Shown: positions 1-64,000 of the stretch, one piece after another
How the letters are laid out: the number at the start of each line of letters is the position of its first letter
Position numbering within the stretch: position 1 is the stretch's first letter
Source: Thermococcus aggregans
Lineage (GTDB): Archaea; Methanobacteriota_B; Thermococci; Thermococcales; Thermococcaceae
Assembly: GCF_024022995.1 (NCBI RefSeq)
Contig: NZ_CP099582.1
Span: 1,364,001 to 1,428,000 of the forward strand
Direction: 5' to 3'
Length of the DNA: 64,000 bases
Notes under the pieces: generated by a model
Told to the model about the DNA's origin: nothing
The model's database searches: none
Seen by the model: the letters and a program-made list of their open reading frames with translations, nothing else
Made by a program: the position numbers and the translations under genes

Positions 1-929
1 CCAAGAACGCTCACGAAGTCTCCAACTCCTAAGAGATAAACTACCAAGGGCGGGACTACCGTTATTACCCACGCTAGCTTTCTGTCCATGCCAAGGTATT
101 CCTCCATGTTGCTCAACTGTGCAAGGCCCAGTCCAATGTAGCTTGTGGTTATTGCAAAGAGAGGGATGAGGTTACCGATAAGGAAACCCCTCCTCCCGAA
201 GAGGCTTTCGAGGGCCTGTGTGGCTATCTGGGGTGTCTCCTTTCCAAAGACGAGCAGAAATGATGCCATGAACAGGGCGTAGATAGCGGTTGGTATAATG
301 AAAGCCCATGTGAGGAGCTTCTTGGTCTCTTCATAACTACCAAGACCCTTGTACACGTCAGGAATAACTGAGTGGCAGCCGAGGGCAAATATGGAAACTC
401 CCACAATCTTCCAGAGGGAGGAAATGCTTGAGTACATGGCATTCTCAAGTTTGCCCTTTGGAAGGAGCATTACTCCAACGGCCATAAAAAGGACGAGCAT
501 TGCAAGGCTCATGGCGAGTTCGCTTTTTCCGCTAACTTCGAGACCCAGGTATATCACGAGGGACGCGAAGGCCCAGAAGACAAGGGCACCGACCTTGGGG
601 CTCACTCCAAAGAGAGACGCGAACACGTCTCCCATTCCCGCTATATACGCGAGGAGCGCTCCAAAGCTCATGAAGACTAGGCTAAAGAGCATCACTAAAC
701 CGCCACCGCGTCCGAGCATTTTTCTTGCCACTGTGCTCAGCTGAGCACCGCCCATTTTTGCAGAGAAGTAAAGAACTATCCTAGCTGTGAAGAGCATAAG
801 GAGCATTATTCCAATGAGTACAAGAATCGATAGGATTAGACCGACTTCCTTGGCTGCGTAGGGTAATCCGAGAACACCGGCACCTATTTGAGTTCCGATT
901 AAAACTGCGAGGGCTTCACTCCTTTTCAT
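1..929 (-). CDS. Amino acid permease (aromatic amino acid/HAAAP-like), 3' end beyond window
   Basis: The minus-strand frame opens at ATG 927-929 behind a GGAGGTGAT ribosome site and stays open to base 1, so the 3' end lies outside the window. The first residues, MKRSEALAVLIGTQIGAGVL, carry the GxxIGAGVLGLPYA helix-1 signature of the HAAAP/APC amino acid permease superfamily. About nine hydrophobic segments follow, with conserved-looking glycines. It should import an amino acid at the cytoplasmic membrane; the substrate cannot be read from sequence. It is divergent from the lipoprotein gene at 1291. Confidence 0.85.
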   Translation of the reverse strand, partial: MKRSEALAVLIGTQIGAGVLGLPYAAKEVGLILSILVLIGIMLLMLFTARIVLYFSAKMGGAQLSTVARKMLGRGGGLVMLFSLVFMSFGALLAYIAGMGDVFASLFGVSPKVGALVFWAFASLVIYLGLEVSGKSELAMSLAMLVLFMAVGVMLLPKGKLENAMYSSISSLWKIVGVSIFALGCHSVIPDVYKGLGSYEETKKLLTWAFIIPTAIYALFMASFLLVFGKETPQIATQALESLFGRRGFLIGNLIPLFAITTSYIGLGLAQLSNMEEYLGMDRKLAWVITVVPPLVVYLLGVGDFVSVL

Positions 930-1290
930 ACGATCACCTCCAGCACTATGAAAGCTTTTCGGAGCTAATAACCCTTTTCCTGCGAAAAAAACTGGCTTGA
1001 AAGCTCTATAGGGTGCCAAAATGGACGACAGTGGGGAGAACTGGACAGCAAGAGGCAGAAGAGTATGAAAAAATTTTCAAAAAATAACCCAATTGACCGA
1101 ATGAATACATAGGTAAATACATAGGCACGTGGAAGATGTGGTGGCGTTAAATCCCCTTTTGTCGGCTGAGGTTCTTGTGGTTAGGAGAGATATTTAATCA
1201 AACACTTTTCTTGCTCAGCCTTAGTGAAAGAAAACTGCAGCTCTTCAAAAGAAATTTAAGAGAAGAAATGAACTATAAGTGGTGGCTGAA
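930..1290. other. Intergenic region with a short direct repeat
   Basis: This stretch of about 360 bases separates two divergent genes and holds no convincing gene. It contains a 10-base direct repeat with 12-base period (1104-1113 and 1116-1125), an A-rich segment near 1066-1090, and a short GTG-started frame of 18 codons from about 1141 that ends in TAA and looks like a gene stub. A weak TATA-like AAATTTAAG lies near 1252-1260 for the downstream gene. Confidence 0.4.
1104..1125. repeat. Tandem AATACATAGG direct repeat
   Basis: Two exact copies of AATACATAGG at 1104-1113 and 1116-1125 are spaced one helical turn apart between two divergent genes. Such spacing fits a regulator binding site on one DNA face, but no promoter element is clearly placed next to it, so the role is only a suggestion. 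Confidence 0.3.
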
Positions 1291-2886
1291 ATGAGAAAGA
1301 TACTGCCCATATTATTTATAGGACTATTGGTTTTCGCGGCTGGGTGCACCCAAACTTCTACCACAACTACCACTACAACCACTCAAGAAGGAATTGATTT
1401 CAGATCCTACAACAGAGGGGAAATAATCCAAAAATGGGCGGAAATATTCAACACCGAAACCATATATGTAAGCGAAGGCTATGAAGAGCTCGCGAAACAT
1501 TATTTTCCAAATGCCCTGATAAAGCCCAAAGATAAGTTTGAAAGCGGCATAGCGATACTATCTCCAGAAGATGCAAGGGAGCTTCTTAGAGGAAAGCCCA
1601 TCCTCACAACTCCGAGGGAGTATTTTGGGTACGTAATTTACAAGTCCGGGATTAAATTCGTGGGTGCTGAGATGGGAGCGATAGTGGCATACAAAGAAAA
1701 CGGCAAAGATAGGCTTATTTTCACGGGAAACGGAAAATCGGGAATAGGCGCAGCCTTGGAGTTTGCAAAAGAGTTAAAAGATGGCAGAAAACTGAACTCA
1801 TCTTTTGTATTGAGAAGAGGAGACTTTGAGGGAATAGTCGTTAAGGTAATAGGGGATAACGACTGGGATGGAGTAAAAGACAGCGATGAATACTGGCTTC
1901 TAAAGGAAGTATACGTAGAAGAGCCCTTTATCTACAATTGGAGGGTTGTTAAGGGAGAGAACATAACCGTAAGCGGAGGCTTCATAAGGCTTGTAAACGG
2001 CTCAAAGGTGTATATAAGGGCTCTGAGCTTTAATGTAAGCGTTGAAGTTAAAGGCTCAAAAGATGCCCAAATAACCTACGTAGTTGAAAACATAAACCCC
2101 CAGTTTGTGGAATATCCGGATAATGCTAAAGTAGGGGATACATGGATAGAACTTACCACAAACGATGACTTCTCGATAACTCCAAAAGAAGTTGAAAGCT
2201 TTAGCTTCTTGGCATTTGGAGACCACAGACCTGGAAGTGGAACAAAGCAGCCAGATGTTTTCTTCAAGATAAGGGATCTTATGAACGGTGATGAGGGGGC
2301 GTTTATAATTGACACTGGGGATTTGGTTTATTCGGGAAAAGTCGAAGAGTGGGCAGAGCTGTTAAAGGAATGGAAGTTTAATAAGCCCGTATTCGTTATT
2401 CCGGGAAACCACGAGTACCGCGGAGAGGGTAAAAACATCTACCACAAGTTCTTTGGGCCAACGGATTACTCATTTGCTCTTGGGAGGTATTATTTCATCT
2501 TTGCCAACAACGTTGAAAACGACTACAGGCTTACCTCATCTCAATGGGCCTGGCTCGAGGAAGAGCTTAAAAAAGCCAAAGCACTTGGCAAAAGACCAGT
2601 TATAGTCATGCACACTCCTCCAATAGACCCTAGACCCGAAGGAGACCACGCCATGAACCCAACGGATGGCAAAAAACTCTTAGAGCTCATGAAAGAATAC
2701 AACGCCTTTGGAATCTTTGGACACATCCACATATACTGGTACGGAGAGAAAGAAGGGGTGGAGATGGTAATAACCGGCGGTGGAGGAGCTCCACTGTATG
2801 CAAAGCCCGATGAAGGAGGTTTCTACCATTACGTAAAGATAGTTGCTGGAGACACTCTCTCTGTAGAGCCTATAAAAGTTGAATAG
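1291..2886 (+). CDS. Lipoprotein metallophosphoesterase
   Basis: A 531-residue protein. ATG 1291 is chosen because GGTGG at 1281-1285 is a ribosome site at normal spacing; an in-frame GTG at 1279 overlaps it. The N-terminus is a signal peptide ending in a lipobox (FAAGC), followed by a Thr-rich linker, so the mature protein should be lipid-anchored outside the cell. Residues ~305-525 form a calcineurin-like phosphoesterase domain: FGDHRPG, TGDLVYSG, PGNHEYRG, MHTPP and GHIHIYW supply the metal ligands. The ~300-residue N-terminal part is unrecognised. Phosphate release by this enzyme would suit its neighbour, the Pit phosphate transporter, but the true substrate is unknown. Confidence 0.85.
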   Translation: MRKILPILFIGLLVFAAGCTQTSTTTTTTTTQEGIDFRSYNRGEIIQKWAEIFNTETIYVSEGYEELAKHYFPNALIKPKDKFESGIAILSPEDARELLRGKPILTTPREYFGYVIYKSGIKFVGAEMGAIVAYKENGKDRLIFTGNGKSGIGAALEFAKELKDGRKLNSSFVLRRGDFEGIVVKVIGDNDWDGVKDSDEYWLLKEVYVEEPFIYNWRVVKGENITVSGGFIRLVNGSKVYIRALSFNVSVEVKGSKDAQITYVVENINPQFVEYPDNAKVGDTWIELTTNDDFSITPKEVESFSFLAFGDHRPGSGTKQPDVFFKIRDLMNGDEGAFIIDTGDLVYSGKVEEWAELLKEWKFNKPVFVIPGNHEYRGEGKNIYHKFFGPTDYSFALGRYYFIFANNVENDYRLTSSQWAWLEEELKKAKALGKRPVIVMHTPPIDPRPEGDHAMNPTDGKKLLELMKEYNAFGIFGHIHIYWYGEKEGVEMVITGGGGAPLYAKPDEGGFYHYVKIVAGDTLSVEPIKVE

Positions 2887-2958
2887 GGCTTTTCTTTTTC
2901 CTATTCCTATATATTCTATATAGTTCACAGTATTGAACTATATTCTATTGCGGCAAAG

Positions 2959-2968
2959 TATTTATAAC
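2959..2968 (+). promoter_or_regulatory. TATA box of the phosphate transporter operon
   Basis: TATTTATAAC preceded by GCGGCAAAG (BRE-like) fits a Thermococcales promoter. Transcription would begin near 2985-2990, leaving a leader of about 10 bases that contains only the GGTGA ribosome site. Confidence 0.6.
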
Positions 2969-2997
2969 ATGCTATTTAGCTTGCATCGGTGATGAGA

Positions 2998-4224
2998 ATG
3001 ATTGAGCTGCTTAGCGATCCGTGGCTCCTCATTACAATTGCCGTTGGTTTTTTCATGGCTTGGGCGATAGGCGCAAACGATGCCGCAAACTCCATGAGTA
3101 CCGCTGTCGGTGCTGGAGCAATAACCCCAAGACAGGCAGTTTTAATCGCTGGTGTGCTTGAATTTACCGGTGCCTATCTTTTTGGAAAAAGCGTTACCGA
3201 AACTGTAAGAAAGGGAATAATCGATGTGTCTCAAATAAATGATCCCAATGTTATTGTTTATGGTTCCGTTGCCGCTCTTTTTGCAGCCTCTCTGTGGTTG
3301 TTGTTTGCATCAAAGTTTGGATTACCTGTATCAACTACCCATTCAATCGTAGGTGGTATCGTCGGCTATGGTATAGTGTATGCCGGAACTTCAATAGTAA
3401 ACTGGGGCAGATTGGCCCAAGTTGTTGCAAGCTGGATACTCTCGCCAGTATTTGGTGCAGTGGTAGCGTTTGTCGTCATAAAACTTATCTCTAGAACAAT
3501 ACTCCAGCAAAAGGACCCAATAGAGAGCGCTAAAAAATGGGTGCCATTCTGGATAGGAATCACTTTTGTAATCATAGGTTCGATGTTTTACATAAAAGTT
3601 ATGCACGAAGACTCGATGTTAATTGCAGTAACAAAGTATGGAATTCCAATTGGCACTGGGGCATTTTTAATAAGTTTTGTACTTTTACGGAGAAACTTTA
3701 AGACAGATGATCCTTATTTGGGTGCCGAATCCATATTTAAAAAGGTACAAGTGCCGATCTCTGCCTATTTAGCACTTTCTCACGGTGCAAATGATGTCGC
3801 AAATGCCATAGGACCTGTTGCAGCAGTCTATACGGTAGCGACAATGGGTTTGGCTGGAATGGAAGTACCCGTGCCAAAATGGATTCTAGCTATGGGTGGT
3901 TTAGGAATAGCCGTTGGTGTTGCAACTTATGGATATAAGGTTATGGAGACAGTAGGAAAGAAGATCACAGAACTGACTAATACAAGAGGGTTTAGTATAA
4001 ACTTTTCAGCCGCAAGTGTAGTATTAATAGCTTCGGCGTTGGGGTTGCCAATTTCCACTACACACACAGTTGTGGGAGCTGTTATAGGTGTCGGTCTTGC
4101 GAGAGGAGTAAAAGCAATAAACAAAGAAGTCGTTAAAGATATAGTTATATCATGGTTCGTTACTGTGCCTGTAGCGGCCATAGTTTCGGGGATTATATTT
4201 AAGATACTAATGATTGCGGGGTGA
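2998..4224 (+). CDS. pitA: PiT family inorganic phosphate transporter
   Basis: A 408-residue integral membrane protein. Two copies of the PiT signature are visible, GANDAANSM near residue 25 and HGANDVANAIGP near residue 261, matching the internal duplication of the PHO4/PiT family (cation-coupled phosphate symport). About ten hydrophobic helices are present. GTG 2989, ATG 2992 and ATG 2998 are in frame; 2998 is preferred because GGTGAT at 2988-2993 is the ribosome site. The DUF47 gene starts 6 bases after the stop, the usual Pit-accessory pairing. The family is well defined; the coupling ion is not visible. Confidence 0.93.
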   Translation: MIELLSDPWLLITIAVGFFMAWAIGANDAANSMSTAVGAGAITPRQAVLIAGVLEFTGAYLFGKSVTETVRKGIIDVSQINDPNVIVYGSVAALFAASLWLLFASKFGLPVSTTHSIVGGIVGYGIVYAGTSIVNWGRLAQVVASWILSPVFGAVVAFVVIKLISRTILQQKDPIESAKKWVPFWIGITFVIIGSMFYIKVMHEDSMLIAVTKYGIPIGTGAFLISFVLLRRNFKTDDPYLGAESIFKKVQVPISAYLALSHGANDVANAIGPVAAVYTVATMGLAGMEVPVPKWILAMGGLGIAVGVATYGYKVMETVGKKITELTNTRGFSINFSAASVVLIASALGLPISTTHTVVGAVIGVGLARGVKAINKEVVKDIVISWFVTVPVAAIVSGIIFKILMIAG

Positions 4225-4230
4225 AAAATA

Positions 4231-4917
4231 ATGCAGGTTTGGACAAAGTTATTTGCCAAAAGTCCGTTTAAACCTTTAATAAAGCACGCTGAAGTTGTTT
4301 TGGAGACGGTAGAGGTCTTAGAAAAAGCCCTTAAAGCGTGGGAGATGGGCGATTGTGAAACAATGAGAAATTACGCTCGAAAAGTTGATGACCTTGAAGA
4401 TTTTGCTGACAAAATCAAGCAAGAAATAAGGGACAGTTTAAGTTCAAAGTTGTTTATGCCTGTTAATAGAGGCGACATTTTGAGATATCTGCAAATGCAA
4501 GACAAGATAGCTGACGCTGCCGAAAACACAGCTAAGTGGCTTCTTGTTAGAGACCCAAACGATATCCCCGAAGACATCAAAGAAGAGGTAAAAAGTTTGA
4601 TAATGAAGATGAGCCAAGAAAGCATTAAGGCGGCGAAACTTGTTTATGAAGCAATAGTCCAAATGGATAGGGTCATAGAGAGCGGCTTTGGAGAAAAAGA
4701 AATTGAGAGAGAATATGAGATAATCAAGGAGATAGAAAGCGTCGAACACAAAATAGACGAACTCGACACCAAGTTCATGGAGATAATCTTCAAGAACTCC
4801 AGCAGGTTGGAGTGGGGAGTTGGAATGTATCTCCTCAACATTGCAAAAACATTGAGCAACATATCAGATAAGGCAAAAGACGCGGCAGAGAGAATAAGAT
4901 TGATGATGAATAAGTGA
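4231..4917 (+). CDS. DUF47/PhoU-like Pit accessory protein
   Basis: A 228-residue, all-helical, charged protein with no membrane segment, belonging to the DUF47 family (TIGR00153) related to PhoU. Repeated helices with Glu/Asp-rich stretches (DDLEDFADKIKQEIRD; EIESVEHKIDELDTKF) match the two-half PhoU fold that binds metal clusters. It begins 6 bases downstream of the Pit stop codon with a GGGGTGA ribosome site, so the two are co-transcribed. It probably modulates phosphate uptake through the transporter; this is inferred from family and position. Confidence 0.9.
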   Translation: MQVWTKLFAKSPFKPLIKHAEVVLETVEVLEKALKAWEMGDCETMRNYARKVDDLEDFADKIKQEIRDSLSSKLFMPVNRGDILRYLQMQDKIADAAENTAKWLLVRDPNDIPEDIKEEVKSLIMKMSQESIKAAKLVYEAIVQMDRVIESGFGEKEIEREYEIIKEIESVEHKIDELDTKFMEIIFKNSSRLEWGVGMYLLNIAKTLSNISDKAKDAAERIRLMMNK

Positions 4918-4965
4918 AGCTCCTTTTGCTAATTTTTATTTCCCAAGAAAAGTTGGAAAAAGATT

Positions 4966-5193
4966 TCAGATAGCTATCATTGTTGAAGTCATCTGTATCT
5001 CGGGCATCTTCCTTATTTTTTCTGTTATGAAGTGGTCCAAGTCTTTGAGGGTATCTGTTTCAACCTTAACTACAAGGTCGTATTCTCCATAAACCACATA
5101 TGCTTCCTTTACTTCCGGATATGTAAGAAGTTTCTCCATAACTTCCCTTTCCTTTCCAGCGGCTGTCACCATCAAAATAAACGCCGTCACCAT
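4966..5193 (-). CDS. Stand-alone RAM (Lrp/AsnC ligand-binding) domain protein
   Basis: A 75-residue protein consisting only of the RAM ligand-binding fold of Lrp/AsnC regulators, with no helix-turn-helix. The motif YVVYGEYDLVVKVETDTL and the C-terminal TSTMIAI strand are typical. Stand-alone RAM proteins of Pyrococcus are known to form decamers and to bind amino acids, and may modulate full-length Lrp proteins. ATG 5191-5193 follows a GGTGGT ribosome site. It sits alone between the Pit operon and the acetamidase-like gene. Confidence 0.88.
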   Translation of the reverse strand: MVTAFILMVTAAGKEREVMEKLLTYPEVKEAYVVYGEYDLVVKVETDTLKDLDHFITEKIRKMPEIQMTSTMIAI

Positions 5194-5265
5194 AGCTTAC
5201 CACCAATAGTATTTGGTTTTTTGAGTATTTAAGGTTATCGTCATCAATAAGGAAAAAATGACAAA

Positions 5266-6171
5266 CTACTCCAAAGACAAAGCCCTTAGAGCGTCCTTTG
5301 CTGACACGTACTCCTTTGGAATCCTTACCCTTACGGTCTTCTTCGGATCCACCAGCTGGCTTATCTCGATATCTAATATAAGGCTCCCAAGCATATACGC
5401 TTCATCCCAGCTTAAGTTGAGGGCTTTTTGAAGAACTTTAACACCAAGCTCAGTCGCCCGCTTAATAGCATCCCATAGATTTTCCTCGGAGACGAGTAAA
5501 TACAACGAATCCTCCGTCTCAAGCACTGGATAAGGAGGAGCCATGTCTTCTAAGACGCTGACCCTTGTCGTTACTTTTCCCGGGACTTCACACGCTGAGA
5601 CACAGACCTCTCCGTCTCCCATCACGGCGTGAAGGTCTCCAATGGCTAGCAGTCCCCCTTCAACAAACACTGGTAGGTAAAGGGTCGTGCCCTTCCGTAT
5701 GAGTTTGGTGTCCATGTTTCCTCCATGCCTGCCCGGTTCACCACATGGAATCTCTTCCAGAGAGGCAACGCCGATGACTCCTATCATGGGCCTTGCGGGT
5801 ATCCTAATATCTCCAAAGTAAACATAACCGTCTTTGATCTCGCAGACCTTTGTTTTTGGCTTTTTGACTTCATCTCCGAGCACTCCAGCATGGGGCGCAG
5901 TAACGACTACTCCCCTATTTGCGACCTCTATGTCCAAAATGTCGACTTTTAGCGCATCTCCAGGCTTGGCACCTTTCACATAAAGCGGGCCCGTTGCGGG
6001 ATTGACCTTCGAGAAGTCAACAGCCTCTAGAGTTTGTTCTTCGGATGTTATCTGGTTGGAGAGGGCATCTAAGGTCTCAAAAACTACTATTTCTCCGTTT
6101 TCTGCTTCTGCAATGGGCTTAAGGTTTGGCCCAAACGCAAAAATATGCTTAGATTTGTCTATGAAGATCAC
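5266..6171 (-). CDS. Acetamidase/formamidase family protein
   Basis: About 301 residues, full length for the FmdA_AmdA family, which hydrolyses short amides to acid and ammonia in the cytoplasm. Family hallmarks include NPATGPLYVKGAKPGDAL near the N-terminus, TAPHAGVLGD, GEPGRHGGNMD and GDLHAVMGDGEV, containing the His/Asp/Glu residues of the active site. No ATG is available. GTG at 6169-6171 is preferred, with GGTGGTG just upstream as ribosome site; TTG 6181-6183 would start inside that site. It is divergent from the kinase-like gene at 6229, with TATA-like AT-rich sequence between them. The true amide substrate is unknown. Confidence 0.85.
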   Translation of the reverse strand: MIFIDKSKHIFAFGPNLKPIAEAENGEIVVFETLDALSNQITSEEQTLEAVDFSKVNPATGPLYVKGAKPGDALKVDILDIEVANRGVVVTAPHAGVLGDEVKKPKTKVCEIKDGYVYFGDIRIPARPMIGVIGVASLEEIPCGEPGRHGGNMDTKLIRKGTTLYLPVFVEGGLLAIGDLHAVMGDGEVCVSACEVPGKVTTRVSVLEDMAPPYPVLETEDSLYLLVSEENLWDAIKRATELGVKVLQKALNLSWDEAYMLGSLILDIEISQLVDPKKTVRVRIPKEYVSAKDALRALSLE

Positions 6172-6228
6172 GTACACCACCAAGTTTAAAATATCTCGGC
6201 AACCCTAATTAAATTATCGGGGAGAAAA

Positions 6229-6876
6229 ATGCTTGGATATATAATAAGTCAGGAAGAGCTCGATAGGTTCAAGGATTTTCTTAGAGAAAGGGGGATTAAG
6301 CTGGAAGAGTTCTACTCCAAGGGGACGACTAGCTTAGTCTTTATTGGAAATAAAAAGGGCAAAAAAGTCATTATAAAGCTTGAAAGGCCAGACTCGCCGA
6401 GAAAAAATTTCAAAAAAGAAGCAAAAATCCTGAAGATCCTTGAAGGAAAGGGAATAACCCCACACTTAGTTGATTATGGGGTTTTTGAAGGGAAAGAATT
6501 CTTGGTGAGAGAATTTGCCGAGGGCGAACCTCTGCTTTACTCAACTCCTCAAAAAAAGCATCTCCTCCAGATACTCGAAAAAACGTACCAGCTCGATGTT
6601 TTGGGCATTGATCATGGGCAAATACAGGGAGGAAAGCACATCATAATTGGAGACAACGTTTGGATAATCGACTTTGAAAAAGCAGGCTTCCGAAAACCAA
6701 AGAACGTAACCGCCGCAATGGCGATGATATTTCTCAGCAACAATGTTATTGCAAAAAGAGTTCGGGAGAAGTTCCACCTGGATCAAAATTTCCTGACTTC
6801 CTTGAGAGATGCACTGAGAGAATACAAGAAGACAAAAAACATTGAAAAGCTTAGGGAGCTACTCTCTACTCTTTAG
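6229..6876 (+). CDS. Predicted serine/threonine kinase-like protein (COG2112 type)
   Basis: A 215-residue compact kinase-fold protein. Visible elements are a Gly-loop-like KGTTSLVFIGN, the ATP-anchoring Lys in VIIKLERP, the helix-C Glu in KEAKILKIL, a hinge LVREFAEGEP, a catalytic-loop equivalent GIDHGQIQGGKH and the metal motif IIDFEKAG. The usual HGD is HGQ and DFG is DFE, so the catalytic Asp is not in its standard place; I recall this as normal for COG2112 proteins. Substrate unknown. Its 3' end overlaps the converging gene at 6859 by 18 bases. Confidence 0.7.
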   Translation: MLGYIISQEELDRFKDFLRERGIKLEEFYSKGTTSLVFIGNKKGKKVIIKLERPDSPRKNFKKEAKILKILEGKGITPHLVDYGVFEGKEFLVREFAEGEPLLYSTPQKKHLLQILEKTYQLDVLGIDHGQIQGGKHIIIGDNVWIIDFEKAGFRKPKNVTAAMAMIFLSNNVIAKRVREKFHLDQNFLTSLRDALREYKKTKNIEKLRELLSTL

Positions 6877-7170
6877 CCTGTCCCATACCAATATTGATAA
6901 GGGAATTAAAACCGCTGCAATAATGAGCCCTATTCTTGGATCAATGAGGTACTCAAAGAGAAGAATTACGAAAATCGTTATCCCTATCATTACAAACAAA
7001 TCTCGGTCAAAGATTCTGGACTTCGCAAGAATGTTCATCTCCCTGGATATATAAGCGAGATACAGGGGAATCCCCAGGGCAGCTATTGCCACGCCAATAT
7101 AGGTTTTAAACACTACTGAAACGACAAGGCCAATTAAAAGTATTCCCAACACAGCGTATTCACTTTTCAT
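6859..7170 (-). CDS. Small membrane protein of unknown function
   Basis: A 103-residue protein with about four hydrophobic segments (residues ~5-20, 25-42, 60-75 and 80-95) separated by short charged loops such as SREMNILAKSRIFDRD. I do not recognise a family. The start ATG 7168-7170 has no strong ribosome site. The last 18 bases overlap the 3' end of the kinase-like gene on the opposite strand, so read-through of either transcript would make antisense RNA to the other. Confidence 0.65.
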   Translation of the reverse strand: MKSEYAVLGILLIGLVVSVVFKTYIGVAIAALGIPLYLAYISREMNILAKSRIFDRDLFVMIGITIFVILLFEYLIDPRIGLIIAAVLIPLSILVWDRLKSRE

Positions 7171-7191
7171 GAGGTATAGCTCGTCAATTAA

Positions 7192-7201
7192 CTTTAAATA
7201 A
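7192..7201 (+). promoter_or_regulatory. TATA box for the acylaminoacyl-peptidase gene
   Basis: CTTTAAATAA lies 35-44 bases before the ATG at 7236, giving a predicted start site near 7218-7224 and a short leader that carries the GGTGAT ribosome site. Confidence 0.55.
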
Positions 7202-7235
7202 TTTGGGGCTTTACTTACATGTTGGTGATAGCGTT

Positions 7236-9131
7236 ATGAATAAGATCGAATGGAATGAAAAGACATTTTCTAAGTTTGCCTACCTAAGCGACCCAAGAAT
7301 ATCAAGAGATGGAAAGAAAGTTGCATACGTCCTAACAAAGGCAAATCTGAAGGACAACAAGTATGAAAACACCATAGTGGTTGAGGAAATCGAAACCGGC
7401 GGGAAAAAGTTTATCGAAAATGCTTCTATGCCCAGATTCTCCCCAAGTGGGAAGAAAATAACATTCATAAGACCAAATGAAGAAAAGAAAACTACAGAAG
7501 TCTGGCTTTATGACCTGAGCTCAATGAGCGGAAAGAAAGTCCTTGAAGCAAAGAATATCCTTGACGTGAGCTGGAACGAAGACGATAGGAGGATTTTGAT
7601 AACCGGCTTCAAGAGGAGAGATGACGAGGACTTTTTCTTTGAGGAAGATGTTCCTGTATGGTTCGATGCAAAGGGTTTCTTTGATGGTGAAAAGACAACA
7701 TTCTGGATAGTGGACACCGAAAGTGAGGAAGTTCTTGAGGAGTTCGAGGCAGAAAGGTTCTCCTCCGCAATATGGCACGGAGATGAGGTTATATACAACG
7801 TCCCCCATAGAATGGACGGAAAGCTCCAATTTTTCAAGTTCTACGACATCTACACCTACAAGGACGGAAAGAGCGAAAAAATCTTTGAAGGGGTCTCATA
7901 TGCGGCCGTTGATTCCAACGGAAAGGCCGTTCTTCTACACGGGAAACCAAAGAAAGAGAAGAGGAGTGAGCACAACTTCCTTTATCTCTGGGATGGAGGG
8001 GAGCTCAAGCCTTTAACAGAGCGCTTCATCTACAACAACGATCAGGGAAAGCTTGATGAGAAAGGAAACGTTTACTTCACCATGGCAAAAGAAGGTAAGA
8101 TAAGCCTCTACAAGCTTGAAGGAGAGGCATTAGTTCCCATAGTGGAGGACAACTCTTGGGTCATGGGGTTTGACGTAAGCGGAGACGGAAAGGTAGCACT
8201 CCTCAAGGAGACCGACACGAGATTAAGGGAACTCTACCTCTGGGACGGAGAACTAAAGCAAGTAACCGATTACAACGGCCCAATCTTTGCAAAGCTCAAA
8301 ACAAGGCCGATAAACCACTTCCGCTTCAAGAGCCTTGATTTGGAGCTCGATGGATGGTACATAAAGCCCGACATCAAAGAGGGAGAAAAAGCCCCAGTAA
8401 TAGTATTCGTCCACGGCGGACCCAAGGGAATGTACGGCTACTACTTCAAGTACGAGATGCAGCTAATGGCCGATAAAGGCTATTATATAGTCTTCGTCAA
8501 CCCAAGAGGAAGCAACGGTTACGATGAAGACTTTGCTTTGAGAGTTCTTGAGAGGACTGGCTTGGAGGACTTCCAGGACATCCTCAACGGAGTGGAGAAG
8601 TTCTTCGAGCTTGAACCTCAAGCGGATAGGGAAAGAGTTGGGATAACTGGCATAAGCTATGGTGGATTCATGACGAACTGGGCGGTGACGCAAAGCGACC
8701 TGTTTAAAGCGGGAATAAGTGAAAACGGCATAAGCTACTGGCTTACAAGCTATGCGTTTTCAGACATAGGGCTGTGGTTTGATAAGGAGGTTATAGGCGA
8801 CAATCCGCTTGAAAACGAAAACTACAAGAAGCTGAGCCCGCTCTTTTATGCCAAGAATGTCAAGGCACCCTTGTTGCTCATTCACTCGCTTGAGGACTAC
8901 CGCTGTCCACTCGACCAGAGTGTGATGTTCTACCACGTGCTTAAGGATTTGGGCAAGGAAGCGTACATTGCAATCTTTAAGCGCGGTGCCCATGGGCACA
9001 GTTTAAGGAGTTCTCCAAGGCATAGGGCAAAAAGGTACAAGCTCTTCATGGAGTTCTTTGAGAGAAAACTCAAGAAGTACAAGAAAGGCTTTGATGTAGA
9101 GAAGATTCTAAAAAGTGAAAATGCAAAATAA
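7236..9131 (+). CDS. Acylaminoacyl-peptidase / S9 prolyl oligopeptidase family
   Basis: A 631-residue cytoplasmic serine peptidase. Residues ~1-360 look like a WD-type beta-propeller (repeated SxDGKKVAYV-like strands); residues ~370-631 are the alpha/beta-hydrolase domain. The catalytic triad is readable: Ser in GISYGGFM, Asp in SLEDYRCPLDQS and His in RGAHGHS, with the oxyanion HGGP loop at FVHGGPKG. This fits S9C acylaminoacyl-peptidases that remove N-acylated residues or cut short peptides. ATG 7236 is preferred over TTG 7203 because GGTGAT precedes it at 7224-7229. It appears monocistronic. Confidence 0.93.
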   Translation: MNKIEWNEKTFSKFAYLSDPRISRDGKKVAYVLTKANLKDNKYENTIVVEEIETGGKKFIENASMPRFSPSGKKITFIRPNEEKKTTEVWLYDLSSMSGKKVLEAKNILDVSWNEDDRRILITGFKRRDDEDFFFEEDVPVWFDAKGFFDGEKTTFWIVDTESEEVLEEFEAERFSSAIWHGDEVIYNVPHRMDGKLQFFKFYDIYTYKDGKSEKIFEGVSYAAVDSNGKAVLLHGKPKKEKRSEHNFLYLWDGGELKPLTERFIYNNDQGKLDEKGNVYFTMAKEGKISLYKLEGEALVPIVEDNSWVMGFDVSGDGKVALLKETDTRLRELYLWDGELKQVTDYNGPIFAKLKTRPINHFRFKSLDLELDGWYIKPDIKEGEKAPVIVFVHGGPKGMYGYYFKYEMQLMADKGYYIVFVNPRGSNGYDEDFALRVLERTGLEDFQDILNGVEKFFELEPQADRERVGITGISYGGFMTNWAVTQSDLFKAGISENGISYWLTSYAFSDIGLWFDKEVIGDNPLENENYKKLSPLFYAKNVKAPLLLIHSLEDYRCPLDQSVMFYHVLKDLGKEAYIAIFKRGAHGHSLRSSPRHRAKRYKLFMEFFERKLKKYKKGFDVEKILKSENAK

Positions 9132-9159
9132 CCTTTCCCCTAATTTTTAAGCCACTTTA

Positions 9160-9762
9160 TTATTTTTGCTGCTCATCAAATTCGATTGTTACATTCTTGG
9201 AGGTCGTTGCAAGCACTAAAACTTTTCTTCCATCCTCAAGAACTTTAAAATCACTTCCCACGCCCAGTTTCACCGTTAAGTTCTTGGAGTCCTCTTCCGG
9301 GACTAACTCGACAAAAATGTTCCCCGTTCCTCCACCACAAGGATGCTGAATTGGCATCCCATGAGCAGCAGGCCCTATGAATATGCGATACCTCGCTGAA
9401 GAGGCAGGATCATTTGTAACGAGAACATCCATCCAATCGGAAATATTTGTGAGATTCTTGTCCCTATAATCTGTTTCTGCACTTATCAGTCTCCAGCCGT
9501 GAGGTATGCCAACAAGTGCTCCTCCAAAGTCTGACTCCGTGATATTAACCCATCCAATCAAAACAACCCTCTTGAGCTCTCCATTAGTTTGGGCAAAAAG
9601 AGTCCCTGCAAATATTGAACCTGTGTTGTTATCTTTAAGATAGAACTCCACAGTATCTATCGTCTGCCAGAAGGCGTATTTTTCGCTGTGAGTAGCATAA
9701 TAAAGACTCACTAAAACAAGCACTGCAGAGATGCCTAAGGCAAAAGGAACAGCTTTTTTCAT
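9160..9762 (-). CDS. Secreted or membrane-anchored protein of unknown function
   Basis: A 200-residue protein starting at ATG 9760-9762 (MKKAVPFALGISAVLVLVSL), with one N-terminal hydrophobic helix and the remaining ~170 residues outside the cytoplasm. The frame continues open upstream into the mptE coding region, but no ribosome site supports that longer form. Several NxT/S sequons and a Cys near PIQHPCGGGTGN are present. I recognise no family. It ends 28 bases from the peptidase gene, tail to tail. Confidence 0.65.
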   Translation of the reverse strand: MKKAVPFALGISAVLVLVSLYYATHSEKYAFWQTIDTVEFYLKDNNTGSIFAGTLFAQTNGELKRVVLIGWVNITESDFGGALVGIPHGWRLISAETDYRDKNLTNISDWMDVLVTNDPASSARYRIFIGPAAHGMPIQHPCGGGTGNIFVELVPEEDSKNLTVKLGVGSDFKVLEDGRKVLVLATTSKNVTIEFDEQQK

Positions 9763-9881
9763 GCCTACCACTTTGTATAGATACTCCACAAAGTTTAAGA
9801 ATTTTGCTACTCTTTTAAGACAAAAGGGCAATGATGAGACTTTGACCATCTGAATTGTGATGACTACGGGAGTGTCTGAGC

Positions 9882-10574
9882 TTAAAGTTTTGTTATCTTT
9901 GCCCTTCCATTCTTTTCGAGCCACTCCAGAAGGGTTTGTGCTATTTTGAACTTTTTCCTCTTGCTTTCCCATATCGGGCTGTGCTCCTTCAGATACGGCT
10001 TGCTCCATTTTCCAACAATTTCTCCAAAATCAAATCCGACTAGAAATATCTCCTTCGCTCCAAGCTCTTCCGCGAGAAAAACCGCCCTGTCTCCATCAGT
10101 AAAGCCGCCAAAATTGTAAACAATATCCAAAGGCTCCGTTTGACACGTCCCCAGAATGTTCTTGAGCTTTGGGACATAGGCTTTGAGCTTATCCATGTTG
10201 TCTCCATGTGAATGAACAACGACGTAAGCGCCGAGATCATTTGCCCTCTTTATGTCATCAAAACGTCCATCCAAATCCGTAACGATGACATCTGGTACAA
10301 TCCCATATTCGAGAAGAGCAGAAGTGGAGCCATCAGAGGCTATTAAAGTTCCGCTAAATTTTCCTTCGCTAAGCCCTTTTTCCAAGCTTGGGCCAGCTCC
10401 GAAGACATAGACCTTTTCTTTAATTCTCTCCTTAATAGTTTCAGCCAAAATGTAGTTCTCATTCTCCAGCAAGAGTTTCCTCAATAAAAGCGCGGCTTTT
10501 CTGTCTTCCTCTATATCGTACCCCATCTTACTGACGATTTGGAGGTAAAATGGTTCCCACTGCTGCCAGTTCAT
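9882..10574 (-). CDS. mptE: 6-hydroxymethyl-7,8-dihydropterin pyrophosphokinase, MptE type
   Basis: A 230-residue cytoplasmic enzyme of the archaeal MptE family (DUF115, COG1634), which transfers pyrophosphate from ATP to 6-hydroxymethyl-7,8-dihydropterin in tetrahydropterin biosynthesis (EC 2.7.6.3). Typical blocks are FGAGPSLEKGL (nucleotide-binding), ASDGSTSALLEYGI, PDVIVTDLDGR, VVHSHGDN, GGFTDGDRAVFLAEELGA and LVGFDFGE. The length is normal. The window also holds mptA at 56048, another step of the same pathway, so the organism probably makes a modified folate-like cofactor. Confidence 0.9.
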   Translation of the reverse strand: MNWQQWEPFYLQIVSKMGYDIEEDRKAALLLRKLLLENENYILAETIKERIKEKVYVFGAGPSLEKGLSEGKFSGTLIASDGSTSALLEYGIVPDVIVTDLDGRFDDIKRANDLGAYVVVHSHGDNMDKLKAYVPKLKNILGTCQTEPLDIVYNFGGFTDGDRAVFLAEELGAKEIFLVGFDFGEIVGKWSKPYLKEHSPIWESKRKKFKIAQTLLEWLEKNGRAKITKL

Positions 10575-10647
10575 GTTGCCATCTACAACATTTCGCCTTA
10601 TAGGGATTTTGCTGTGAAGGCTGCACAGCGCAAAACTCCCATCCGAG

Positions 10648-11124
10648 CTACGTGTCTTTCTTTAGGTTTCTCAGCCTTCTGTCGATTTTTACCATTTCTC
10701 TCCACTGCCTTCCGGGCCAATAGATTTGACCACACTGAGTACAGATGTAGAATTCGTCGTAGTCCTCATAAACACCTTCTGGAATTTTTCCTTTGATTTC
10801 TTCTTTTTCCACTCTTCTTATCAGTCCATTGCACTTTGGGCATCTCGCGTTTTCTGGAAACAGCTCATTGAACTCGAAGCCCAGTTCCATAAGCTGCTTT
10901 ACCTGCTCTTCGAACTTGTTGGATTTTATCAAAATGGAGTTCTCAAACCTTCTTGCAAGGTCTTCGTCCCTCGTTAAGATAATCCTTCCTTCTTCTCTAG
11001 CTATCTTCAGAATTTCCTCGTCATCCTTTATCCCATAGAGTGTATCGTAACCATATAACCTCAGCCATCTTGCCAGCCTTCCGAGCATCATATCGGCAAT
11101 AAACTTTGGGTTTTTCCTTCTCAT
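10648..11124 (-). CDS. Mut7-C RNase-domain protein with zinc ribbon
   Basis: About 158 residues. The N-terminal ~75 residues carry the Mut7-C/PIN-like pattern (KFIADMMLGRLARWLRLYGY, LTRDEDLARR) with acidic residues for metal-dependent RNA cleavage; the C-terminal part is a zinc ribbon with CPKC and CTQC pairs (COG1656). ATG 11122-11124 is preferred to TTG 11148 because the AGATTTATTG box at 11146-11155 would place transcription start almost on this ATG, giving a leaderless mRNA. It is divergent from the MBL hydrolase. RNase activity is inferred from the family. Confidence 0.8.
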   Translation of the reverse strand: MRRKNPKFIADMMLGRLARWLRLYGYDTLYGIKDDEEILKIAREEGRIILTRDEDLARRFENSILIKSNKFEEQVKQLMELGFEFNELFPENARCPKCNGLIRRVEKEEIKGKIPEGVYEDYDEFYICTQCGQIYWPGRQWREMVKIDRRLRNLKKDT

Positions 11125-11168
11125 CAACGCTAGTTTGGAGTGATACAATAAATCTCTTTTGGAAGAAA

Positions 11169-11178
11169 GCTTATAATC
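11169..11178 (+). promoter_or_regulatory. TATA box for the MBL hydrolase gene
   Basis: GCTTATAATC is placed 31-40 bases before ATG 11209, predicting a start site near 11195-11200 and a leader of about ten bases carrying the GGTGG ribosome site. Confidence 0.5.
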
Positions 11179-11208
11179 CCTTCATCATTTTTAACTCGGG
11201 TGGCTCAA

Positions 11209-11955
11209 ATGATAGTATATTTCATTGGCACCGGGGGCAGTGAAGGAATCCCTGCTCATCTATGCACATGCCAAACATGTGAAGAGGCCAGAAAGTTCGG
11301 CTTTGCCCAAAGGAAACCATCAACCCTAGCTATAATCACCAAAAACAAAAAAGCAGTCCTTATAGACGTTGGAACTGACATTAGAGATTTACTGCATGTT
11401 CCAGTGGAGGGGATTCTCTTAACTCACTGGCACCACGATCACATCTATGGTCTGTATAAGCTCCGGTGGATTGCGAAGAAAACAACTCTATATGCGCCAA
11501 AGGGAGATGCAGACTGGCTTATGATCAACGACCCCAAGAACATCGATGTAAAGTTTATCAAAGCGGGCGATGTTTTGGAGATCGACTCCCTTAGAATTAC
11601 TGCCTTAAAGCTTAACCACCAGATAGAGACTCTCGGCTACCTGATAGAGGAAGACGATAAGAGCGTTGCAGTCCTTTACGATACCAAAGGGCTCCCCGAG
11701 GAAACGTTTGAATTATTGAAAGAGAAGAACCTCCGGCTGGCTATAGTGGATGCCACGTATTCACCGGGCATAGAGGATCCATACCACAACAACGTCGATG
11801 AGGGTGCAGAGATAGGTCTTAAACTGGCAGAAAGAACGCTCTTAAGCCACATATCCCACAAAAACCTTCCGTTTCTAATGCTCGATGAGTACATAAGGAA
11901 AAAATATAGAGGGAAAGTCCTTGTTGCCTACGATGGGATGCTCTTTTATGTGTGA
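11209..11955 (+). CDS. MBL-fold metallo-hydrolase, PhnP-like
   Basis: A 248-residue metallo-beta-lactamase-fold enzyme with the zinc motif THWHHDHIYG and further ligands in DATYSP and SHISHKNL. The N-terminal GTGGSEGIPAHLCTCQTC segment resembles PhnP/cyclic phosphodiesterase proteins, where early cysteines bind a structural metal. A phosphodiesterase role is likely but the substrate is unknown. GGTGG ahead of ATG 11209 favours this start over GTG 11200. The nitroreductase gene begins nine bases after its stop, so both are probably on one transcript. Confidence 0.85.
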   Translation: MIVYFIGTGGSEGIPAHLCTCQTCEEARKFGFAQRKPSTLAIITKNKKAVLIDVGTDIRDLLHVPVEGILLTHWHHDHIYGLYKLRWIAKKTTLYAPKGDADWLMINDPKNIDVKFIKAGDVLEIDSLRITALKLNHQIETLGYLIEEDDKSVAVLYDTKGLPEETFELLKEKNLRLAIVDATYSPGIEDPYHNNVDEGAEIGLKLAERTLLSHISHKNLPFLMLDEYIRKKYRGKVLVAYDGMLFYV

Positions 11956-11964
11956 GGTGAGAAG

Positions 11965-12541
11965 ATGATACTCGAACTTGCCAAAAAAAAGGAAAACCGT
12001 GGGGAAATTCAAAAAAGAACGTTTCCCTATAGAGAAGCTCTTAAGAGCTATAGAAGCCGCTAAAGAAGCTCCCTCTGGAATGAATGCTCAGCCGTGGCAT
12101 TTTCTCATCGTTGAGAGCGACAAAATGAAAGGAAAGATTAGAGAGGTTTGTGAAGAAGGCGAGAAAAGATTCTACGAGAAAATGAAAGGAAAACTCGGAG
12201 AATGGTTGCAGGAGAAAGGTTTTACATGGGAAAAGCCCTTTTTGAGTGAAGCACCTTATCTGGTTCTTGTGTTTGCTGATGTTAGGGCGCCTTTTGCAGT
12301 TCAATCTACTTGGCTCGCGGTTGGATACCTTCTACTTGCTCTTGAGGAAGAAGGCCTTAGCACGGTAACTTATACTCCTCCCACCCCCAAAGAAATTGAA
12401 GAACTTGTAAATGCTCCCAAGCACTACAAACTGCAAACAATACTTCCGGTGGGTTACCCCAACGATGAAAAGCCAAAATACGAGAGAAAATCCCTGGAAG
12501 ATGTTATTGTCTTTGAAAAATTTGAAAATAATGGGGACTAG
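11965..12541 (+). CDS. Nitroreductase family protein, frameshifted at an A8 run near its start
   Basis: The 3' ~185 codons encode a nitroreductase-fold flavoenzyme (EAAKEAPSGMNAQPWHFLIV, QSTWLAVGYLLLALEEEGL, LPVGYP), expected to bind FMN. The natural start is ATG 11965 behind GAGGTGA, giving MILELAKK as in relatives, but the A8 run at 11983-11990 throws that frame into a stop near 12060. Removing one A gives a continuous protein. The longest uninterrupted frame begins only at TTG 11978, without a ribosome site. Either sequencing error, mutation or slippage on A8 explains this. It follows the MBL gene by nine bases. Confidence 0.75.
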
Positions 12542-12546
12542 CTTAT

Positions 12547-13005
12547 CTATTTCTTCTTACCTTGTTTTAGGTACTCTTCAAGCTCCTCTAACACTTTCAT
12601 TTGTTCTTCCGTTTCGACGGCAGAGGGTTTAAGAGAGCGCACTCTTGCAAGGGCTTCCTTTAAAGAGAGCCCGTAGGCATACATTAAATACGCAGTTGCC
12701 ACAGTCCCGCTTCTACCGCTTCCACCTAGGCAATGAATCAAAACTTTTTTACCTTCTTTGACCCTCTTATAAATCCACTTAACGATTTCAAGCAGTTCTT
12801 CTAGAGAGGGTGCCGTAAAGTCCTCAATGGGAGCATAAAGCACCTCGATTCCTCTTTTGGTAAGCTCTTCCAAGTCGTAATACAGCTCGTACTCGTAGGT
12901 AAGAACAACTACAGCATCAAACTTCCCCACAAGCTCTGGAATCTCCTCGGGATATGGCATTGGAGAGAAGGCCACGTGCTTATCAACGAACTTTGGGTAC
13001 ACCAT
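12547..13005 (-). CDS. Dual-specificity / tyrosine protein phosphatase
   Basis: A 152-residue cysteine phosphatase of the archaeal dual-specificity type. The P-loop HCLGGSGRSG contains the nucleophilic Cys and the phosphate-binding Arg, and the general-acid Asp is probably the one in APIEDFTAPS. Length and layout match the characterised Thermococcus and Pyrococcus PTPs, which act on phosphotyrosine and phosphoserine/threonine. ATG 13003-13005 lies soon after a TATA-like GTTTATAATG, so the mRNA may have a very short leader. It converges with the nitroreductase gene, five bases apart. Confidence 0.9.
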   Translation of the reverse strand: MVYPKFVDKHVAFSPMPYPEEIPELVGKFDAVVVLTYEYELYYDLEELTKRGIEVLYAPIEDFTAPSLEELLEIVKWIYKRVKEGKKVLIHCLGGSGRSGTVATAYLMYAYGLSLKEALARVRSLKPSAVETEEQMKVLEELEEYLKQGKKK

Positions 13006-13077
13006 TTTAACATCCCATTAAAGTTTGCCGGATAACATTATAAACTCTTACGCTGATTTTTAGTTAAGGTGAGAAAA

Positions 13078-14664
13078 ATGAGAAAAGAAAAGCTCATGCT
13101 CTTTCTGTCAGTTTTAGTTTTTGGAGGAATTCTGTGGTTTTTTAGGCCGTGGTTTCATGGGATCATCATGGGCTTTTACAGGAATCCAACTATAATATAC
13201 CTTTTCATTGCATTAGCCGGTGTGTTGATTTACAGCTCGAAGAGAAAACTCGCTGGGAATTATACAAAACGGAACGCTTGGCTGGGAGTTCTCTTTACCG
13301 TCGTAATTCTCTCGCTAATTGTTATCTCAATATTTACTGGAGCTCTTTCGAATACAGCCCTTTACAAGGAGTATCACCCTACCCAAGTCTCAAGTGAGCT
13401 TGACCTTTCAAGCAGTAAGATAAGGATTCTCCCCAAGCTAACCGCTTACCGTTATGCCGTTGACACTATAGAATACGCCAGATACACCTTAGGGTGGTCG
13501 CACTTAACTATTAGGGATGGAACACCAGTTTGGGGCTTCTTTATAGTCCCAGACGGAGCATGGAACGCAATAAGGCTCAAAGATAAAGGGGTTCTCTTTG
13601 TTGACATGAACACAACTGAAGCAAGGATGGAAAGAATTGAAAACGAGCTCCAAGTTGGACCCGGAATGCAGATTTTTGACAACCTTGAGTGGAACCTCTA
13701 CAAAAAGCACTATCTAATAGATCTCGATGTTCCAAGAGCACTTTACTACGAGGGCAAAATTTACATAGTTGTTCCCTATACCTCGTACAGCTTCCGCGTG
13801 TTTTACACCGTGCCCAAATGGGGAGGGGTTTTAATCGTTGATGAGGAAGGCAACATAGAGGATTTAACTCCTCAAGAGGCAATTAATGATGAACGCTTGA
13901 AAGACTTTCCGATTTTCCCGGAGCTCTTAACGAGGAAGATCGTTCATGCTCAAAATTACTGGAAGGAAAGCGTATTCTCGAACATAAAGAACCTCTGGCT
14001 GCACCACGAAAACCAGATAGAGCTAATTGATGTGAGCGAGCAAGGGAACAGGCAACCCTTCCTTGTCATAGCCAACGATGGGAAAGAATACTGGATGGTC
14101 GCGGTAGAGCCATACGGGAGAGCTCATGGGCTGGCGGCGATATACTTAATTAACGCTCAAAACGGCGAAATGAGCCAGGTAAAGTTTGAAACTCCGCTTA
14201 CGGGGCCAGTAAAAGCCATAGATTACGTAAAGAAAGCCTTACCAATGTTCGATTGGAGCCAATTTATGGCCGTTGAGCCAATACCGATTTTCTTAAACGG
14301 CGAGCTCTGGTGGAGGGTCGCGATAATTCCCAGAAGCGGCTCTGGTATCGCGAAGATAGCCTTTGTAAATGCAGAAACCAAAGAAGTGCAGATTTTTGAA
14401 GATGAGGATGAAGTTAGGACATTTCTTTTGTATGGCCAAGTAGGGGCCAAAGTTAAAGAGGTCAGCGGAGTTATTGAAGGAATTTATTCCTATATTAAAA
14501 ACGGAAACACCCACTGGATACTGATAATTGACAACGAAACTCTCTATTTAAGCACAGATCAACTGAGCGACGAACTCATCCTTAAAGTGCTCAGCCTAAA
14601 AGAGGGAGACAACGTGACCGTGAAAATAAGTGAAGGACGACTTGTAGAAATTGAGAAAGGATAG
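13078..14664 (+). CDS. Large membrane-anchored protein of unknown function
   Basis: A 528-residue protein with three N-terminal hydrophobic helices (about residues 5-25, 37-53 and 68-92) followed by ~430 mostly soluble residues, likely outside the cell. The soluble part has two similar regions beginning RYAVDTIEYARYTLGW and AIDYVKKALPMFDWSQ, each followed by beta-rich sequence with VPDGAW or PIFLNGELWWRVAIIP, which suggests an internal PepSY-like duplication. The C-terminal GVIEGIYSYIKNGNTHWILII part resembles an OB-like strand set. No family is recognised. ATG 13078 follows GGTGA. It heads an operon with three more membrane or secreted unknowns. Confidence 0.7.
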   Translation: MRKEKLMLFLSVLVFGGILWFFRPWFHGIIMGFYRNPTIIYLFIALAGVLIYSSKRKLAGNYTKRNAWLGVLFTVVILSLIVISIFTGALSNTALYKEYHPTQVSSELDLSSSKIRILPKLTAYRYAVDTIEYARYTLGWSHLTIRDGTPVWGFFIVPDGAWNAIRLKDKGVLFVDMNTTEARMERIENELQVGPGMQIFDNLEWNLYKKHYLIDLDVPRALYYEGKIYIVVPYTSYSFRVFYTVPKWGGVLIVDEEGNIEDLTPQEAINDERLKDFPIFPELLTRKIVHAQNYWKESVFSNIKNLWLHHENQIELIDVSEQGNRQPFLVIANDGKEYWMVAVEPYGRAHGLAAIYLINAQNGEMSQVKFETPLTGPVKAIDYVKKALPMFDWSQFMAVEPIPIFLNGELWWRVAIIPRSGSGIAKIAFVNAETKEVQIFEDEDEVRTFLLYGQVGAKVKEVSGVIEGIYSYIKNGNTHWILIIDNETLYLSTDQLSDELILKVLSLKEGDNVTVKISEGRLVEIEKG

Positions 14665-14672
14665 TGATGCCC

Positions 14673-15224
14673 ATGGAGAGGTTTCTTTTTGTTTTTCTTC
14701 TCTCTTTGGTTGTTTTAACTTCTCTATGTGTAAACCAATCCCCTTCTAAACCTTCTTCTCCCCCAAGTCTAATGTCGGAGGTTGTCTCTTTTTTAAATGA
14801 AGCCAAAGAAAACCTCAATAAATGCAACACTACCCTAAAGTCTCCTTTAAACCCTCAAAGCGACCCAGCATACCTAAACATGACCATACTAAATGAAACA
14901 ACCCTTAGACTAAAGGGAGAATTATATGAATATGCCGTCTTAGGTGTTGGCAACCTTAGCTTCGCTGGGGAGACATCATTCAGAGGCTATCAGATAACAT
15001 GGGGCACTCTAAAAAATCTCACAACCACAGGAGGGCAGAGAATCGACTTTAGAATCCAAAGGGGAAACTCAATCATTGATTCATTTACGTACTGGTATAT
15101 TCCGTTTCAGCTTGACTCATATTGTGTCTCAATCTACACTAAGGAACTTCCTGAGGGAGAGATTACTTTTGTTTTCATCCACACAGAGGGGAAAGATTTG
15201 TGGATGGTCTTGGCAAAAAAATAA
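14673..15224 (+). CDS. Secreted protein, possible lipoprotein, unknown function
   Basis: A 183-residue protein beginning MERFLFVFLLSLVVLTSLC. The hydrophobic signal ends at a Cys followed by a Ser/Pro-rich linker, suggesting a lipoprotein, although the residue before Cys is Leu rather than the usual Gly or Ala. ATG 14673 is eight bases after the upstream stop, and GTGATG serves as ribosome site; ATG 14667 and GTG 14664 are alternatives. The mature part has many NxT/S sequons. No family is recognised. It is co-transcribed with the gene at 13078. Confidence 0.6.
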   Translation: MERFLFVFLLSLVVLTSLCVNQSPSKPSSPPSLMSEVVSFLNEAKENLNKCNTTLKSPLNPQSDPAYLNMTILNETTLRLKGELYEYAVLGVGNLSFAGETSFRGYQITWGTLKNLTTTGGQRIDFRIQRGNSIIDSFTYWYIPFQLDSYCVSIYTKELPEGEITFVFIHTEGKDLWMVLAKK

Positions 15225-15259
15225 ATATCCGTAGCAACATATTAACTCGGGGGATCTAA

Positions 15260-15667
15260 ATGGAAAAAACTACCAAAGCTTTCCTCTTTCTCATCTTTGC
15301 AACTCCGCTGTGGGCCTTAATAGCTATGGCTTTGGAAGAGCTTGAAAGCATATACGGCAAAATTTCTCCTGAAATCCTCTATTTCGTCTATCCAACCCTT
15401 GCAGTTGCTTTAACAACCGCCCTATTTCTATGGAAGATGCAAATTTCTCTCTCAGAATTTGGAATATTGGCCAGCATTTCTCCTCTTGTAGCCTCAATAG
15501 CGCTTTTTGCAATGATAATAATCCAAGACGTTCGCTCTAATCCACACTACAGCGACGACCCCGGGTTCTTTATTCTCTTAGTCTTTTATGTATTCCCCGT
15601 GCTTTCTTTCCTCTTGGGAGCGGTATTCTACTATTCTATAGCGCGCTTAAAGGAGGGAGCACAATGA
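15260..15667 (+). CDS. Four-helix membrane protein of unknown function
   Basis: A 135-residue protein with hydrophobic segments at about residues 7-25, 38-57, 68-87 and 103-128. A short acidic/charged loop (QDVRSNPHYSDDPG) lies before the last helix. It starts at ATG 15260 after GGGGGATC and ends overlapping the next gene by four bases (ATGA). I see no enzymatic motif. Confidence 0.6.
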   Translation: MEKTTKAFLFLIFATPLWALIAMALEELESIYGKISPEILYFVYPTLAVALTTALFLWKMQISLSEFGILASISPLVASIALFAMIIIQDVRSNPHYSDDPGFFILLVFYVFPVLSFLLGAVFYYSIARLKEGAQ

Positions 15668-16461
15668 AGCGCCAAACCCTCGCAATGATTTTGGTATCTA
15701 CAGTGCTTTTGCTTCTCTTAATCCCCATATGCATTGCTGTAATGATATTGCTCGATATAAGCGATATTTCCAAACTTTTTCCATATAGTGTTTCCTCTTC
15801 GATAATAACTGGAATTGGGATTGTTCTCTCTGCGCTTATTGTGGGGTTTTTGGCTAAAATTGCGGCGTTGAAGATTTATAAAGAAGAAAAACCTGCAAAG
15901 GTAGCCTTTTTGGCAGTCTTTCTTATCGCCCTTTTTATCTCTGTATACACCATCAACATCCCCCGTATTGGGCCGTCGCCGCAGAAAGTTATCTACTACA
16001 CCCTCTACGAAAACGAAGTCTACGTTAATCCATATTTTGGAGAAATCTCCCTTCCATTTGAGGAAAAGGACTGGACAAAAGAATATGGGCTTAGGCCTAG
16101 GGGATACCTAAAGAGAGAAGAGGGAATAGTCAACGGAAGCAGTGGATTTGTATTCCAGAACATAACGGGCGTTTACATGGGGATTTTTGTCTATCCTAAC
16201 TCCCACGAGAGTCCCAAATGTGAGAACGCCCTCCGAGACTTGGAGGAGAAACTCAAAAATAAAGGGTGGCAAAGAACGGAAGTCCCTCCTGAGGCTCTAG
16301 AAAAGAGAAATTTCATCGGGAGGCTTATTAATGCCACAATGCTTCAGCAGGGCAACAAAGCCGTATACTTAGAATGCTCGGATGTAATGGCCTATGGAAG
16401 GTTGATAATCCTCTATGGAAAAAAAGAAGAAGTTGCTGAGTTGGCTTCAATTTTGAGCTAG
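15664..16461 (+). CDS. Membrane-anchored protein of unknown function
   Basis: A 265-residue protein overlapping the previous gene by the four bases ATGA. Three hydrophobic helices occupy the first ~100 residues; the remaining ~165 residues appear extracytoplasmic, with two Cys residues (PKCENALRD and LECSDVM) that could pair. It ends one base from the converging LigB-like gene. The shared layout (N-terminal helices, external beta-rich tail) with the gene at 13078 suggests a common cell-surface role, but the function is unknown. Confidence 0.6.
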   Translation: MKRQTLAMILVSTVLLLLLIPICIAVMILLDISDISKLFPYSVSSSIITGIGIVLSALIVGFLAKIAALKIYKEEKPAKVAFLAVFLIALFISVYTINIPRIGPSPQKVIYYTLYENEVYVNPYFGEISLPFEEKDWTKEYGLRPRGYLKREEGIVNGSSGFVFQNITGVYMGIFVYPNSHESPKCENALRDLEEKLKNKGWQRTEVPPEALEKRNFIGRLINATMLQQGNKAVYLECSDVMAYGRLIILYGKKEEVAELASILS

Positions 16462-16462
16462 C

Positions 16463-17248
16463 TTATTCCCTCACGAACAAAGCCGCCCCCATGCCAAAAT
16501 ATGAGGGGCATGCATACTCCGCGAGTTTAACCTTCATAGGCACCTTTTTTAGAACGCCATAAAGGACGAGCAGCTGCCAGTAACTATCGGGCAAAGCTTT
16601 GCTTATCAGCTCATCCGGTATCTCAAGGAGCTTTTCAAGCCTGTTCTCTTGGATTATCCTCATAACGAGCTCATCGTATTCTTTAGCTTCCGGCGCATAG
16701 CCGTAGGGACCGTTTCCATGGGCATGTGCGTGGTCAGCACTCGCGATGAAAGCGACCTTTTTGTCATATTCTTCAAGGACTTCTCCAACCACTTCACCAA
16801 ATTCGACGAGAGTTGCTCTTGAGACTTTTCTTGCAGGCGTTAAGAGCACCACAGGTCTCTTTTCTAAAAAGTGGAGGGGTATAAGTTCTCCCCAAGTTAA
16901 GGGAAATCGGGAGTACTCCCCGCTTAGTGATGCGAAGTTTATATCAACTACAGGTAGGCCGTTAGCCTTTGCTCTCTGATATATCTCTCTGGCAAGCTCT
17001 TTCTCAGTTTTGTATTCTCCCGGAAGTTGCACTTCACCAAAGCCAAGCCACGAAATTAGATTTTCGGCCATTATAACCCCGAGGGCTTCACTCATGCGGA
17101 TGTTGTGAGGGCTTATAATGACATATGCCTCGGCCTTCGAGAATTCCTCGCCAATTTCCTTAAGAGCCTCTGCGAGCTTTCTCGTCCCTTCATCTTCAGG
17201 TTTGAGAACAGGATTTCCGTGGGGCATCATCGCGGCTCCGATCAACAT
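16463..17248 (-). CDS. LigB-like extradiol dioxygenase superfamily protein
   Basis: A 261-residue protein of the class III extradiol dioxygenase/LigB fold. Metal-ligand candidates are the His in MMPHGNPVL, VIISPHNIRMS and the His-rich ASADHAHAHGNGPYGY block; the last is a strong family marker. Archaeal members have no proven aromatic substrate and may do something else. ATG 17246-17248 is preferred to ATG 17266 because GAGGTGA, which overlaps the threonine synthase stop codon, is at ideal spacing. It is translationally coupled to that gene. Confidence 0.8.
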   Translation of the reverse strand: MLIGAAMMPHGNPVLKPEDEGTRKLAEALKEIGEEFSKAEAYVIISPHNIRMSEALGVIMAENLISWLGFGEVQLPGEYKTEKELAREIYQRAKANGLPVVDINFASLSGEYSRFPLTWGELIPLHFLEKRPVVLLTPARKVSRATLVEFGEVVGEVLEEYDKKVAFIASADHAHAHGNGPYGYAPEAKEYDELVMRIIQENRLEKLLEIPDELISKALPDSYWQLLVLYGVLKKVPMKVKLAEYACPSYFGMGAALFVRE

Positions 17249-17253
17249 CGCTT

Positions 17254-18396
17254 TCACCTCATGCATTCTTCAAGTTTTTCCAAAGTGCACTCCATAATTT
17301 TGCCCGCTTTCACGTGGCTAAGAGTTTTCAGCCCAGAACCCGTTAGAATGCTTACAACCTTTGCGTTCTCTTCTATTTTACCTCTAAACTTTCTTATTGC
17401 AGCTATTCCCGTTGCAGAGGCTGGTTGGACAAAGATGCCTTCTCTCCCGAGGTCTTGTTGAGCCTCTAAAATCTCCTCGTCGCTAACAGCAACACAGAGC
17501 CCTTTGAGTTCATTCAAAAGTCTCAAAACTGCGTTCCCGCTCGGTGGGTAGGGGTTCTCTATGGCATGGGCTATAGTGTGGGGATTTTCAAAGCGCTCGA
17601 TTTTTTGCCTGCCTTCACTAAAGGCCCTGCATATTGGAGAGCACCCCTCTGCTTGGACGGCAACAAAAGTCGGGAGTTTGTCTATTAACCCGCTCTCTTT
17701 GAGCTCTAAAAATCCCTTTACAATGCCCCTGAAAAGTCCGCCCGAGCTTGTGGGGATTACGACGTAATCGGGCGTTACTTCCTCAGCAATTTCAAAGCTT
17801 ATGCTCTTGTATCCCTCAACTCTGAACGGGTCGTCGGAGTTTATGAAGTATATGCCCTTTCTCCGCCCGATTTCAAGGCTTTTGTAGTAGAGCTCTCCGT
17901 AATCCCCGTGCACTTTAATTATATTCGCCCCATAAGCCTCCAAAGCCTTAAGTTTTTCTTCCGCTATGCTTGACGAAACAAGGATGTAGGTGTCGAGTCC
18001 AAAGCGCGCCCCATAGGCGGCAACACTCGCTGCCATGTTGCCTGTCGAGACAGTTCCAATTTTATTAAAGCCAAGCTCCAAAGCCCTGTGAATACCTATA
18101 AACGTTCCCCTATCCTTAAAGCTCCACGTTGGGTTCGTGGTTTCGTTTTTAAGGTAAAGCTTAACTCCAAGTTCTTTTGAAAGACGCTTCGCTTTTGTTA
18201 GGGGAGTGTCTCCTTCCCCGAGGCTGTACTCCAAGTCAAGCGCGAAGGGATAAAATTGCGAAAACCTTTCCCAAACTCTCTTTCCTATTCCCGGAACACC
18301 CTTAAAGAGCTCTAACTCTAAGGGTTCGCCGCATTCACACCTCTGGTAGGGTTTTCTCAAAGAATATTCCCTTCCACATGATGTACACCTTAGCAT
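17254..18396 (-). CDS. thrC: Threonine synthase
   Basis: A 380-residue PLP enzyme converting O-phosphohomoserine to threonine. The N-terminus has a short zinc-ribbon-like segment (CTSCGREYSLRKPYQRCECG), then the fold-type II core: the PLP lysine in TWSFKDRGTF, the substrate loop STGNMAASVAAYG, the phosphate-binding TSSGGLFRGIVKG and the C-terminal LTGSGLKT. ATG 18394-18396 with GGAGGTTGG upstream is chosen over TTG 18417. It sits between the agmatinase-like gene and the LigB-like gene with almost no spacing, so one transcript probably carries all of them. Confidence 0.93.
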   Translation of the reverse strand: MLRCTSCGREYSLRKPYQRCECGEPLELELFKGVPGIGKRVWERFSQFYPFALDLEYSLGEGDTPLTKAKRLSKELGVKLYLKNETTNPTWSFKDRGTFIGIHRALELGFNKIGTVSTGNMAASVAAYGARFGLDTYILVSSSIAEEKLKALEAYGANIIKVHGDYGELYYKSLEIGRRKGIYFINSDDPFRVEGYKSISFEIAEEVTPDYVVIPTSSGGLFRGIVKGFLELKESGLIDKLPTFVAVQAEGCSPICRAFSEGRQKIERFENPHTIAHAIENPYPPSGNAVLRLLNELKGLCVAVSDEEILEAQQDLGREGIFVQPASATGIAAIRKFRGKIEENAKVVSILTGSGLKTLSHVKAGKIMECTLEKLEECMR

Positions 18397-18419
18397 AGCC
18401 CAACCTCCTAACAGCAAAG

Positions 18420-19253
18420 CTAAATTTTCACAGCTTTTCCTAAAACTTCCCTAATTACCTTTGCGGCAGCAAAGGCAGTTATGCCTTTGTAATCATAATC
18501 CGGGTTGAGTTCGACAACATCAAAGGCAACAACTTCTGTTTTTAGGCTCTTTATAACCTCAACGAGCTCCCTCGTGGTTAGTCCTCCAGGCTCAGGGTTG
18601 CCAACCCCTGGAGCAAAAGCCGGATCAAGAACGTCCATATCGAAGGAAAGATAAGCTTTCTCAAAAGGTACATCTACTTCTTGGCAACGATATACCTCAG
18701 AGGCCGAAATTATTTTTATCCCGTGCTCTTCTGCAAAGTCAATTTGCTCTTTTGTAGGGGCTCTAATCCCTATTTGGACTACGTCTCTTCCTTTTACGAA
18801 GCCTTCCTCCACAAGCCTTCTCACGGTACATGCATGGGAATACTTGTTCCCATCGTACTCGGAGTAAAGGTCTGGGTGGGCATCAAAGTATATGAGGCCG
18901 AATTCCTCTTTAGACGCTTCTCTCAAAGCCCGGAAGGTCGCATAGGTTATGGAATGATCACCTCCAAGGAAAAGGAAGAGTTCTCCGGAGTAATGGCTTT
19001 TAACGAGGTCGTCAATTCTTTCAACAAGCTCTTCAAAGCTCTCTGCTTTTACATCTCCCAAGTCCTTGTAGCGCCAGTGCTCAGCAAGATCCACAAGACT
19101 CTCGTTGAAGCTGTTGTAGAGCTTCTCAGACGTTGCTTCTCTTATAACTTCTGGGCCCTCGGCACAGCCTCGCCTATAGGAGGATGATTCATCCCAAGGG
19201 ATTCCAAGGATGTAAAGGTTTGGCTTCTCAGAGGGAGGAATTCCGAAAAGCAT
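18420..19253 (-). CDS. speB: Agmatinase / arginase family ureohydrolase
   Basis: A 277-residue ureohydrolase with all manganese-binding motifs: GGDHSITY, FDAHPDLYSEY, SFDMDVLDPAFAPG and the C-terminal DVVELNPDYD. In Thermococcales the closest studied relatives cleave urea from agmatine or N1-aminopropylagmatine during spermidine and long-chain polyamine synthesis; which one applies here cannot be read from the sequence. The ATG directly follows the TAA of the upstream gene (TAAATG), indicating coupling. Length is normal. Confidence 0.92.
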   Translation of the reverse strand: MLFGIPPSEKPNLYILGIPWDESSSYRRGCAEGPEVIREATSEKLYNSFNESLVDLAEHWRYKDLGDVKAESFEELVERIDDLVKSHYSGELFLFLGGDHSITYATFRALREASKEEFGLIYFDAHPDLYSEYDGNKYSHACTVRRLVEEGFVKGRDVVQIGIRAPTKEQIDFAEEHGIKIISASEVYRCQEVDVPFEKAYLSFDMDVLDPAFAPGVGNPEPGGLTTRELVEVIKSLKTEVVAFDVVELNPDYDYKGITAFAAAKVIREVLGKAVKI

Positions 19254-19583
19254 TTACCACACCTTCGTCCCTACGGGCACTTCATCTGGGACGGGCAAAA
19301 GGTAAACCTTGCCGTCCTCACTTTCAGCTACAATAAGCATTCCCTGGCTTTCCACGCCGGATAGCTTCTTGGGCTTTAGATTTAGGACGAAAATAAACTT
19401 CTTCCCTTCAAGGTCTTCTGGAGAATACTGATCCGCCAAGCCAGTTATTATTGTTCTCTGTTCATTTCCAAAGTCCACTTCGAGTTTTATGAGTTTTTTA
19501 GTCCTCTTCAGCTTTTCAGCTTTCTTAACAAGGCCAACCCTAAGGTCAAACTTCCAGAATTCATTGACATCGTAGAGCTCCAT
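19254..19583 (-). CDS. metG2: tRNA-binding OB-fold protein, MetRS beta-subunit-like
   Basis: A 109-residue EMAP/Trbp111-type OB-fold protein that in archaea acts as the separate beta subunit of methionyl-tRNA synthetase. Diagnostic blocks are WKFDLRVGLVKKAEK, KLIKLEVDFGNEQRTIITGL, NLKPKKLSGVESQGMLI and PVPDEVPVGTKV. ATG 19581-19583 is chosen over the upstream TTG because GGTGTTAG precedes it. It heads the polyamine/threonine cluster, joined to the agmatinase gene stop-to-start. Confidence 0.9.
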   Translation of the reverse strand: MELYDVNEFWKFDLRVGLVKKAEKLKRTKKLIKLEVDFGNEQRTIITGLADQYSPEDLEGKKFIFVLNLKPKKLSGVESQGMLIVAESEDGKVYLLPVPDEVPVGTKVW

Positions 19584-19598
19584 AACTAACACCAAAAA

Positions 19599-19728
19599 CT
19601 AGTATGATGGGGAATATTTAGAGTTTTTCCCTAACTCAACTGCCTTTACAACCTTTCCCATAAACACATCAAGCAGAGATGTAACTACTTTCGAAAGCTC
19701 ATTATCAGAACATTCTAAAAGACATCCT
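19599..19728 (-). pseudogene. Possible coding remnant after the C-N hydrolase gene
   Basis: On the minus strand an open frame reads ECSDNELSKVVTSLL and on through DVFMGKVVKAVELGKN to a TAG at 19599-19601, in a different frame from the end of the C-N hydrolase. Its amphipathic helical look is protein-like, but it has no start codon with ribosome site. It may be a decayed gene tail; low confidence. Confidence 0.25.
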
Positions 19729-20407
19729 GCTTCGGGACTATGATAGAGTCAAAAGTTACGATATTATCCCCGACACTCTGAGCTAAAAGCTCTCCATTTT
19801 TGTCAAATACCCATGCTCCACCTGGCAGGTAGGTATTCACTATAAAGGTCTTAACTTCAAGGAGTTTAGCTCTCTCGGACATCATTTTGATGTCTTCCTC
19901 GATGATCTTTCCAGTTTCTGGTGAGTACTCCATAGGCACGAAGAGATAATCAGGCTTTTTCTTTCTTACCCACTTGGCTATGCGCTTGTTGTAGAGGTCG
20001 CCGCAGATGATTATCGCGGCCTTCCCGAACTCCGTCCTCGCCGTTCTCACAGTGTTGCCGGTGCAGAACTTCATCGGCTCCTGGAACTTGCGGTGCTTCA
20101 GCAGGACTTCTCCGTCCCGGCCGATGAGCAGGGCCGAATTGTAGACGCAGTTCTTGTAGGGCTCAAGGAGGCCGAAGATCACATAAACCAAGTTCTCCTT
20201 TGCAAGTTTGCTGACTCTATTGACGATTTCACCATAAAGCTTCGCTCCACTAAAGTCCCACTCTTTAAAGCCAGTAAAGCAGTACTCGGGGAAAACTAGA
20301 ATATCAGGTCTGTATTCCAAAGCTTCTTTAAATCTTTGTTTAAACTCCTGCCAGTTTGTTTCAAAGTCGTTAACCTTAACTCTCATCGGAATTAGAGTGA
20401 CCTTCAT
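19715..20407 (-). CDS. Carbon-nitrogen hydrolase (nitrilase superfamily) protein
   Basis: A 230-residue cytoplasmic enzyme with the complete Glu-Lys-Cys triad: Glu in LVFPEYCFTG, Lys in LKHRKFQEP and Cys in IIICGDLYN. This family hydrolyses amides or nitriles; the substrate is unknown. At ~230 residues it is somewhat shorter than most (~260), missing part of the C-terminal region. ATG 20405-20407 follows GAGGTAAG. A perfect inverted repeat lies on the predicted transcription start. The middle third is much richer in GC than both ends, suggesting recombination. Confidence 0.85.
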   Translation of the reverse strand: MKVTLIPMRVKVNDFETNWQEFKQRFKEALEYRPDILVFPEYCFTGFKEWDFSGAKLYGEIVNRVSKLAKENLVYVIFGLLEPYKNCVYNSALLIGRDGEVLLKHRKFQEPMKFCTGNTVRTARTEFGKAAIIICGDLYNKRIAKWVRKKKPDYLFVPMEYSPETGKIIEEDIKMMSERAKLLEVKTFIVNTYLPGGAWVFDKNGELLAQSVGDNIVTFDSIIVPKQDVF

Positions 20408-20425
20408 AACTCTTACCTCTAAATG

Positions 20426-20447
20426 ATTTGTCGAAAGAACGACAAAT
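20426..20447. promoter_or_regulatory. Inverted-repeat operator candidate upstream of the C-N hydrolase
   Basis: ATTTGTCG at 20426-20433 and CGACAAAT at 20440-20447 are perfect 8-base arms around a 6-base spacer. A minus-strand TATA box (GATATAAAAC, 20450-20459) would start transcription inside this repeat, about 20 bases before the start codon. A dimeric repressor bound here would block RNA polymerase; an RNA hairpin is the alternative. Confidence 0.5.
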
Positions 20448-20500
20448 AATGTTTTATATCTTTAATTTGACGGAATTGAGATATAAGTGTGGCGGTTTCG

Positions 20501-20881
20501 CTACCAGCTCTTACCTCCTGCCAAGCTTTTTATTTTATAAAATAATTCATCCAAGCCTTTTGCTGTATCTGTAAGTGCCCCCGCAATCATCTTGTCCTCT
20601 TTATAACTTTCATCAGTTATTAGGCCAATTATTGGCTTCCCAAGCCCATAAGCAAAGCCAACTTCAAATCCGAGGTCACGTCCATAATTTATTAGGACGG
20701 CAACTACAACATCTGCTCTTTTAATACCCTCAACATTTGCCCTAAAGACAGTCTCTATATCGTTAGATTGCGGGGTATCTCTCTGAGGAAGATAAACCTC
20801 AAATCTGTGCTCTTCAAGAGCCTCAGCTATCCTTTTGTTAAGCTCCTTATTCTTTAGAGAGGATGATATGAAGACTCTCAT
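20501..20881 (-). CDS. Nucleoside 2-deoxyribosyltransferase-like protein
   Basis: A 126-residue protein of the nucleoside 2-deoxyribosyltransferase fold (also used by DNPH1-like N-glycosidases). The N-terminal RVFISSSLKNKELN, RADVVVAVLINYGRDLGFEVGFAYGLGKP and TDTAKGLDELFYKI blocks fit; the Glu in LGFEVGFAYG is the likely nucleophile. The substrate is unknown. ATG 20879-20881 is used because GAGGTGA, overlapping the methyltransferase stop, is the ribosome site. The two genes are coupled. Confidence 0.75.
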   Translation of the reverse strand: MRVFISSSLKNKELNKRIAEALEEHRFEVYLPQRDTPQSNDIETVFRANVEGIKRADVVVAVLINYGRDLGFEVGFAYGLGKPIIGLITDESYKEDKMIAGALTDTAKGLDELFYKIKSLAGGKSW

Positions 20882-20886
20882 ACCTT

Positions 20887-21504
20887 TCACCTCTTGGCAG
20901 TGATTAAAAACGCCTCATAAAAATCTCCGTGCGTCTTTGCCCTTCCGAGGGTGGTGTCTCTAACGATTTCCAGCTCATTTTCGTGTGCAAATGCCTTAAC
21001 TTTCTCTCTAAGCCCCTTGACGTCAAAATCGCCGATTATTATTCTCCCTTCGTGTTTTAATAGTTTGAGAGCTTTTTCCAAAAATAGCTCTGGCTCGTAG
21101 TCATGAAGTGTGTAAAGAAAGACGATGCAGTCAAACTTCCCATTAATCTCCACACTCAGGAAATCGGTGCATAAGAATTCTGCTTTCTCCGTGATCCTGC
21201 TTCTCAAACGATTGCAGAAGTCGATCAGTTCACAGCTGCTATCAATACCTACTGCTTTTTTGACTTCATCTTTAGAGGCCATTCTGAACGTTAGGATTCC
21301 AAGGCCGCAACCAACGTCCAGGACTTTTCCCTTAACTTCTTGAACTATTGAGTCCATTAGACGCTTTCTAACTTCAAGCTCGTCTCTGTGTTCTGGAAAT
21401 CTAACCAAGATGCTGCTAACAAGCCAGTACAGATCCTCCTTGCTTCCTCCAGAGTCATGAAACACCTTGAGGGCTTCATCGTAATAGAGCTTTAGGAAAT
21501 CCAT
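20887..21504 (-). CDS. Class I SAM-dependent methyltransferase
   Basis: A 205-residue methyltransferase with motif I VLDVGCGLGILTFRMA, an acidic motif II (AVGIDSSCELIDFC), a motif IV-like KFDCIVFLYTLHDY and a post-motif strand GRIIIGDFDVKG. The target is unknown. ATG 21504 follows GGTGATCC. It forms a two-gene operon with the deoxyribosyltransferase-like gene, which suggests action on a nucleoside-related compound, though this is only contextual. Confidence 0.8.
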   Translation of the reverse strand: MDFLKLYYDEALKVFHDSGGSKEDLYWLVSSILVRFPEHRDELEVRKRLMDSIVQEVKGKVLDVGCGLGILTFRMASKDEVKKAVGIDSSCELIDFCNRLRSRITEKAEFLCTDFLSVEINGKFDCIVFLYTLHDYEPELFLEKALKLLKHEGRIIIGDFDVKGLREKVKAFAHENELEIVRDTTLGRAKTHGDFYEAFLITAKR

Positions 21505-21525
21505 AGGATCACCTTAAGCTTTCTA

Positions 21526-22062
21526 TCAACTCCCGCCTTGCTCAACAATATGCAAATCATTTGAAACCTTAAGAAAACGCTCTGGTAGAGTATCTGGGAT
21601 GCCATAAGGACTTCTATACTTATTGAGCTCCTCAAACAAAACATCGAACTGTTTCAGCGTTTCGAGGTTTTCACTCAGCATCATTCTGCGTCTTTCATGG
21701 GGTCTAACAGCGGCGGAATTTAAGAAAACATGTAAATTTGTCATTGCATTGCTGAGTTTCAAGAACTTCTCTTTTCCTTCCTTGGAGTGGGCACACAGAA
21801 TGTCAAAGACGTTCTTAACAACAAATACGTGATCTCTGTAAGCTATAGTGTAAAGGAGAATAACTTCATCAGAGGCATTATTCTGGAGTAAGTACTCAAA
21901 CGTTTGTCCAATGTTTTCAAGTTCCCATCTATTTGTTTCGAATTCTGTATAGACGTCTTCTAACATCTCTTTATTCTCGTCTTCGCATTGTTTCCATGAG
22001 TAGATTGAAAAACCTGAAGTAAGCAAAAGTACAACAATGAAAAAGAAAATAACTCTTTTCAC
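21526..22062 (-). CDS. Signal-anchored helical protein of unknown function
   Basis: A 178-residue protein with an N-terminal hydrophobic helix (VIFFFIVVLLLTSGFSIYSW) and an external, mostly helical domain with two Cys residues. GTG 22060-22062 is the start; GGGTGGAC lies upstream. No family is recognised. It is divergent from the gene at 22172 and lies 21 bases from the methyltransferase. Confidence 0.6.
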   Translation of the reverse strand: MKRVIFFFIVVLLLTSGFSIYSWKQCEDENKEMLEDVYTEFETNRWELENIGQTFEYLLQNNASDEVILLYTIAYRDHVFVVKNVFDILCAHSKEGKEKFLKLSNAMTNLHVFLNSAAVRPHERRRMMLSENLETLKQFDVLFEELNKYRSPYGIPDTLPERFLKVSNDLHIVEQGGS

Positions 22063-22171
22063 ATAAGTCCACCCAATTTTAATTCACCAATAGACATTAA
22101 AATATTTCGGAGAATATTAGCTTGCCAAACTAAGATGATAGCATGAGTTAAGAAATTTAGGGGTATGGAGT

Positions 22172-23215
22172 ATGTATAAGCATTTCAAAATCCTAATTCT
22201 AAGTTTATTGTCTCTCCTTCTTTTACCATTGGCCTTAAGTGAAATCTGCGAGCCCTATGAGACTTATTCAATTACCTCAGTCTTGCCCGGTAGTGGTTGG
22301 GCGTTTATTGTAGTTCATCATTCTGAGTGGATATGCGAGACGATTGCAGGGGAGCAAACACTCAGACGCAATATGCCGGATGGAGAATACAATCTCTACT
22401 ATCTTTTTAACGGAAGTAACTTGCTTTTCTTAGGGAAAAGCAATCCCCTACTCGGTGAACCCCTGATAGTGACCGATATTAATGGAACCATCTACATTTT
22501 GCAAAAGAGTGAGGAGGTTGTCCCCTACAGGAATGTAACACTTGTTATCAATGGTGAAGCTAGGAACTTGACGATTACAGCTAAGAGAGTCGAGCTAAAA
22601 GTTTATCGTTTTGATGGATGTGCTAGCCTCGTGTGGAACTGTACAAAAGTTGAACTCCAGAACGGCACAATAATATCCCCATGTGAAGGCAATATCTTAA
22701 CATACTTCTTCACTAAAAGCTTCCCAAGAAACTTGTCAGGGATTAAAGGAGAGCTTCGTAATGGTTTTCTCACATTTGCAAATTCGAGCTATAATATTCC
22801 AGTAGCTGAGTTCGAGAAATACTTCAAATTTTCTAATGATAGAACGCTCGAAACAATCTCTGCTATGCGTGCACTGCCTCTTGGTAAGGGACTCCTTATA
22901 TATTATCCCGGAGAGGTTAAGCGAAGGATGGGCAGTTTTCTTTCGGAGTTACCTCTTGTGTTCTACTATGGTGGAGGAAATCTAAGACATCTTGAGATGA
23001 GCACTGAGATGCAAGATGTTCCCGAATGTAGGGAGCACTCTCAACAGAACCTGAGTTTAAATGAAACAAGTCAAACAGAAAGCACAGGGGGTAGAATATG
23101 TGGCATTGGCACTTTGCTTCTCTTAATAATCCTGCCATTAGTTTGGAGACATTTTAGGAGAAAAAATAAAATGAATAATAAACCAAAAGAAGCAAGAAGG
23201 TTATTGGAGGGTTAA
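22172..23215 (+). CDS. Secreted surface protein with CGP-CTERM-like tail
   Basis: A 347-residue protein. A signal peptide (residues ~1-24) is followed by ~270 extracellular residues with many NxT/S sequons and several Cys residues. The C-terminus has a Ser/Thr-rich linker and then ICGIGTLLLLIILPLVWRHF with basic residues, the layout of the Thermococcales CGP-CTERM sorting signal, but with Ile in place of Pro after CG. Such proteins are thought to be processed at the Cys and surface-attached. No enzyme domain is seen. The next gene begins two bases after its stop. Confidence 0.65.
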   Translation: MYKHFKILILSLLSLLLLPLALSEICEPYETYSITSVLPGSGWAFIVVHHSEWICETIAGEQTLRRNMPDGEYNLYYLFNGSNLLFLGKSNPLLGEPLIVTDINGTIYILQKSEEVVPYRNVTLVINGEARNLTITAKRVELKVYRFDGCASLVWNCTKVELQNGTIISPCEGNILTYFFTKSFPRNLSGIKGELRNGFLTFANSSYNIPVAEFEKYFKFSNDRTLETISAMRALPLGKGLLIYYPGEVKRRMGSFLSELPLVFYYGGGNLRHLEMSTEMQDVPECREHSQQNLSLNETSQTESTGGRICGIGTLLLLIILPLVWRHFRRKNKMNNKPKEARRLLEG

Positions 23216-23217
23216 GT

Positions 23218-23856
23218 ATGACCAAACGTTTAGCATTGACAATTTTCATTTTCCTTTTGTTTTTGGGAACCTTTATACTTTTTAAGGCAATAAAAACGGC
23301 TGAGATTTATGTAACCGTCTATTATCCTGGAGAGCTTGAAGCTGAAGGATATTCTTTGGAAAATAATCAAATAGTCCTTAAGTTTCACTTCCTTACTAGT
23401 TCGGGGGACCTCAAAAAGCATTTCGAAAAGTTCAAAGTTCGATGCTTCTTCTGTGACCTCGACCTCGAGAAAGCGAAGGTTGTTGTTAATGTTGATGGGA
23501 CTCCCCTATATCCAACCTGCAGGGATTACGTGATGAGCTTTGATAGTGAGGGGAATGGAGAGGGGGTACACTACATAGCTAGTCCGTATAACTTAACCAG
23601 CATTGCGGAAGTCAGGATTCCAGAAGGATACGTTTTCAAAGAGCTAAACTTTGAGAACAACACACTAACCATTTTCATATCTCCTGGGGATGATGGAGGA
23701 GTTGAAGTGGTTAAATCAGACATCATAGCAGAATACCAAGAGGGGCTTAAGGAGGAATGGATAAAAATCGTCTACATTGATGGAAGCAAAGAATGGGAAG
23801 GCAGAGTACAAACAATAGGAAGAGAAGGAGAATGTCCAATCCTCATCCAGGTATAA
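23218..23856 (+). CDS. Signal-anchored protein of unknown function
   Basis: A 212-residue protein with one N-terminal hydrophobic helix (LALTIFIFLLFLGTFILFKA) and an external beta-rich domain of ~185 residues with a CFFC pair and two further Cys residues. It starts two bases after the stop of the CGP-CTERM-like gene, with GGAGGG as ribosome site, so the two are co-expressed and may work together at the cell surface. No family is recognised. Confidence 0.65.
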   Translation: MTKRLALTIFIFLLFLGTFILFKAIKTAEIYVTVYYPGELEAEGYSLENNQIVLKFHFLTSSGDLKKHFEKFKVRCFFCDLDLEKAKVVVNVDGTPLYPTCRDYVMSFDSEGNGEGVHYIASPYNLTSIAEVRIPEGYVFKELNFENNTLTIFISPGDDGGVEVVKSDIIAEYQEGLKEEWIKIVYIDGSKEWEGRVQTIGREGECPILIQV

Positions 23857-23994
23857 TAACATCTAGAGCGATACCTAAGTTCGAATACTCATCATTGGGT
23901 CTTTGGATGTTACTACGTCTGGTTCATCCGGAAAGTACTCCAAGAAAGCAAAGGTATAAATGCCAGAAAGTCGGAATATATTCTTGGTGATATC

Positions 23995-24816
23995 ATGAAA
24001 CCCATTATCCGCGAGGCAAGGCCGGAAGATAGACCGTTCATCGAGGAAATTGCAAAGTTAACTTGGGAAGGTGAGGATTATTTAGCAAGAGTTTTTGATA
24101 GCTGGGTGAAAGATGGAAACTTCTATGTTCTTGAGCTGGAAGGAAAAGCTATTGGAACAGCAAAGCTCACAATTTTACCTGATAAAGTCGGCTGGCTTGA
24201 GGGGCTTAGAGTTCACCCCAGTTACCGAAAACGGGGTTTTGGAAGGCTAATCCAAAACTTTATGCTTCACAGGGGAAAAGAACTTGCAGAAAAAGGCGTT
24301 ATTAATGCTTTAGAGTTCGCGACCTACTTCCTTAACAAAGAGAGCATTGCAATGGCAAAGAAAGATGGGTTTAAGGTAGTAAAACGCTACTATGCCTTGG
24401 GAAAACCTGTAAAAGAAGTTAAACCTTCGAAACCATCTAACAGCACAATAAGCTCTCTTGAGGAGCTCGAATACACAGATTATATTCCAGTGGGGTGGAA
24501 GTTCGTTCATAAAGTGCCGGAAGCTTTGGAATGGCTTAAGAAAAAGGCAGTCGTCAAAGAGTGTAATGGGACTAAGTTTATGGTACCCAAAGACTCCGAG
24601 AGTGCCTTTGTCCCGTTTCGCATTTCAAAGGACTACGTGAGCAAAGCCCTCCCGTGTATGGCTCATGAAGCTTTAAGCCAAAACCAAAAATACATTGAAA
24701 TTATGGTGCCTGAAGAGAATGAGGAAGCACTTGAACCCCTCAGAGAACTCGGCTTCGAGGTATGGGACAACTGCAAGGAGCCAAATGCGTTGGTGTTCAG
24801 GAAGGTGCTGAGTTAG
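23995..24816 (+). CDS. GNAT family N-acetyltransferase with extra C-terminal domain
   Basis: A 273-residue protein. Residues ~1-140 form a GNAT domain with the acetyl-CoA loop VHPSYRKRGFGRLIQNF (RxxGxG/A type) and the NKESIAMAKKDGFKVVKRYY C-terminal motif. The remaining ~130 residues are an additional domain not recognised, possibly a degenerate second GNAT. ATG 23995 follows GGTGATATC. A TATA-like GGTATAAATG lies near 23952. The acceptor substrate is unknown. Confidence 0.82.
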   Translation: MKPIIREARPEDRPFIEEIAKLTWEGEDYLARVFDSWVKDGNFYVLELEGKAIGTAKLTILPDKVGWLEGLRVHPSYRKRGFGRLIQNFMLHRGKELAEKGVINALEFATYFLNKESIAMAKKDGFKVVKRYYALGKPVKEVKPSKPSNSTISSLEELEYTDYIPVGWKFVHKVPEALEWLKKKAVVKECNGTKFMVPKDSESAFVPFRISKDYVSKALPCMAHEALSQNQKYIEIMVPEENEEALEPLRELGFEVWDNCKEPNALVFRKVLS

Positions 24817-24900
24817 TAAGGGAGAACAAATGGAGACGAATCGGCGCTGATTTACGCCAAGTGTATATGTCCTGCTTGAGTGCAAACAGTAGGTGAGAAA

Positions 24901-26085
24901 ATGAAATCAAGGCTTTACTACCTTTTCATTCTCACGACTGTAATGAGAATAATAGGCGACGCTATAGAGAACATAGCTCTGCCGTGGCACCTCCTAGATG
25001 AAACCGCATCACTCCTCAGCGTGGCAGGCTATTCTTTAGCCTCCATGCTTCCTTGGGTTATAGCACCGCCTTTAATGGGCCACTTTCTTGATAGGACTGA
25101 GAAAAAAGTTAGGCTAGCTTTTATCGCATTGTTCATTCAGTCCTTCTTTGCCCTGACAATAATAAAATTTGCTTCAAATATTTGGGCATTCTATGCTTTA
25201 ATTTCACTGATCTCAGCTCTTGATGTTCTTCATAGATACTTCGGCTTTACGCTCATAGCTTCCATGACCCTTGAGGAGTCTGAGCTTCAAAAGCTCAATG
25301 CAAAAGTACAAACCGTTGGAGATGTAACTTCTCTTCTTGTGTTTCCCATCGTAGGATATCTTGCTTACCTCTTTGGAGTCCGGCTTATGCTCTTGGATGC
25401 AGTTTTTCTTTTAATTGGAGCCCTGCTTCTCATTCCATATATTAACATTCCAGTGAGACGGGAAGAAAGGATTGAATACGAAAGCAAATCTACCCACCTT
25501 GAAGTTTCCCGCAGAATTGTTTTTGCAGGAATTGCATTAGTTTTGCTCTTCAACTTTGCAATAGCCCCAGCAAGGATTTTTGTCTTTGGTGCCCTCAAAA
25601 ATTTGACCAGAGGAGAGGTTATTTACGGTCTGCTGAACTCAGTTGGAACTTTAGGGAGCTTAACTGGTGCAATTGGAATAACTCTTTTTGCTCATAAGTG
25701 TAAAATCGGGATTTCAAAGCCCCTCTTCATAGGAATGATCCTTCAAAGCTTTGCGGTTCTGCTTTTGGGCTTGCCTTCGTTAGTCCTACTTTTTGCCGGA
25801 ATTTTAATCTTGAACTTTGGAAGACAGGTTCTAAACATTTCCTTTGACAGTCTGTTTCAGAGGGTAATCCCGCTTGAAAAGCTCGGCACTTACAGAGGAA
25901 TTTTTGATGCATTGGCTACCCTTATAATTCCATTATCACAGCTGACTTTTGCATGGTTGATTGAGCATGGTATTGGTGTTTCAATGCTGGCTGTTGTAGT
26001 GTCTGGATTTAGTGTCTTGAGCGCGATGATTTTTTCCGCGTTAATATACGGCACCAAAAATAACCGCAAAGGATTTAAGATTTAG
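24901..26085 (+). CDS. MFS transporter
   Basis: A 394-residue membrane protein with about twelve hydrophobic segments and the MFS loop-2 motif variant GHFLDRTEKKVR. The substrate is unknown; similar archaeal proteins are annotated as drug exporters without proof. ATG 24901 is chosen over the TTG at 24880 because GGTGA at 24892-24896 precedes it. It lies among three GNAT genes on the plus strand. Confidence 0.85.
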   Translation: MKSRLYYLFILTTVMRIIGDAIENIALPWHLLDETASLLSVAGYSLASMLPWVIAPPLMGHFLDRTEKKVRLAFIALFIQSFFALTIIKFASNIWAFYALISLISALDVLHRYFGFTLIASMTLEESELQKLNAKVQTVGDVTSLLVFPIVGYLAYLFGVRLMLLDAVFLLIGALLLIPYINIPVRREERIEYESKSTHLEVSRRIVFAGIALVLLFNFAIAPARIFVFGALKNLTRGEVIYGLLNSVGTLGSLTGAIGITLFAHKCKIGISKPLFIGMILQSFAVLLLGLPSLVLLFAGILILNFGRQVLNISFDSLFQRVIPLEKLGTYRGIFDALATLIIPLSQLTFAWLIEHGIGVSMLAVVVSGFSVLSAMIFSALIYGTKNNRKGFKI

Positions 26086-26111
26086 TTTGTTCTTCTTTAA
26101 AGGTGTGGTTT

Positions 26112-26738
26112 ATGCAGATTCTTCCCCTGACTGAGGAACATCTCAACGAGTTTATCACCCTCTACATAGAATTCTTCCGCGAGCTTAGGGGAAAGCAAGG
26201 CTGGAGTCCAGACGAGGAAGAGGTATACAAAAAGGAAGCAGAAAATTACTTTAAGCGCGGCGATATGGTCTTCCTTGCCGTAGAAGAAGGCAAATCTACC
26301 GGCTTTATAAGGGTCTCCTCAAGGGAAGGTTGCTTCTGGATAGAGGAGCTTTTCGTAAGGCCGGAGTTCAGAGGGAGGGGAATAGGAAGGGCGCTCGTTG
26401 AGAGGGCTGAGGAAGAGGTAAGAAAGCACGACGATACCCTCTACCTCTTCGTCCTGCCGCAGGATAAGGACGCAATAGCCTTCTGGAAGAAGCTTGGCTA
26501 CGACGTAATAAACACGATTGAGCTGGTGAAGAACTTGAAACCCACACCAAGGGACGAAGGCTTTCACACGATTGAGTTTCTTGGAGAGAAGTTCAGAATC
26601 TTCCGCTGGAAATATGAGAAGCTCACTGAGAAGGAGAAAGAGTTTTTAGAGCTGTTGGATGGATTTTACAAAAGGGGAGGAACCAAAGAAGAATTTTTAA
26701 GAATCGTGAACAAGGCATTAAAGGAGTGGCTTAAGTGA
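26112..26738 (+). CDS. GNAT family N-acetyltransferase
   Basis: A 208-residue protein whose first ~150 residues are a GNAT domain with FVRPEFRGRGIGRALVERAE (acetyl-CoA pyrophosphate loop) and DAIAFWKKLGYDVI. The C-terminal ~55 residues are a charged helical tail. ATG 26112 with GGTGTGG upstream is favoured over GTG 26103. The segment ~26340-26480 is visibly richer in GC than the flanks. Its last eight bases overlap the converging GNAT gene. Confidence 0.85.
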   Translation: MQILPLTEEHLNEFITLYIEFFRELRGKQGWSPDEEEVYKKEAENYFKRGDMVFLAVEEGKSTGFIRVSSREGCFWIEELFVRPEFRGRGIGRALVERAEEEVRKHDDTLYLFVLPQDKDAIAFWKKLGYDVINTIELVKNLKPTPRDEGFHTIEFLGEKFRIFRWKYEKLTEKEKEFLELLDGFYKRGGTKEEFLRIVNKALKEWLK

Positions 26739-27453
26739 AAACCTTTTCCATCCACTTAACTTCACCGATTTTCTTAAAACCTTCTTCCTCTAAAATCTCC
26801 CAGTCTTTCATCCAAACCTGAAGGAACATTCTTTTTCCGATTTTTCCAGCAAGACACTCCGCAATTTTCACAATTTTTTTGTTAAGTCTCTTCCCATAGA
26901 TAACAACATTTGCACAGCATCCTTCATCAACAAGAAGTATCGCAAAGTGCCCAAATCTAAATCGAGGGGCTTTTTTGTGGAGACTCCAAAGAAAAAGACC
27001 GGAAGTATAAACGGCTGAAAGGTTCGAAAACTTTGGAGGATCCCCATAGTATGTCTCTATTCTCACGTCACAATCTACCACATCTTTTACGCCCTTCACC
27101 TGCCAATTTCTAACTTCAAATCCATTTTTCACATAAAACCTCATAGCATTTCCATCTTCTGGAATTACACTTAGCCCTCTTAGACCTCGTTCCTTTGCCC
27201 ACTTCTCGGCAAATGCCAAAAGCCCTGAACCTATTCCTCTGCCTCTACATTCTTCCCGCACCCAAAGAATGTGAATGTGGGCTTTTCCATTAAACGGTAA
27301 AAGCTCAATCTCCCCCTTATCTTCGTAAAGAAATATGTCTCCACCAGAGTTTCTAATGGCTTTTAGGTAAACTTCAAAGTTTTCCCATGGAGGTTTTCCA
27401 GCATGTATTTCTTCTAAAATATTCCTATCCTCAATTTTTGTTCTCCTTATCAT
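26731..27453 (-). CDS. GNAT family N-acetyltransferase
   Basis: A 240-residue protein with a GNAT domain in residues ~1-130: WVREECRGRGIGSGLLAFAE is the acetyl-CoA loop and NAMRFYVKNGFEVRNW the C-terminal motif. A further ~110 residues, with a Cys-Cys pair in DEGCCANVVIYG, form an unrecognised domain. ATG 27451-27453 is used. It converges with and overlaps the other GNAT gene by eight bases; the two are not close copies. Confidence 0.82.
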   Translation of the reverse strand: MIRRTKIEDRNILEEIHAGKPPWENFEVYLKAIRNSGGDIFLYEDKGEIELLPFNGKAHIHILWVREECRGRGIGSGLLAFAEKWAKERGLRGLSVIPEDGNAMRFYVKNGFEVRNWQVKGVKDVVDCDVRIETYYGDPPKFSNLSAVYTSGLFLWSLHKKAPRFRFGHFAILLVDEGCCANVVIYGKRLNKKIVKIAECLAGKIGKRMFLQVWMKDWEILEEEGFKKIGEVKWMEKVFT

Positions 27454-27592
27454 CAAAAAAATAAAGTCAAAGCCCTAAAAATACTTTGTTAGCAAGAGGA
27501 AATGAATTCTAATCCCCTGTTCTGAGAAATAAGGCTTCGAGTAATTGGAAACCAGACCAATAAATTGAAAATAAGCAAAAACTCGCCAAGAA

Positions 27593-27883
27593 TTACTCTT
27601 CCAAAAACTTCTCCACCTTTTCAACCTTCTCCTCTATGCTGTTAACCTTTTTCTCAATTTCCTCAAGCTTCGAGGTTAGTGATGAGAGCTCTTTAGACAG
27701 CTTTAGCTCCTCGGTATCATGTAATGAGTAACCCACAGCAAAAGATATGCCACTTGCCATAAAGAACAGAAACAGGGCTATCCCTATGTTTGCGTATGTC
27801 GCCCCGCCTTTCAGGATTATGACGGTTGAGATAACCACTGCAGTTATTCAGCTTGCCAAAATAACAACGTCTCGGGTTCTCAT
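27593..27883 (-). pseudogene. Small membrane/coiled-coil protein gene with in-frame TGA at codon 12
   Basis: The gene starts at ATG 27881-27883, four-base-overlapped (ATGA) with the upstream regulator stop and behind GGAGGTGGTGG. It reads MRTRDVVILAS, then TGA at 27848-27850, then continues in the same frame with two hydrophobic helices and a coiled coil (LSSLTSKLEEIEKKVNSIEE). A single T-to-G change from TTA (Leu) would explain it. A shortened form from GTG 27838 has no ribosome site. So it is either a recent nonsense mutation or a read error. The intact ~96-residue product would be a membrane protein with a cytoplasmic coiled coil. Confidence 0.65.
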
Positions 27884-28173
27884 TCCACCACCTCCTTCAA
27901 GACATCAGGCGAGAGATGAATATTAAATGGTACAAGCTCATAAAATCTCAGAGCTTTTCCCCTTTCCTCATCAAGCACCACTTTACTCTTGACGATTCCT
28001 GCTGCCTCAAGCTTTTTGAGGTGAACTTTAGCTAATGCCCTGTTTATTCCAAGACTGTTTGCTATCTCATTAAGGTACATCGCCCTATTTTCTCTTGCAA
28101 GCAGTGCAACTATCTTAAGTCTGAGCGGATGTCCAAGTCCATCTAGCATCTTGGCAAGTTCTTCAGCATTCAT
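27880..28173 (-). CDS. ArsR-type winged-helix transcription regulator
   Basis: A 97-residue DNA-binding protein with an ArsR/HTH_20 winged helix: GLGHPLRLKIVALLARENRAMYLNEIANSLG, then the recognition helix NRALAKVHLKKLEAAGIV and a wing with RGKALRFYELV. No metal-binding Cys motif is present. ATG 28173 is preferred over ATG 28191, because predicted transcription begins near 28180-28190. An 8-base inverted repeat covers the start region, suggesting autoregulation. It is translationally coupled (ATGA) to a small membrane protein gene that carries a stop. Confidence 0.85.
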   Translation of the reverse strand: MNAEELAKMLDGLGHPLRLKIVALLARENRAMYLNEIANSLGINRALAKVHLKKLEAAGIVKSKVVLDEERGKALRFYELVPFNIHLSPDVLKEVVE

Positions 28174-28192
28174 GTTATCACTTAATAACATG
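28171..28192. promoter_or_regulatory. Inverted-repeat operator candidate at the ArsR-type gene start
   Basis: CATGTTAT (28171-28178) and ATAACATG (28185-28192) are perfect 8-base arms with a 6-base spacer, covering the predicted start site and start codon of the regulator gene. With AT-rich TATA candidates just upstream (28196-28215), binding of the regulator here would shut off its own operon. Confidence 0.45.
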
Positions 28193-28281
28193 TAATCATT
28201 TAATTACTTAAAAATTTTTCGCTCATCAGTGAGCACTAATTAGTTCTATTTTGACCACACTACTACCGATTGGTGAGGACA

Positions 28282-28395
28282 ATGTTTGAGTATAAGTGTT
28301 TGAAATTTTGGAAAAAAGTGAGCCGAGATGATCCAAGAATAGTGAAAGAATGGGCAGTTAAGGATGCAGTGGATTTTAGGAACAGGATTCTTTGA
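28282..28395 (+). CDS. Small ORF (37 residues) of unknown function
   Basis: ATG 28282 follows GGTGAGG at correct spacing and encodes MFEYKCLKFWKKVSRDDPRI and on to a TGA at 28393-28395; product rich in charged and aromatic residues. A 10-base palindrome ACTAATTAGT (28235-28244) lies upstream, and a hairpin spans its stop codon. The good ribosome site argues for translation, but it may also be a truncated gene stub. It fills the ~335-base gap between the divergent regulator and MFS genes. Confidence 0.4.
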   Translation: MFEYKCLKFWKKVSRDDPRIVKEWAVKDAVDFRNRIL

Positions 28396-28419
28396 AGCTT
28401 TTTTATTTTTCAAGCTTCA
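28393..28419 (+). terminator. Hairpin with T-rich loop after the small ORF
   Basis: TGAAGCTT (28393-28400) pairs with AAGCTTCA (28412-28419) around an 11-base T-rich loop. It overlaps the small ORF stop codon and lies before the promoter of the next gene, a fitting place for transcript termination. Archaeal termination depends mainly on T runs, so the stem may be secondary. Confidence 0.4.
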
Positions 28420-28509
28420 TTCTTCAAGGCAGAAAGAAGGCCAAATATTCTCATAGAGTCCTGCCAAAAGTATTTAAATTCCACTATAAATTCCAAAAAG
28501 GTGCTTTTG

Positions 28510-29694
28510 ATGAAGTGGAGCGAAATCCCTAGAGATGCCAAAGCCTACATGCTCTACCATACAATCATAGCTCCACAGCTCATAGTGTGGACTCTCCTTC
28601 CGCTCTACATGATGTACTCTGGCTACTCCGTCCTTGAAGTCGGGGCGTTCTTCACAGCCGTCAATATCATCGCGATTCCGTTAACTTATCTCCTTGGAAG
28701 GGCCTTTAACAAATGGGATATAAAGAAAGGGCTTATGGTAATTGACGCTCTTGATGGGATAGCCTATGTCCTTTATGGCTTTGCTAAAGGAACCATAGCA
28801 CCTATCATGCTCTTTGCGGGAAGGACGGTAGAGAAGCTCTCCACAGTGCTTTACCCCCTTTATCGAGCTTATGAACAGATAATTTATCCTGAAGACAAGT
28901 ATAAGGAGATATTCGCCTGGCACCTTCGTCTGCCGGAGATAGCGCGACTGGTAACGTTCCCAATCCTTGGTTACCTCTTCGGCTATGTCTTCCCAAAGCC
29001 GGAGCACTACCGTTTAGCGTTCATCTTCTTCGGGTTGCTCTCAATAGCCACTATGACATATATCTGGCTGTTTCTACCATCTGTAGGGAAAGAAGAGAGG
29101 ATAACACCAAAGGACTTCACCTTCAAGGCCGGCGAATTCAAACTCCTCCTCACTTTTGAGGCTTTGCTCACACTAGCCTGGGCCCTCGCCCCCGAGATAG
29201 TTCTCATAAACTATGTTGTTTTTGTGCTCAAAAATACCATCTTCGAGGTAACATTAATAGCCTGCGCGAGCAGCATAGCCTCAATAATCGGCACATATGC
29301 CAGCGAAAGGGTTCCAAAGGGGAAGAGCTTCCAGGCGATAGGAGTTGGAATGTTCTTGAGTGCTCTCTATGCCTTAATAATGACACTATCACCTCCGTTC
29401 TGGCTGGCACTGGTAGCTTATGTTATTGAGTCCTTTGGCGACACCTTCTGGTTCCCCTTCTACCGCTCATGGCAGTTCTCGCTGGTTCCAAAGGAGCGCG
29501 CCAGCGAGTTCCACGCGGCGATATCGAGCTATAACAGACTTATTGGCCTCATTACGCCGTTCGTGGCTGGCGCTCTGGCGAGCGTCCACGCGACGCTACC
29601 ATACGCGGCTAGTTTGGTGCTATTTTTGATGGCGGGAGTGATGTTCTGGGTGCTGGCACAGAGAGGCGAGAAACCTCACGCCTCCCCCATCTGA
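28510..29694 (+). CDS. MFS transporter
   Basis: A 394-residue membrane protein with about twelve hydrophobic segments. GGTGC before ATG 28510 supports this start over GTG 28501, and AGTATTTAAATT near 28468-28479 is a likely TATA box. The first half has ordinary base composition while the last ~350 bases become GC-rich and continue so into the ABC genes, as if a recombination edge lies inside the gene. Substrate unknown. Its 3' end overlaps the converging ABC gene by 19 bases. Confidence 0.85.
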   Translation: MKWSEIPRDAKAYMLYHTIIAPQLIVWTLLPLYMMYSGYSVLEVGAFFTAVNIIAIPLTYLLGRAFNKWDIKKGLMVIDALDGIAYVLYGFAKGTIAPIMLFAGRTVEKLSTVLYPLYRAYEQIIYPEDKYKEIFAWHLRLPEIARLVTFPILGYLFGYVFPKPEHYRLAFIFFGLLSIATMTYIWLFLPSVGKEERITPKDFTFKAGEFKLLLTFEALLTLAWALAPEIVLINYVVFVLKNTIFEVTLIACASSIASIIGTYASERVPKGKSFQAIGVGMFLSALYALIMTLSPPFWLALVAYVIESFGDTFWFPFYRSWQFSLVPKERASEFHAAISSYNRLIGLITPFVAGALASVHATLPYAASLVLFLMAGVMFWVLAQRGEKPHASPI

Positions 29695-31418
29695 GATGCG
29701 TATAACTTGTAGAAGTGGCCCTTCTTTTTGAGTAGCTCCTCTGGTGAGCCCTCCTCGATTATCCTGCCGTCCTCGACGACGACAATTTTGTCGGCGAAGC
29801 GCGTGATTCCGAGCCTGTGGGCGATTATTATGCTCGTCCTGCCCTCCATGAGCTTGAGCATAGCGTCCTGAACCTGCCTCTCCGTCTTCGGGTCAACGCT
29901 CGAAAGGGCCTCGTCGAGGATCACGATGTCAGGGTCTTTGAGCAGAGCCCTCGCCAGGGAAATCAGCTGCCTCTCGCCTACTGAAAGGAGCTTTCCAGCT
30001 TCACCAGCAGAGGTCTCGTAGCCCCTGGGCAGGCGCATTATGAACTCATGGACGCCAAGCTCCTTGCAGACCCTGATGACGTCCTCCTCGCTTGCATCAG
30101 GGTTCGCCATGAGGATGTTCTCCATTATCGTGCCTGGGAAGAGGTAGATCTCCTGTGGGACGTAGCCAATCCTTCTCCTAAGGCTCTTCCTACTTATTCT
30201 CCGGCCGTCTATGCCGTCATAGAGAACTCTCCCCTCCGTGGGGTCGTAGAAACGCATTATCAGGTTGGCTATAGTGGTCTTTCCGGCCCCTGTCCTCCCG
30301 ACTATTGCTATCTTTGATGCCGGTGGGATTTGAAGGTTTATCCCCTTGAGGACGGGCCTTCCCCGCTCGTACTCAAACCATACGTCCTCGAACTCAATCT
30401 CACCGTTGAGCCTCTCGACGTGAACCCCCTCGTAGTCCTCGATGTTTTCATCATCAAGAACCTCATATATCCTCTCTAGGGCCGCTAATGCGGACTGAAG
30501 GCTGTCGTAGAGGCCTATGACATCGTTTATCGGCCCGCGGAAGCGCTGGGCGTACTGGATGAACGCAACCACGACACCAACGCTCACGGCCCCCTGATAC
30601 GCCAGATAGCCGCCGTAGGCTATGACGATTATCACGGAGAGGAGGCTCGTGATGTTCATGAGGGGCCAGAAGAGGCCCATGTAAACGGCAACGCGGAGGT
30701 AGGCTTTTATCGTCTCGCGCGAGACCTTTGAGAACTCTCCCTCAACGGCCTTCTCCCTGCCGAAGGCCCTTATCGTCTCGATCCCCGCAACGCTCTCCTC
30801 AACAACGCTCGATATCTTTGCTATCTTCTGCCTCGTCTCCCTGTAGGCCCTCCTCATCTTCCCGCCGAAGTAGTAGGCAACGAGCACCATCAGCGGGACG
30901 CTTGCGAGGGTAACGAAGGTAAGCTTGACGTCCAGTAGGAACATAGCGGCTATTATGCCGACGAGGCTGAGAAGGCTTCCAAGGCTCCCGAGGAGGCCGG
31001 AAACAAGGACGTCGTTGACGATTCCGGTGTCGTTCACTATCCTCGACACGAGGTCGCCCGTGGACTTGTCCTTGAAGAAGTCGAGGCTCGAACGGAGGAC
31101 TTTCTCATGGAGCCTCGCCCGGAGGTCACGGAGGACTTTCTGGCCGAATACTTCGATGTAGAATGTCTGGAGCGTCGCGAAGAACCACCCCGCAACGAGG
31201 GCAAGCAGATAGAGGAGCGCAATGACCCAGAAGCGCCCGTAGTTGCCGGGGAGGATGTAGCGGTCTATCGCCACACTGAGGAGATAGGGCGGGGCAAGTG
31301 TTGCCAGGGCGGAGCCGATTATGCTGAAGAGGACCACCGCGAGCGTCCGCCTGTGGGAGAGGGCCTCGCCAATGAATCTCCTGAGGAGCGAGAGCGAGGA
31401 CTTGGTGCTACTCTCCAT
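29676..31418 (-). CDS. ABC exporter half-transporter (second of pair)
   Basis: A 580-residue fusion of a six-helix type IV exporter membrane domain (residues ~1-320) and an ATPase domain. Walker A is GRTGAGKTT, the Q-loop is VPQEIYLFPG, the signature is LSVGERQLISLARAL (a variant of LSGGQ, with VGE), Walker B is DIVILDEALSSVD and the H-loop is IIAHRLG. The variant signature suggests one nucleotide site of the heterodimer may be weak. ATG 31416-31418 lies just inside the upstream gene end, behind GGGTGG. It should pair with the gene at 31408 as a heterodimeric multidrug or lipid exporter. Confidence 0.92.
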   Translation of the reverse strand: MESSTKSSLSLLRRFIGEALSHRRTLAVVLFSIIGSALATLAPPYLLSVAIDRYILPGNYGRFWVIALLYLLALVAGWFFATLQTFYIEVFGQKVLRDLRARLHEKVLRSSLDFFKDKSTGDLVSRIVNDTGIVNDVLVSGLLGSLGSLLSLVGIIAAMFLLDVKLTFVTLASVPLMVLVAYYFGGKMRRAYRETRQKIAKISSVVEESVAGIETIRAFGREKAVEGEFSKVSRETIKAYLRVAVYMGLFWPLMNITSLLSVIIVIAYGGYLAYQGAVSVGVVVAFIQYAQRFRGPINDVIGLYDSLQSALAALERIYEVLDDENIEDYEGVHVERLNGEIEFEDVWFEYERGRPVLKGINLQIPPASKIAIVGRTGAGKTTIANLIMRFYDPTEGRVLYDGIDGRRISRKSLRRRIGYVPQEIYLFPGTIMENILMANPDASEEDVIRVCKELGVHEFIMRLPRGYETSAGEAGKLLSVGERQLISLARALLKDPDIVILDEALSSVDPKTERQVQDAMLKLMEGRTSIIIAHRLGITRFADKIVVVEDGRIIEEGSPEELLKKKGHFYKLYASQMGEA

Positions 31419-33147
31419 TCCAACCACCCCTGCCGAGCATCTCGCTGAAGAGTCCTCCCTTCTTTGCGAGCTCCTCAGGCTTGCCGTCCTCCACGATCTG
31501 ACCGTCCTTCATAACGATGACCCTGTCGGCCAGTTTGGCCATCGAGAGCCTCTGGGATACTATCACCGCGGTCTTGCCCTCAAGGATTCCTCTGAGGTCT
31601 TCAATTAGCCTCTTTTCGGTCTCCGCATCTAAGTTTGATACGGGGTCGTCGAGGAGCAGTATCTTTGGCTCAAGGAGGAGGGCCCTCGCCAGGGCTATGC
31701 GCTGTCTCTGCCCGCCGGAGAGGGTCACTCCTTTCTCCCCCACAACGGTGTCGTAGCCCTCCGGTAGGGATGCTATGAAGTCGTGGATTTTCGCTATCTT
31801 AGCAGCTCTCTCGATTTCTTCCATGCTCGCGTCGGGCTTCGCCAGGGCTATGTTCTCCCTCAAACTCCGGTTAAAGATGAACGGCTCCTGCGGGACGTAG
31901 GCGACGATTTTCCTGAGGCATGAAGTTTTTATCTTCCTCACGTCAACGCCGTCGATCAGAACCTGGCCTTTGTCCGGCTCGTAAAAGCGCGCTATCAGCT
32001 TGAGGAGGGTGCTCTTTCCGGAGCCGGGTGGCCCTGTTATTAAAACCTTCTCGCCGGGCCTTATTTTGAGGTTCAGGCCCTTTAGCACGGTCTGTCCGGT
32101 GTGGTATGTCAGATAAACATTGTAGAACTCGATTTCTCCGCGCGGGTTCTCAAGCTCCACGGCATCGGGAGGGTCAACGTCAGGAGGAGCAGAATCTATG
32201 ACCTCAAAGAGCCTAGAGGCGGCCGCTAAACTCCTCTGGATGTCGCCGATGGTGAAGCCCAGCGCCCTAAGCGGCCAGGTCATCGTGAGCATGTAGGTGA
32301 GAAAGGCAGTCAGCTCGCCAACGGTCAGCGTCCCGGCCATTATCGCCCTCCCGCCGTAGTAGAGCATCGCGCTCATGGCGATTCCCATCACGAGGAAGGG
32401 CGCGTTGCCGTATAGGGCCGTGATTTTGGTCGCCTCGACGTTGAGGGAGTAGAGCTCTTCGTTCTCTTTCTCGAACTTCTCCTGGATGTGCTCCTCCACG
32501 GAGAGGGCTTTAATCGTCTTTACCCCGGCTATGCTGCCCGTTGAGACGGACGCAACAACGCCCGTCTGGTGCCTTATTTTATCGTAGATTGGCCTTACCT
32601 TCCTCGCGTAGGTCGTGTTGAGGGCCACAACGACCGCTATGGTCACGAGGGCCACGCCCGTGAGGGCAACGTTCATCCTGGCCATGTAGTAGAGCGAGAC
32701 GATGATGAGGAAGACGGAATAGACGAACATCCTCACGCGGAAGGAGAGAAAGCGCGTTATCCTTTCGGTGTCGTTTGTTATCCTGCTTATGAGCTGACCG
32801 GAGTAAGTCTTATCGAAGAACTCCATTCTATGCCTCTGGATCGCCCTGAATGCGTCCATTCTGAGGTGGTAAACTGCGTGCTGAGCCGCTTTGACGAGCA
32901 GATACCTACCGCTGAAGCTGAAGGCCCCGTTTAGAATCCCCACCAGAAGGACGAGGAGGGCGTAGCGGACTGCCACGCGGTATTTTCCGGTTACTATGCC
33001 CCCGTCTATCGCCTCCCTTATTAGGACGGGGATTACCCCGTTCGTGTATGACATAAGGAGAACTATGATTAGGCCTGCTATGAAGTGGAGTTTGTGTTCC
33101 CGTAGATAACTCAGCAACCGCTTTAACTGCCCCATTGAGTCCGCCAT
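31408..33147 (-). CDS. ABC exporter half-transporter (first of pair)
   Basis: A 579-residue half-transporter: membrane domain residues ~1-320, ATPase domain beyond. Walker A is GPPGSGKST, signature LSGGQRQRIALARAL is canonical, Walker B is KILLLDDPVSNLD (with Asp where the catalytic Glu is usual) and the switch is IVSQRL (Gln in place of His). So this subunit seems to have the degenerate catalytic residues while its partner at 29676 has the Glu and His but a variant signature; together they make one consensus site, as in heterodimeric exporters. ATG 33147 is near leaderless given the TATA box at 33171-33180. GC-rich. Confidence 0.92.
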   Translation of the reverse strand: MADSMGQLKRLLSYLREHKLHFIAGLIIVLLMSYTNGVIPVLIREAIDGGIVTGKYRVAVRYALLVLLVGILNGAFSFSGRYLLVKAAQHAVYHLRMDAFRAIQRHRMEFFDKTYSGQLISRITNDTERITRFLSFRVRMFVYSVFLIIVSLYYMARMNVALTGVALVTIAVVVALNTTYARKVRPIYDKIRHQTGVVASVSTGSIAGVKTIKALSVEEHIQEKFEKENEELYSLNVEATKITALYGNAPFLVMGIAMSAMLYYGGRAIMAGTLTVGELTAFLTYMLTMTWPLRALGFTIGDIQRSLAAASRLFEVIDSAPPDVDPPDAVELENPRGEIEFYNVYLTYHTGQTVLKGLNLKIRPGEKVLITGPPGSGKSTLLKLIARFYEPDKGQVLIDGVDVRKIKTSCLRKIVAYVPQEPFIFNRSLRENIALAKPDASMEEIERAAKIAKIHDFIASLPEGYDTVVGEKGVTLSGGQRQRIALARALLLEPKILLLDDPVSNLDAETEKRLIEDLRGILEGKTAVIVSQRLSMAKLADRVIVMKDGQIVEDGKPEELAKKGGLFSEMLGRGGWNGE

Positions 33148-33170
33148 AGCGGCAAAACTTGGGCACGCTA

Positions 33171-33180
33171 CTATAAATAT
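33171..33180 (-). promoter_or_regulatory. TATA box for the ABC exporter operon
   Basis: Minus-strand ATATTTATAG predicts transcription start near 33148-33152, so ATG 33147 would be nearly leaderless. Confidence 0.55.
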
Positions 33181-33284
33181 TTGTCGGTTAAGATGTCCGT
33201 CTGAGTGATCCACTGAACCGCATAAAATAAGGGAATAAGGAGTGAGCTGAGCTTTGCGAGTTCAACCTGACATCCTCCAAGCAC

Positions 33285-33766
33285 TCAGCACTTGGCGTGG
33301 AGCGCTGAATATATAACACTGAAGAGCATGGTACCAGGGACGAAGCCCTCGACCGCGAGCAGGGCCTTCCCCAGCCAATCTTCCCCCAGAACCGCGCCGA
33401 CCACGGCCGAGACGATGAGCATGGAGGGGAGCCAGAGGTCTTCGGTTGCCGCGAACGCAAGCACTACGAAGAGCACGGGGATGCCAATCGAAAGGCCCGA
33501 CGTCCTGAACTCCGGTTTTTGAATATTAAATACAAGACGAGCAGAACGAATGCAGGAACGAGGGCAAGAATGATGAACTCCAGCGAAGGGGAGTAATTGT
33601 GCCAGCAAACGTAGGGCCTCCCTTTGCCACTCCAGTTTTCGAGGTGTGTTATGCCACTGTCAATATAATACCTCTCTGGAAGGCCGTAGAGGAGCACGAG
33701 CTCCCAGGCAGTTGCAAAGGCAAGGGCAAAAAGGTGAAGAGCATTCCACGGGATTTTCACGGTCAC
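33285..33766 (-). pseudogene. Frameshifted copy of the small multi-spanning membrane protein
   Basis: The first part (from GTG 33764-33766, after GGGGGTGA) encodes FATAWELVLLYGLPERYY, RPYVCWHNYSPSLEF and LVLYLIFK; the second part is in another frame and encodes KPEFRTSGLSIGIPVL onward to KC-stop at 33285. Joined, they align along their length with the intact protein at 36661. Loss of one T in the T5 run at 33516-33520 (FKKP to FKNR) explains the break. Both halves are otherwise undamaged, so the lesion is recent or a read error. It overlaps the stop of the upstream gene region closely, as an operon member. Confidence 0.75.
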
Positions 33767-33767
33767 G

Positions 33768-34490
33768 TCACCCCCGTGAGGAAATCGCATCCGCGAGTTT
33801 TTTGATATCAGCCTCTTCCCCTCTGGCGAGGAGCAGGTAGAGGTTGCCCTCGTCCCTGAGCTTCAGCACTAGCAGGTGGTCGCTCCCCTTCCTGAACACC
33901 CAGCCCTCGAAAAGATTACCTGAGAGCTCCCTAACTGTGGTGTAGCCCGAGCGCTTAAGCTCTGAAACGTAAGCATCTATAATCTCGCCCGGAGGTTCGC
34001 TGTACTTGAGCCGAAATGCTTCGGCTATCTCTGACCCCTCAGGCGTTTCCCCGTAATTCACCTTGGCTATTATTGCCGTTTCTTCCAGTGGGTACACATA
34101 AACTGCGAGATAAACCCTTCCTGAAAGAGTTACGTTTGAGAAGGACACTCCAGGCATGATGAGATCCATCCAGTTCTCAGAGTAACCCTCGAGCGCCTTA
34201 AAGTAGCACCGCGGCCTTTCGCCTGTCCAGTTCGAGGGCTGAAAGTTAAAGAAGCCGACGAGCACGTGCCTTGGGCTTCCGGCTACAACTTCATCGAGAG
34301 TTATGCCCTTAAATCCCGCCTGGGGAGGAAAGCCTGGACCCACTACTATTGGAGGCTTAACATCGCTGACGTTTACGCTTATCCTCGAAAAGCAGAGAGT
34401 GGTGTCTCCCACGTTCGCATTCTGCACGTAGAGAAACACACTTATCCCGGAGAGGAGAATGAGGAGCGCTATGATGAGGTATTTCTTCAC
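33768..34490 (-). CDS. Signal-anchored protein of unknown function in the protease cluster
   Basis: A 240-residue protein with one N-terminal helix (YLIIALLILLSGISVFLYVQ) and an external domain with two Cys residues, several NxT/S sequons and a C-terminal ~60-residue region (SDHLLVLKLRDEGNLYLLLARGEEADIKKLADAI). GTG 34488-34490 behind GGGGTGGC is chosen over GTG 34499. The C-terminal part resembles the tail of the protein at 15664 in layout. The base composition is GC-rich like the neighbouring ABC genes. Unknown function; it is coupled to the frameshifted gene downstream. Confidence 0.6.
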   Translation of the reverse strand: MKKYLIIALLILLSGISVFLYVQNANVGDTTLCFSRISVNVSDVKPPIVVGPGFPPQAGFKGITLDEVVAGSPRHVLVGFFNFQPSNWTGERPRCYFKALEGYSENWMDLIMPGVSFSNVTLSGRVYLAVYVYPLEETAIIAKVNYGETPEGSEIAEAFRLKYSEPPGEIIDAYVSELKRSGYTTVRELSGNLFEGWVFRKGSDHLLVLKLRDEGNLYLLLARGEEADIKKLADAISSRG

Positions 34491-34749
34491 ACGAGCCACC
34501 CCAGGGTGTGTATAGTGCTGATGTTGGAATGGGGGGAAGCTATGGCCATGCGGTTAACCCACTACGGTTTGTGGTAGAAACTTTAATAAGGTTTTCGTTA
34601 AGCGTGGGTGTTTAAATGCCCAGAATTCTTGCAAGCCCTTCAAAGGAAGCACAGAAATCCCGGAGCGTTTGCGAGCGGAACGTTTTTAGAGAGTTGTTAA
34701 GGAACGAAAACTGGGGAAGTATGAAATAGAAGCGAAGTTGCATGAAATC
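34491..34749. other. Intergenic region with a small ORF and probable gene debris
   Basis: This stretch contains a plus-strand promoter-like ACTTTAATAAGG (34580-34591) directly before a 37-codon ORF, and then a second frame reading YEIEAKLHEILYRPGHGHP that could be its continuation after a frameshift. Nothing else is recognised. It separates the unknown protein from the 3' piece of the split membrane gene. Confidence 0.35.
34616..34729 (+). CDS. Small ORF (37 residues), possibly a gene remnant
   Basis: ATG 34616 lies about 25 bases after a TATA-like element and gives MPRILASPSKEAQKSRSVCE and on to TAG 34727-34729. A different frame continues with a protein-like segment (LGKYEIEAKLHEIL), so this may be the start of a frameshifted gene. 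No family recognised. Confidence 0.3.
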   Translation: MPRILASPSKEAQKSRSVCERNVFRELLRNENWGSMK

Positions 34750-34890
34750 TTATATCGCCCGGGCCATGGACATCCTTATCGCAAGGTAAACCGCTAAGAG
34801 GCTCATAAAAGAGACTAAAGCTGACAGTCTCCCCAGTTTCTTCCCCTTTTCTCCTGGAAGGAGTGCAGGAGTGAAGGACACTGACCCCCT

Positions 34891-34910
34891 CCCCGCCTTG
34901 AAGGGCGAGG
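34891..34910 (-). repeat. Right-end hairpin of the tnpB element
   Basis: Read on the minus strand, CCTCGCC CTTCAA GGCGGGG forms a 7-base stem with one G-T wobble, downstream of the tnpB stop. It matches the left-end hairpin in 17 or so of 20 positions. In TnpB systems this end encodes the omega-RNA scaffold, with the guide beginning just outside the element. Confidence 0.6.
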
Positions 34911-34917
34911 GTTCGGC

Positions 34918-36228
34918 TTAACCCCTCGCCAACGGCAGGGAAGTTTGAGGGGCTTCATTAAAGCCCAATAAAGGTGGGCTTTTTAGCCCCTCCAGGAGGG
35001 TCTTCCCCCGGTTACCCCTCCTCTGAGCATAAAGCCCGCTCAGATTCGGGGTTATGGTTCTCATAACCTTTTTTAAAATATTAAACGCTCCAACCAAGTC
35101 TGCATTAAAGATAAGCCCCGTTGCGGGACACTTAAACAAACCACGAACGAACCGAGCCCCATCGTGGGGCTTCCCGCAAACGGGGCAAACCTTAGAAGTG
35201 AAAGCCTCATTCACAACCAAAACTCGAATACCATACTCTTCGGCAACCTCAGTTAAACGTTTAATGACATAATTAAATCGCCAGACGTGAGAGAGAATAA
35301 AGTTTTGCTTCTTGCCCTTATCAGAGTTCCTCGCTATTCCCTTTGGATAGCCAACGACAATTTTGGAAACACCTAACTCATAAAGCCTTCTCACGGTTTG
35401 TCTAACTGCCGTGTTAATGTAGTGCTTGGCTTGAAGCTTAGCCTTCTCGTGCATTCTTTTGAGCTTTCTACTCGTCTTAGCTCCACTCTTGTTGAGTTTT
35501 GACTGATACTCGGCGATTTTTCTTCGCCAGTAGAAGTCAATGCTTTTAAGCGGTCTTCCATTGACCAGAAAGCTTTCTCCATTCTCAACGTAAACTGCCA
35601 TCAAGTTGTTCACTCCTAAGTCAATTCCCGCCGAGAGGCTTCCTTTTGGCGTTCTTGGAACGCTTACCCATTCCTCACCCTCAAGTTTTTCCTCGACAGT
35701 AAGGCTAACGTGAGCATACCATTTCCGCTTAACGGGGTCGTAGGTTATCTCTAACCGCCCCTGCTTGCCCTTCAGGTGAATTCTGCCCTTAAACTGGACT
35801 TCGAGGCGTTTAAACTTCCCAAGGCCTTTGAAGATTAGTTTGTTCCCTTCAACCTTGTACTGGTCATTTCTCAGGACGATTAAGGGTTTCCTCCTCCCGT
35901 CTTCTTTGAGGTAGAGTGGAGGTTTTGGTTTGAGCCAAGAGGGGAGTTCTCCATTCCTCTTCTTCCTCAGGAGTGAGAAAAAGCTTCTCCAAGCTTCAGC
36001 GTTTTTTCTCGCTATCTGCTGAACCGTGGCAGAACCGATTTCCCGTTTAAACTCCTCATAAACGGTTTTCTCGGTTTTGTTAAAGTCCACGATTTGCTCT
36101 TGGAAGTATTGTCGTCTCCTCAAGTAGTTTACTCGGTTCCAGGCTTTGGCTCCTGCATCGGCTAACTGGTGGAGGATTTTTGCTTGTTCTTTTGAGGGCT
36201 GGAGTTTTACTGTTACTGAGCGCTTCAT
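34918..36228 (-). CDS. tnpB: TnpB RNA-guided nuclease-type transposon protein
   Basis: A 436-residue OrfB/TnpB protein. The N-terminus (KRSVTVKLQPSKEQAKILHQ) is the usual OrfB HTH region. RuvC motifs are intact: Asp in AGIDLGVNN, Glu in VVNEAFTSK and Asp in FNADLVGAFNIL. The zinc site has CPVC but the second pair is CPAT, with one Cys missing, which I recall as common in this archaeal subgroup. TnpB proteins cut DNA guided by an omega-RNA from the element's own 3' end. The protein looks complete and so may be active. It lies inside a membrane protein gene. Confidence 0.93.
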   Translation of the reverse strand: MKRSVTVKLQPSKEQAKILHQLADAGAKAWNRVNYLRRRQYFQEQIVDFNKTEKTVYEEFKREIGSATVQQIARKNAEAWRSFFSLLRKKRNGELPSWLKPKPPLYLKEDGRRKPLIVLRNDQYKVEGNKLIFKGLGKFKRLEVQFKGRIHLKGKQGRLEITYDPVKRKWYAHVSLTVEEKLEGEEWVSVPRTPKGSLSAGIDLGVNNLMAVYVENGESFLVNGRPLKSIDFYWRRKIAEYQSKLNKSGAKTSRKLKRMHEKAKLQAKHYINTAVRQTVRRLYELGVSKIVVGYPKGIARNSDKGKKQNFILSHVWRFNYVIKRLTEVAEEYGIRVLVVNEAFTSKVCPVCGKPHDGARFVRGLFKCPATGLIFNADLVGAFNILKKVMRTITPNLSGLYAQRRGNRGKTLLEGLKSPPLLGFNEAPQTSLPLARG

Positions 36229-36307
36229 TTCAAGGTATGGTATGGATTTTAGGCTTTAAAATAGTTTTGCTTTCCTGTTTAGAGGCCGGTTGGGTGGTTT
36301 ATTGCAT

Positions 36308-36327
36308 CCCCGCCCTAAAGGGCGAGG
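36308..36327 (-). repeat. Left-end hairpin of the tnpB element
   Basis: Minus-strand CCTCGCCC TTTA GGGCGGGG forms an 8-base stem with one G-T wobble, upstream of the tnpB start and next to the junction with the split host gene. Confidence 0.6.
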
Positions 36328-36660
36328 CTTGAAAAAGAAAAATGTAAAATAGCGAGTGGGGAAATTTTCAAAAGGGCGACACCGGCAAACACGGTCACAC
36401 AGGACGATGAAAAAATTACGGCTTCAGCCTTCAGGTTTCTCCAGAGGGAAACAGCGGTGACAACCACAAAGGGCAGTGCTACTGCCAAGAAGAAAACTGG
36501 CGATGGATCAAAGACGAAGTTACACGCGGGAGGGCTTCTCGACCAGCAGGAAGCCCCAACGTAGTATTCCGAAGGGAGTAAAATCATGAGCAGGAACTCA
36601 CATGTTGGAAAAAGGAAAAGATAAAGGAGAGAGCGGAGCTTCATCCTTCATCACCACCCA

Positions 36661-37152
36661 TTAACACGACACGGCTGTGAGTTCGGCCGCTATCATCATA
36701 CTTACTATGAGGCCGGGCAGAAAGCCCGCAATACTGAGCAGCACTTTTTCCCACTTGTCTTTTCCGGCTACCCCACTAACCGCCAAAGAGACAACGAGCA
36801 GAACCAGTAAAACACCGGGCCCTTTAGTTTTAAAACACCCAATAATCACCGACAGAATAGGCAAGCTTATTGAGACAGCCGATTTCTTTAGGGCGGGCTT
36901 CCTAAACCAGAGGTATAGGATGAGCAGGACAAGTGCAGGGAGTAAAACGAGAAGAACAAACTCCGGCGAGGGAGAGTATTTGCTCCAAGAAACACAGGGC
37001 CTTCCCGCCCCACCTGTCCAGTTCTCAAAAAAGATTGTACATCTCTTAACATAATACCTACCGATGAACCGACTATTGTAAGCGAGTATAAGCTCCCAGG
37101 CCGTTGCAAAAATAATGGAAAGAACATAGAACATGAATTCCCTACGGCTCAT
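36661..37152 (-). CDS. Small multi-spanning membrane protein of the protease cluster (intact copy)
   Basis: A 163-residue protein with about five hydrophobic segments and one external loop holding Cys residues (YYVKRCTIFFENWTGGAGRP, then CVSWSKYSPSPEF). ATG 37152 follows GGAGGTGA, which overlaps the protease stop codon, so translation is coupled to the protease. Two relatives follow in the same cluster, both broken. No known family comes to mind. Possible roles include membrane partner, processing factor or self-protection for the secreted protease; none is shown by sequence. Confidence 0.7.
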   Translation of the reverse strand: MSRREFMFYVLSIIFATAWELILAYNSRFIGRYYVKRCTIFFENWTGGAGRPCVSWSKYSPSPEFVLLVLLPALVLLILYLWFRKPALKKSAVSISLPILSVIIGCFKTKGPGVLLVLLVVSLAVSGVAGKDKWEKVLLSIAGFLPGLIVSMMIAAELTAVSC

Positions 37153-37156
37153 TGGG

Positions 37157-38485
37157 TCACCTCCTCTTGGGAATTACCTTCACAAGGTGAGTATCTGAGC
37201 CCCAGTTGCCCCACGCGAGATAATGCTCGTTCATGTCCCAGCCGCTGTGAATGACTAGGTAATCCACTGTGTTAGAATTTCCCACATACCCAACTACAAC
37301 AACGCTATGGTTCCCGTAGGGTCCCTGCCCGTATACTGAGCTTCCACCGTTATAAAGCTGGAGTAAGATAGGGTGGTTGCTGTCAACTTCATTAATAACA
37401 TCGCTTGCATGTATATAGCCAAACCAAGAACATAATCCCAAAGTGCAAGTAGGCTGTGCATCGTAACTGTGGACGAGAGACCACGAAACAATTCCTTCGT
37501 TCTTCAGTTTTTGATATTCGTCTGCAAAGGCTTCAATGCCATCACATGCGTCAGGTCCCCAGCTCCCACACCAATAGGTCTGTCCGGGATCATTCTCCTT
37601 ATCAAACGTTCCCATAGTGTGGTGAAGGATGTCAACCAGGGACGTCATGTACTCCTTGTATTCCTGTGTGTAATAACCGTTTTCATAGATTTCTGGATGC
37701 TCATAATAGGCTATAATTTGAGCGGCGGCAATTGGGGTGCACCCGTCCCATGCATCCCACGGGTCTCCCTTCGGTCCAACGTTCTTAGGATAACTCATTG
37801 ACAAATTCTTTGGGTCCCCAAAATACGGGTCCATTTCTGTCCATATTGGAACGTTGGGTATAATCTTGGTGTATATGTCATCTGATAGAATTCCGACCAT
37901 AGGTTCACTCGCTGAGGAAGTCTCAAGGGCTCTCCAGGCATTTACCACACGTTTTGGAGAGAATGAGAGTTTAACGGTTTTTGGAACGGGAACCTGTCTG
38001 CCGTGAATATCCACAGCTTTTCCGTTTCCCAGTTCTATGCTGTAGCTCAGCCCGCCGTAATAAAGCAACCTGTTCTGTTTTGCTGTGAAGCCTTTGATTC
38101 TTGCCGCTCCAATTCTTCCCAGCCTTTTACTTGGGGCCTCACCTTTCCCAAACTCAAGAATTGGAGTCATGTACTTCTGAGCCGCCACGAGGATGAACCC
38201 CTCGGGCTTTCCATTTACAAGCACGGTGAACTCATAAGCGCTTTTGGTTCCGTTGGGGAAGTAGTACACCACGGGCTGGGAAAGCTTTGCATTCTCCCAG
38301 TCCTCGAATCCAGGGATGTTTGATGACGCCCAAAGGAGGTGCTGCTTGGCAACAAACCTGGCCTCAGCTGACGTCACAGAACCGTCGAAGTTCTTTGGGG
38401 GAACCAAACTTAGGGCCCCCGGGAAACTACTCAATACTAAGGTTACGAAAACCATCCCAACCAGACAATATTTCCAGCCCTTCAA
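37157..38485 (-). CDS. Secreted cysteine protease, C39/C10 (papain-like) type
   Basis: A 442-residue secreted protein. A signal peptide covers ~residues 1-27, a ~190-residue N-terminal region (with a FTAKQNRLLYYGG-like PepSY/propeptide feel) follows, and then a papain-like domain: nucleophile Cys in WDGCTPIAAAQIIAYYEHPE and His in YGNHSVVVVGYV, with a final AsN/Asp-type strand HSGWDMNEHYLAWGNWG. The DGCTPIAAAQ block resembles streptopain (C10) and C39-like peptidases. TTG 38483-38485 after GGTGATTC is favoured; GTG 38494 overlaps that site. A palindrome touches its TATA box. It heads a cluster of membrane protein genes. Confidence 0.82.
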   Translation of the reverse strand: MKGWKYCLVGMVFVTLVLSSFPGALSLVPPKNFDGSVTSAEARFVAKQHLLWASSNIPGFEDWENAKLSQPVVYYFPNGTKSAYEFTVLVNGKPEGFILVAAQKYMTPILEFGKGEAPSKRLGRIGAARIKGFTAKQNRLLYYGGLSYSIELGNGKAVDIHGRQVPVPKTVKLSFSPKRVVNAWRALETSSASEPMVGILSDDIYTKIIPNVPIWTEMDPYFGDPKNLSMSYPKNVGPKGDPWDAWDGCTPIAAAQIIAYYEHPEIYENGYYTQEYKEYMTSLVDILHHTMGTFDKENDPGQTYWCGSWGPDACDGIEAFADEYQKLKNEGIVSWSLVHSYDAQPTCTLGLCSWFGYIHASDVINEVDSNHPILLQLYNGGSSVYGQGPYGNHSVVVVGYVGNSNTVDYLVIHSGWDMNEHYLAWGNWGSDTHLVKVIPKRR

Positions 38486-38505
38486 AGGAATCACCAGTTG
38501 AAATA

Positions 38506-38525
38506 ATACTACGATAGTATATAAG
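38506..38525 (-). promoter_or_regulatory. Protease promoter with palindrome overlapping the TATA box
   Basis: Minus-strand CTTATATACTA (38515-38525) is the TATA box; ATACTA CGA TAGTAT (38506-38520) is a perfect palindrome overlapping its downstream edge. Predicted start is near 38497. A repressor on this site would compete with TBP. Confidence 0.45.
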
Positions 38526-38629
38526 AAGTGTTGGAATCAATTGGTAGCATACTTCGAAAGTGAAGAAAATCAACACAGGAGGAAATGCCGTTGTCTGGTC
38601 ACTTTTCGGCATGTGGAAAGACAAGGAAA

Positions 38630-39379
38630 TCAAAACTCCGTCCTCAACTTCCAGCCGTCTATACTGAAGCCACCCATTTTATCAAGGACGTGGTTTATTA
38701 ACGCCTCGACGTTTTCGGTTCTGACCTCTTGCATGGCCCCGAGGAAAAGTTCGACAAACCTCTCATCCGGGAAGTCCGGGAAGAGGTATGCTTTTCTAAA
38801 GGCCCCCTCGGTAAAGAGCCGGTAAACCTTGCTAGCCGGCGGTATTTCAACCCCCAAGAATCTGGCGTAGTATTCCAGAGCCATTTTTAGGGCCAGATGA
38901 TAGAGGTAAGCGTAGCTTGGGTTTCCTCTGTTTTCGGCGTCCTTCAAACTATCGAGGACGTCCCAGAGGAAGTACTTGGCCAGCTCGATTCTCGTTTCGT
39001 CCGGCTTTGGAAACGGCTTTCCCATGTACTCCTTAGCCTCTACCCTAAGAACCTCAATTATTCCCGTTTTGTCAAAGAGGGTCTTTCCTGTGAGAATTAT
39101 CCTAGCCGTGCTCCTGCTGTTCTGGGCGAGCTCCCCCTCGAAGTACTCCCTAACCGCCCGGACTGGGTTCGCAAAGTATTCAATCAAAACGCCGTCCACA
39201 ATGACGTTCCCTCTTTCTCTCCAGCCAACATCGTCGGAGAGGATTATGTAGACGTCCACGTCCGAGCGAGAAGTTTGCAGGCCGAGGGCATAGCTTCCAG
39301 TCAGCAGGGCAGCTTCGACGAACTCTTGCTCTTTCCAAGGTCTGAGGAACTTCTCAAGCGCCTGCTTCCAGTCTCCCAT
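38630..39379 (-). CDS. Nucleotidyltransferase-domain protein
   Basis: A 249-residue protein. Residues ~20-100 form a Pol-beta-type nucleotidyltransferase domain: LLTGSYALGLQTSRSDVDVYI supplies GS and the DxD metal pair, with a third acidic residue in GVLIEYF. The C-terminal ~140 residues are helical, as in MNT/HEPN-like or aminoglycoside nucleotidyltransferase proteins. ATG 39379 follows GAGGTGGC. Nine bases separate it from the NMN adenylyltransferase gene. The acceptor is unknown; it could be a resistance-type enzyme or an antitoxin-like AMP transferase without partner. Confidence 0.8.
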   Translation of the reverse strand: MGDWKQALEKFLRPWKEQEFVEAALLTGSYALGLQTSRSDVDVYIILSDDVGWRERGNVIVDGVLIEYFANPVRAVREYFEGELAQNSRSTARIILTGKTLFDKTGIIEVLRVEAKEYMGKPFPKPDETRIELAKYFLWDVLDSLKDAENRGNPSYAYLYHLALKMALEYYARFLGVEIPPASKVYRLFTEGAFRKAYLFPDFPDERFVELFLGAMQEVRTENVEALINHVLDKMGGFSIDGWKLRTEF

Positions 39380-39388
39380 AACGCCACC

Positions 39389-39949
39389 TCAGAACTCTGG
39401 AATCCTCAACGGTGCTTGGAGTTCCTTTTCATTTTTCTCCAAGTTCGTTGCCAGCATTCTTATCCTTTCCACTCCCTTAATTTCCTTTATGTACTCTGCC
39501 ACGCTCTTCGGAACTAAATCTTCCCACGGTTCTCCTTCAATCATCCTTCTTCTTATTTCCGTGGCAGAAAGAATGTCTTTCCTGAACATCGGTTGAACTA
39601 CAACCTTGTATCCCCTCTCTTTGAAGAGCTGTGCAACCAGTGAATTCCCCGTGAAAACTATATCAAACTTTGGAACCATGGCTTCAACGTAAGGAGCCCA
39701 GATTGAATTGAAGTTAATATCTGGTAGGGCAACAAGAAAATATTTTCCTCTCGGAATGCCCTTTTCATCCAGAGCCCTTATGAGCATCTCCATCCTTTCA
39801 CTTGCTGTAAATGGGTTTTTCAAAGTATGGCTAACTTGAGCACTTCCTATTCCTATTATAACCTCATCCACCTGCTCAAAAACGTATTCAAGCGCCTTTA
39901 TGTGTCCATTGTGAACGGGCTGGAATCTGCCAACGAAAAGGCCTCTCAT
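39389..39949 (-). CDS. nadM: Nicotinamide-nucleotide adenylyltransferase
   Basis: A 186-residue archaeal NMN adenylyltransferase, which joins NMN and ATP to make NAD (EC 2.7.7.1). The nucleotide motif GRFQPVHNGH, the NPFTASERMEML block and the DILSATEIRRRM signature (ISxTxxR type) are all present. Length is standard. The start ATG 39947-39949 follows GGAGGGG, three bases after the stop of the SAM hydroxide adenosyltransferase gene, so they share a transcript. Confidence 0.95.
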   Translation of the reverse strand: MRGLFVGRFQPVHNGHIKALEYVFEQVDEVIIGIGSAQVSHTLKNPFTASERMEMLIRALDEKGIPRGKYFLVALPDINFNSIWAPYVEAMVPKFDIVFTGNSLVAQLFKERGYKVVVQPMFRKDILSATEIRRRMIEGEPWEDLVPKSVAEYIKEIKGVERIRMLATNLEKNEKELQAPLRIPEF

Positions 39950-39952
39950 TAT

Positions 39953-40756
<804 letters not shown>

Positions 40757-40785
40757 CTACCTTTAAAAGAACTTTGGGGAAAGGC

Positions 40786-42396
40786 ATGAAGCATTTAAAG
40801 CTCATTCCAATTGTACTCGCTTTCTTGGTATTATCTTCTGGATGTTTAATTAAGGAACCTGCGAAGGTTGATATTAGCATTGATAAGACCGCCGTTAAAG
40901 TAGGAGATGTTTTTCACGTTGTAGTTAAAGTTAACAACACGGGAAAAGTCGCAATAATAGGGGTTAACCTGTATATCAACAACCCAGACTTCAGAATACT
41001 CCAAAGGCCTTCTTTAGATGCTCCCCTTAAAGTCGGCGATGTAGCTGAGCTTATATGGATAGTCCAAGCCCCATCGAAACCAGGGAGATATATGGTCAAA
41101 GCATCCGTAGAGGTTGTGGATGAACTTCAAAGGACATGGGGAGGATTTTACAAAGAGCTAGTAATGAATGTTGTAGAAAACGAAAGCGAGATACCTGCCT
41201 TTGGAGTGTTAAGTACAAGCGTCGCTGCTCCGGAGGAAGTGGAAGGAGGAAACGAATTTGAAGTAAAGATCACGCTAAAAAACACGGGCAATGCTCCTGT
41301 AACAGTTAGGGAAGTCTCATTGAATCTCTTGGATGGTATGGAAGTTATCAAAGAACCAGATGTTCCAGTAAACGTTCTCCCCAAGAGGGAGTACACGCTG
41401 ATTTATGTTATTAAAGCCCCCTACAAGCCAGAAGAAGGCTACTTGACGATTTCTGTGGTTTACAGCGAGAATGGAAACGAAAAGAGGGAGCTTAAAAACA
41501 AGTTCATTAAAGTAATCTGGAGACCGTGGAATTATGATGATGGCACTTTAAGACTGGCATATGGAGAAGAATATTACTGGATAGCTCTCCCATATCTTGT
41601 TGATGGATTTTGGAAAGAGAAATTTAACTCCACATCGAGGATAGATAGGGAGCTATTAAGGAATGAATCAATCTCGCTTGTGAAAAATGCCACCTCCGAA
41701 GTTGAAGCTGCAAAAGCGGTTTACAATATGATTAAAAGCAGGTACTCCTTTGGGGACATTACAACTACCACAAATCCAACCAATATACTTCCTCAAAACA
41801 AGATAAGCTATGAAGAGGGTACACTCCTCTTTACAGGAATTTTGAGGTCTTTAAATATTCCAGCTAGGGTCGTGACACTTTATAATGGAAATGACTGCAC
41901 AGAGAATGTAATCTCTGAATTTTATTCTGCAGGAAAATGGTATGTGGTGGACTTTAAAAAAGGATTCTTTGGCTCAAGAGAGGAATACATGGCGACCCCA
42001 TACTTCCCCAGAATTTATCAGATGGTAACGAATGAGCTCTACAATCTCGTTGCCCAAGCACCGGAAGAGGAAGAGGGACATGAGCATGTGGATGTAAGTC
42101 CCGAATACTTAGCCAATATAGAGGATTCTCTAAAAGAGGTCGTATTAGAAAGACTCAACCCCACCCTAAGGCCGAAATTATCCGTAGTGCTGATCGACAT
42201 GAATCAAAACGAGCGTATATTTACCCTTTTCCTATTCGCTTCTGCTCCTCAGGGAGAGTTAAACCTCGTATTTCAGAAGGCCGATCCAAAGAATCTTGCG
42301 AAAAACGTCGATGCCCTATACAATTTTTACAAAGACAAACAATGGCCAGAAAACTTTAGGGAATACTGGAACATTCTTATGGAGGTGTACAGATGA
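40786..42396 (+). CDS. Lipoprotein with CARDB-like domains and degenerate transglutaminase domain
   Basis: A 536-residue lipoprotein (lipobox LSSGC). Two CARDB/NEW3-like immunoglobulin-type domains follow ([16 protein letters not shown] and [20 protein letters not shown]), then a transglutaminase-like domain around residues ~320-400. In that domain the position of the catalytic Cys reads [20 protein letters not shown], with no Cys, and the His is also not evident, so it is probably a non-catalytic, binding form. ATG 40786 follows GGGGAAAGG. It overlaps trm56 by four bases (ATGA), linking a surface protein with tRNA modification on one transcript. Confidence 0.75.
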
Positions 42397-42935
42397 TAGT
42401 GGTACTCAGATTGGGGCACAGACCAGAGAGAGATAAAAGAATTACAACCCACGTAGCCTTAACTGCAAGGGCTTTTGGAGCGGATAAAATTATTGTAGCA
42501 GCTGAGAAGGATGAACACGTATATGAGAGTGTCACAGATGTCGTAAAACGTTGGGGAGGGTCTTTTGAAATTGAATTCAACCCACACTGGAGGCAGATTT
42601 TGAGAGAGTGGAAAGGGAAGATAGTTCACTTAACCATGTATGGAATACCAATCGATGAAGCTATTCCGAAAATAAGAGAGGACTTGAAAAAAGAGGACAT
42701 TTTAGTCGTTGTCGGAGCTGAGAAAGTCCCCAGAGAAGTTTACGAAATAGCGGACTACAACGTGGCCGTTGGAAATCAGCCACACAGCGAAGTTGCGGCA
42801 TTAGCAGTATTCCTTGATAGGCTCCTCGAAGGAAAAGGATTAAAAAAGGAATTTAAGGATGCAAAGATTAAGATAATTCCTCAAGAAAAAGGCAAGAAAG
42901 TGGTATCACTGGAGGAGCAGGGAGATGCTGAATAG
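42393..42935 (+). CDS. trm56: tRNA (cytidine-56) 2'-O-methyltransferase, archaeal Trm56
   Basis: A 180-residue SPOUT-class enzyme that methylates the ribose of C56 in the T-loop of archaeal tRNAs. Matching blocks are [53 protein letters not shown] and [19 protein letters not shown]; the last is the SAM-binding knot. Length is normal. It starts in ATGA overlap with the lipoprotein and overlaps the next gene by 11 bases, so three genes form one operon. Confidence 0.93.
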
Positions 42936-43485
42936 ATACCGCGCAAATGTCAAAACTTACCTAGAATCCATTGCAAAACCTCTAGTCAAACTCGGCATTA
43001 CTCCAAACCAGCTCACATTTCTTGGACTGCTGATATCTCTTTCAGGAGCATATTTCTTTGCCCAAGGCTCCCAGAGGATCGCTACTTTAATACTGCTCCT
43101 CGGGTCACTCATAGACGCCCTTGACGGAACTTTAGCAAGGCTTACGGGAAAAACCTCTCGATTTGGGGCTTTCTTGGACTCAACCTTCGATAGAATCAGC
43201 GATGGCGCAATATTTTTCGGAATTGCATACGGCGGCTTAGCAAAATGGGAGATTGCAACAATTGCACTTATTGGCTCCTACTTGGTTAGCTACGAACGAT
43301 GCAGGGCAGAACTCGCGGGTAGCGGCACCTTAGCAGTTGGAATAGCAGAAAGAGCAGAGAGGCTCCTCATAATAATTATAACAGCAATCTTCAACAGGGT
43401 GGATATAGGCGTTTACGCTGTAGCAATCTTAGCATGGATAACAGCGTTCCAAAGATTATGGGAAGCTAAAAAAAGATTAAGCTGA
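42925..43485 (+). CDS. CDP-alcohol phosphatidyltransferase (archaetidylinositol phosphate synthase-like)
   Basis: A 186-residue membrane enzyme with about six helices and the full family signature [20 protein letters not shown] followed by [10 protein letters not shown] (DxxDGxxAR...GxxxDxxxD). In Thermococcales this type is expected to couple CDP-archaeol with myo-inositol phosphate for membrane lipid synthesis, but the alcohol substrate is not proven by the sequence. It overlaps trm56 by 11 bases. Confidence 0.85.
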
Positions 43486-43538
43486 AGCTAAGCGGGATGA
43501 TGAAAATTTCGCTAACGGAATTATGAAGACCCCTGCCG

Positions 43539-44249
43539 TTACTGACCGTTTAGCTCTTCAACTATTACCAGCACCTCTCTTAGGTCGCTTATAACAAATT
43601 CACATTCTTTCCATAGCTCTTTTTTATTTCCCTTCTTGTCAAGCAAAACGCTGACCATGTCAACTTGTCTAGCACCAACGCAGTCTTTAAGGGGGTTGTC
43701 TCCAACGTATATAGCTTCTTCTCCTTTGACGTTTGCCTTTTTCAGGGCCAATTCAAATATTCGTGGATGAGGCTTGTAAAAACCTGCTTCTTCACTTGTT
43801 GTTATGGTGTCAAAGAGTTCAAGAATACCGAGAGCCTCAAGCTGAGCTCTGAGATAATCGCTATCGGAATCAGTGATAATCCCTACATGATACCCCTTGG
43901 CCTTCAAAGCTTTGAGGGTTTCAACGGCTTCATCGTAAAGCTTTCCATACTTTTGGTGCATCTTGAGGTGGATTTCCCAGAACTTGGGAGAAAGCTTAAA
44001 GTTGTATTTTTTAGCAATTTCCTGCATAACTTCCTCTTCGAGGATTCTAATTGGCTTGTAGGGTTTTCCTGCAAACTCCTTAAATTTCTCGCTTGTAAGG
44101 GCTTCGTACTCTTTCCATACCTCCATGGGGTCAACTTTCTCTGCTTTAACGTCTTTTAGAACCTCTTTTATTATGTTCTGATGGGTTATATCCTCATACT
44201 CTTTGCTAAGCAACGTACCAACGAAATCGAAAAATACGGCCTTTATCAT
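43539..44249 (-). CDS. HAD-superfamily hydrolase
   Basis: A 236-residue Rossmann-fold hydrolase. Motif I is FFDFVGTLL, with Val replacing the second Asp of DxD; motif II is IITDSDSDYL, the motif III Lys is in GFYKPHPRIF and motif IV is YVGDNPLKDCVGA. The DFVGT form recalls the Pyrococcus protein PH0459 and 2-haloacid dehalogenase-type members, which use no second Asp. The substrate is unknown. The cap domain lies at ~residues 15-90. It converges with the CDP-alcohol phosphatidyltransferase gene. Confidence 0.88.
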   Translation of the reverse strand: MIKAVFFDFVGTLLSKEYEDITHQNIIKEVLKDVKAEKVDPMEVWKEYEALTSEKFKEFAGKPYKPIRILEEEVMQEIAKKYNFKLSPKFWEIHLKMHQKYGKLYDEAVETLKALKAKGYHVGIITDSDSDYLRAQLEALGILELFDTITTSEEAGFYKPHPRIFELALKKANVKGEEAIYVGDNPLKDCVGARQVDMVSVLLDKKGNKKELWKECEFVISDLREVLVIVEELNGQ

Positions 44250-44408
44250 TGATTATCACCAATACAAAAAATGGTCTTTTAGCTTAAAAATACTTTGTTG
44301 TAGGAAGAGTAAATATCTAACCAGCATGAAATATGATTGGACAAAAGACAATTTACAAGAGCTATTTTTGCCTAATTTTGCCATTTGAACATAAAATTTT
44401 GGAAAATG

Positions 44409-44417
44409 TATTTATAG
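44409..44417 (+). promoter_or_regulatory. TATA box upstream of the small Lrp-like protein gene
   Basis: TATTTATAG predicts transcription start near 44435, which would favour GTG 44444 over ATG 44429 as the translation start of the following gene. Confidence 0.4.
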
Positions 44418-44428
44418 AACAAGGCGGA

Positions 44429-44671
44429 ATGATTCGCAGGGAGGTGATTCCACTCGAAGCTGTGTTGTTAGTGTGGGGTGTTAGAGATGATGTATTGAGA
44501 GAGCTCCCTATAAAAGGGTACTGGCTGTATGGTGAATACGACTTCATAGCAGTCTTAACCTTTGAGAACAGAGAAAAGTTGGAAGAATTTAAGCAAAAGT
44601 TGAATTGCATAATAGGGGATGGGAAATTCAAGGTTTGCCCCGTTAGGTATTCAGCAAGAAGCTCCCCTTAA
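44429..44671 (+). CDS. Small protein, possible RAM-like fold, unknown function
   Basis: An 80-residue protein: LEAVLLVWGVRDDVLRELP, then GYWLYGEYDFIAVLTFENRE and a helix KLEEFKQKL, then a final strand. The YGEYDFIAVL block strongly resembles the RAM domain of Lrp/AsnC proteins and of the stand-alone protein at 4966. ATG 44429 is annotated, but the TATA box position favours GTG 44444. No DNA-binding part is present. A ligand sensor is plausible. Confidence 0.6.
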   Translation: MIRREVIPLEAVLLVWGVRDDVLRELPIKGYWLYGEYDFIAVLTFENREKLEEFKQKLNCIIGDGKFKVCPVRYSARSSP

Positions 44672-44680
44672 AACCAAACC

Positions 44681-45250
44681 TCACAACTTTGGCTCCATAA
44701 TTCCCATCTTCTTGAGCTCTTCGTAAGCTTTCCTCAGAACCTCTCTGATCTTATACCGCTTGTTGAGTCCACCAAGTTTGTAAGCTGCTTTTCTAAGGCT
44801 GCCCGACTCTAAGAAGAGCTTTAACAATGCAACTTCTTCAAAGCTTAAATTGTTTAAGTGCTTCAATGCGAGCTCTGCTATCTCGATTGGATTATTGCCC
44901 TCATAGGGGAAGTCAGCCGACAGTATGGGTTTATCCAGCAGCTTGGTAAATTCAAACTCAACTATTGTCACTTCCGTATCGGGTTTTATGTTTTTGTAGT
45001 GTTCTTTAAGAGCCTTGAGAAGTTCTTCTTTGTTTTTAAATCCATCCATAAGAGCATCTTCGTCAGTAAGCTCAGAAACTCTTTTTTTCTCGACCCTCTT
45101 TATTTTGGCCTTTCCAAGGACGTAACCACCGGAGTGTATGAGAACCTCATCACCAGGTTTTAGGTTTACTTTGCCCACCCTTATTGTGGCCTTTTTCTTC
45201 CCGCTAAGGAGCAAGTCCTTGTACTTTCCATCGAACTTCAGGTTTCGCAT
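44681..45250 (-). CDS. ASCH-domain protein with C-terminal winged-helix-like part
   Basis: A 189-residue protein. Residues ~1-105 form an ASCH domain (KYKDLLLSGKKKATIRVGK; LKPGDEVLIHSGG), a beta-barrel related to PUA that binds RNA or modified nucleosides. The C-terminal ~85 residues are helical (FEEVALLKLFLESGSLRKAAYKLG) and look like a winged helix. ATG 45248-45250 follows GGAGGG and overlaps the stop of the other ASCH gene, so they are coupled. The ligand is unknown. Confidence 0.8.
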   Translation of the reverse strand: MRNLKFDGKYKDLLLSGKKKATIRVGKVNLKPGDEVLIHSGGYVLGKAKIKRVEKKRVSELTDEDALMDGFKNKEELLKALKEHYKNIKPDTEVTIVEFEFTKLLDKPILSADFPYEGNNPIEIAELALKHLNNLSFEEVALLKLFLESGSLRKAAYKLGGLNKRYKIREVLRKAYEELKKMGIMEPKL

Positions 45251-45251
45251 C

Positions 45252-45593
45252 TTATTCCCTCCTTGGTTTTAGGAGGCGGAATTTTATGGCAATAACTCCA
45301 TAGCGGTTTTCCTTCCATTTCGGATACATGTTGTGGAACCTCTTCACGGCTTGCTCAAAGCTTGGCTTATCTGGGAAAATTTTTTCTATAGGTTCTTCTC
45401 TCAAAACCTGCCTGAAAGTCTCGTATTTTTTGACCGAAATTACCTCAGCGGGCACTTCATTGTTGAATAGTATTTTATCTTTGGCTTTAATGCCTTTCAG
45501 CTGAGGGTAAGCTACTCTAACCTCTATTTTTTTCTCTCCGCTTTTTATCATTTCAAGGTATTCGTCCCTTACATATAGTTTGTACACTTTCAT
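45252..45593 (-). CDS. ASCH-domain protein
   Basis: A 113-residue stand-alone ASCH domain: [40 protein letters not shown], a barrel strand [18 protein letters not shown], then [20 protein letters not shown] and [11 protein letters not shown] 45591-45593 with GGGAGCC upstream is chosen; the longer upstream frame has no ribosome site. Some ASCH proteins deaminate or deacetylate modified cytidines, but no such function is shown here. Two adjacent ASCH genes suggest a shared pathway. Confidence 0.82.
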
Positions 45594-45689
45594 GGCTCCC
45601 TTAGTTACTGGGACAGATGTCTTAAAAATGTTGCACAAAATGAAAAGGTTTAAATCATTTAAAAGCCAAGTGACATACGGTGCTATAGT

Positions 45690-45854
45690 ATGCGAAGAGC
45701 CCAAAGTGCACTGGAGTATTTGTTTATATTGGCTGCTGTTCTAATACTGGTTATGGTAACTATTAGGGTAGTTTTTAGTAGTGTTCGGGCGTTAAATTCA
45801 GCGGTAACTGAACACATTGATACTATAAAAGATAAGATCCTCGAAACTCTGTGA
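45690..45854 (+). CDS. Small pilin-like protein with class III signal peptide
   Basis: A 54-residue protein beginning [21 protein letters not shown] short basic leader, then QSALEYLF and a hydrophobic helix, is the archaeal class III (type IV pilin-like, QxxxEYL) signature, cleaved before Gln by a prepilin peptidase. GGTGCT precedes ATG 45690. The next gene, nine bases after the stop, encodes just such a peptidase, which supports the call. The mature ~50-residue product would be among the smallest pilins, perhaps a minor or core subunit. Confidence 0.75.
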
Positions 45855-45863
45855 GGTGGTCGC

Positions 45864-46979
45864 ATGGAGATACTTTTAATAAGTTTTGGGGTTATAATGG
45901 GCATTCTAACATCTTACACCGATATTAAAACTGGATTTATAGATGATAGGCACGTGTTTCCAATTGCGGCTGTTGGAGTTCTGTATTACCTTTATCATGG
46001 AATTGTTGTAAAACATGACCTTCTACACGCCCTCTCAGGCTTAATAGGGTTGGGTATTGGGTTCCTATTGGGTTACCTGCTTTATCTCATGGGCGGCTGG
46101 GCAAGTGGAGACGTTGTAATCCTTATGGGCTACTCCGCCCTCTTCCCATACGCTTCAAGCTACGCAAAGGTAGTAGCTCCTTATGCCGTGAAATATCCTT
46201 TACACAGCATAACGCTCCTGTTCAACAGCATACTTGCAGTGTTTCCCTTTATTTTTGTTTACTCCCTCGCAGTGTTGATAACAAAGAAAAAAATCTCCCG
46301 GTTAAAGGAGGTATTTGTTAAAAAATGGGTCAAGCCGTTTGAAATCGCTATTTGGGTATCTGGAGCTTTTGTGGTTCTAAGAATCGCTGGAAGTGCTATT
46401 CCTCCTTACTTTGGGCTACTGCTCTGGATAATAACAATGGTCGTTCTGGCAAGATTGCAAAAAGCAGGAGACATTATTGGTTTGTTGCTTTTAGCTTATG
46501 GAGCATTTAAAACGCCCGAGATTATTTACAGCTACTTAAAACTTGCCGTAACATTCTATGCCCTTAAGGTATTCTTCTCTCTCGTAAAAGTCCTAAGGGA
46601 AGAGGTATTGATGAAAAAAGTCTCCGTTAACGAGCTTAAGGAGTGGGACATCCTCGGTGAGTGGATATACGAAAAAGATAACAAGATTTACAGGGAGAGA
46701 GAAAGTTCCTTCGACAAGCTCCTTCGAGCCTTAAAGACCCTCAACTTAAACGCTCTGAAAGTGGAATACGACAAGTTAATAGCATCACCGACTGCTGAAG
46801 GGCTTACAAAGGAAGACATAGAAAAACTCAAAGCCCTAGTAGAAGAGGGAAAACTTGAGGACGAGTTTCTGGTCAGAAACGCAATGCCCTTTGCACCGGC
46901 GTTGTTCTTGGGCTTTTTGATTTCTGTATTTTACGGTGACTTATTCTGGCTGTTTGTGCTAAAAAGTAGCGGGCTTTAA
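45864..46979 (+). CDS. Archaeal prepilin peptidase (A24 family)
   Basis: A 371-residue membrane aspartic protease. The catalytic pair is readable: first Asp in SYTDIKTGFIDDRH and second in GGWASGDVVILMGY (GxGD type). About eight to nine hydrophobic helices are present, plus a soluble ~100-residue insert (residues ~245-340) with EWDILGEWIYEKD. Such enzymes remove class III signal peptides from archaellins and pilins. ATG 45864 follows GAGGTGG. The immediately upstream tiny pilin is the obvious partner. The length is greater than FlaK or EppA. Confidence 0.88.
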   Translation: MEILLISFGVIMGILTSYTDIKTGFIDDRHVFPIAAVGVLYYLYHGIVVKHDLLHALSGLIGLGIGFLLGYLLYLMGGWASGDVVILMGYSALFPYASSYAKVVAPYAVKYPLHSITLLFNSILAVFPFIFVYSLAVLITKKKISRLKEVFVKKWVKPFEIAIWVSGAFVVLRIAGSAIPPYFGLLLWIITMVVLARLQKAGDIIGLLLLAYGAFKTPEIIYSYLKLAVTFYALKVFFSLVKVLREEVLMKKVSVNELKEWDILGEWIYEKDNKIYRERESSFDKLLRALKTLNLNALKVEYDKLIASPTAEGLTKEDIEKLKALVEEGKLEDEFLVRNAMPFAPALFLGFLISVFYGDLFWLFVLKSSGL

Positions 46980-47074
46980 ACTTTAAAAACAATGACTCCA
47001 ATGGTAGTATAGAAAGACAAAGGGATGATGAGCTTTTGCTTTGCGGATAGGTGAAGAGCACGCCCTTCTCTGAC

Positions 47075-47704
47075 CTAACCTTTTTCTTTCAGAACTTTCT
47101 CGATGATCTCTTTTACTTCATATAGGTCTCTCGCAAGATAGTCGCCCTTAACGCCTTCGTGGGGATTTATTGCTATGCTCACATCAGCAACCTTAAACAT
47201 GGCTATGTCGTTGTGTCCATCGCCGACGGCTATTGTTAGCTTTGGCTTGAGCTTTTCTTTAAGCTCAAGCAGAATATCGCCCTTGTTCTTGAAGTCCACC
47301 CAGGGAAGAACTTCTCCCGTTACTTTTCCTTCTTCATCAAAGACAAGTTCATTTGCATATACAAAATCCGCTTTAAGCTCTCTTCCCACTCTTTCAGCGA
47401 GGCATTTAAGACCGCCGCTGATTATAGCAATTTTAAAGCCTTTTTGCCTTAAGAATTGGAAAAGCTCATCAACGCCTTCAAAATATTCAACTGAATTTGC
47501 CCATTCCATAATTTCTTCTCTCGTCCTTCCCTTCCAGAGAGAAGCATCTAACCTTGCCCACGTTGGGTAGTCAAACTCTCCCGCAAAAAACCTCTCAGCA
47601 TATTCCTTTCCTTTGTCCCAAGTGCCAAACTTCTTATGAAGCTCAACCCAACTCGATTTGGATTTTACCAAGGTTCCTTCGAGGTCAAATGCTATAAGGT
47701 ACAT
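47075..47704 (-). CDS. HAD phosphatase, SerB (phosphoserine phosphatase)-like
   Basis: A 209-residue enzyme with motif I FDLEGTLV (Glu as second acid), motif II IISGGLKCLAERVG, the Lys in DFKNKGDILLELK and motif IV VGDGHNDIAMFKVADVSIAINP. This pattern is that of phosphoserine phosphatase-type HAD proteins, but the DLEGT form leaves the substrate open. It starts two bases before the pcm stop on the same strand, so they are co-transcribed. Confidence 0.85.
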   Translation of the reverse strand: MYLIAFDLEGTLVKSKSSWVELHKKFGTWDKGKEYAERFFAGEFDYPTWARLDASLWKGRTREEIMEWANSVEYFEGVDELFQFLRQKGFKIAIISGGLKCLAERVGRELKADFVYANELVFDEEGKVTGEVLPWVDFKNKGDILLELKEKLKPKLTIAVGDGHNDIAMFKVADVSIAINPHEGVKGDYLARDLYEVKEIIEKVLKEKG

Positions 47705-47705
47705 T

Positions 47706-49026
<1,321 letters not shown>

Positions 49027-49074
49027 TTTCACTCACCTTCCTGCTTTGGATGGTTTCTCTTTATAAAGATTAGC

Positions 49075-50004
49075 TCAGCTTTCCTTTAACCTGACGAGAT
49101 ATGTTCTTCCCTCTTTAACTCTCTCTATTAACCCTTTCTTTTCCATATCCCTTAGCAGAAGGCTTACCTTTGCCTTTGAAAAGCCAAGCCGCTTTACAAG
49201 TTCACTCTGGTGGAGTGGGCCTTCTTTAAGCAGTTCAAGAACCTTCTCTTCATCCGACCTCAGGTTAACAACACTTTTTTCTCTCCCATTATAGAGGATT
49301 CCAGCAAAGAAACCGCCCAAGAAGGCTATAAAAATCGTTGCCAAAAATGTCATTAATGGGAACTGATTCTTTACCTCTTCCGAGAATCCCACTATAAAGT
49401 AAAACTCCTCCTCTGGCCTAACGTCTGCTTTTTTCCATTCCAAAATCAAGGCATTTCCCATGCTTTCAACTTTATCTGGGGACGGAACTATGGGAGACAA
49501 AATTGCATAACCTTTAGGGGCGTACAGTCTTGCATAGAAATATCCTACTGGTTGATTGAATTTGACATAATATGAAAACTGCTCCCTCCCATTCACTTCT
49601 TGTAGCATTCCTTCGGAGTAAAAGCTTATTCTTATCTTTAATCTGCTCCCGGGCGAAACCTCGGGGAATTCAATATAGATGGCATTTATATCCCCCACAA
49701 TTTTGGAAACACTTATGTTGGCTATCTGAGTCTTACCGTTGATTTCAATTATCGCCTCTGGACTTTCAATTGGGTATTCAGAGTAGAAGGTGTAATGAGA
49801 AATTGGCACGTTTGGAGACATCAAAAGCTCAATTGTCTCTTTAACCCTATAATCATCTAGGATATCAAAATAAAGGGAATAGCTATCTAAGTTGTATTCA
49901 TATTCTTGGGAAGCCGCAGAGGCGGGAAACAACAGCAGGGAAAGAAATAGGACTACTAGAGCTGACTTCCCTCTTGCGGATTTTTTATTTTTAACAGTGG
50001 ACAT
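49075..50004 (-). CDS. Membrane-bound winged-helix transcription regulator
   Basis: A 309-residue protein with a signal/anchor helix at residues ~12-35, an external beta-rich domain of ~190 residues, a transmembrane helix at ~225-245 (LATIFIAFLGGFFAGIL) and a cytoplasmic winged helix (EEKVLELLKEGPLHQSELVK, RLGFSKAKVSLLLRDMEKKG) at the C-terminus. This layout, COG2512-like, suits a sensor that passes an external signal to DNA. ATG 50002-50004 lies inside the 3' end of the upstream gene; no strong ribosome site is seen, so translation is probably by coupling. Confidence 0.8.
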   Translation of the reverse strand: MSTVKNKKSARGKSALVVLFLSLLLFPASAASQEYEYNLDSYSLYFDILDDYRVKETIELLMSPNVPISHYTFYSEYPIESPEAIIEINGKTQIANISVSKIVGDINAIYIEFPEVSPGSRLKIRISFYSEGMLQEVNGREQFSYYVKFNQPVGYFYARLYAPKGYAILSPIVPSPDKVESMGNALILEWKKADVRPEEEFYFIVGFSEEVKNQFPLMTFLATIFIAFLGGFFAGILYNGREKSVVNLRSDEEKVLELLKEGPLHQSELVKRLGFSKAKVSLLLRDMEKKGLIERVKEGRTYLVRLKES

Positions 50005-51839
50005 ACTTCCATACACTCCCCGCAGTGAATGCACTTAGCAGAGTCAACTTCTATCTTTCTCGTATGTGGGTTTATTCTTAAAGCATTTTCTGGGCATTTT
50101 CCAACACATACCCCGCACCCAACACACTCATATGCCCTCTTTATCAGGTGATATGCCCTTATGGCATTTTCCCTGCTCTTTGCTCTAACTTCCTCCGTCG
50201 TAAACAAGATATCCCCTATTCTTAGTGCGTTTTCCTCCCTGCTTACTTCCCCTAATATTGGGGCCACTTCCTCGATTCTCTCCAAGATTATTTTCGTGTT
50301 TATTTTGAGAACAAACTCTCCATCTCTTTCTTCAAACGAATACTTTACAGGCTCCCAGGTTCTCTTTTCTGGAATTTCAACTCCGAGTTTTCTTGCGATG
50401 GCTTTTTCTCCTTTAGTTAACCGCCTCCATCTCCAGAAGCCGTATGTTATCCATTCTTCTGGCATTCCAAAGCGGTCTTTCCACTTCCTGAGTTCGTCTT
50501 CCCACTTTTTCCATAGTTCTGGTTTCTCTTCCTTTAGCGTTTGAATTTCAGCCAAAGAAGAGCTGGGGCACATAAAACATCCGATTCTGTCCAGACGATT
50601 TTCATAAAGGGGATTGTATTTCAGCTTACGGGAGAATATGTAGAGCCACACCTCAAGAGCGTTCCAGTGGAAAATAGGAGAAGCTCCGATTTCATTTGGT
50701 ACCCATGGGTTTCTCCATACCCTCGGCTGTTTGTATCTCTGTATGCTTTCATACTTTCTCTGGCCGACAAACATTAGGACACCTTCTGGATAGTGCTCCT
50801 TTATCGTTAACGTTATTGGGCCAAGCTTCGTGACCTTACAGCACCACCTGTAGTCCCTTCCCGGAGGGGAAAATACACTAAGAGCATTCCAGAAGGCATT
50901 GCCCGCATCCGCTACAATGAATTTTATGTTTTTCTTCTTGAGCTCTTTTTCCATTTCTTTTACGTACTCAATGGTCTCTGGGAACTCTATTCCGGTGTTA
51001 TTGAAGAATACTGCAAAATCTCCCCCAAATTCCTCAAGAGCCAAACCCAAAACAGCCAGACTGTCTTTTCCACCGCTGAATGCAACGGCCATTGGCTTGT
51101 TTATGCTTTGGGCAGTTTTCCTCATAAAAGACCTAGCCTCTTTAACTCTCTCTTCCAGCGCAGATTTGTTGGCCTTTATTACATCCCCCATGGTTGCCGT
51201 CTTGCCTTCACGATACTGAACTTTCCGTTGGTGCCTTGTCTTTATTCCAGTCCCTCTCTCTGTCTTGTCAATTAACTTTTCGTAGTCCTTTTTAGCTATC
51301 CCAGTGGCGATAACCTCATCATCACAAACTACAATAACGTCGTCCCCTACTCTAATGCTCTCTTCCGCTTCAATAACCCCCACAGGGAGGACGTTTGCTC
51401 CGTTCTTTATCGGCTCCTTTGCTCCCTTGTCCACTATAACCCACTTTTTCATCTTCTTTCCAAAGTGCTTCCACAGAGCTGTTGCGCCCTCAATTTTCAA
51501 TCCGGGCTTCCACTTAAGTTCAAGCGGATCAAAGCGAAGCCACCCAAAAATGTAACCATCAAGTATTATTTCATACACATCATCTTCTCCGGGAGTCTTG
51601 TTCAAAAGCACGATCTTGCCGTCAATTATCTCGCCAATATCAACCCCGTAGTGGGCTTTGAACTCACGCCTAATAAACTCGATATCCTTTTTAAAGGCAA
51701 ACCTTACATCCGCTGGGGGAGTCAAGTCTACCCTAAAGCCCTCACCGTGGATATCACATTTCTCGCTTATTAGGGGAACGTTACATTCTTCACACCAATA
51801 AATGTGAGCCTTACCCAAAAATACTGGCCCTTTTCTCAT
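49956..51839 (-). CDS. PAPS-reductase-like PP-loop protein fused to zinc ribbon and ferredoxin domains
   Basis: A 627-residue multidomain protein. An N-terminal zinc ribbon (WCEECNVPL, then CDIHGEGF), a PUA-like middle part at ~residues 140-200, the PP-loop domain with AVAFSGGKDSLAVLGLALEE, a Cys-rich CCKVTKLGP and IGCFMCPSS region, and a C-terminal two-cluster ferredoxin (CVGCGVCVGKCPENAL; CIHCGECMEVCPLL). It should activate a substrate by adenylation using ATP and transfer sulfur or electrons; the real reaction is unknown in Thermococcales. ATG 51837-51839 follows GGTGAG. Confidence 0.88.
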   Translation of the reverse strand: MRKGPVFLGKAHIYWCEECNVPLISEKCDIHGEGFRVDLTPPADVRFAFKKDIEFIRREFKAHYGVDIGEIIDGKIVLLNKTPGEDDVYEIILDGYIFGWLRFDPLELKWKPGLKIEGATALWKHFGKKMKKWVIVDKGAKEPIKNGANVLPVGVIEAEESIRVGDDVIVVCDDEVIATGIAKKDYEKLIDKTERGTGIKTRHQRKVQYREGKTATMGDVIKANKSALEERVKEARSFMRKTAQSINKPMAVAFSGGKDSLAVLGLALEEFGGDFAVFFNNTGIEFPETIEYVKEMEKELKKKNIKFIVADAGNAFWNALSVFSPPGRDYRWCCKVTKLGPITLTIKEHYPEGVLMFVGQRKYESIQRYKQPRVWRNPWVPNEIGASPIFHWNALEVWLYIFSRKLKYNPLYENRLDRIGCFMCPSSSLAEIQTLKEEKPELWKKWEDELRKWKDRFGMPEEWITYGFWRWRRLTKGEKAIARKLGVEIPEKRTWEPVKYSFEERDGEFVLKINTKIILERIEEVAPILGEVSREENALRIGDILFTTEEVRAKSRENAIRAYHLIKRAYECVGCGVCVGKCPENALRINPHTRKIEVDSAKCIHCGECMEVCPLLKIKNPQEGSQL

Positions 51840-51889
51840 TATCTCACCCAAGAGGAGAAAAATTAGTGGGTTTATAACTGCTTTGGTTG

Positions 51890-53173
51890 CTATAAAACTT
51901 CAACCACAAGAACGCTTTTTCCGAAGTCTTCGGCTCTAAAAGTCCGACCAGTGGCTTCCAAGGAAGATATAACCTCATTCTTGCTCGGAAATCCGATAAA
52001 TTCTTTTGTTAATTTTTCAAAAAATTCCCACGCCTCAATTCCGGGGTAATTCTCTCTAAAGGGCTCCACTATTATAAGTTTTCCTCCTTCACTCAAAACG
52101 TCAACAGCACGGTTTATAACGCGTTGAATGTCCGGGATATACTCCAAGAGAAAGCTCATTATCACTACATCATACTCTCCCGTCGGCTTAATATTCTGAA
52201 CATCGACTTCTTTCAATACCACCCAGTCCAACCCATTTCTTTTCACGCGTCTTTTTGCAATGTCTAAGAGGTTATGAGAGAAATCAACTCCCACGTATAA
52301 TCCTTCAGGACCAACTGCTTTTCCAACCTCCTCAGGAGATACTGACCCACATCCAAGATCCAGAACTCTTTTCCCCTTTGTGATCCCACCAAGCTCTTTG
52401 ATAATTGCTCGGTAAATTTTCGTTAGGTAACTGTTTAGACGCATGTCCCAAAATTCTGCATTCTTATCAAAATCCATAAAGCTCGTCGGAGGTCTGGAAT
52501 TCAGAGAAGCTTCTGCAAACTCATACATTCTGTCAAATATAGTGATTACATCAGGAGTAAGGTACGAGAGGGAATTTGAGTTCAGTTTTAAATTGTAGTT
52601 TATGCTCTTGCTCCAAATTTTATTAAACGCACTGTCTGCAAATCCTATCTTTGTATACGTCTCCAACATTGTCTTGAGCAGAGCTTTATTACTAACAGGG
52701 ACATCTACCAAGGCATCAGCATAGTGCTTTCTCTCACGTATTGCGTGAAATATTCCATACTTTAAGCCGAGTTTAAGCAAGTTAAACTGAGCCAAATCTA
52801 CAGCGAAAGATAACGTTGTATCGAGAACATGGATTAAGCTTTCTACAACATTTTTCCTGAAAAACGATGTTTCCTCAAAATCTTTGGATTCCAAAAAATC
52901 CATAAATTTCCTTCCATCCTCGGATATGCGGTAATACTTAAATCCTTCTCCTTTAACGATCTCAACTAGTCCTAATCCCACAAGTGAGTTGCCATTCCGA
53001 TATGTAAAGCCCGTTCCCAAAAGGATATCTTCAACTTCTTGTATGCTTAGATTTGTGGCTTTAGCGATTTCTGAAAGATAAGCTGGTGAAGGATACACCT
53101 GAGAAAGGTATTTAAGCACTTTTAGTTCGTTTTTTCCAATATATTTAGGGGTGCTTAAAAAATATGAATCCAT
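51890..53173 (-). CDS. Methyltransferase with N-terminal winged-helix domain
   Basis: A 427-residue protein. The first ~110 residues look like a winged-helix segment (ELKVLKYLSQVYPSPAYLSE, IAKATNLSIQEVEDILLGTG); the last ~170 form a class I methyltransferase with motif I VLDLGCGSVSPEEVG, acidic VGVDFSHNLLD and YDVVIMSFLLEYIPD. ATG 53171-53173 behind GGAGGGC and a TATA-like ACTTTAATAC upstream support this start rather than the longer frame from 53278. The target is unknown. Confidence 0.78.
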   Translation of the reverse strand: MDSYFLSTPKYIGKNELKVLKYLSQVYPSPAYLSEIAKATNLSIQEVEDILLGTGFTYRNGNSLVGLGLVEIVKGEGFKYYRISEDGRKFMDFLESKDFEETSFFRKNVVESLIHVLDTTLSFAVDLAQFNLLKLGLKYGIFHAIRERKHYADALVDVPVSNKALLKTMLETYTKIGFADSAFNKIWSKSINYNLKLNSNSLSYLTPDVITIFDRMYEFAEASLNSRPPTSFMDFDKNAEFWDMRLNSYLTKIYRAIIKELGGITKGKRVLDLGCGSVSPEEVGKAVGPEGLYVGVDFSHNLLDIAKRRVKRNGLDWVVLKEVDVQNIKPTGEYDVVIMSFLLEYIPDIQRVINRAVDVLSEGGKLIIVEPFRENYPGIEAWEFFEKLTKEFIGFPSKNEVISSLEATGRTFRAEDFGKSVLVVEVL

Positions 53174-53429
53174 AATATGCCGCCCTCCAATCCAGCCCTG
53201 ATATATTCCCAGCTTAGGGAGTATTAAAGTTTTTTGTGTAGGTACCGAGGCTTTTGGTATGGCGCTCTCCAGAGCCATTGGGTGTTTTGAGAAAAGAGGG
53301 GATTAAAGACTTGATAACAAAATAGCGCTATCTTGCCAACCAAAAATGAACCCCGGCCTTTATGTCTCTTATCCCTATTGTGTAAGCATCAGATTCAAAC
53401 TCGACATTACAATACCTATGACCAAAAAA

Positions 53430-53436
53430 TTTATAA
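53430..53436 (+). promoter_or_regulatory. tRNA-Lys promoter
   Basis: TTTATAA after an ACCAAAAAAT element (BRE-like) lies 27-33 bases before the tRNA 5' end, the expected spacing for an archaeal tRNA promoter. Confidence 0.65.
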
Positions 53437-53462
53437 GCGCATTGCAATCCCTAACTTATCGA

Positions 53463-53540
53463 GGGCCGGTAGCTCAGCCTGGTTAGAGCACCGGGCTTTT
53501 AACCCGGTGGTCGCGGGTTCAAATCCCGTCCGGCCCGCCA
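53463..53540 (+). tRNA. tRNA-Lys (anticodon TTT)
   Basis: A 78-base cloverleaf with GGGCCGG pairing to CCGGCCC, D-arm GCTC...GAGC, anticodon stem CCGGG/CCCGG around loop CTTTTAA (anticodon TTT), T-arm GCGGG TTCAAAT CCCGT, discriminator G and an encoded CCA. There is no intron. A T-containing tail follows. The genome need not contain an integrated element here; no attachment repeat of the tRNA 3' end was seen nearby. Confidence 0.96.
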
Positions 53541-53612
53541 CTTAACAACTTTTCTAAGGATTAATCGAAAGAGCTTAAAGCTTTGAGCATCTATTACTTT
53601 ACGGGTGATAGT

Positions 53613-53846
53613 ATGGATGTTTTTGAGCTGGCTAAAAAGTATCATGTTGAACTCGGTATAAAAGAGCCGAGTTTTGCCACTATGGCGGCAGAACTCTTTG
53701 GAGACTTAGGGTTGAGCATAATGAACCACTTAAAAAAAGAAGGGTACACATTAAAGGGTACGAGATTCTTGGACTATGAGAAAAGCCTCGTGCTGGAAAT
53801 AGTAAAAGAAAACAAAAGCTATGAGATCCTTCTGAGGAAGCTTTAA
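53613..53846 (+). CDS. Small protein of unknown function beside tRNA-Lys
   Basis: A 77-residue soluble protein, MDVFELAKKYHVELGIKEPS then FATMAAELFGDLGLSIMNHL, followed by beta strands (YTLKGTRFLDYEKSLVLEIV). Start ATG 53613 follows GGGTGATA; the longer frame from TTG 53583 is not supported. No family recognised. Its last four bases overlap the converging gene. Confidence 0.65.
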   Translation: MDVFELAKKYHVELGIKEPSFATMAAELFGDLGLSIMNHLKKEGYTLKGTRFLDYEKSLVLEIVKENKSYEILLRKL

Positions 53847-55162
53847 TAGTTTACCTCATAATCGAAGATTATCTCTTCTTTTTCTCCCAGATTAACCGTT
53901 ATTTTGAACTCCACATAGCTGGCAGTTTCTTCTGTTGGATTCAGAGAGCTTTCCAAGATTTTTCCATGCCATTTGTAGTGTCTGACAATAACTTCTTTGC
54001 CTTCGCTACCAAAGTTTTCCAGTGTAACTTTGATTTTGTAGTAAGAATACCTATTTCCATGCCTTTCTTCTAACACCTCTGTTTTTCCTTTCAAGTCTAT
54101 GTCCCTGCCTAGTTTAAGCCTCAGCACATCACCTTTTGCAGCGTGGTCTATTATTTGCTCTCCAATTAAAACGTTCTTGTCCTCCATTTCTTTGTATATC
54201 TCTACAACCCCTCTGGGAAGGACTTCATTCGCTTTCAGGGAAATTATCTCATATACGTCTTGGCTTCCCCCATAGGGATAGCTCTCGTAGAGATACTCCC
54301 GCGTGAACTCACTTTCTTGGTAGATGTAGGGAATGAGCTTTTTCTCAAGGGGTTCTATGTCAACAACTCCAAGCTTGTAGAGGTAAAATGCCTCTAATTT
54401 CGTCCCTTGAATCGGACCTTGGGGAACTTCTTTGGAAGCGGTTTCCAGCGTATAGTATCTCTCAAAGATTACTTGAGGGGGTTGATAAAACTGCACATCT
54501 CCAGAAACAAGAAGAACATCTGTGTTCTCAAAGCTTTTGTTTGTGGGGTTGTTAATTACCACGTAACCATAAAACTCTGCCTTATCATCTAAGTAAAGCT
54601 TATATCTTGAAGTCCAGCTTATCCCCGCAACCCGGTAGATGAGCTTAAAGAAGTATTTTCCATCTTCCTCGGAGTTCACTATGGCATAGGTTTTCGCCGT
54701 GCTTTCTTCTCCAATTGATGTCATCTTCATATATGCCACTTCTTCCGGACTTATTAAATAGTAATCATCCCCTTGGATTGCGATTTTTCCGTCTTTATAG
54801 CCCAAAAACTTTCCTGTTAAAGTTTCTCCACTCTTCAGCGTTACCTTTATCACTTTTCCAATATTGGCTTCTATCAGGTTCTTTCCTTCGAGTTCTTTGC
54901 TTATTATGCCGAGTACTTTGACCTTTTCGTCAAGGGGCTTTAGTGTAATCTCATCAAGCTGAAGTCCTTCAAGCATTTCCAGCGGAACTTCGTTTATGCC
55001 TTTCTTCAGCTCAATTTGAATGGTCTTTTCTACTACCCCAATCTTGGCTGAGTCGTAAAGTGCAAGTGCACTCTGGCTTTCTTCGGCTTTTGTTTGATGA
55101 AATACAATTACAGCCAAGAGAACAAAAACTATCAAAACTCCTACAACAATTTTTCGTCTCAT
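53843..55162 (-). CDS. Membrane-anchored DUF4139-like protein
   Basis: A 439-residue protein with an N-terminal hydrophobic helix (IVVGVLIVFVLLAVIVFHQT) and an external beta-rich region. The C-terminal ~220 residues resemble DUF4139: YGYVVINNPTNKSFENTDVL, GVVEIYKEMEDKNVLIGEQI, KGDVLRLKLGRDIDLKGKTE and KIKVTLENFGSEGKEVIVRH. The molecular role of this family is unknown. ATG 55160-55162 after GGGTGATT is chosen over the longer start at 55219. Divergent from the acetyl-CoA synthetase subunit. Confidence 0.75.
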   Translation of the reverse strand: MRRKIVVGVLIVFVLLAVIVFHQTKAEESQSALALYDSAKIGVVEKTIQIELKKGINEVPLEMLEGLQLDEITLKPLDEKVKVLGIISKELEGKNLIEANIGKVIKVTLKSGETLTGKFLGYKDGKIAIQGDDYYLISPEEVAYMKMTSIGEESTAKTYAIVNSEEDGKYFFKLIYRVAGISWTSRYKLYLDDKAEFYGYVVINNPTNKSFENTDVLLVSGDVQFYQPPQVIFERYYTLETASKEVPQGPIQGTKLEAFYLYKLGVVDIEPLEKKLIPYIYQESEFTREYLYESYPYGGSQDVYEIISLKANEVLPRGVVEIYKEMEDKNVLIGEQIIDHAAKGDVLRLKLGRDIDLKGKTEVLEERHGNRYSYYKIKVTLENFGSEGKEVIVRHYKWHGKILESSLNPTEETASYVEFKITVNLGEKEEIIFDYEVNY

Positions 55163-55295
55163 ACAAATCACCCAATAGAACATTGGCCTCATTCTATTTA
55201 TAGTAGCCGACAGCTTCAATCACATTCGAAATGGAAAGACTTTTAACATTGTCAACATAACTGAAACTGTCATCACTATAATCGAGGTGGTAGAA

Positions 55296-55994
55296 ATGGA
55301 TAGGGTTGCAAAAGCTAGGGAAATAATCGAGAAGGCAAAAGCCGAAAACAGACCACTTGTTGAGCCAGAGGCAAAAGAAATTCTCAAGCTTTACGGCATT
55401 CCAGTTCCAGATTTTAAAGTCGCAAGGAACGAAGAAGAGGCCGTTCAATTTGCCAGGGAAATCGGATACCCCGTTGTTATGAAGATAGTTTCTCCACAGA
55501 TTATCCACAAGAGCGATGCTGGTGGTGTTAAGATCAACATAAAGAACGACGAAGAGGCAAGAGAAGCATTTAAGACTATTATGGAAAACGCCAGAAAGTA
55601 TAAGCCAGATGCCGACCTTTGGGGTGTCATAATCTACAAAATGCTCCCACTCGGCAAAGAGGTTATCGTTGGTATGATAAGGGACCCACAATTCGGGCCA
55701 GCAGTAATGTTCGGTCTCGGTGGAATTTTCGTTGAGATTCTTAAGGATGTCAGCTTTAGAGTTGCACCAATAAGCAAAGAAGAAGCCCTTGAAATGATCA
55801 AAGAAATAAAAGCATACCCAATCCTTGCTGGAGCAAGAGGAGAGAAACCAGTGGATATTGATGCCCTAGCTGACATAATTGTCAAAGTTGGAGAGTTAGC
55901 CCTTGAACTTCCTGAGATCAAAGAGCTCGATATAAACCCAATCTTCGCTTACGAAGACGGTGCAGTTGCAGTTGATGCTAGAATGCTCCTTTGA
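55296..55994 (+). CDS. acdB: ADP-forming acetyl-CoA synthetase, beta subunit
   Basis: A 232-residue ATP-grasp subunit that, with an alpha subunit encoded elsewhere, turns acetyl-CoA (or other acyl-CoA), ADP and phosphate into the acid, CoA and ATP, the main energy-yielding step of peptide and sugar fermentation in Thermococcales. Family blocks are ILKLYGIPVPDFKVARNEEE, VVMKIVSPQIIHKSDAGGVK, EVIVGMIRDPQFGPAVMFGL and ELPEIKELDINPIFAYEDGA. I recall the beta subunit of Pyrococcus ACS I as nearly identical in sequence and length. ATG 55296 follows GAGGTGGT. No alpha subunit lies beside it. Confidence 0.93.
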   Translation: MDRVAKAREIIEKAKAENRPLVEPEAKEILKLYGIPVPDFKVARNEEEAVQFAREIGYPVVMKIVSPQIIHKSDAGGVKINIKNDEEAREAFKTIMENARKYKPDADLWGVIIYKMLPLGKEVIVGMIRDPQFGPAVMFGLGGIFVEILKDVSFRVAPISKEEALEMIKEIKAYPILAGARGEKPVDIDALADIIVKVGELALELPEIKELDINPIFAYEDGAVAVDARMLL

Positions 55995-56047
55995 TTTCTC
56001 TTCTCTTTTAAAATTAATGTTTTTGGAAAAGTTAAAAAAGAAGTAAC

Positions 56048-56845
56048 TCAATACCAAGTTTCTGCTATCACGTCATGCTTGTGTATGCTCTCATAGCTTA
56101 TAACCTTTACATGGATTCTACCCTTAAACTTCTGCTTTGCCTTGAAGATGATTTCCCTTGCAACGTCTTCCACAAACTTGGGATTTGAATACATCTTCTG
56201 AACTACTGCGTTCTCATCAATGGTTTTTAACAGAGTGTAAGTTGGAGAACTGAAAGAACTCTCCACAACCTCTATCATGTCTTCTAGAGCTATTTCCTCA
56301 TTGTAGTCCGTCCTTACTTCAAGCGTTGCAACAGCCCTCTGGATGTGAGTCTTTCCTTGGTTGTTGGCCATTGCATGAGGACATGCAGTGTTTCCAATTA
56401 CAGTTACCTTCAAAACTTTCTCAACTTTATCAGGCTCCTTTATTACTCCTACCTCAACATCGTACGTCTCAAGACTTATTTTTCTGCTGGCAGGGGTTTC
56501 TCGCTCCATAATAAGCTGCGTTTTAACCCAGACTTCAGCCCTCTTGTGCGGATGCTTCTTTTCCAATCTTTTTATCACTGCAAGACCAAGCTCTTCAAGA
56601 GAAGTGTGCGCTTCCCTAACTTCTTCCTCAACAGCCTCGCTCATTGTTTCGGTAATACTTTCCACAAGCCTGCTCATATGAATGCCTTTCTTTTCCTCCG
56701 GCACATCTATTGTAATCTCGAATGTAGGGATAAACGTGTAGAGCTTGCCCTTCCAGTTTATTCTCGCCACCGTTCTCAAGTTAGTTATGCCAACTCTGTG
56801 AAGTCTCTCCTTGATTTCTGGAACTTCCTCCTGAGTTTCAAACAT
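56048..56845 (-). CDS. mptA: GTP cyclohydrolase MptA (type IV)
   Basis: A 265-residue FolE2/MptA-type enzyme (EC 3.5.4.39) that opens GTP to 7,8-dihydroneopterin 2',3'-cyclic phosphate in archaeal pterin synthesis. The metal site is visible in [19 protein letters not shown] (Cys and His), with [13 protein letters not shown] and [20 protein letters not shown] as further conserved parts. ATG 56843-56845 follows GGAGGTGAAG. An inverted repeat lies on the predicted transcription start. MptE at 9882 supplies a later step of the same pathway. Confidence 0.92.
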
Positions 56846-56857
56846 CTCTTCACCTCC

Positions 56858-56873
56858 ATTAGGAAAACCTAAT
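56858..56873. promoter_or_regulatory. Inverted repeat at the mptA transcription start
   Basis: ATTAGG (56858-56863), AAAA, CCTAAT (56868-56873) is a perfect palindrome just upstream of the mptA ribosome site and over the start predicted from the AGTTTAAAAG TATA box (about 56880-56889). It could be an operator or a 5' leader hairpin. Confidence 0.45.
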
Positions 56874-56984
56874 CGGCTCTTTTAAACTTATCTCAAAAAC
56901 CTTCCTTGTCAAGCTGATGTGCATGTTTCGTCTTTTTAGGGTGGGTAAAGAGAAAATGCACAAGCAGGGAATGCATTTGTTCCA

Positions 56985-57374
56985 TTACCGCCCATTTATT
57001 AGGTAATATACCGTTCTTAGCGGGATATTTAGCTCTTCACTTATCTCTTTAGGTGTTTTTCCTTTTTTAGCGAGCTCCTCGATAAGCTTAATGGTAGATT
57101 GGTCATATTTCTTTGGCCTTCCTCGGGAGTGGTTCATCGGAACGAGCTTGATTCCCATCTGATCAAGCGCCTTAATGATTTTCTTGGAAACCTTTGGATA
57201 CAAACTTGGAGGACATCCAATTGTCTTTACATTCGGAGCTTTTTCCAGTATTTTCACAAGAATTATTTTAGTTGGCCTGAGATTTATGTAAACCTCAGTA
57301 ACGTCCATATTGAGTCTCTCCTCTATCTTTCTCAGAAGCTCCTCACTGTTTCTCGCCTTTATCTCAACCCTCAT
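56985..57374 (-). CDS. DUF1699-like protein with C-terminal helix-turn-helix
   Basis: A 129-residue protein. The first ~80 residues (KARNSEELLRKIEERLNM, then INLRPTKIILVKILEKAPNV and IGCPPSLYPKVSKKI) resemble DUF1699 as I remember it; the C-terminal ~50 hold an AT-hook-like RGRPKKYD and a helix-turn-helix (GKTPKEISEELNIPLRTVYY). DNA binding is likely. ATG 57372-57374 follows GGGTGA, which overlaps the DUF530 stop, so it is coupled to that gene at the end of the topoisomerase block. Confidence 0.7.
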   Translation of the reverse strand: MRVEIKARNSEELLRKIEERLNMDVTEVYINLRPTKIILVKILEKAPNVKTIGCPPSLYPKVSKKIIKALDQMGIKLVPMNHSRGRPKKYDQSTIKLIEELAKKGKTPKEISEELNIPLRTVYYLINGR

Positions 57375-57379
57375 CTCTC

Positions 57380-58627
57380 TCACCCTTGAAGGAGCTCCAA
57401 AAATTGTTTTGCCTTATCGCTCTTTGGCATAAACTTCTCAAATTTGCTCGTATCCTCAAATAACGTCATGTGTAATCCGGACAGCACGAATTTTTCAATA
57501 GCCTCTTTGAGTTCTTCTTCATTTATCCCAAGCAGCTCGCTGATCTTTTTCTCATCAAAGGGGCTAACTCCATATAGGATAACTCCGCCTAAAAGGTAGT
57601 TGGGGATGTTTGAAATCTCGCTCCTTTTTCCGCTTAAGAGGGATTCAATTTCACATTTCTTAATGATAAGCATGCTGCCAAATCCAGTGCGGAATTCTTT
57701 CTCTCCCATAAATGGCAGGTCAAAAATTGAATAGTGGCAATCTATGCAGGGTCTTATTTGAGGATATAAACCAATTGCTTCTCTTTCTTTTTCAGAGGTT
57801 AGGTAATAATACCTGAACAGATCGAGAGCAAGTATTTTAGCTCCATCCTCCGGATACTGGGTGGCATAAGCAAGTGCAAGGTTGTCTATGGTGTAGTGGC
57901 TGTTTATCAAAACTCCCTTGGTTTTCACGTAGGTTAAAAGCCTCCATCTGAATTTTCGTCCAAAGCGCTTCTTAAGCTCTCCATCCACATCGGCATCAAC
58001 TGGGAGCTCAACCCTCTCCTTCTTTAGCCTTCCTCCCTGCCAGTATTCTACCTCTATTCTCATTCCTTTTCTTTGAACCTGTCCTTTTTCCTTAAGCAAG
58101 GATTTTATTTCCTTGAAGGTATCTCTAGTTTTATTGCTCTTCTGCCCCAGAATTCTGAGAACATCCCCCGAATAAGCTAAGTGAGGCAATATTTCCATTC
58201 TTCCAAGTTTAATGGGCTTTTCGGAAACTCTTATTGATTCGAAATCCTCTTTGCTGGTTATGTCCTTAACTTCGATAACCTTCTTCCCTTTGTAAAAGGT
58301 GTAGTGGGATTCTATCGTGGCAAGTGCCATTTTATGGGCAGTTATTGCTGTTCTAAGCCGTTCGAGAGTCAACATACGGTAGTGATTTCTCAGCAAAATT
58401 CTCCTAATGTGCGGATCTCTCTCCTTTTTACTGGACATTTTGTAAGAAAGTGTCTCACTAACTCTGCGCGAAAGTTCGTCTTCCAGATCTTTAAGGAGAG
58501 CAAGATTGTGGTTTAGATTGAAAACCAAATAAAGAAGGTCGAAATTCTCAAATAACCTGCTCATGTTTATCTTTATATCATCCAAAACCCTGTTTATTTG
58601 TGCTATAAGCTCTTCAGTTGTCGTCAT
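57380..58627 (-). CDS. DUF530 family protein
   Basis: A 415-residue protein of the archaeal DUF530 family, found in Thermococcales and some methanogens. It has a long helical N-terminus ([20 protein letters not shown]), a Cys-His pair in [15 protein letters not shown] and GCVIK-like strands, and a C-terminal helical region ([20 protein letters not shown]). No function is known to me. It overlaps the Top6A stop codon (ATGA), a constant neighbour that hints at a link with topoisomerase VI or DNA work. Confidence 0.8.
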
Positions 58628-59769
58628 GGCAGGAGTTCCTCGTTAGCAATTTTTTCGGGGAGATATTTCTTCGCAACGAACTCTAAACTCTTATTTGCCA
58701 GAGCCTGCTGTTCAATTCTGACTCCCCATTTAAGTGCTAATTTGAGCTGTCTCTGCCATTCCTTGTTTTGGAACCACGGGTAGTTCATTTCCTCTATGAT
58801 ACGCTTGTAGTCTCCTGTTGGGCCACCCTTTTTGTTTGGTGAGATTCCCTTGAGCTTCTCAGTAACGTTTTCAAGACCGTATTTCTTGATGTCGTCCATT
58901 GTCATTCCAACGAATCTAGCTTCTGGCGTTGCAAGTTTTTCACTGAGGTAGGCGAGGTTTATTGACCCTTGCTTGATAGTTGAGTAAATGTACCATCCAT
59001 AGGGATCTCCATCAGTAAAGACGATTATTGGCAGACCTTCCTCATAGTGAAGTCTGTGAATTAACCTTCTTACACCTCTTGATGCCTGTCCTTGAGTTGC
59101 TACAATGAGGGCCTTCTCCCTCTTCGGGTACTTTTCTTCAATAAGCCTATCTGCCATAGCCGCAGTCTCTACTACAAGGACGTAATCCACGTTAATTTCC
59201 GGAAACTCTATGTGCTCTACAGTTCCAGGAACTGCCCATCCACCCATACCGAGCTTTGAAGCGTTAAATTCGTCTTCTCCATCCTTGATAACTATGTCTC
59301 CGTACACGTATCCTCTTCTATCCGCTGTTATGTGCATCTCTTCTCTCAAAACACCAAACATTCTCTCAAGATCCTCTATAATGGGGTCGCTCTCGCTTTG
59401 GTCTTCAAATGTGTTCTCCTTTGTACCAGGAATTGTGTGTTTGTTTGCGTAATACGCTTCTCTCAAGCTTGCGTGCTTACCCTCAGCAACCAACCTCTTC
59501 ACGTAAGCCGCTATCAAGAGCGTCTGCATGAATTTTCTAGTGTGAGCAACGTGGAAGAGATATCTCCTTGAAGTTTTGTCACCCATCTTAATTAAGCGCT
59601 CTTTTTCGTCAAAGTAGACGTTGCTAAGACCTCTGGTAGGCACATCTATGAATGGGTTTCTGCCGGCTTTTATCTCCTCAAGGATCTCTTTTCCAAATTC
59701 CTCAAGCTTCTGAAGGACTTTTTTGGGGTCGTAGCTGAAGCGTTCCTTAGGCTTCCCACGTTTAAGCAT
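58624..59769 (-). CDS. top6A: DNA topoisomerase VI subunit A
   Basis: A 381-residue Spo11-like catalytic subunit of the type IIB topoisomerase, which cleaves both strands of DNA via a Tyr and relaxes or decatenates it. The active Tyr is in [12 protein letters not shown] (about residue 106-107), and the Toprim domain shows [18 protein letters not shown] and [18 protein letters not shown] (DxD metal site). Start ATG 59767-59769 overlaps the end of top6B by eight bases. The order Dim2, Top6B, Top6A, DUF530 is conserved in the order. Confidence 0.97.
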
Positions 59770-61465
59770 TCTCCTCAGCCTCCAGTGGCTTTTCTTCTAT
59801 TGCCTCAAATTTCTTCTCAATAATCTCCATCAGAAGGCTCTTTATCTTGGTTTCAGGCTCTCCAGTCAAAATGCTCAAAGCCCTACTTATCTCTGGGACG
59901 TACTTCTCAAATATCCTCCTTCTTTTTACTTGATAGAGCTTGCGGTGTTTTCCTCCGAGGTATTTTGCTAATCTCCTTGCAGCTTCCATAACCGCAAGCC
60001 TTATCTCATCATATATTTCGTCTTCACTGGCAATGCTCTGCTTTCCTGTGGATGTATATGGGACGTGCACGCTAATCACATTAACCAAAAGCACTAGTGG
60101 TGTCCTTTCAAGGTCATCGACTCTGTACCTCTTCCAGTCGATATTTCTTGTCGCAGAGGTTATGACACATGAACCTGCATCGAAGAGCAGAGGAACTCTA
60201 TTGGCATATCTAAGAAGCTCAAAACCGCTACTCAACTCTCCTCCAAAGGCTAGACCCACTTCCACTTGGAATGGGATTCCTCCACGGTAAACCTTGGGAG
60301 GTCTTGTTACCGCAGTTACGAACTCAGGCTTTAAAATGCTTAAAAGTCCCTTCTCTATGTTCTCCTCTCCGATTGGCCTCAATCCATGTGTGGGCGGCGC
60401 TAGGAAGGTCATGTACTTGAATGCTTCCACAATCTCTTCAGCTTCATGCCACGTGAGCTTGTCTGGAGGCTTTTCCATGAGTTTTTTAACTTCATTCAGG
60501 ACTTTTTTGCCCTTCCTTCCAAAGCTTGCAATGATCTTATCGACTTCTCCCTCAGCGAGCCTCTTTAAAAGCTGTTCTCTAACGCTCTCTTCCTCTTCTT
60601 CTTTTATAAACCTCAGCGCGGTGATATACTTTACAAGCTCGTCTATCTTCTTGTCGCTTATTCTCGAGAACTCACCTATAAGGAAGGTTCTCACAGTTGT
60701 TCTCGTTGTTCTTCTGGCCATCCTATAGACGTCGTCTGTCATGACACCCTTGGGATGGGGCTTCATTTCTTCCGGAGGCTCTGGAATTTCCTCACTGCTT
60801 CTTGGAAAGACTATTAGCTTCCCATCTGGTTCTATAAGTTCGATATGAGCATGAGGATTGGCTATTGCAGTTAGCTTAAGATACCAGTAAGGACCTTGCT
60901 TGGAGCGAACATAGCGAACTTCTTTGACCTCCATCTCTATCCTTGTACCCCTCCATCCCGTGGGATTTGGGTGTTTTATCTTTTTGAAGATTTTTCCTTC
61001 GTTTTTATCGACATCTATGCCGACCCAAGCTTCTATTATCTCATTCCCGCCCGTAGAGGTGATTACCCTCGTGGCTTTTCCACTTGTAATCTGAGCAAAC
61101 ATCACGGCACCGCTAATACCAATACCTTGCTGTCCTCTGCTTTGTATATTCCTGTGAGCCTTTGTACCTGCAAGCATTTTACCAAAGACGTGTGCTATGA
61201 ACTTTTCCGGAATTCCAGGGCCGTTATCTTCAACGATTATTTTGTAGTGCTCTGTTCCAAGTTCCTCTATTTCCACTCTAACATACGGCAGTATTCCCGC
61301 TTCCTCACACGCATCGAGGGAATTTGTAACAGCCTCATGGATTAAAGTTGTAAAGGAGCGTATTTTCCCAGTATAACCTAACATTGCAGCATTTCTTCTA
61401 AAGAACTCACTGACGCTCTGAATCTTAAACTCCTTAAACAGCTTGTTCGCTTCAGAATTTGCCAT
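59762..61465 (-). CDS. top6B: DNA topoisomerase VI subunit B
   Basis: A 567-residue GHKL ATPase subunit. The Bergerat fold reads [40 protein letters not shown] and [20 protein letters not shown]; the transducer domain has the switch Lys in [23 protein letters not shown] binding closes the enzyme over DNA and drives strand passage with Top6A. ATG 61463-61465 follows GGAGGTATA, inside the end of the KH-protein gene. Length is normal. Confidence 0.97.
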
Positions 61466-62114
61466 AGTATATACCTCCTTCGAGCTCTAAATCCTTTTTC
61501 CTTCTTTCAAGGTATCTATAAACGGTTCCATGGGGGGAACCTTTGGCGAGCTTTTCAATGGCAGTTTTGGCTATTTGGACTTGGATTGGGTTTCCAATGA
61601 TAGCGACGGTTTTTCCATAGACACTTATATCAGCTCCGCTCATTTCTTCAATAATCTCTCTTGTCCTGCCTTTTCTACCGATTATCCTGCCTCTAACTCT
61701 TGGGAGAGCGTTCTTCTCATTCCCTACAACAACATCCGTCAGATCAACTACTTCAAGAACTTCTCCCTCGTTGAGCAGCCTAAATGCTCTCTCTGGAGAG
61801 AACCCCCTTCCAATAGCCAATACAATATCTCTTGCTTTCCACACTGCTAAAGGATCATCAGTTTTTTCCGTTGAGGTTATAAACACCTCTCCGGTTTTGC
61901 TATCAATCTCTATTTTGGTTTTTGTGGCTTCTTCAATCTTTTTCTTAGTCTCACCCTTTTTTCCTATAACCACACCAATTCTCTCTTTAGGAATTCTCAC
62001 AAACTCTTCTTGCTCGCCAATGGCTGCAAACTCCTCAAGTTCAAAGGACTCCTCTCTTTCTCCCTCTTTATCTACGTATTCATATTTTTTCAGTTTCTCC
62101 TCGAACTCGTCCAT
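61452..62114 (-). CDS. KH-domain RNA-binding protein, Dim2/Pno1-like
   Basis: A 220-residue protein with two KH-type domains: VRIPKERIGVVIGKKGETKK (GxxG loop GKKG) and LPRVRGRIIGRKGRTREIIE (GRKG). It is the archaeal homologue of Dim2p/Pno1, which binds the 3' end of 16S rRNA and aIF2 alpha during small subunit assembly. ATG 62112-62114 follows GGGTGAT; the stop lies inside top6B's start region. It sits next to RIO1, a kinase of the same pathway. Confidence 0.92.
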   Translation of the reverse strand: MDEFEEKLKKYEYVDKEGEREESFELEEFAAIGEQEEFVRIPKERIGVVIGKKGETKKKIEEATKTKIEIDSKTGEVFITSTEKTDDPLAVWKARDIVLAIGRGFSPERAFRLLNEGEVLEVVDLTDVVVGNEKNALPRVRGRIIGRKGRTREIIEEMSGADISVYGKTVAIIGNPIQVQIAKTAIEKLAKGSPHGTVYRYLERRKKDLELEGGIYYGKF

Positions 62115-62115
62115 T

Positions 62116-62892
62116 TCAATCACCCGTTAGCTCTCTAAATTTCTCATCTAGATTATCGACGCTTACTCCTTTTTTAGCGAAATAGTTGATTATATTCCTC
62201 AAATCGCGGTAAAGTAGAGAAAGTGCCATTCTGTTCCTCTTTACCGTTGCCTGAGACCAATCAATTATCACTGGCTTATCCCAAATTAAGATATTGTACT
62301 CGCTTAGATCACCATGAACCATGTCTCCCCTCTTCCATAGCTTCTCGATGGACTCCATAGCAAAGGTATAAAGCTCCTCGAATTCCTTTTTGTCAAGTTC
62401 TCTTTCTATGTCTTTTAATCTTGGAGCTGGGTATTCATCTCCAATGAACTCCATTATGAGAACGTTATTGCTAAATGCTATTGGCTCTGGCGCTCTAACG
62501 GCGTATTTCATTGCCCTTTGAAGGTTCTTAAATTCCCGCCTAGTCCATACAAAGACGAGCTTCCTGATGTCTTTTGGTAGATAGCTAACTCTTGGATCAG
62601 CTGCCAGGTACTCCCATATTCTCCTAAACTCAGTTGTATAGGTACGATAGATTTTAACAGCAATAGGATTACCATCAGCGTCAACACCCTTGAACACGTT
62701 GGCCTCTTTTCCCGTTGAAATTACGCCCAACAACTTCTCTATGTTTCCTCTTCGATGAAAATACTGGAGTGTGCTAACGGTCGTCCTGTCAAATACCTCA
62801 CTAAACACTTTATAAAGCTCGCTATCCTTTTCCCTACGCTCGTCTAATCCCAGAATCTGGGATATTTCTTTATCTATGTCCTGGATTCTCAT
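62116..62892 (-). CDS. rio1: RIO1-type serine protein kinase
   Basis: A 258-residue atypical kinase. Signature motifs: LGVISTGKEANVFKG (the RIO ATP loop STGKEA), IAVKIYRTYTTEF (Lys), MVHGDLSEYNILIWDKPVII (catalytic Asp and Asn) and IIDWSQA (metal Asp). RIO1 acts in late 40S/30S subunit maturation and autophosphorylates. ATG 62890-62892; its stop is two bases from the KH gene start. Length is normal for archaeal RIO1. Confidence 0.95.
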   Translation of the reverse strand: MRIQDIDKEISQILGLDERREKDSELYKVFSEVFDRTTVSTLQYFHRRGNIEKLLGVISTGKEANVFKGVDADGNPIAVKIYRTYTTEFRRIWEYLAADPRVSYLPKDIRKLVFVWTRREFKNLQRAMKYAVRAPEPIAFSNNVLIMEFIGDEYPAPRLKDIERELDKKEFEELYTFAMESIEKLWKRGDMVHGDLSEYNILIWDKPVIIDWSQATVKRNRMALSLLYRDLRNIINYFAKKGVSVDNLDEKFRELTGD

Positions 62893-62898
62893 ACTCCA

Positions 62899-63240
62899 TC
62901 ACAGAGTTAAGCCGCCTGTAAGGAAGTCCTCAGTAATCTTTTTCTTCCTAATAAGCCAATCGACCTGGGTCTTTGTGTAGCGATAGACTATGTCTCCTCT
63001 TTTGTCGCTTTGTACTTCCCAGGGCTGGACTATAACTACGTCTCCAACCCTGATCCACATTCTTCTTCTCAGCTTTCCTGGTATTCTGCATCTCCTTATC
63101 TTTCCATCTGAGCATCTAACGTCCATCCATCCTGAACCCAACGCCTGCTCTACTATTCCAAACACTTGATTATCCTGAGGGAGAGGAACTCTAATAACTT
63201 CCTCGCCTTCAACGGTTCTATTTTTATCGTTTCTTGGCAT
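62899..63240 (-). CDS. eif1A: Translation initiation factor aIF1A
   Basis: A 113-residue OB-fold factor, archaeal counterpart of eIF1A/IF1, which binds the A site of the small subunit during initiation. Typical: [60 protein letters not shown] and a C-terminal tail. ATG 63238-63240 with GGGGGTGATG upstream is used; the in-frame region above is not supported. It leads the block with RIO1, Dim2 and topoisomerase VI. Confidence 0.96.
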
Positions 63241-63416
63241 AAACATCACCCCCAGTAGTTTATTTGATAACCTCATAAGTCTAAGCTTTTGCAAATATTT
63301 TCCACTATCTATTAGTAGGGGTATTTTTAAAATTTTTGCATGAACTCATTTAAACACCCACAAAGTTGAAAAGGAGAAAAGCTCAAATTTCAATTACAGA
63401 GGTTGGGGGATGGGAT

Positions 63417-64000
63417 ATGAAGGAAACAATACTCTTAACGGGCCCTCCTCTTAATGGAAGAGACGAATACACGGAGAAAGCCCTAAAGCTCGCAAAAAAC
63501 GAGGGCTTTCAGTATTATCATGTATTTGAGTACCTGAAGGAAGTTGGAAGAGAAAAAGGCGTCAAAATCACAAGAAAAAACGTTTTGGACTTTGCAATAA
63601 GCCATCCAGACCTTATGAACGATATTCGCGATGAGGCTTTCAAAAGAATAAAAGACGAAATTGAAAACAGCGAAAAGTCCTTCCACTTGGTCTCAACTCC
63701 AGCACTGTTTAGATGGGGAAGCGGGAGTGTTTTAGGCTTCACTCTAAGCAATTTAAAGCTCCTAAAGCCGAGCAGAGTCATAATCATGCTGGACGATATT
63801 CTAAGCGTCAGAAGAAGGGTAATCCACGACAAAGAATGGTTTGAACGCTTTGGAAATGAGAAAGAGAACATCAAACTTACAACCCTTGTCATGTGGCGTG
63901 AAGATGCAATAAACCACGTCAAAACACTTGTGCATGAACTCAACAAAGAGGGGATTCAGGTTAGATACGTTCTTCACTTTGGAATTAGACATCCGCCTCA
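63417..64000 (+). CDS. P-loop-like protein of unknown function, 3' end beyond window
   Basis: An open frame from ATG 63417 to the window end (194 codons seen). It opens MKETILLTGPPLNGRDEYTE. GPPLNGRD sits where a Walker A would, but with Arg and Asp for the Lys and Ser/Thr, so nucleotide binding is doubtful or altered. Later come VLDFAISHPDLMNDIRDEAF, SFHLVSTPALFRWGSG, SRVIIMLDDILSVRRRVIHD and NHVKTLVHELNKEG; the pattern LVSTPALF...VIIMLDD is kinase-like (adenylate/NTP kinase fold). GGTTGGGGG lies upstream. Divergent from the aIF1A block. Confidence 0.7.
   Translation, partial: MKETILLTGPPLNGRDEYTEKALKLAKNEGFQYYHVFEYLKEVGREKGVKITRKNVLDFAISHPDLMNDIRDEAFKRIKDEIENSEKSFHLVSTPALFRWGSGSVLGFTLSNLKLLKPSRVIIMLDDILSVRRRVIHDKEWFERFGNEKENIKLTTLVMWREDAINHVKTLVHELNKEGIQVRYVLHFGIRHPP

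Follow-up and report, generated by a model that had tools for sequence, protein, structure and literature searches.

Closest described systems

In the polymorphic toxin systems described by Zhang et al. (2012; PMC3482391), a constant 5' body is retained while the toxin cassette and its immunity gene are replaced together, and the strings of immunity genes on the 3' side are remnants of earlier exchanges. Papain-like toxins, including Tox-PLC39, are among those listed there. A simpler arrangement is represented by the SpeB/Spi and Bfp/Bfi pairs (PMC2873492), in which a secreted pro-protease is linked to a gene thought to protect the producer, Spi being a propeptide analogue and Bfi being staphostatin-like. 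Archaeal polymorphic toxins were described in 2021 as predicted but not experimentally characterised (PMC8416519). The VARTIG systems of that paper, which come from the same archaeal order as the locus studied here, combine a hypervariable C-terminus with variable downstream genes and have been likened to polymorphic toxins. They are built around a large immunoglobulin-domain protein, and the paper mentions no papain-like protease. Finally, the esaG/tsaI arrays of the staphylococcal type VII secretion system (T7SS) are strings of non-identical immunity paralogues that match polymorphic toxins (PMC9484751).

Gene architecture of the locus

The locus lies in a stretch of 64,000 nucleotides, called here the window, from the 1.889-Mb genome of the Thermococcaceae member Thermococcus aggregans. 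The preliminary description had read it as a secreted protease clustered with related small membrane proteins on one strand, and the open reading frames put every gene that it named on the minus strand at the place given. The protease gene (37157..38494, minus strand, as for all features below unless stated) encodes a 445-residue SpeB-type papain-like pro-protease, the predicted toxin, recognised from its reading frame, Pfam C10 and C39_2 matches and a structural model. Its start may be GTG at 38494 or TTG at 38485, the latter preceded by GGTGA, and it is the only protease gene of this family in the genome. The final two protease codons plus the stop, AGGAGGTGA (37157..37165), double as the ribosome-binding site of the gene directly 3', an overlap already noticed in the earlier reading. 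This gene (36661..37152) encodes TM163, an intact five-span membrane protein of 163 residues and the predicted cognate immunity protein.

The remaining partner genes are mostly damaged. A second TM-family gene, of the TM-B subfamily, is interrupted by tnpB, as had been reported: its N-terminal frame (36315..36644) shows homology from 36644 to about 36363, with 59% identity to residues 10-104 of the orphan TM protein in locus L113, and its probable C-terminal remnant (about 34753..34842) matches residues 135-161 of the TM protein of L101 (E 0.011). The tnpB gene between them (34918..36228), coding for an IS200/IS605-family RNA-guided nuclease (NCBIfam guided_TnpB, 5.6e-55), is outside the system. 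Next come the degenerate remains of another TM-family gene (34560..34727, E 3e-4) and U243 (33768..34499), a 243-residue extracytoplasmic protein with an N-terminal anchor (helix 2-30), assigned by the family census. The fourth TM-family gene (33285..33790) is frameshifted, as stated earlier, with two overlapping frames that both match the TM family. All the genes listed in the preliminary description are therefore real, but its list was incomplete, lacking the remnant at 34560..34727 and an orphan partner-type gene of the C21/C35/C23 group on the plus strand (15664..16461, HMM E 9e-27), which is intact and has no adjoining protease.

In most Thermococcus genomes, the corresponding array sits between two genes that we take, from reading their sequences, to be surE and ftsY. 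The window cassette was likely acquired laterally, since it lies outside this gap and the TM family is absent from the other 12 genomes examined of the same genus.

The protease

Assignment of the protease as a secreted C39/C10-like enzyme holds, with weak sequence matches and a clear structural one. Its Pfam scores stay below the gathering cut-offs (C10, 22.4 against 26 bits; C39_2, 22 against 24 bits). C39_2 matches 15 of 16 family members, at best with 9.4e-10, and C10 matches 3 of 16 below E 0.01; the Spi-type I69 model matches six. The enzyme is named papain-like rather than filed as C10 because it misses the C10 gathering score and only three members are matched. Initial PDB sequence searches gave only weak papain-family matches. 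The AlphaFold2 model is confident (pTM 0.82), and its four best PDB matches in Foldseek are the SpeB zymogen and its complex (E 8e-7 to 5e-6; 1pvj at 8e-7), with staphopain next after the SpeB entries. The model is of SpeB type, with a pro part and a papain-like part.

C252, H396 and H416 are invariant across the relatives. In alignment with papain-family enzymes, H396 corresponds to their histidine and H416 falls where they have asparagine, which points to a putative Cys-His-His active site. A hydrophobic signal core at the N-terminus forms the export region. Pfam searches of the protease family found no specialised delivery domain, and neither RHS, filamentous, PAAR or WXG delivery domains nor cell-entry or adhesion domains were found. 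Neither the protease nor its partners match known anti-phage defence families.

Linkage of protease and partner genes

Linkage was followed in 94 Thermococcaceae genomes and 60 fetched loci. Directly downstream of every full-length protease (29 of 29) lies a small membrane or membrane-anchored gene, from several families; for 27 of the 29, the adjoining gene belongs to TM, U243, D1, C21 or C23/C35. At L128 the downstream D1 gene runs off the contig, and at L138/L150 a 105-residue three-span protein overlaps the protease stop. The linkage extends over four genera and recurs at many different places in the chromosome. TM and protease genes occur together in 26 of the 94 genomes, TM alone in 13, protease alone in 8 and neither in 47 (Fisher p=2.7e-7). 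Together with the 29/29 adjacency, this rejects chance linkage and upholds the earlier suggestion of a linked system.

Proteases with a TM partner are called type A and those with a U243 partner type B, and the AGGAGGTGA-type overlap of the protease end with the partner ribosome site is common to most loci of both types. U243 had been listed as a signal-anchored unknown. It is more than a neighbour, as its family, present in 16 of 94 genomes, lies directly 3' of type-B proteases and belongs as cognate partner to a protease subtype other than that of TM163. The U243 of the window is predicted to be an orphan partner of type-B proteases, giving immunity to a non-self protease; its dN/dS against relatives is 0.21-0.27.

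In TM163, spans one and two are joined by a long loop of about 38 residues, and the basic loops lie on the opposite side. Hydropathy and charge suggest that the long loop would face outside. U243 carries a single N-terminal anchor, and its model is poor (pLDDT 62), with weak fold matches to EagT6 and DcrB (E above 0.003, TM-scores below 0.5); these weak matches include a chaperone family. In profile comparison, U243, D1, C23, C21 and C35 form one superfamily (U243-D1, E 2.6e-12), and TM is separate. No homology of the partners to the protease prodomain was found, the hhalign E values for TM163 and U243 being about 0.3 or worse, and neither protein matches any Pfam family, including the staphostatin and Spi inhibitor families.

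Mosaic exchange of the catalytic domain

The protease is a mosaic of two modules. Residues 1-130 (38105..38494), comprising the signal peptide and prodomain core, are constant according to segment identity, 4-fold degenerate sites, domain trees and blocks of DNA identity. Residues 216-445 (37157..37849) form the catalytic domain, which varies and follows the partner gene by segment identity, 4-fold sites, domain trees and the Mantel test. Between types A and B, residues 36-130 are 80% identical, against 81% within types, whereas residues 331-445 are 35% identical between types and 76-78% within. Among proteases that share signal and prodomain, catalytic-domain identity drops to 24-50%. The catalytic-domain tree separates a TM-partnered clade (100/100) from a U243-partnered clade (100/99.9), neither of which is compatible with the prodomain data (p-AU 0.019 and 0.013).

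Constraint alone was considered as the cause of prodomain conservation between types A and B and was rejected, since the 4-fold degenerate sites are also more alike there (41%, against 22-31% in the catalytic domain). It is further opposed by one genome (G071), which has two separately located loci with an identical block of about 480 nt that begins in the promoter region and extends to around codon 110; upstream of this block their sequences are unrelated, and downstream they have diverged.

Co-variation of catalytic domain and partner is likewise seen directly. Ten type-E genes have prodomains that are 91-100% identical, with mean identities of 50% for the catalytic domain and 39% for the partner. 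Here, the catalytic domain follows the partner (Mantel r=0.62, p=0.0002) and the prodomain does not follow the catalytic domain (r=0.16, p=0.18). Prodomain and partner are also correlated (r=0.50, p=0.019), putatively through three genes with diverged prodomains in the set. Within type A, where the pair test has only 10 loci and includes gene fragments, co-variation with the TM partner is seen for the last 115 protease residues (r=0.53, p=0.005, n=10) but not for the prodomain (r=-0.52, n=6).

Arrays and orphan partner genes

Partner genes accumulate in arrays of up to five, which also hold displaced pieces of protease. One array (G047) reads protease B, U243, protease-A residues 283-445, TM, the protease-A tip 426-445 and TM, and another genome (G016) has U243 together with a broken hybrid protease whose front is of type A and whose back is B-like. 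Five further genomes (G015, G057, G059, G017 and G060) have short protease tips in front of TM genes; at about 25 residues, these tips could be the ribosome site travelling with duplicated TM genes.

It had been asked whether the TM protein is always beside the protease. It is not, as only 10 of 45 intact TM genes (at least 140 residues) directly follow a protease reading frame, but the remaining intact copies lie within these arrays or else between surE and ftsY. Thirteen genomes have TM without a detected protease, and most of them keep it between these two genes. To take a majority of protease-free TM genes as a sign of chance would be misleading, because the non-adjacent copies are placed as orphan immunity genes would be. 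Orphan retention under selection is a direct result: dN/dS for TM pairs, orphans included, is mostly 0.14-0.5, indicating purifying selection, with values of 0.7-0.9 for three of the closest pairs.

Proposed function and alternatives

The locus is probably an allele of a Thermococcales polymorphic toxin-immunity system, in which the protease would be an extracellular toxin and the membrane proteins would provide surface immunity; these roles are assigned because the locus matches the polymorphic-toxin logic of Zhang et al. 2012 (PMC3482391). Toxicity, a surface target and inhibition by the partner are what we infer from this comparison. The zymogen would be exported through its Sec signal and held inactive by the SpeB-like prodomain until outside the cell, where the released catalytic domain would attack surface proteins of neighbouring cells of related strains. 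The translationally coupled downstream gene would supply a membrane protein (TM163 here; other alleles encode an anchored ectodomain protein) by which the matching catalytic domain would be blocked on the surface of the producing cell. Extracellular action fits with partners that have large outward-facing parts. Recombination in the prodomain region would exchange the catalytic domain and immunity gene jointly, pushing old cassettes downstream into strings of orphan immunity genes that may protect against the proteases of other strains.

The preliminary description had named escort, immunity and substrate as roles that were all open. Immunity was rightly among them, and the comparative evidence favours it over the other two, given the partner-specific catalytic domains on a constant prodomain, the displaced C-terminal pieces and the protease-free partners under purifying selection. 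Escort, substrate and simple self-protection are less apt, as none of them would explain orphan partners and allele swapping together.

It is unlikely, though worth weighing, that an ordinary secreted protease used for feeding or surface remodelling is merely accompanied by a self-protecting inhibitor, as in SpeB-Spi, staphopain-staphostatin or Bfp-Bfi, with no contest between strains. The SpeB zymogen is the closest fold, and C10 proteases of Bacteroides fragilis adjoin genes for inhibitor-like proteins of the envelope, some of these genes lying on mobile DNA (PMC2873492). Yet this leaves unexplained why catalytic domain and partner are swapped while the prodomain stays constant, as well as the arrays of up to five partners, the displaced protease pieces and the protease-free partner genes. 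A partner that acts as escort, be it a foldase, a membrane docking factor or a secretion chaperone for each catalytic domain, would equally be expected to show one-to-one linkage, translational coupling and co-variation, and Eag effector chaperones are among the weak U243 fold matches; it is nonetheless improbable, because an escort without client should decay, and orphan partners persist, mostly under purifying selection, in the 13 genomes without detectable protease. Very improbable is a signalling or peptide-maturation module with the membrane protein as substrate or receptor. C39-type peptidases do process secreted peptides, and nearby duplicated genes have been interpreted as bacteriocin or quorum systems (PMC6393860), but the enzyme here is a free secreted zymogen with no transporter fusion, and the partners, far from being small precursors, cross the membrane several times or are anchored in it and come from unrelated families. 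Chance neighbourhood in a region rich in mobile DNA, which the tnpB insertion and decay in the window might suggest, can practically be dismissed in view of linkage in 29 of 29 cases, spread over four genera and many chromosomal locations.

Relation to known systems and significance

The toxin-immunity reading places the locus close to polymorphic toxin systems, with which it shares an N-terminal export region, a constant N-terminal body whose C-terminal domain is replaced by recombination, an immunity-type gene immediately 3' that co-varies with this domain, displaced C-terminal pieces and downstream strings of immunity-type genes. It differs from them (PMC3482391) in that its constant part consists of a signal peptide and a zymogen prodomain, that the domain exchanged is always a papain-like protease, and that the putative immunity proteins are embedded in the membrane or anchored to it and expose parts to the outside. 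With SpeB/Spi and Bfp/Bfi it has in common the secreted pro-protease, the same predicted fold and the linked gene; however, TM163 and U243 resemble neither a prodomain nor the Pfam inhibitor families, and what chiefly characterises the present system is allele swapping. The large multi-Ig protein upstream that marks VARTIG is missing, as no Ig domain occurs among the Pfam matches. The esaG/tsaI arrays, similar in their strings of paralogues, are bacterial and match T7SS-delivered nuclease and membrane-depolarising toxins.

The earlier statement that no described system has this composition was therefore too strong, the logic being that of polymorphic toxins and the enzyme resembling SpeB (streptopain). 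Literature searches, whose scope did not include the archaeal toxin survey of Makarova et al. 2019, returned no description of this protease-partner family. That survey is said to be the key one for archaeal polymorphic toxins, and it may already list the family. On the present comparison, the locus seems to represent an archaeal toxin-immunity system not described before, of known logic rather than something categorically new.

The system is compact and often sits at a defined chromosomal hotspot. It also occurs in a genome that is putatively that of T. kodakarensis, a model for archaeal genetics, in the form of intact TM-U243-TM orphans and, at another site, a type-E protease with its partner, which makes it open to direct testing. 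Somewhat tentatively, it may represent a distinct class of diffusible, surface-acting polymorphic toxins with membrane immunity, in which a constant zymogen prodomain tolerates widely diverged protease domains, which would serve kin discrimination in Thermococcales and which would have relatives in haloarchaea and Dehalococcoidales. If so, it would pose a structural puzzle, as a near-invariant prodomain would have to serve protease domains that are only 36-50% identical.

Protease active site and distant relatives

Because the invariant H416 of the secreted papain-like protease (37157–38494, minus strand) occupies the position held by the catalytic asparagine in papain-family enzymes, its sequence suggests an unusual Cys-His-His active site. 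At a related locus, L085, a separate match to the prodomain region (4511–4876) is found just upstream of an intact protease, and this piece could be either a remnant or an inhibitor similar to Spi, the propeptide analogue that inhibits SpeB. Distant relatives of the protease are found in haloarchaea (Halopiger, Halorubrum, Halapricum and Haloferax) and in Dehalococcoidales MAGs (L151–L157), and in L151, L155 and L156 the same-strand gene that follows encodes a lipoprotein-like, anchored or multi-span protein; L155 also harbors a C-terminal protease piece.

Neighboring genes and a second locus

The gene directly upstream of the protease (38630–39379, minus strand) encodes a nucleotidyltransferase-domain protein, which is weakly matched by MntA-type antitoxin and HalB models. 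In another genome, too, the array is adjoined by a tnpB related to that of the window (cluster C24; locus L100, at the contig end of G016:C45).

Four genes form a head-to-tail run on the plus strand (13069–16461). The last of them (15664–16461) encodes an orphan C21-type partner, a member of one of the predicted immunity sets, and the other three encode a membrane protein (531 aa), a lipoprotein-like protein (186 aa) and a multi-span protein (135 aa). A Pfam search with these four proteins gave no clear match, only weak sub-threshold hits. This run is possibly a second conflict locus.
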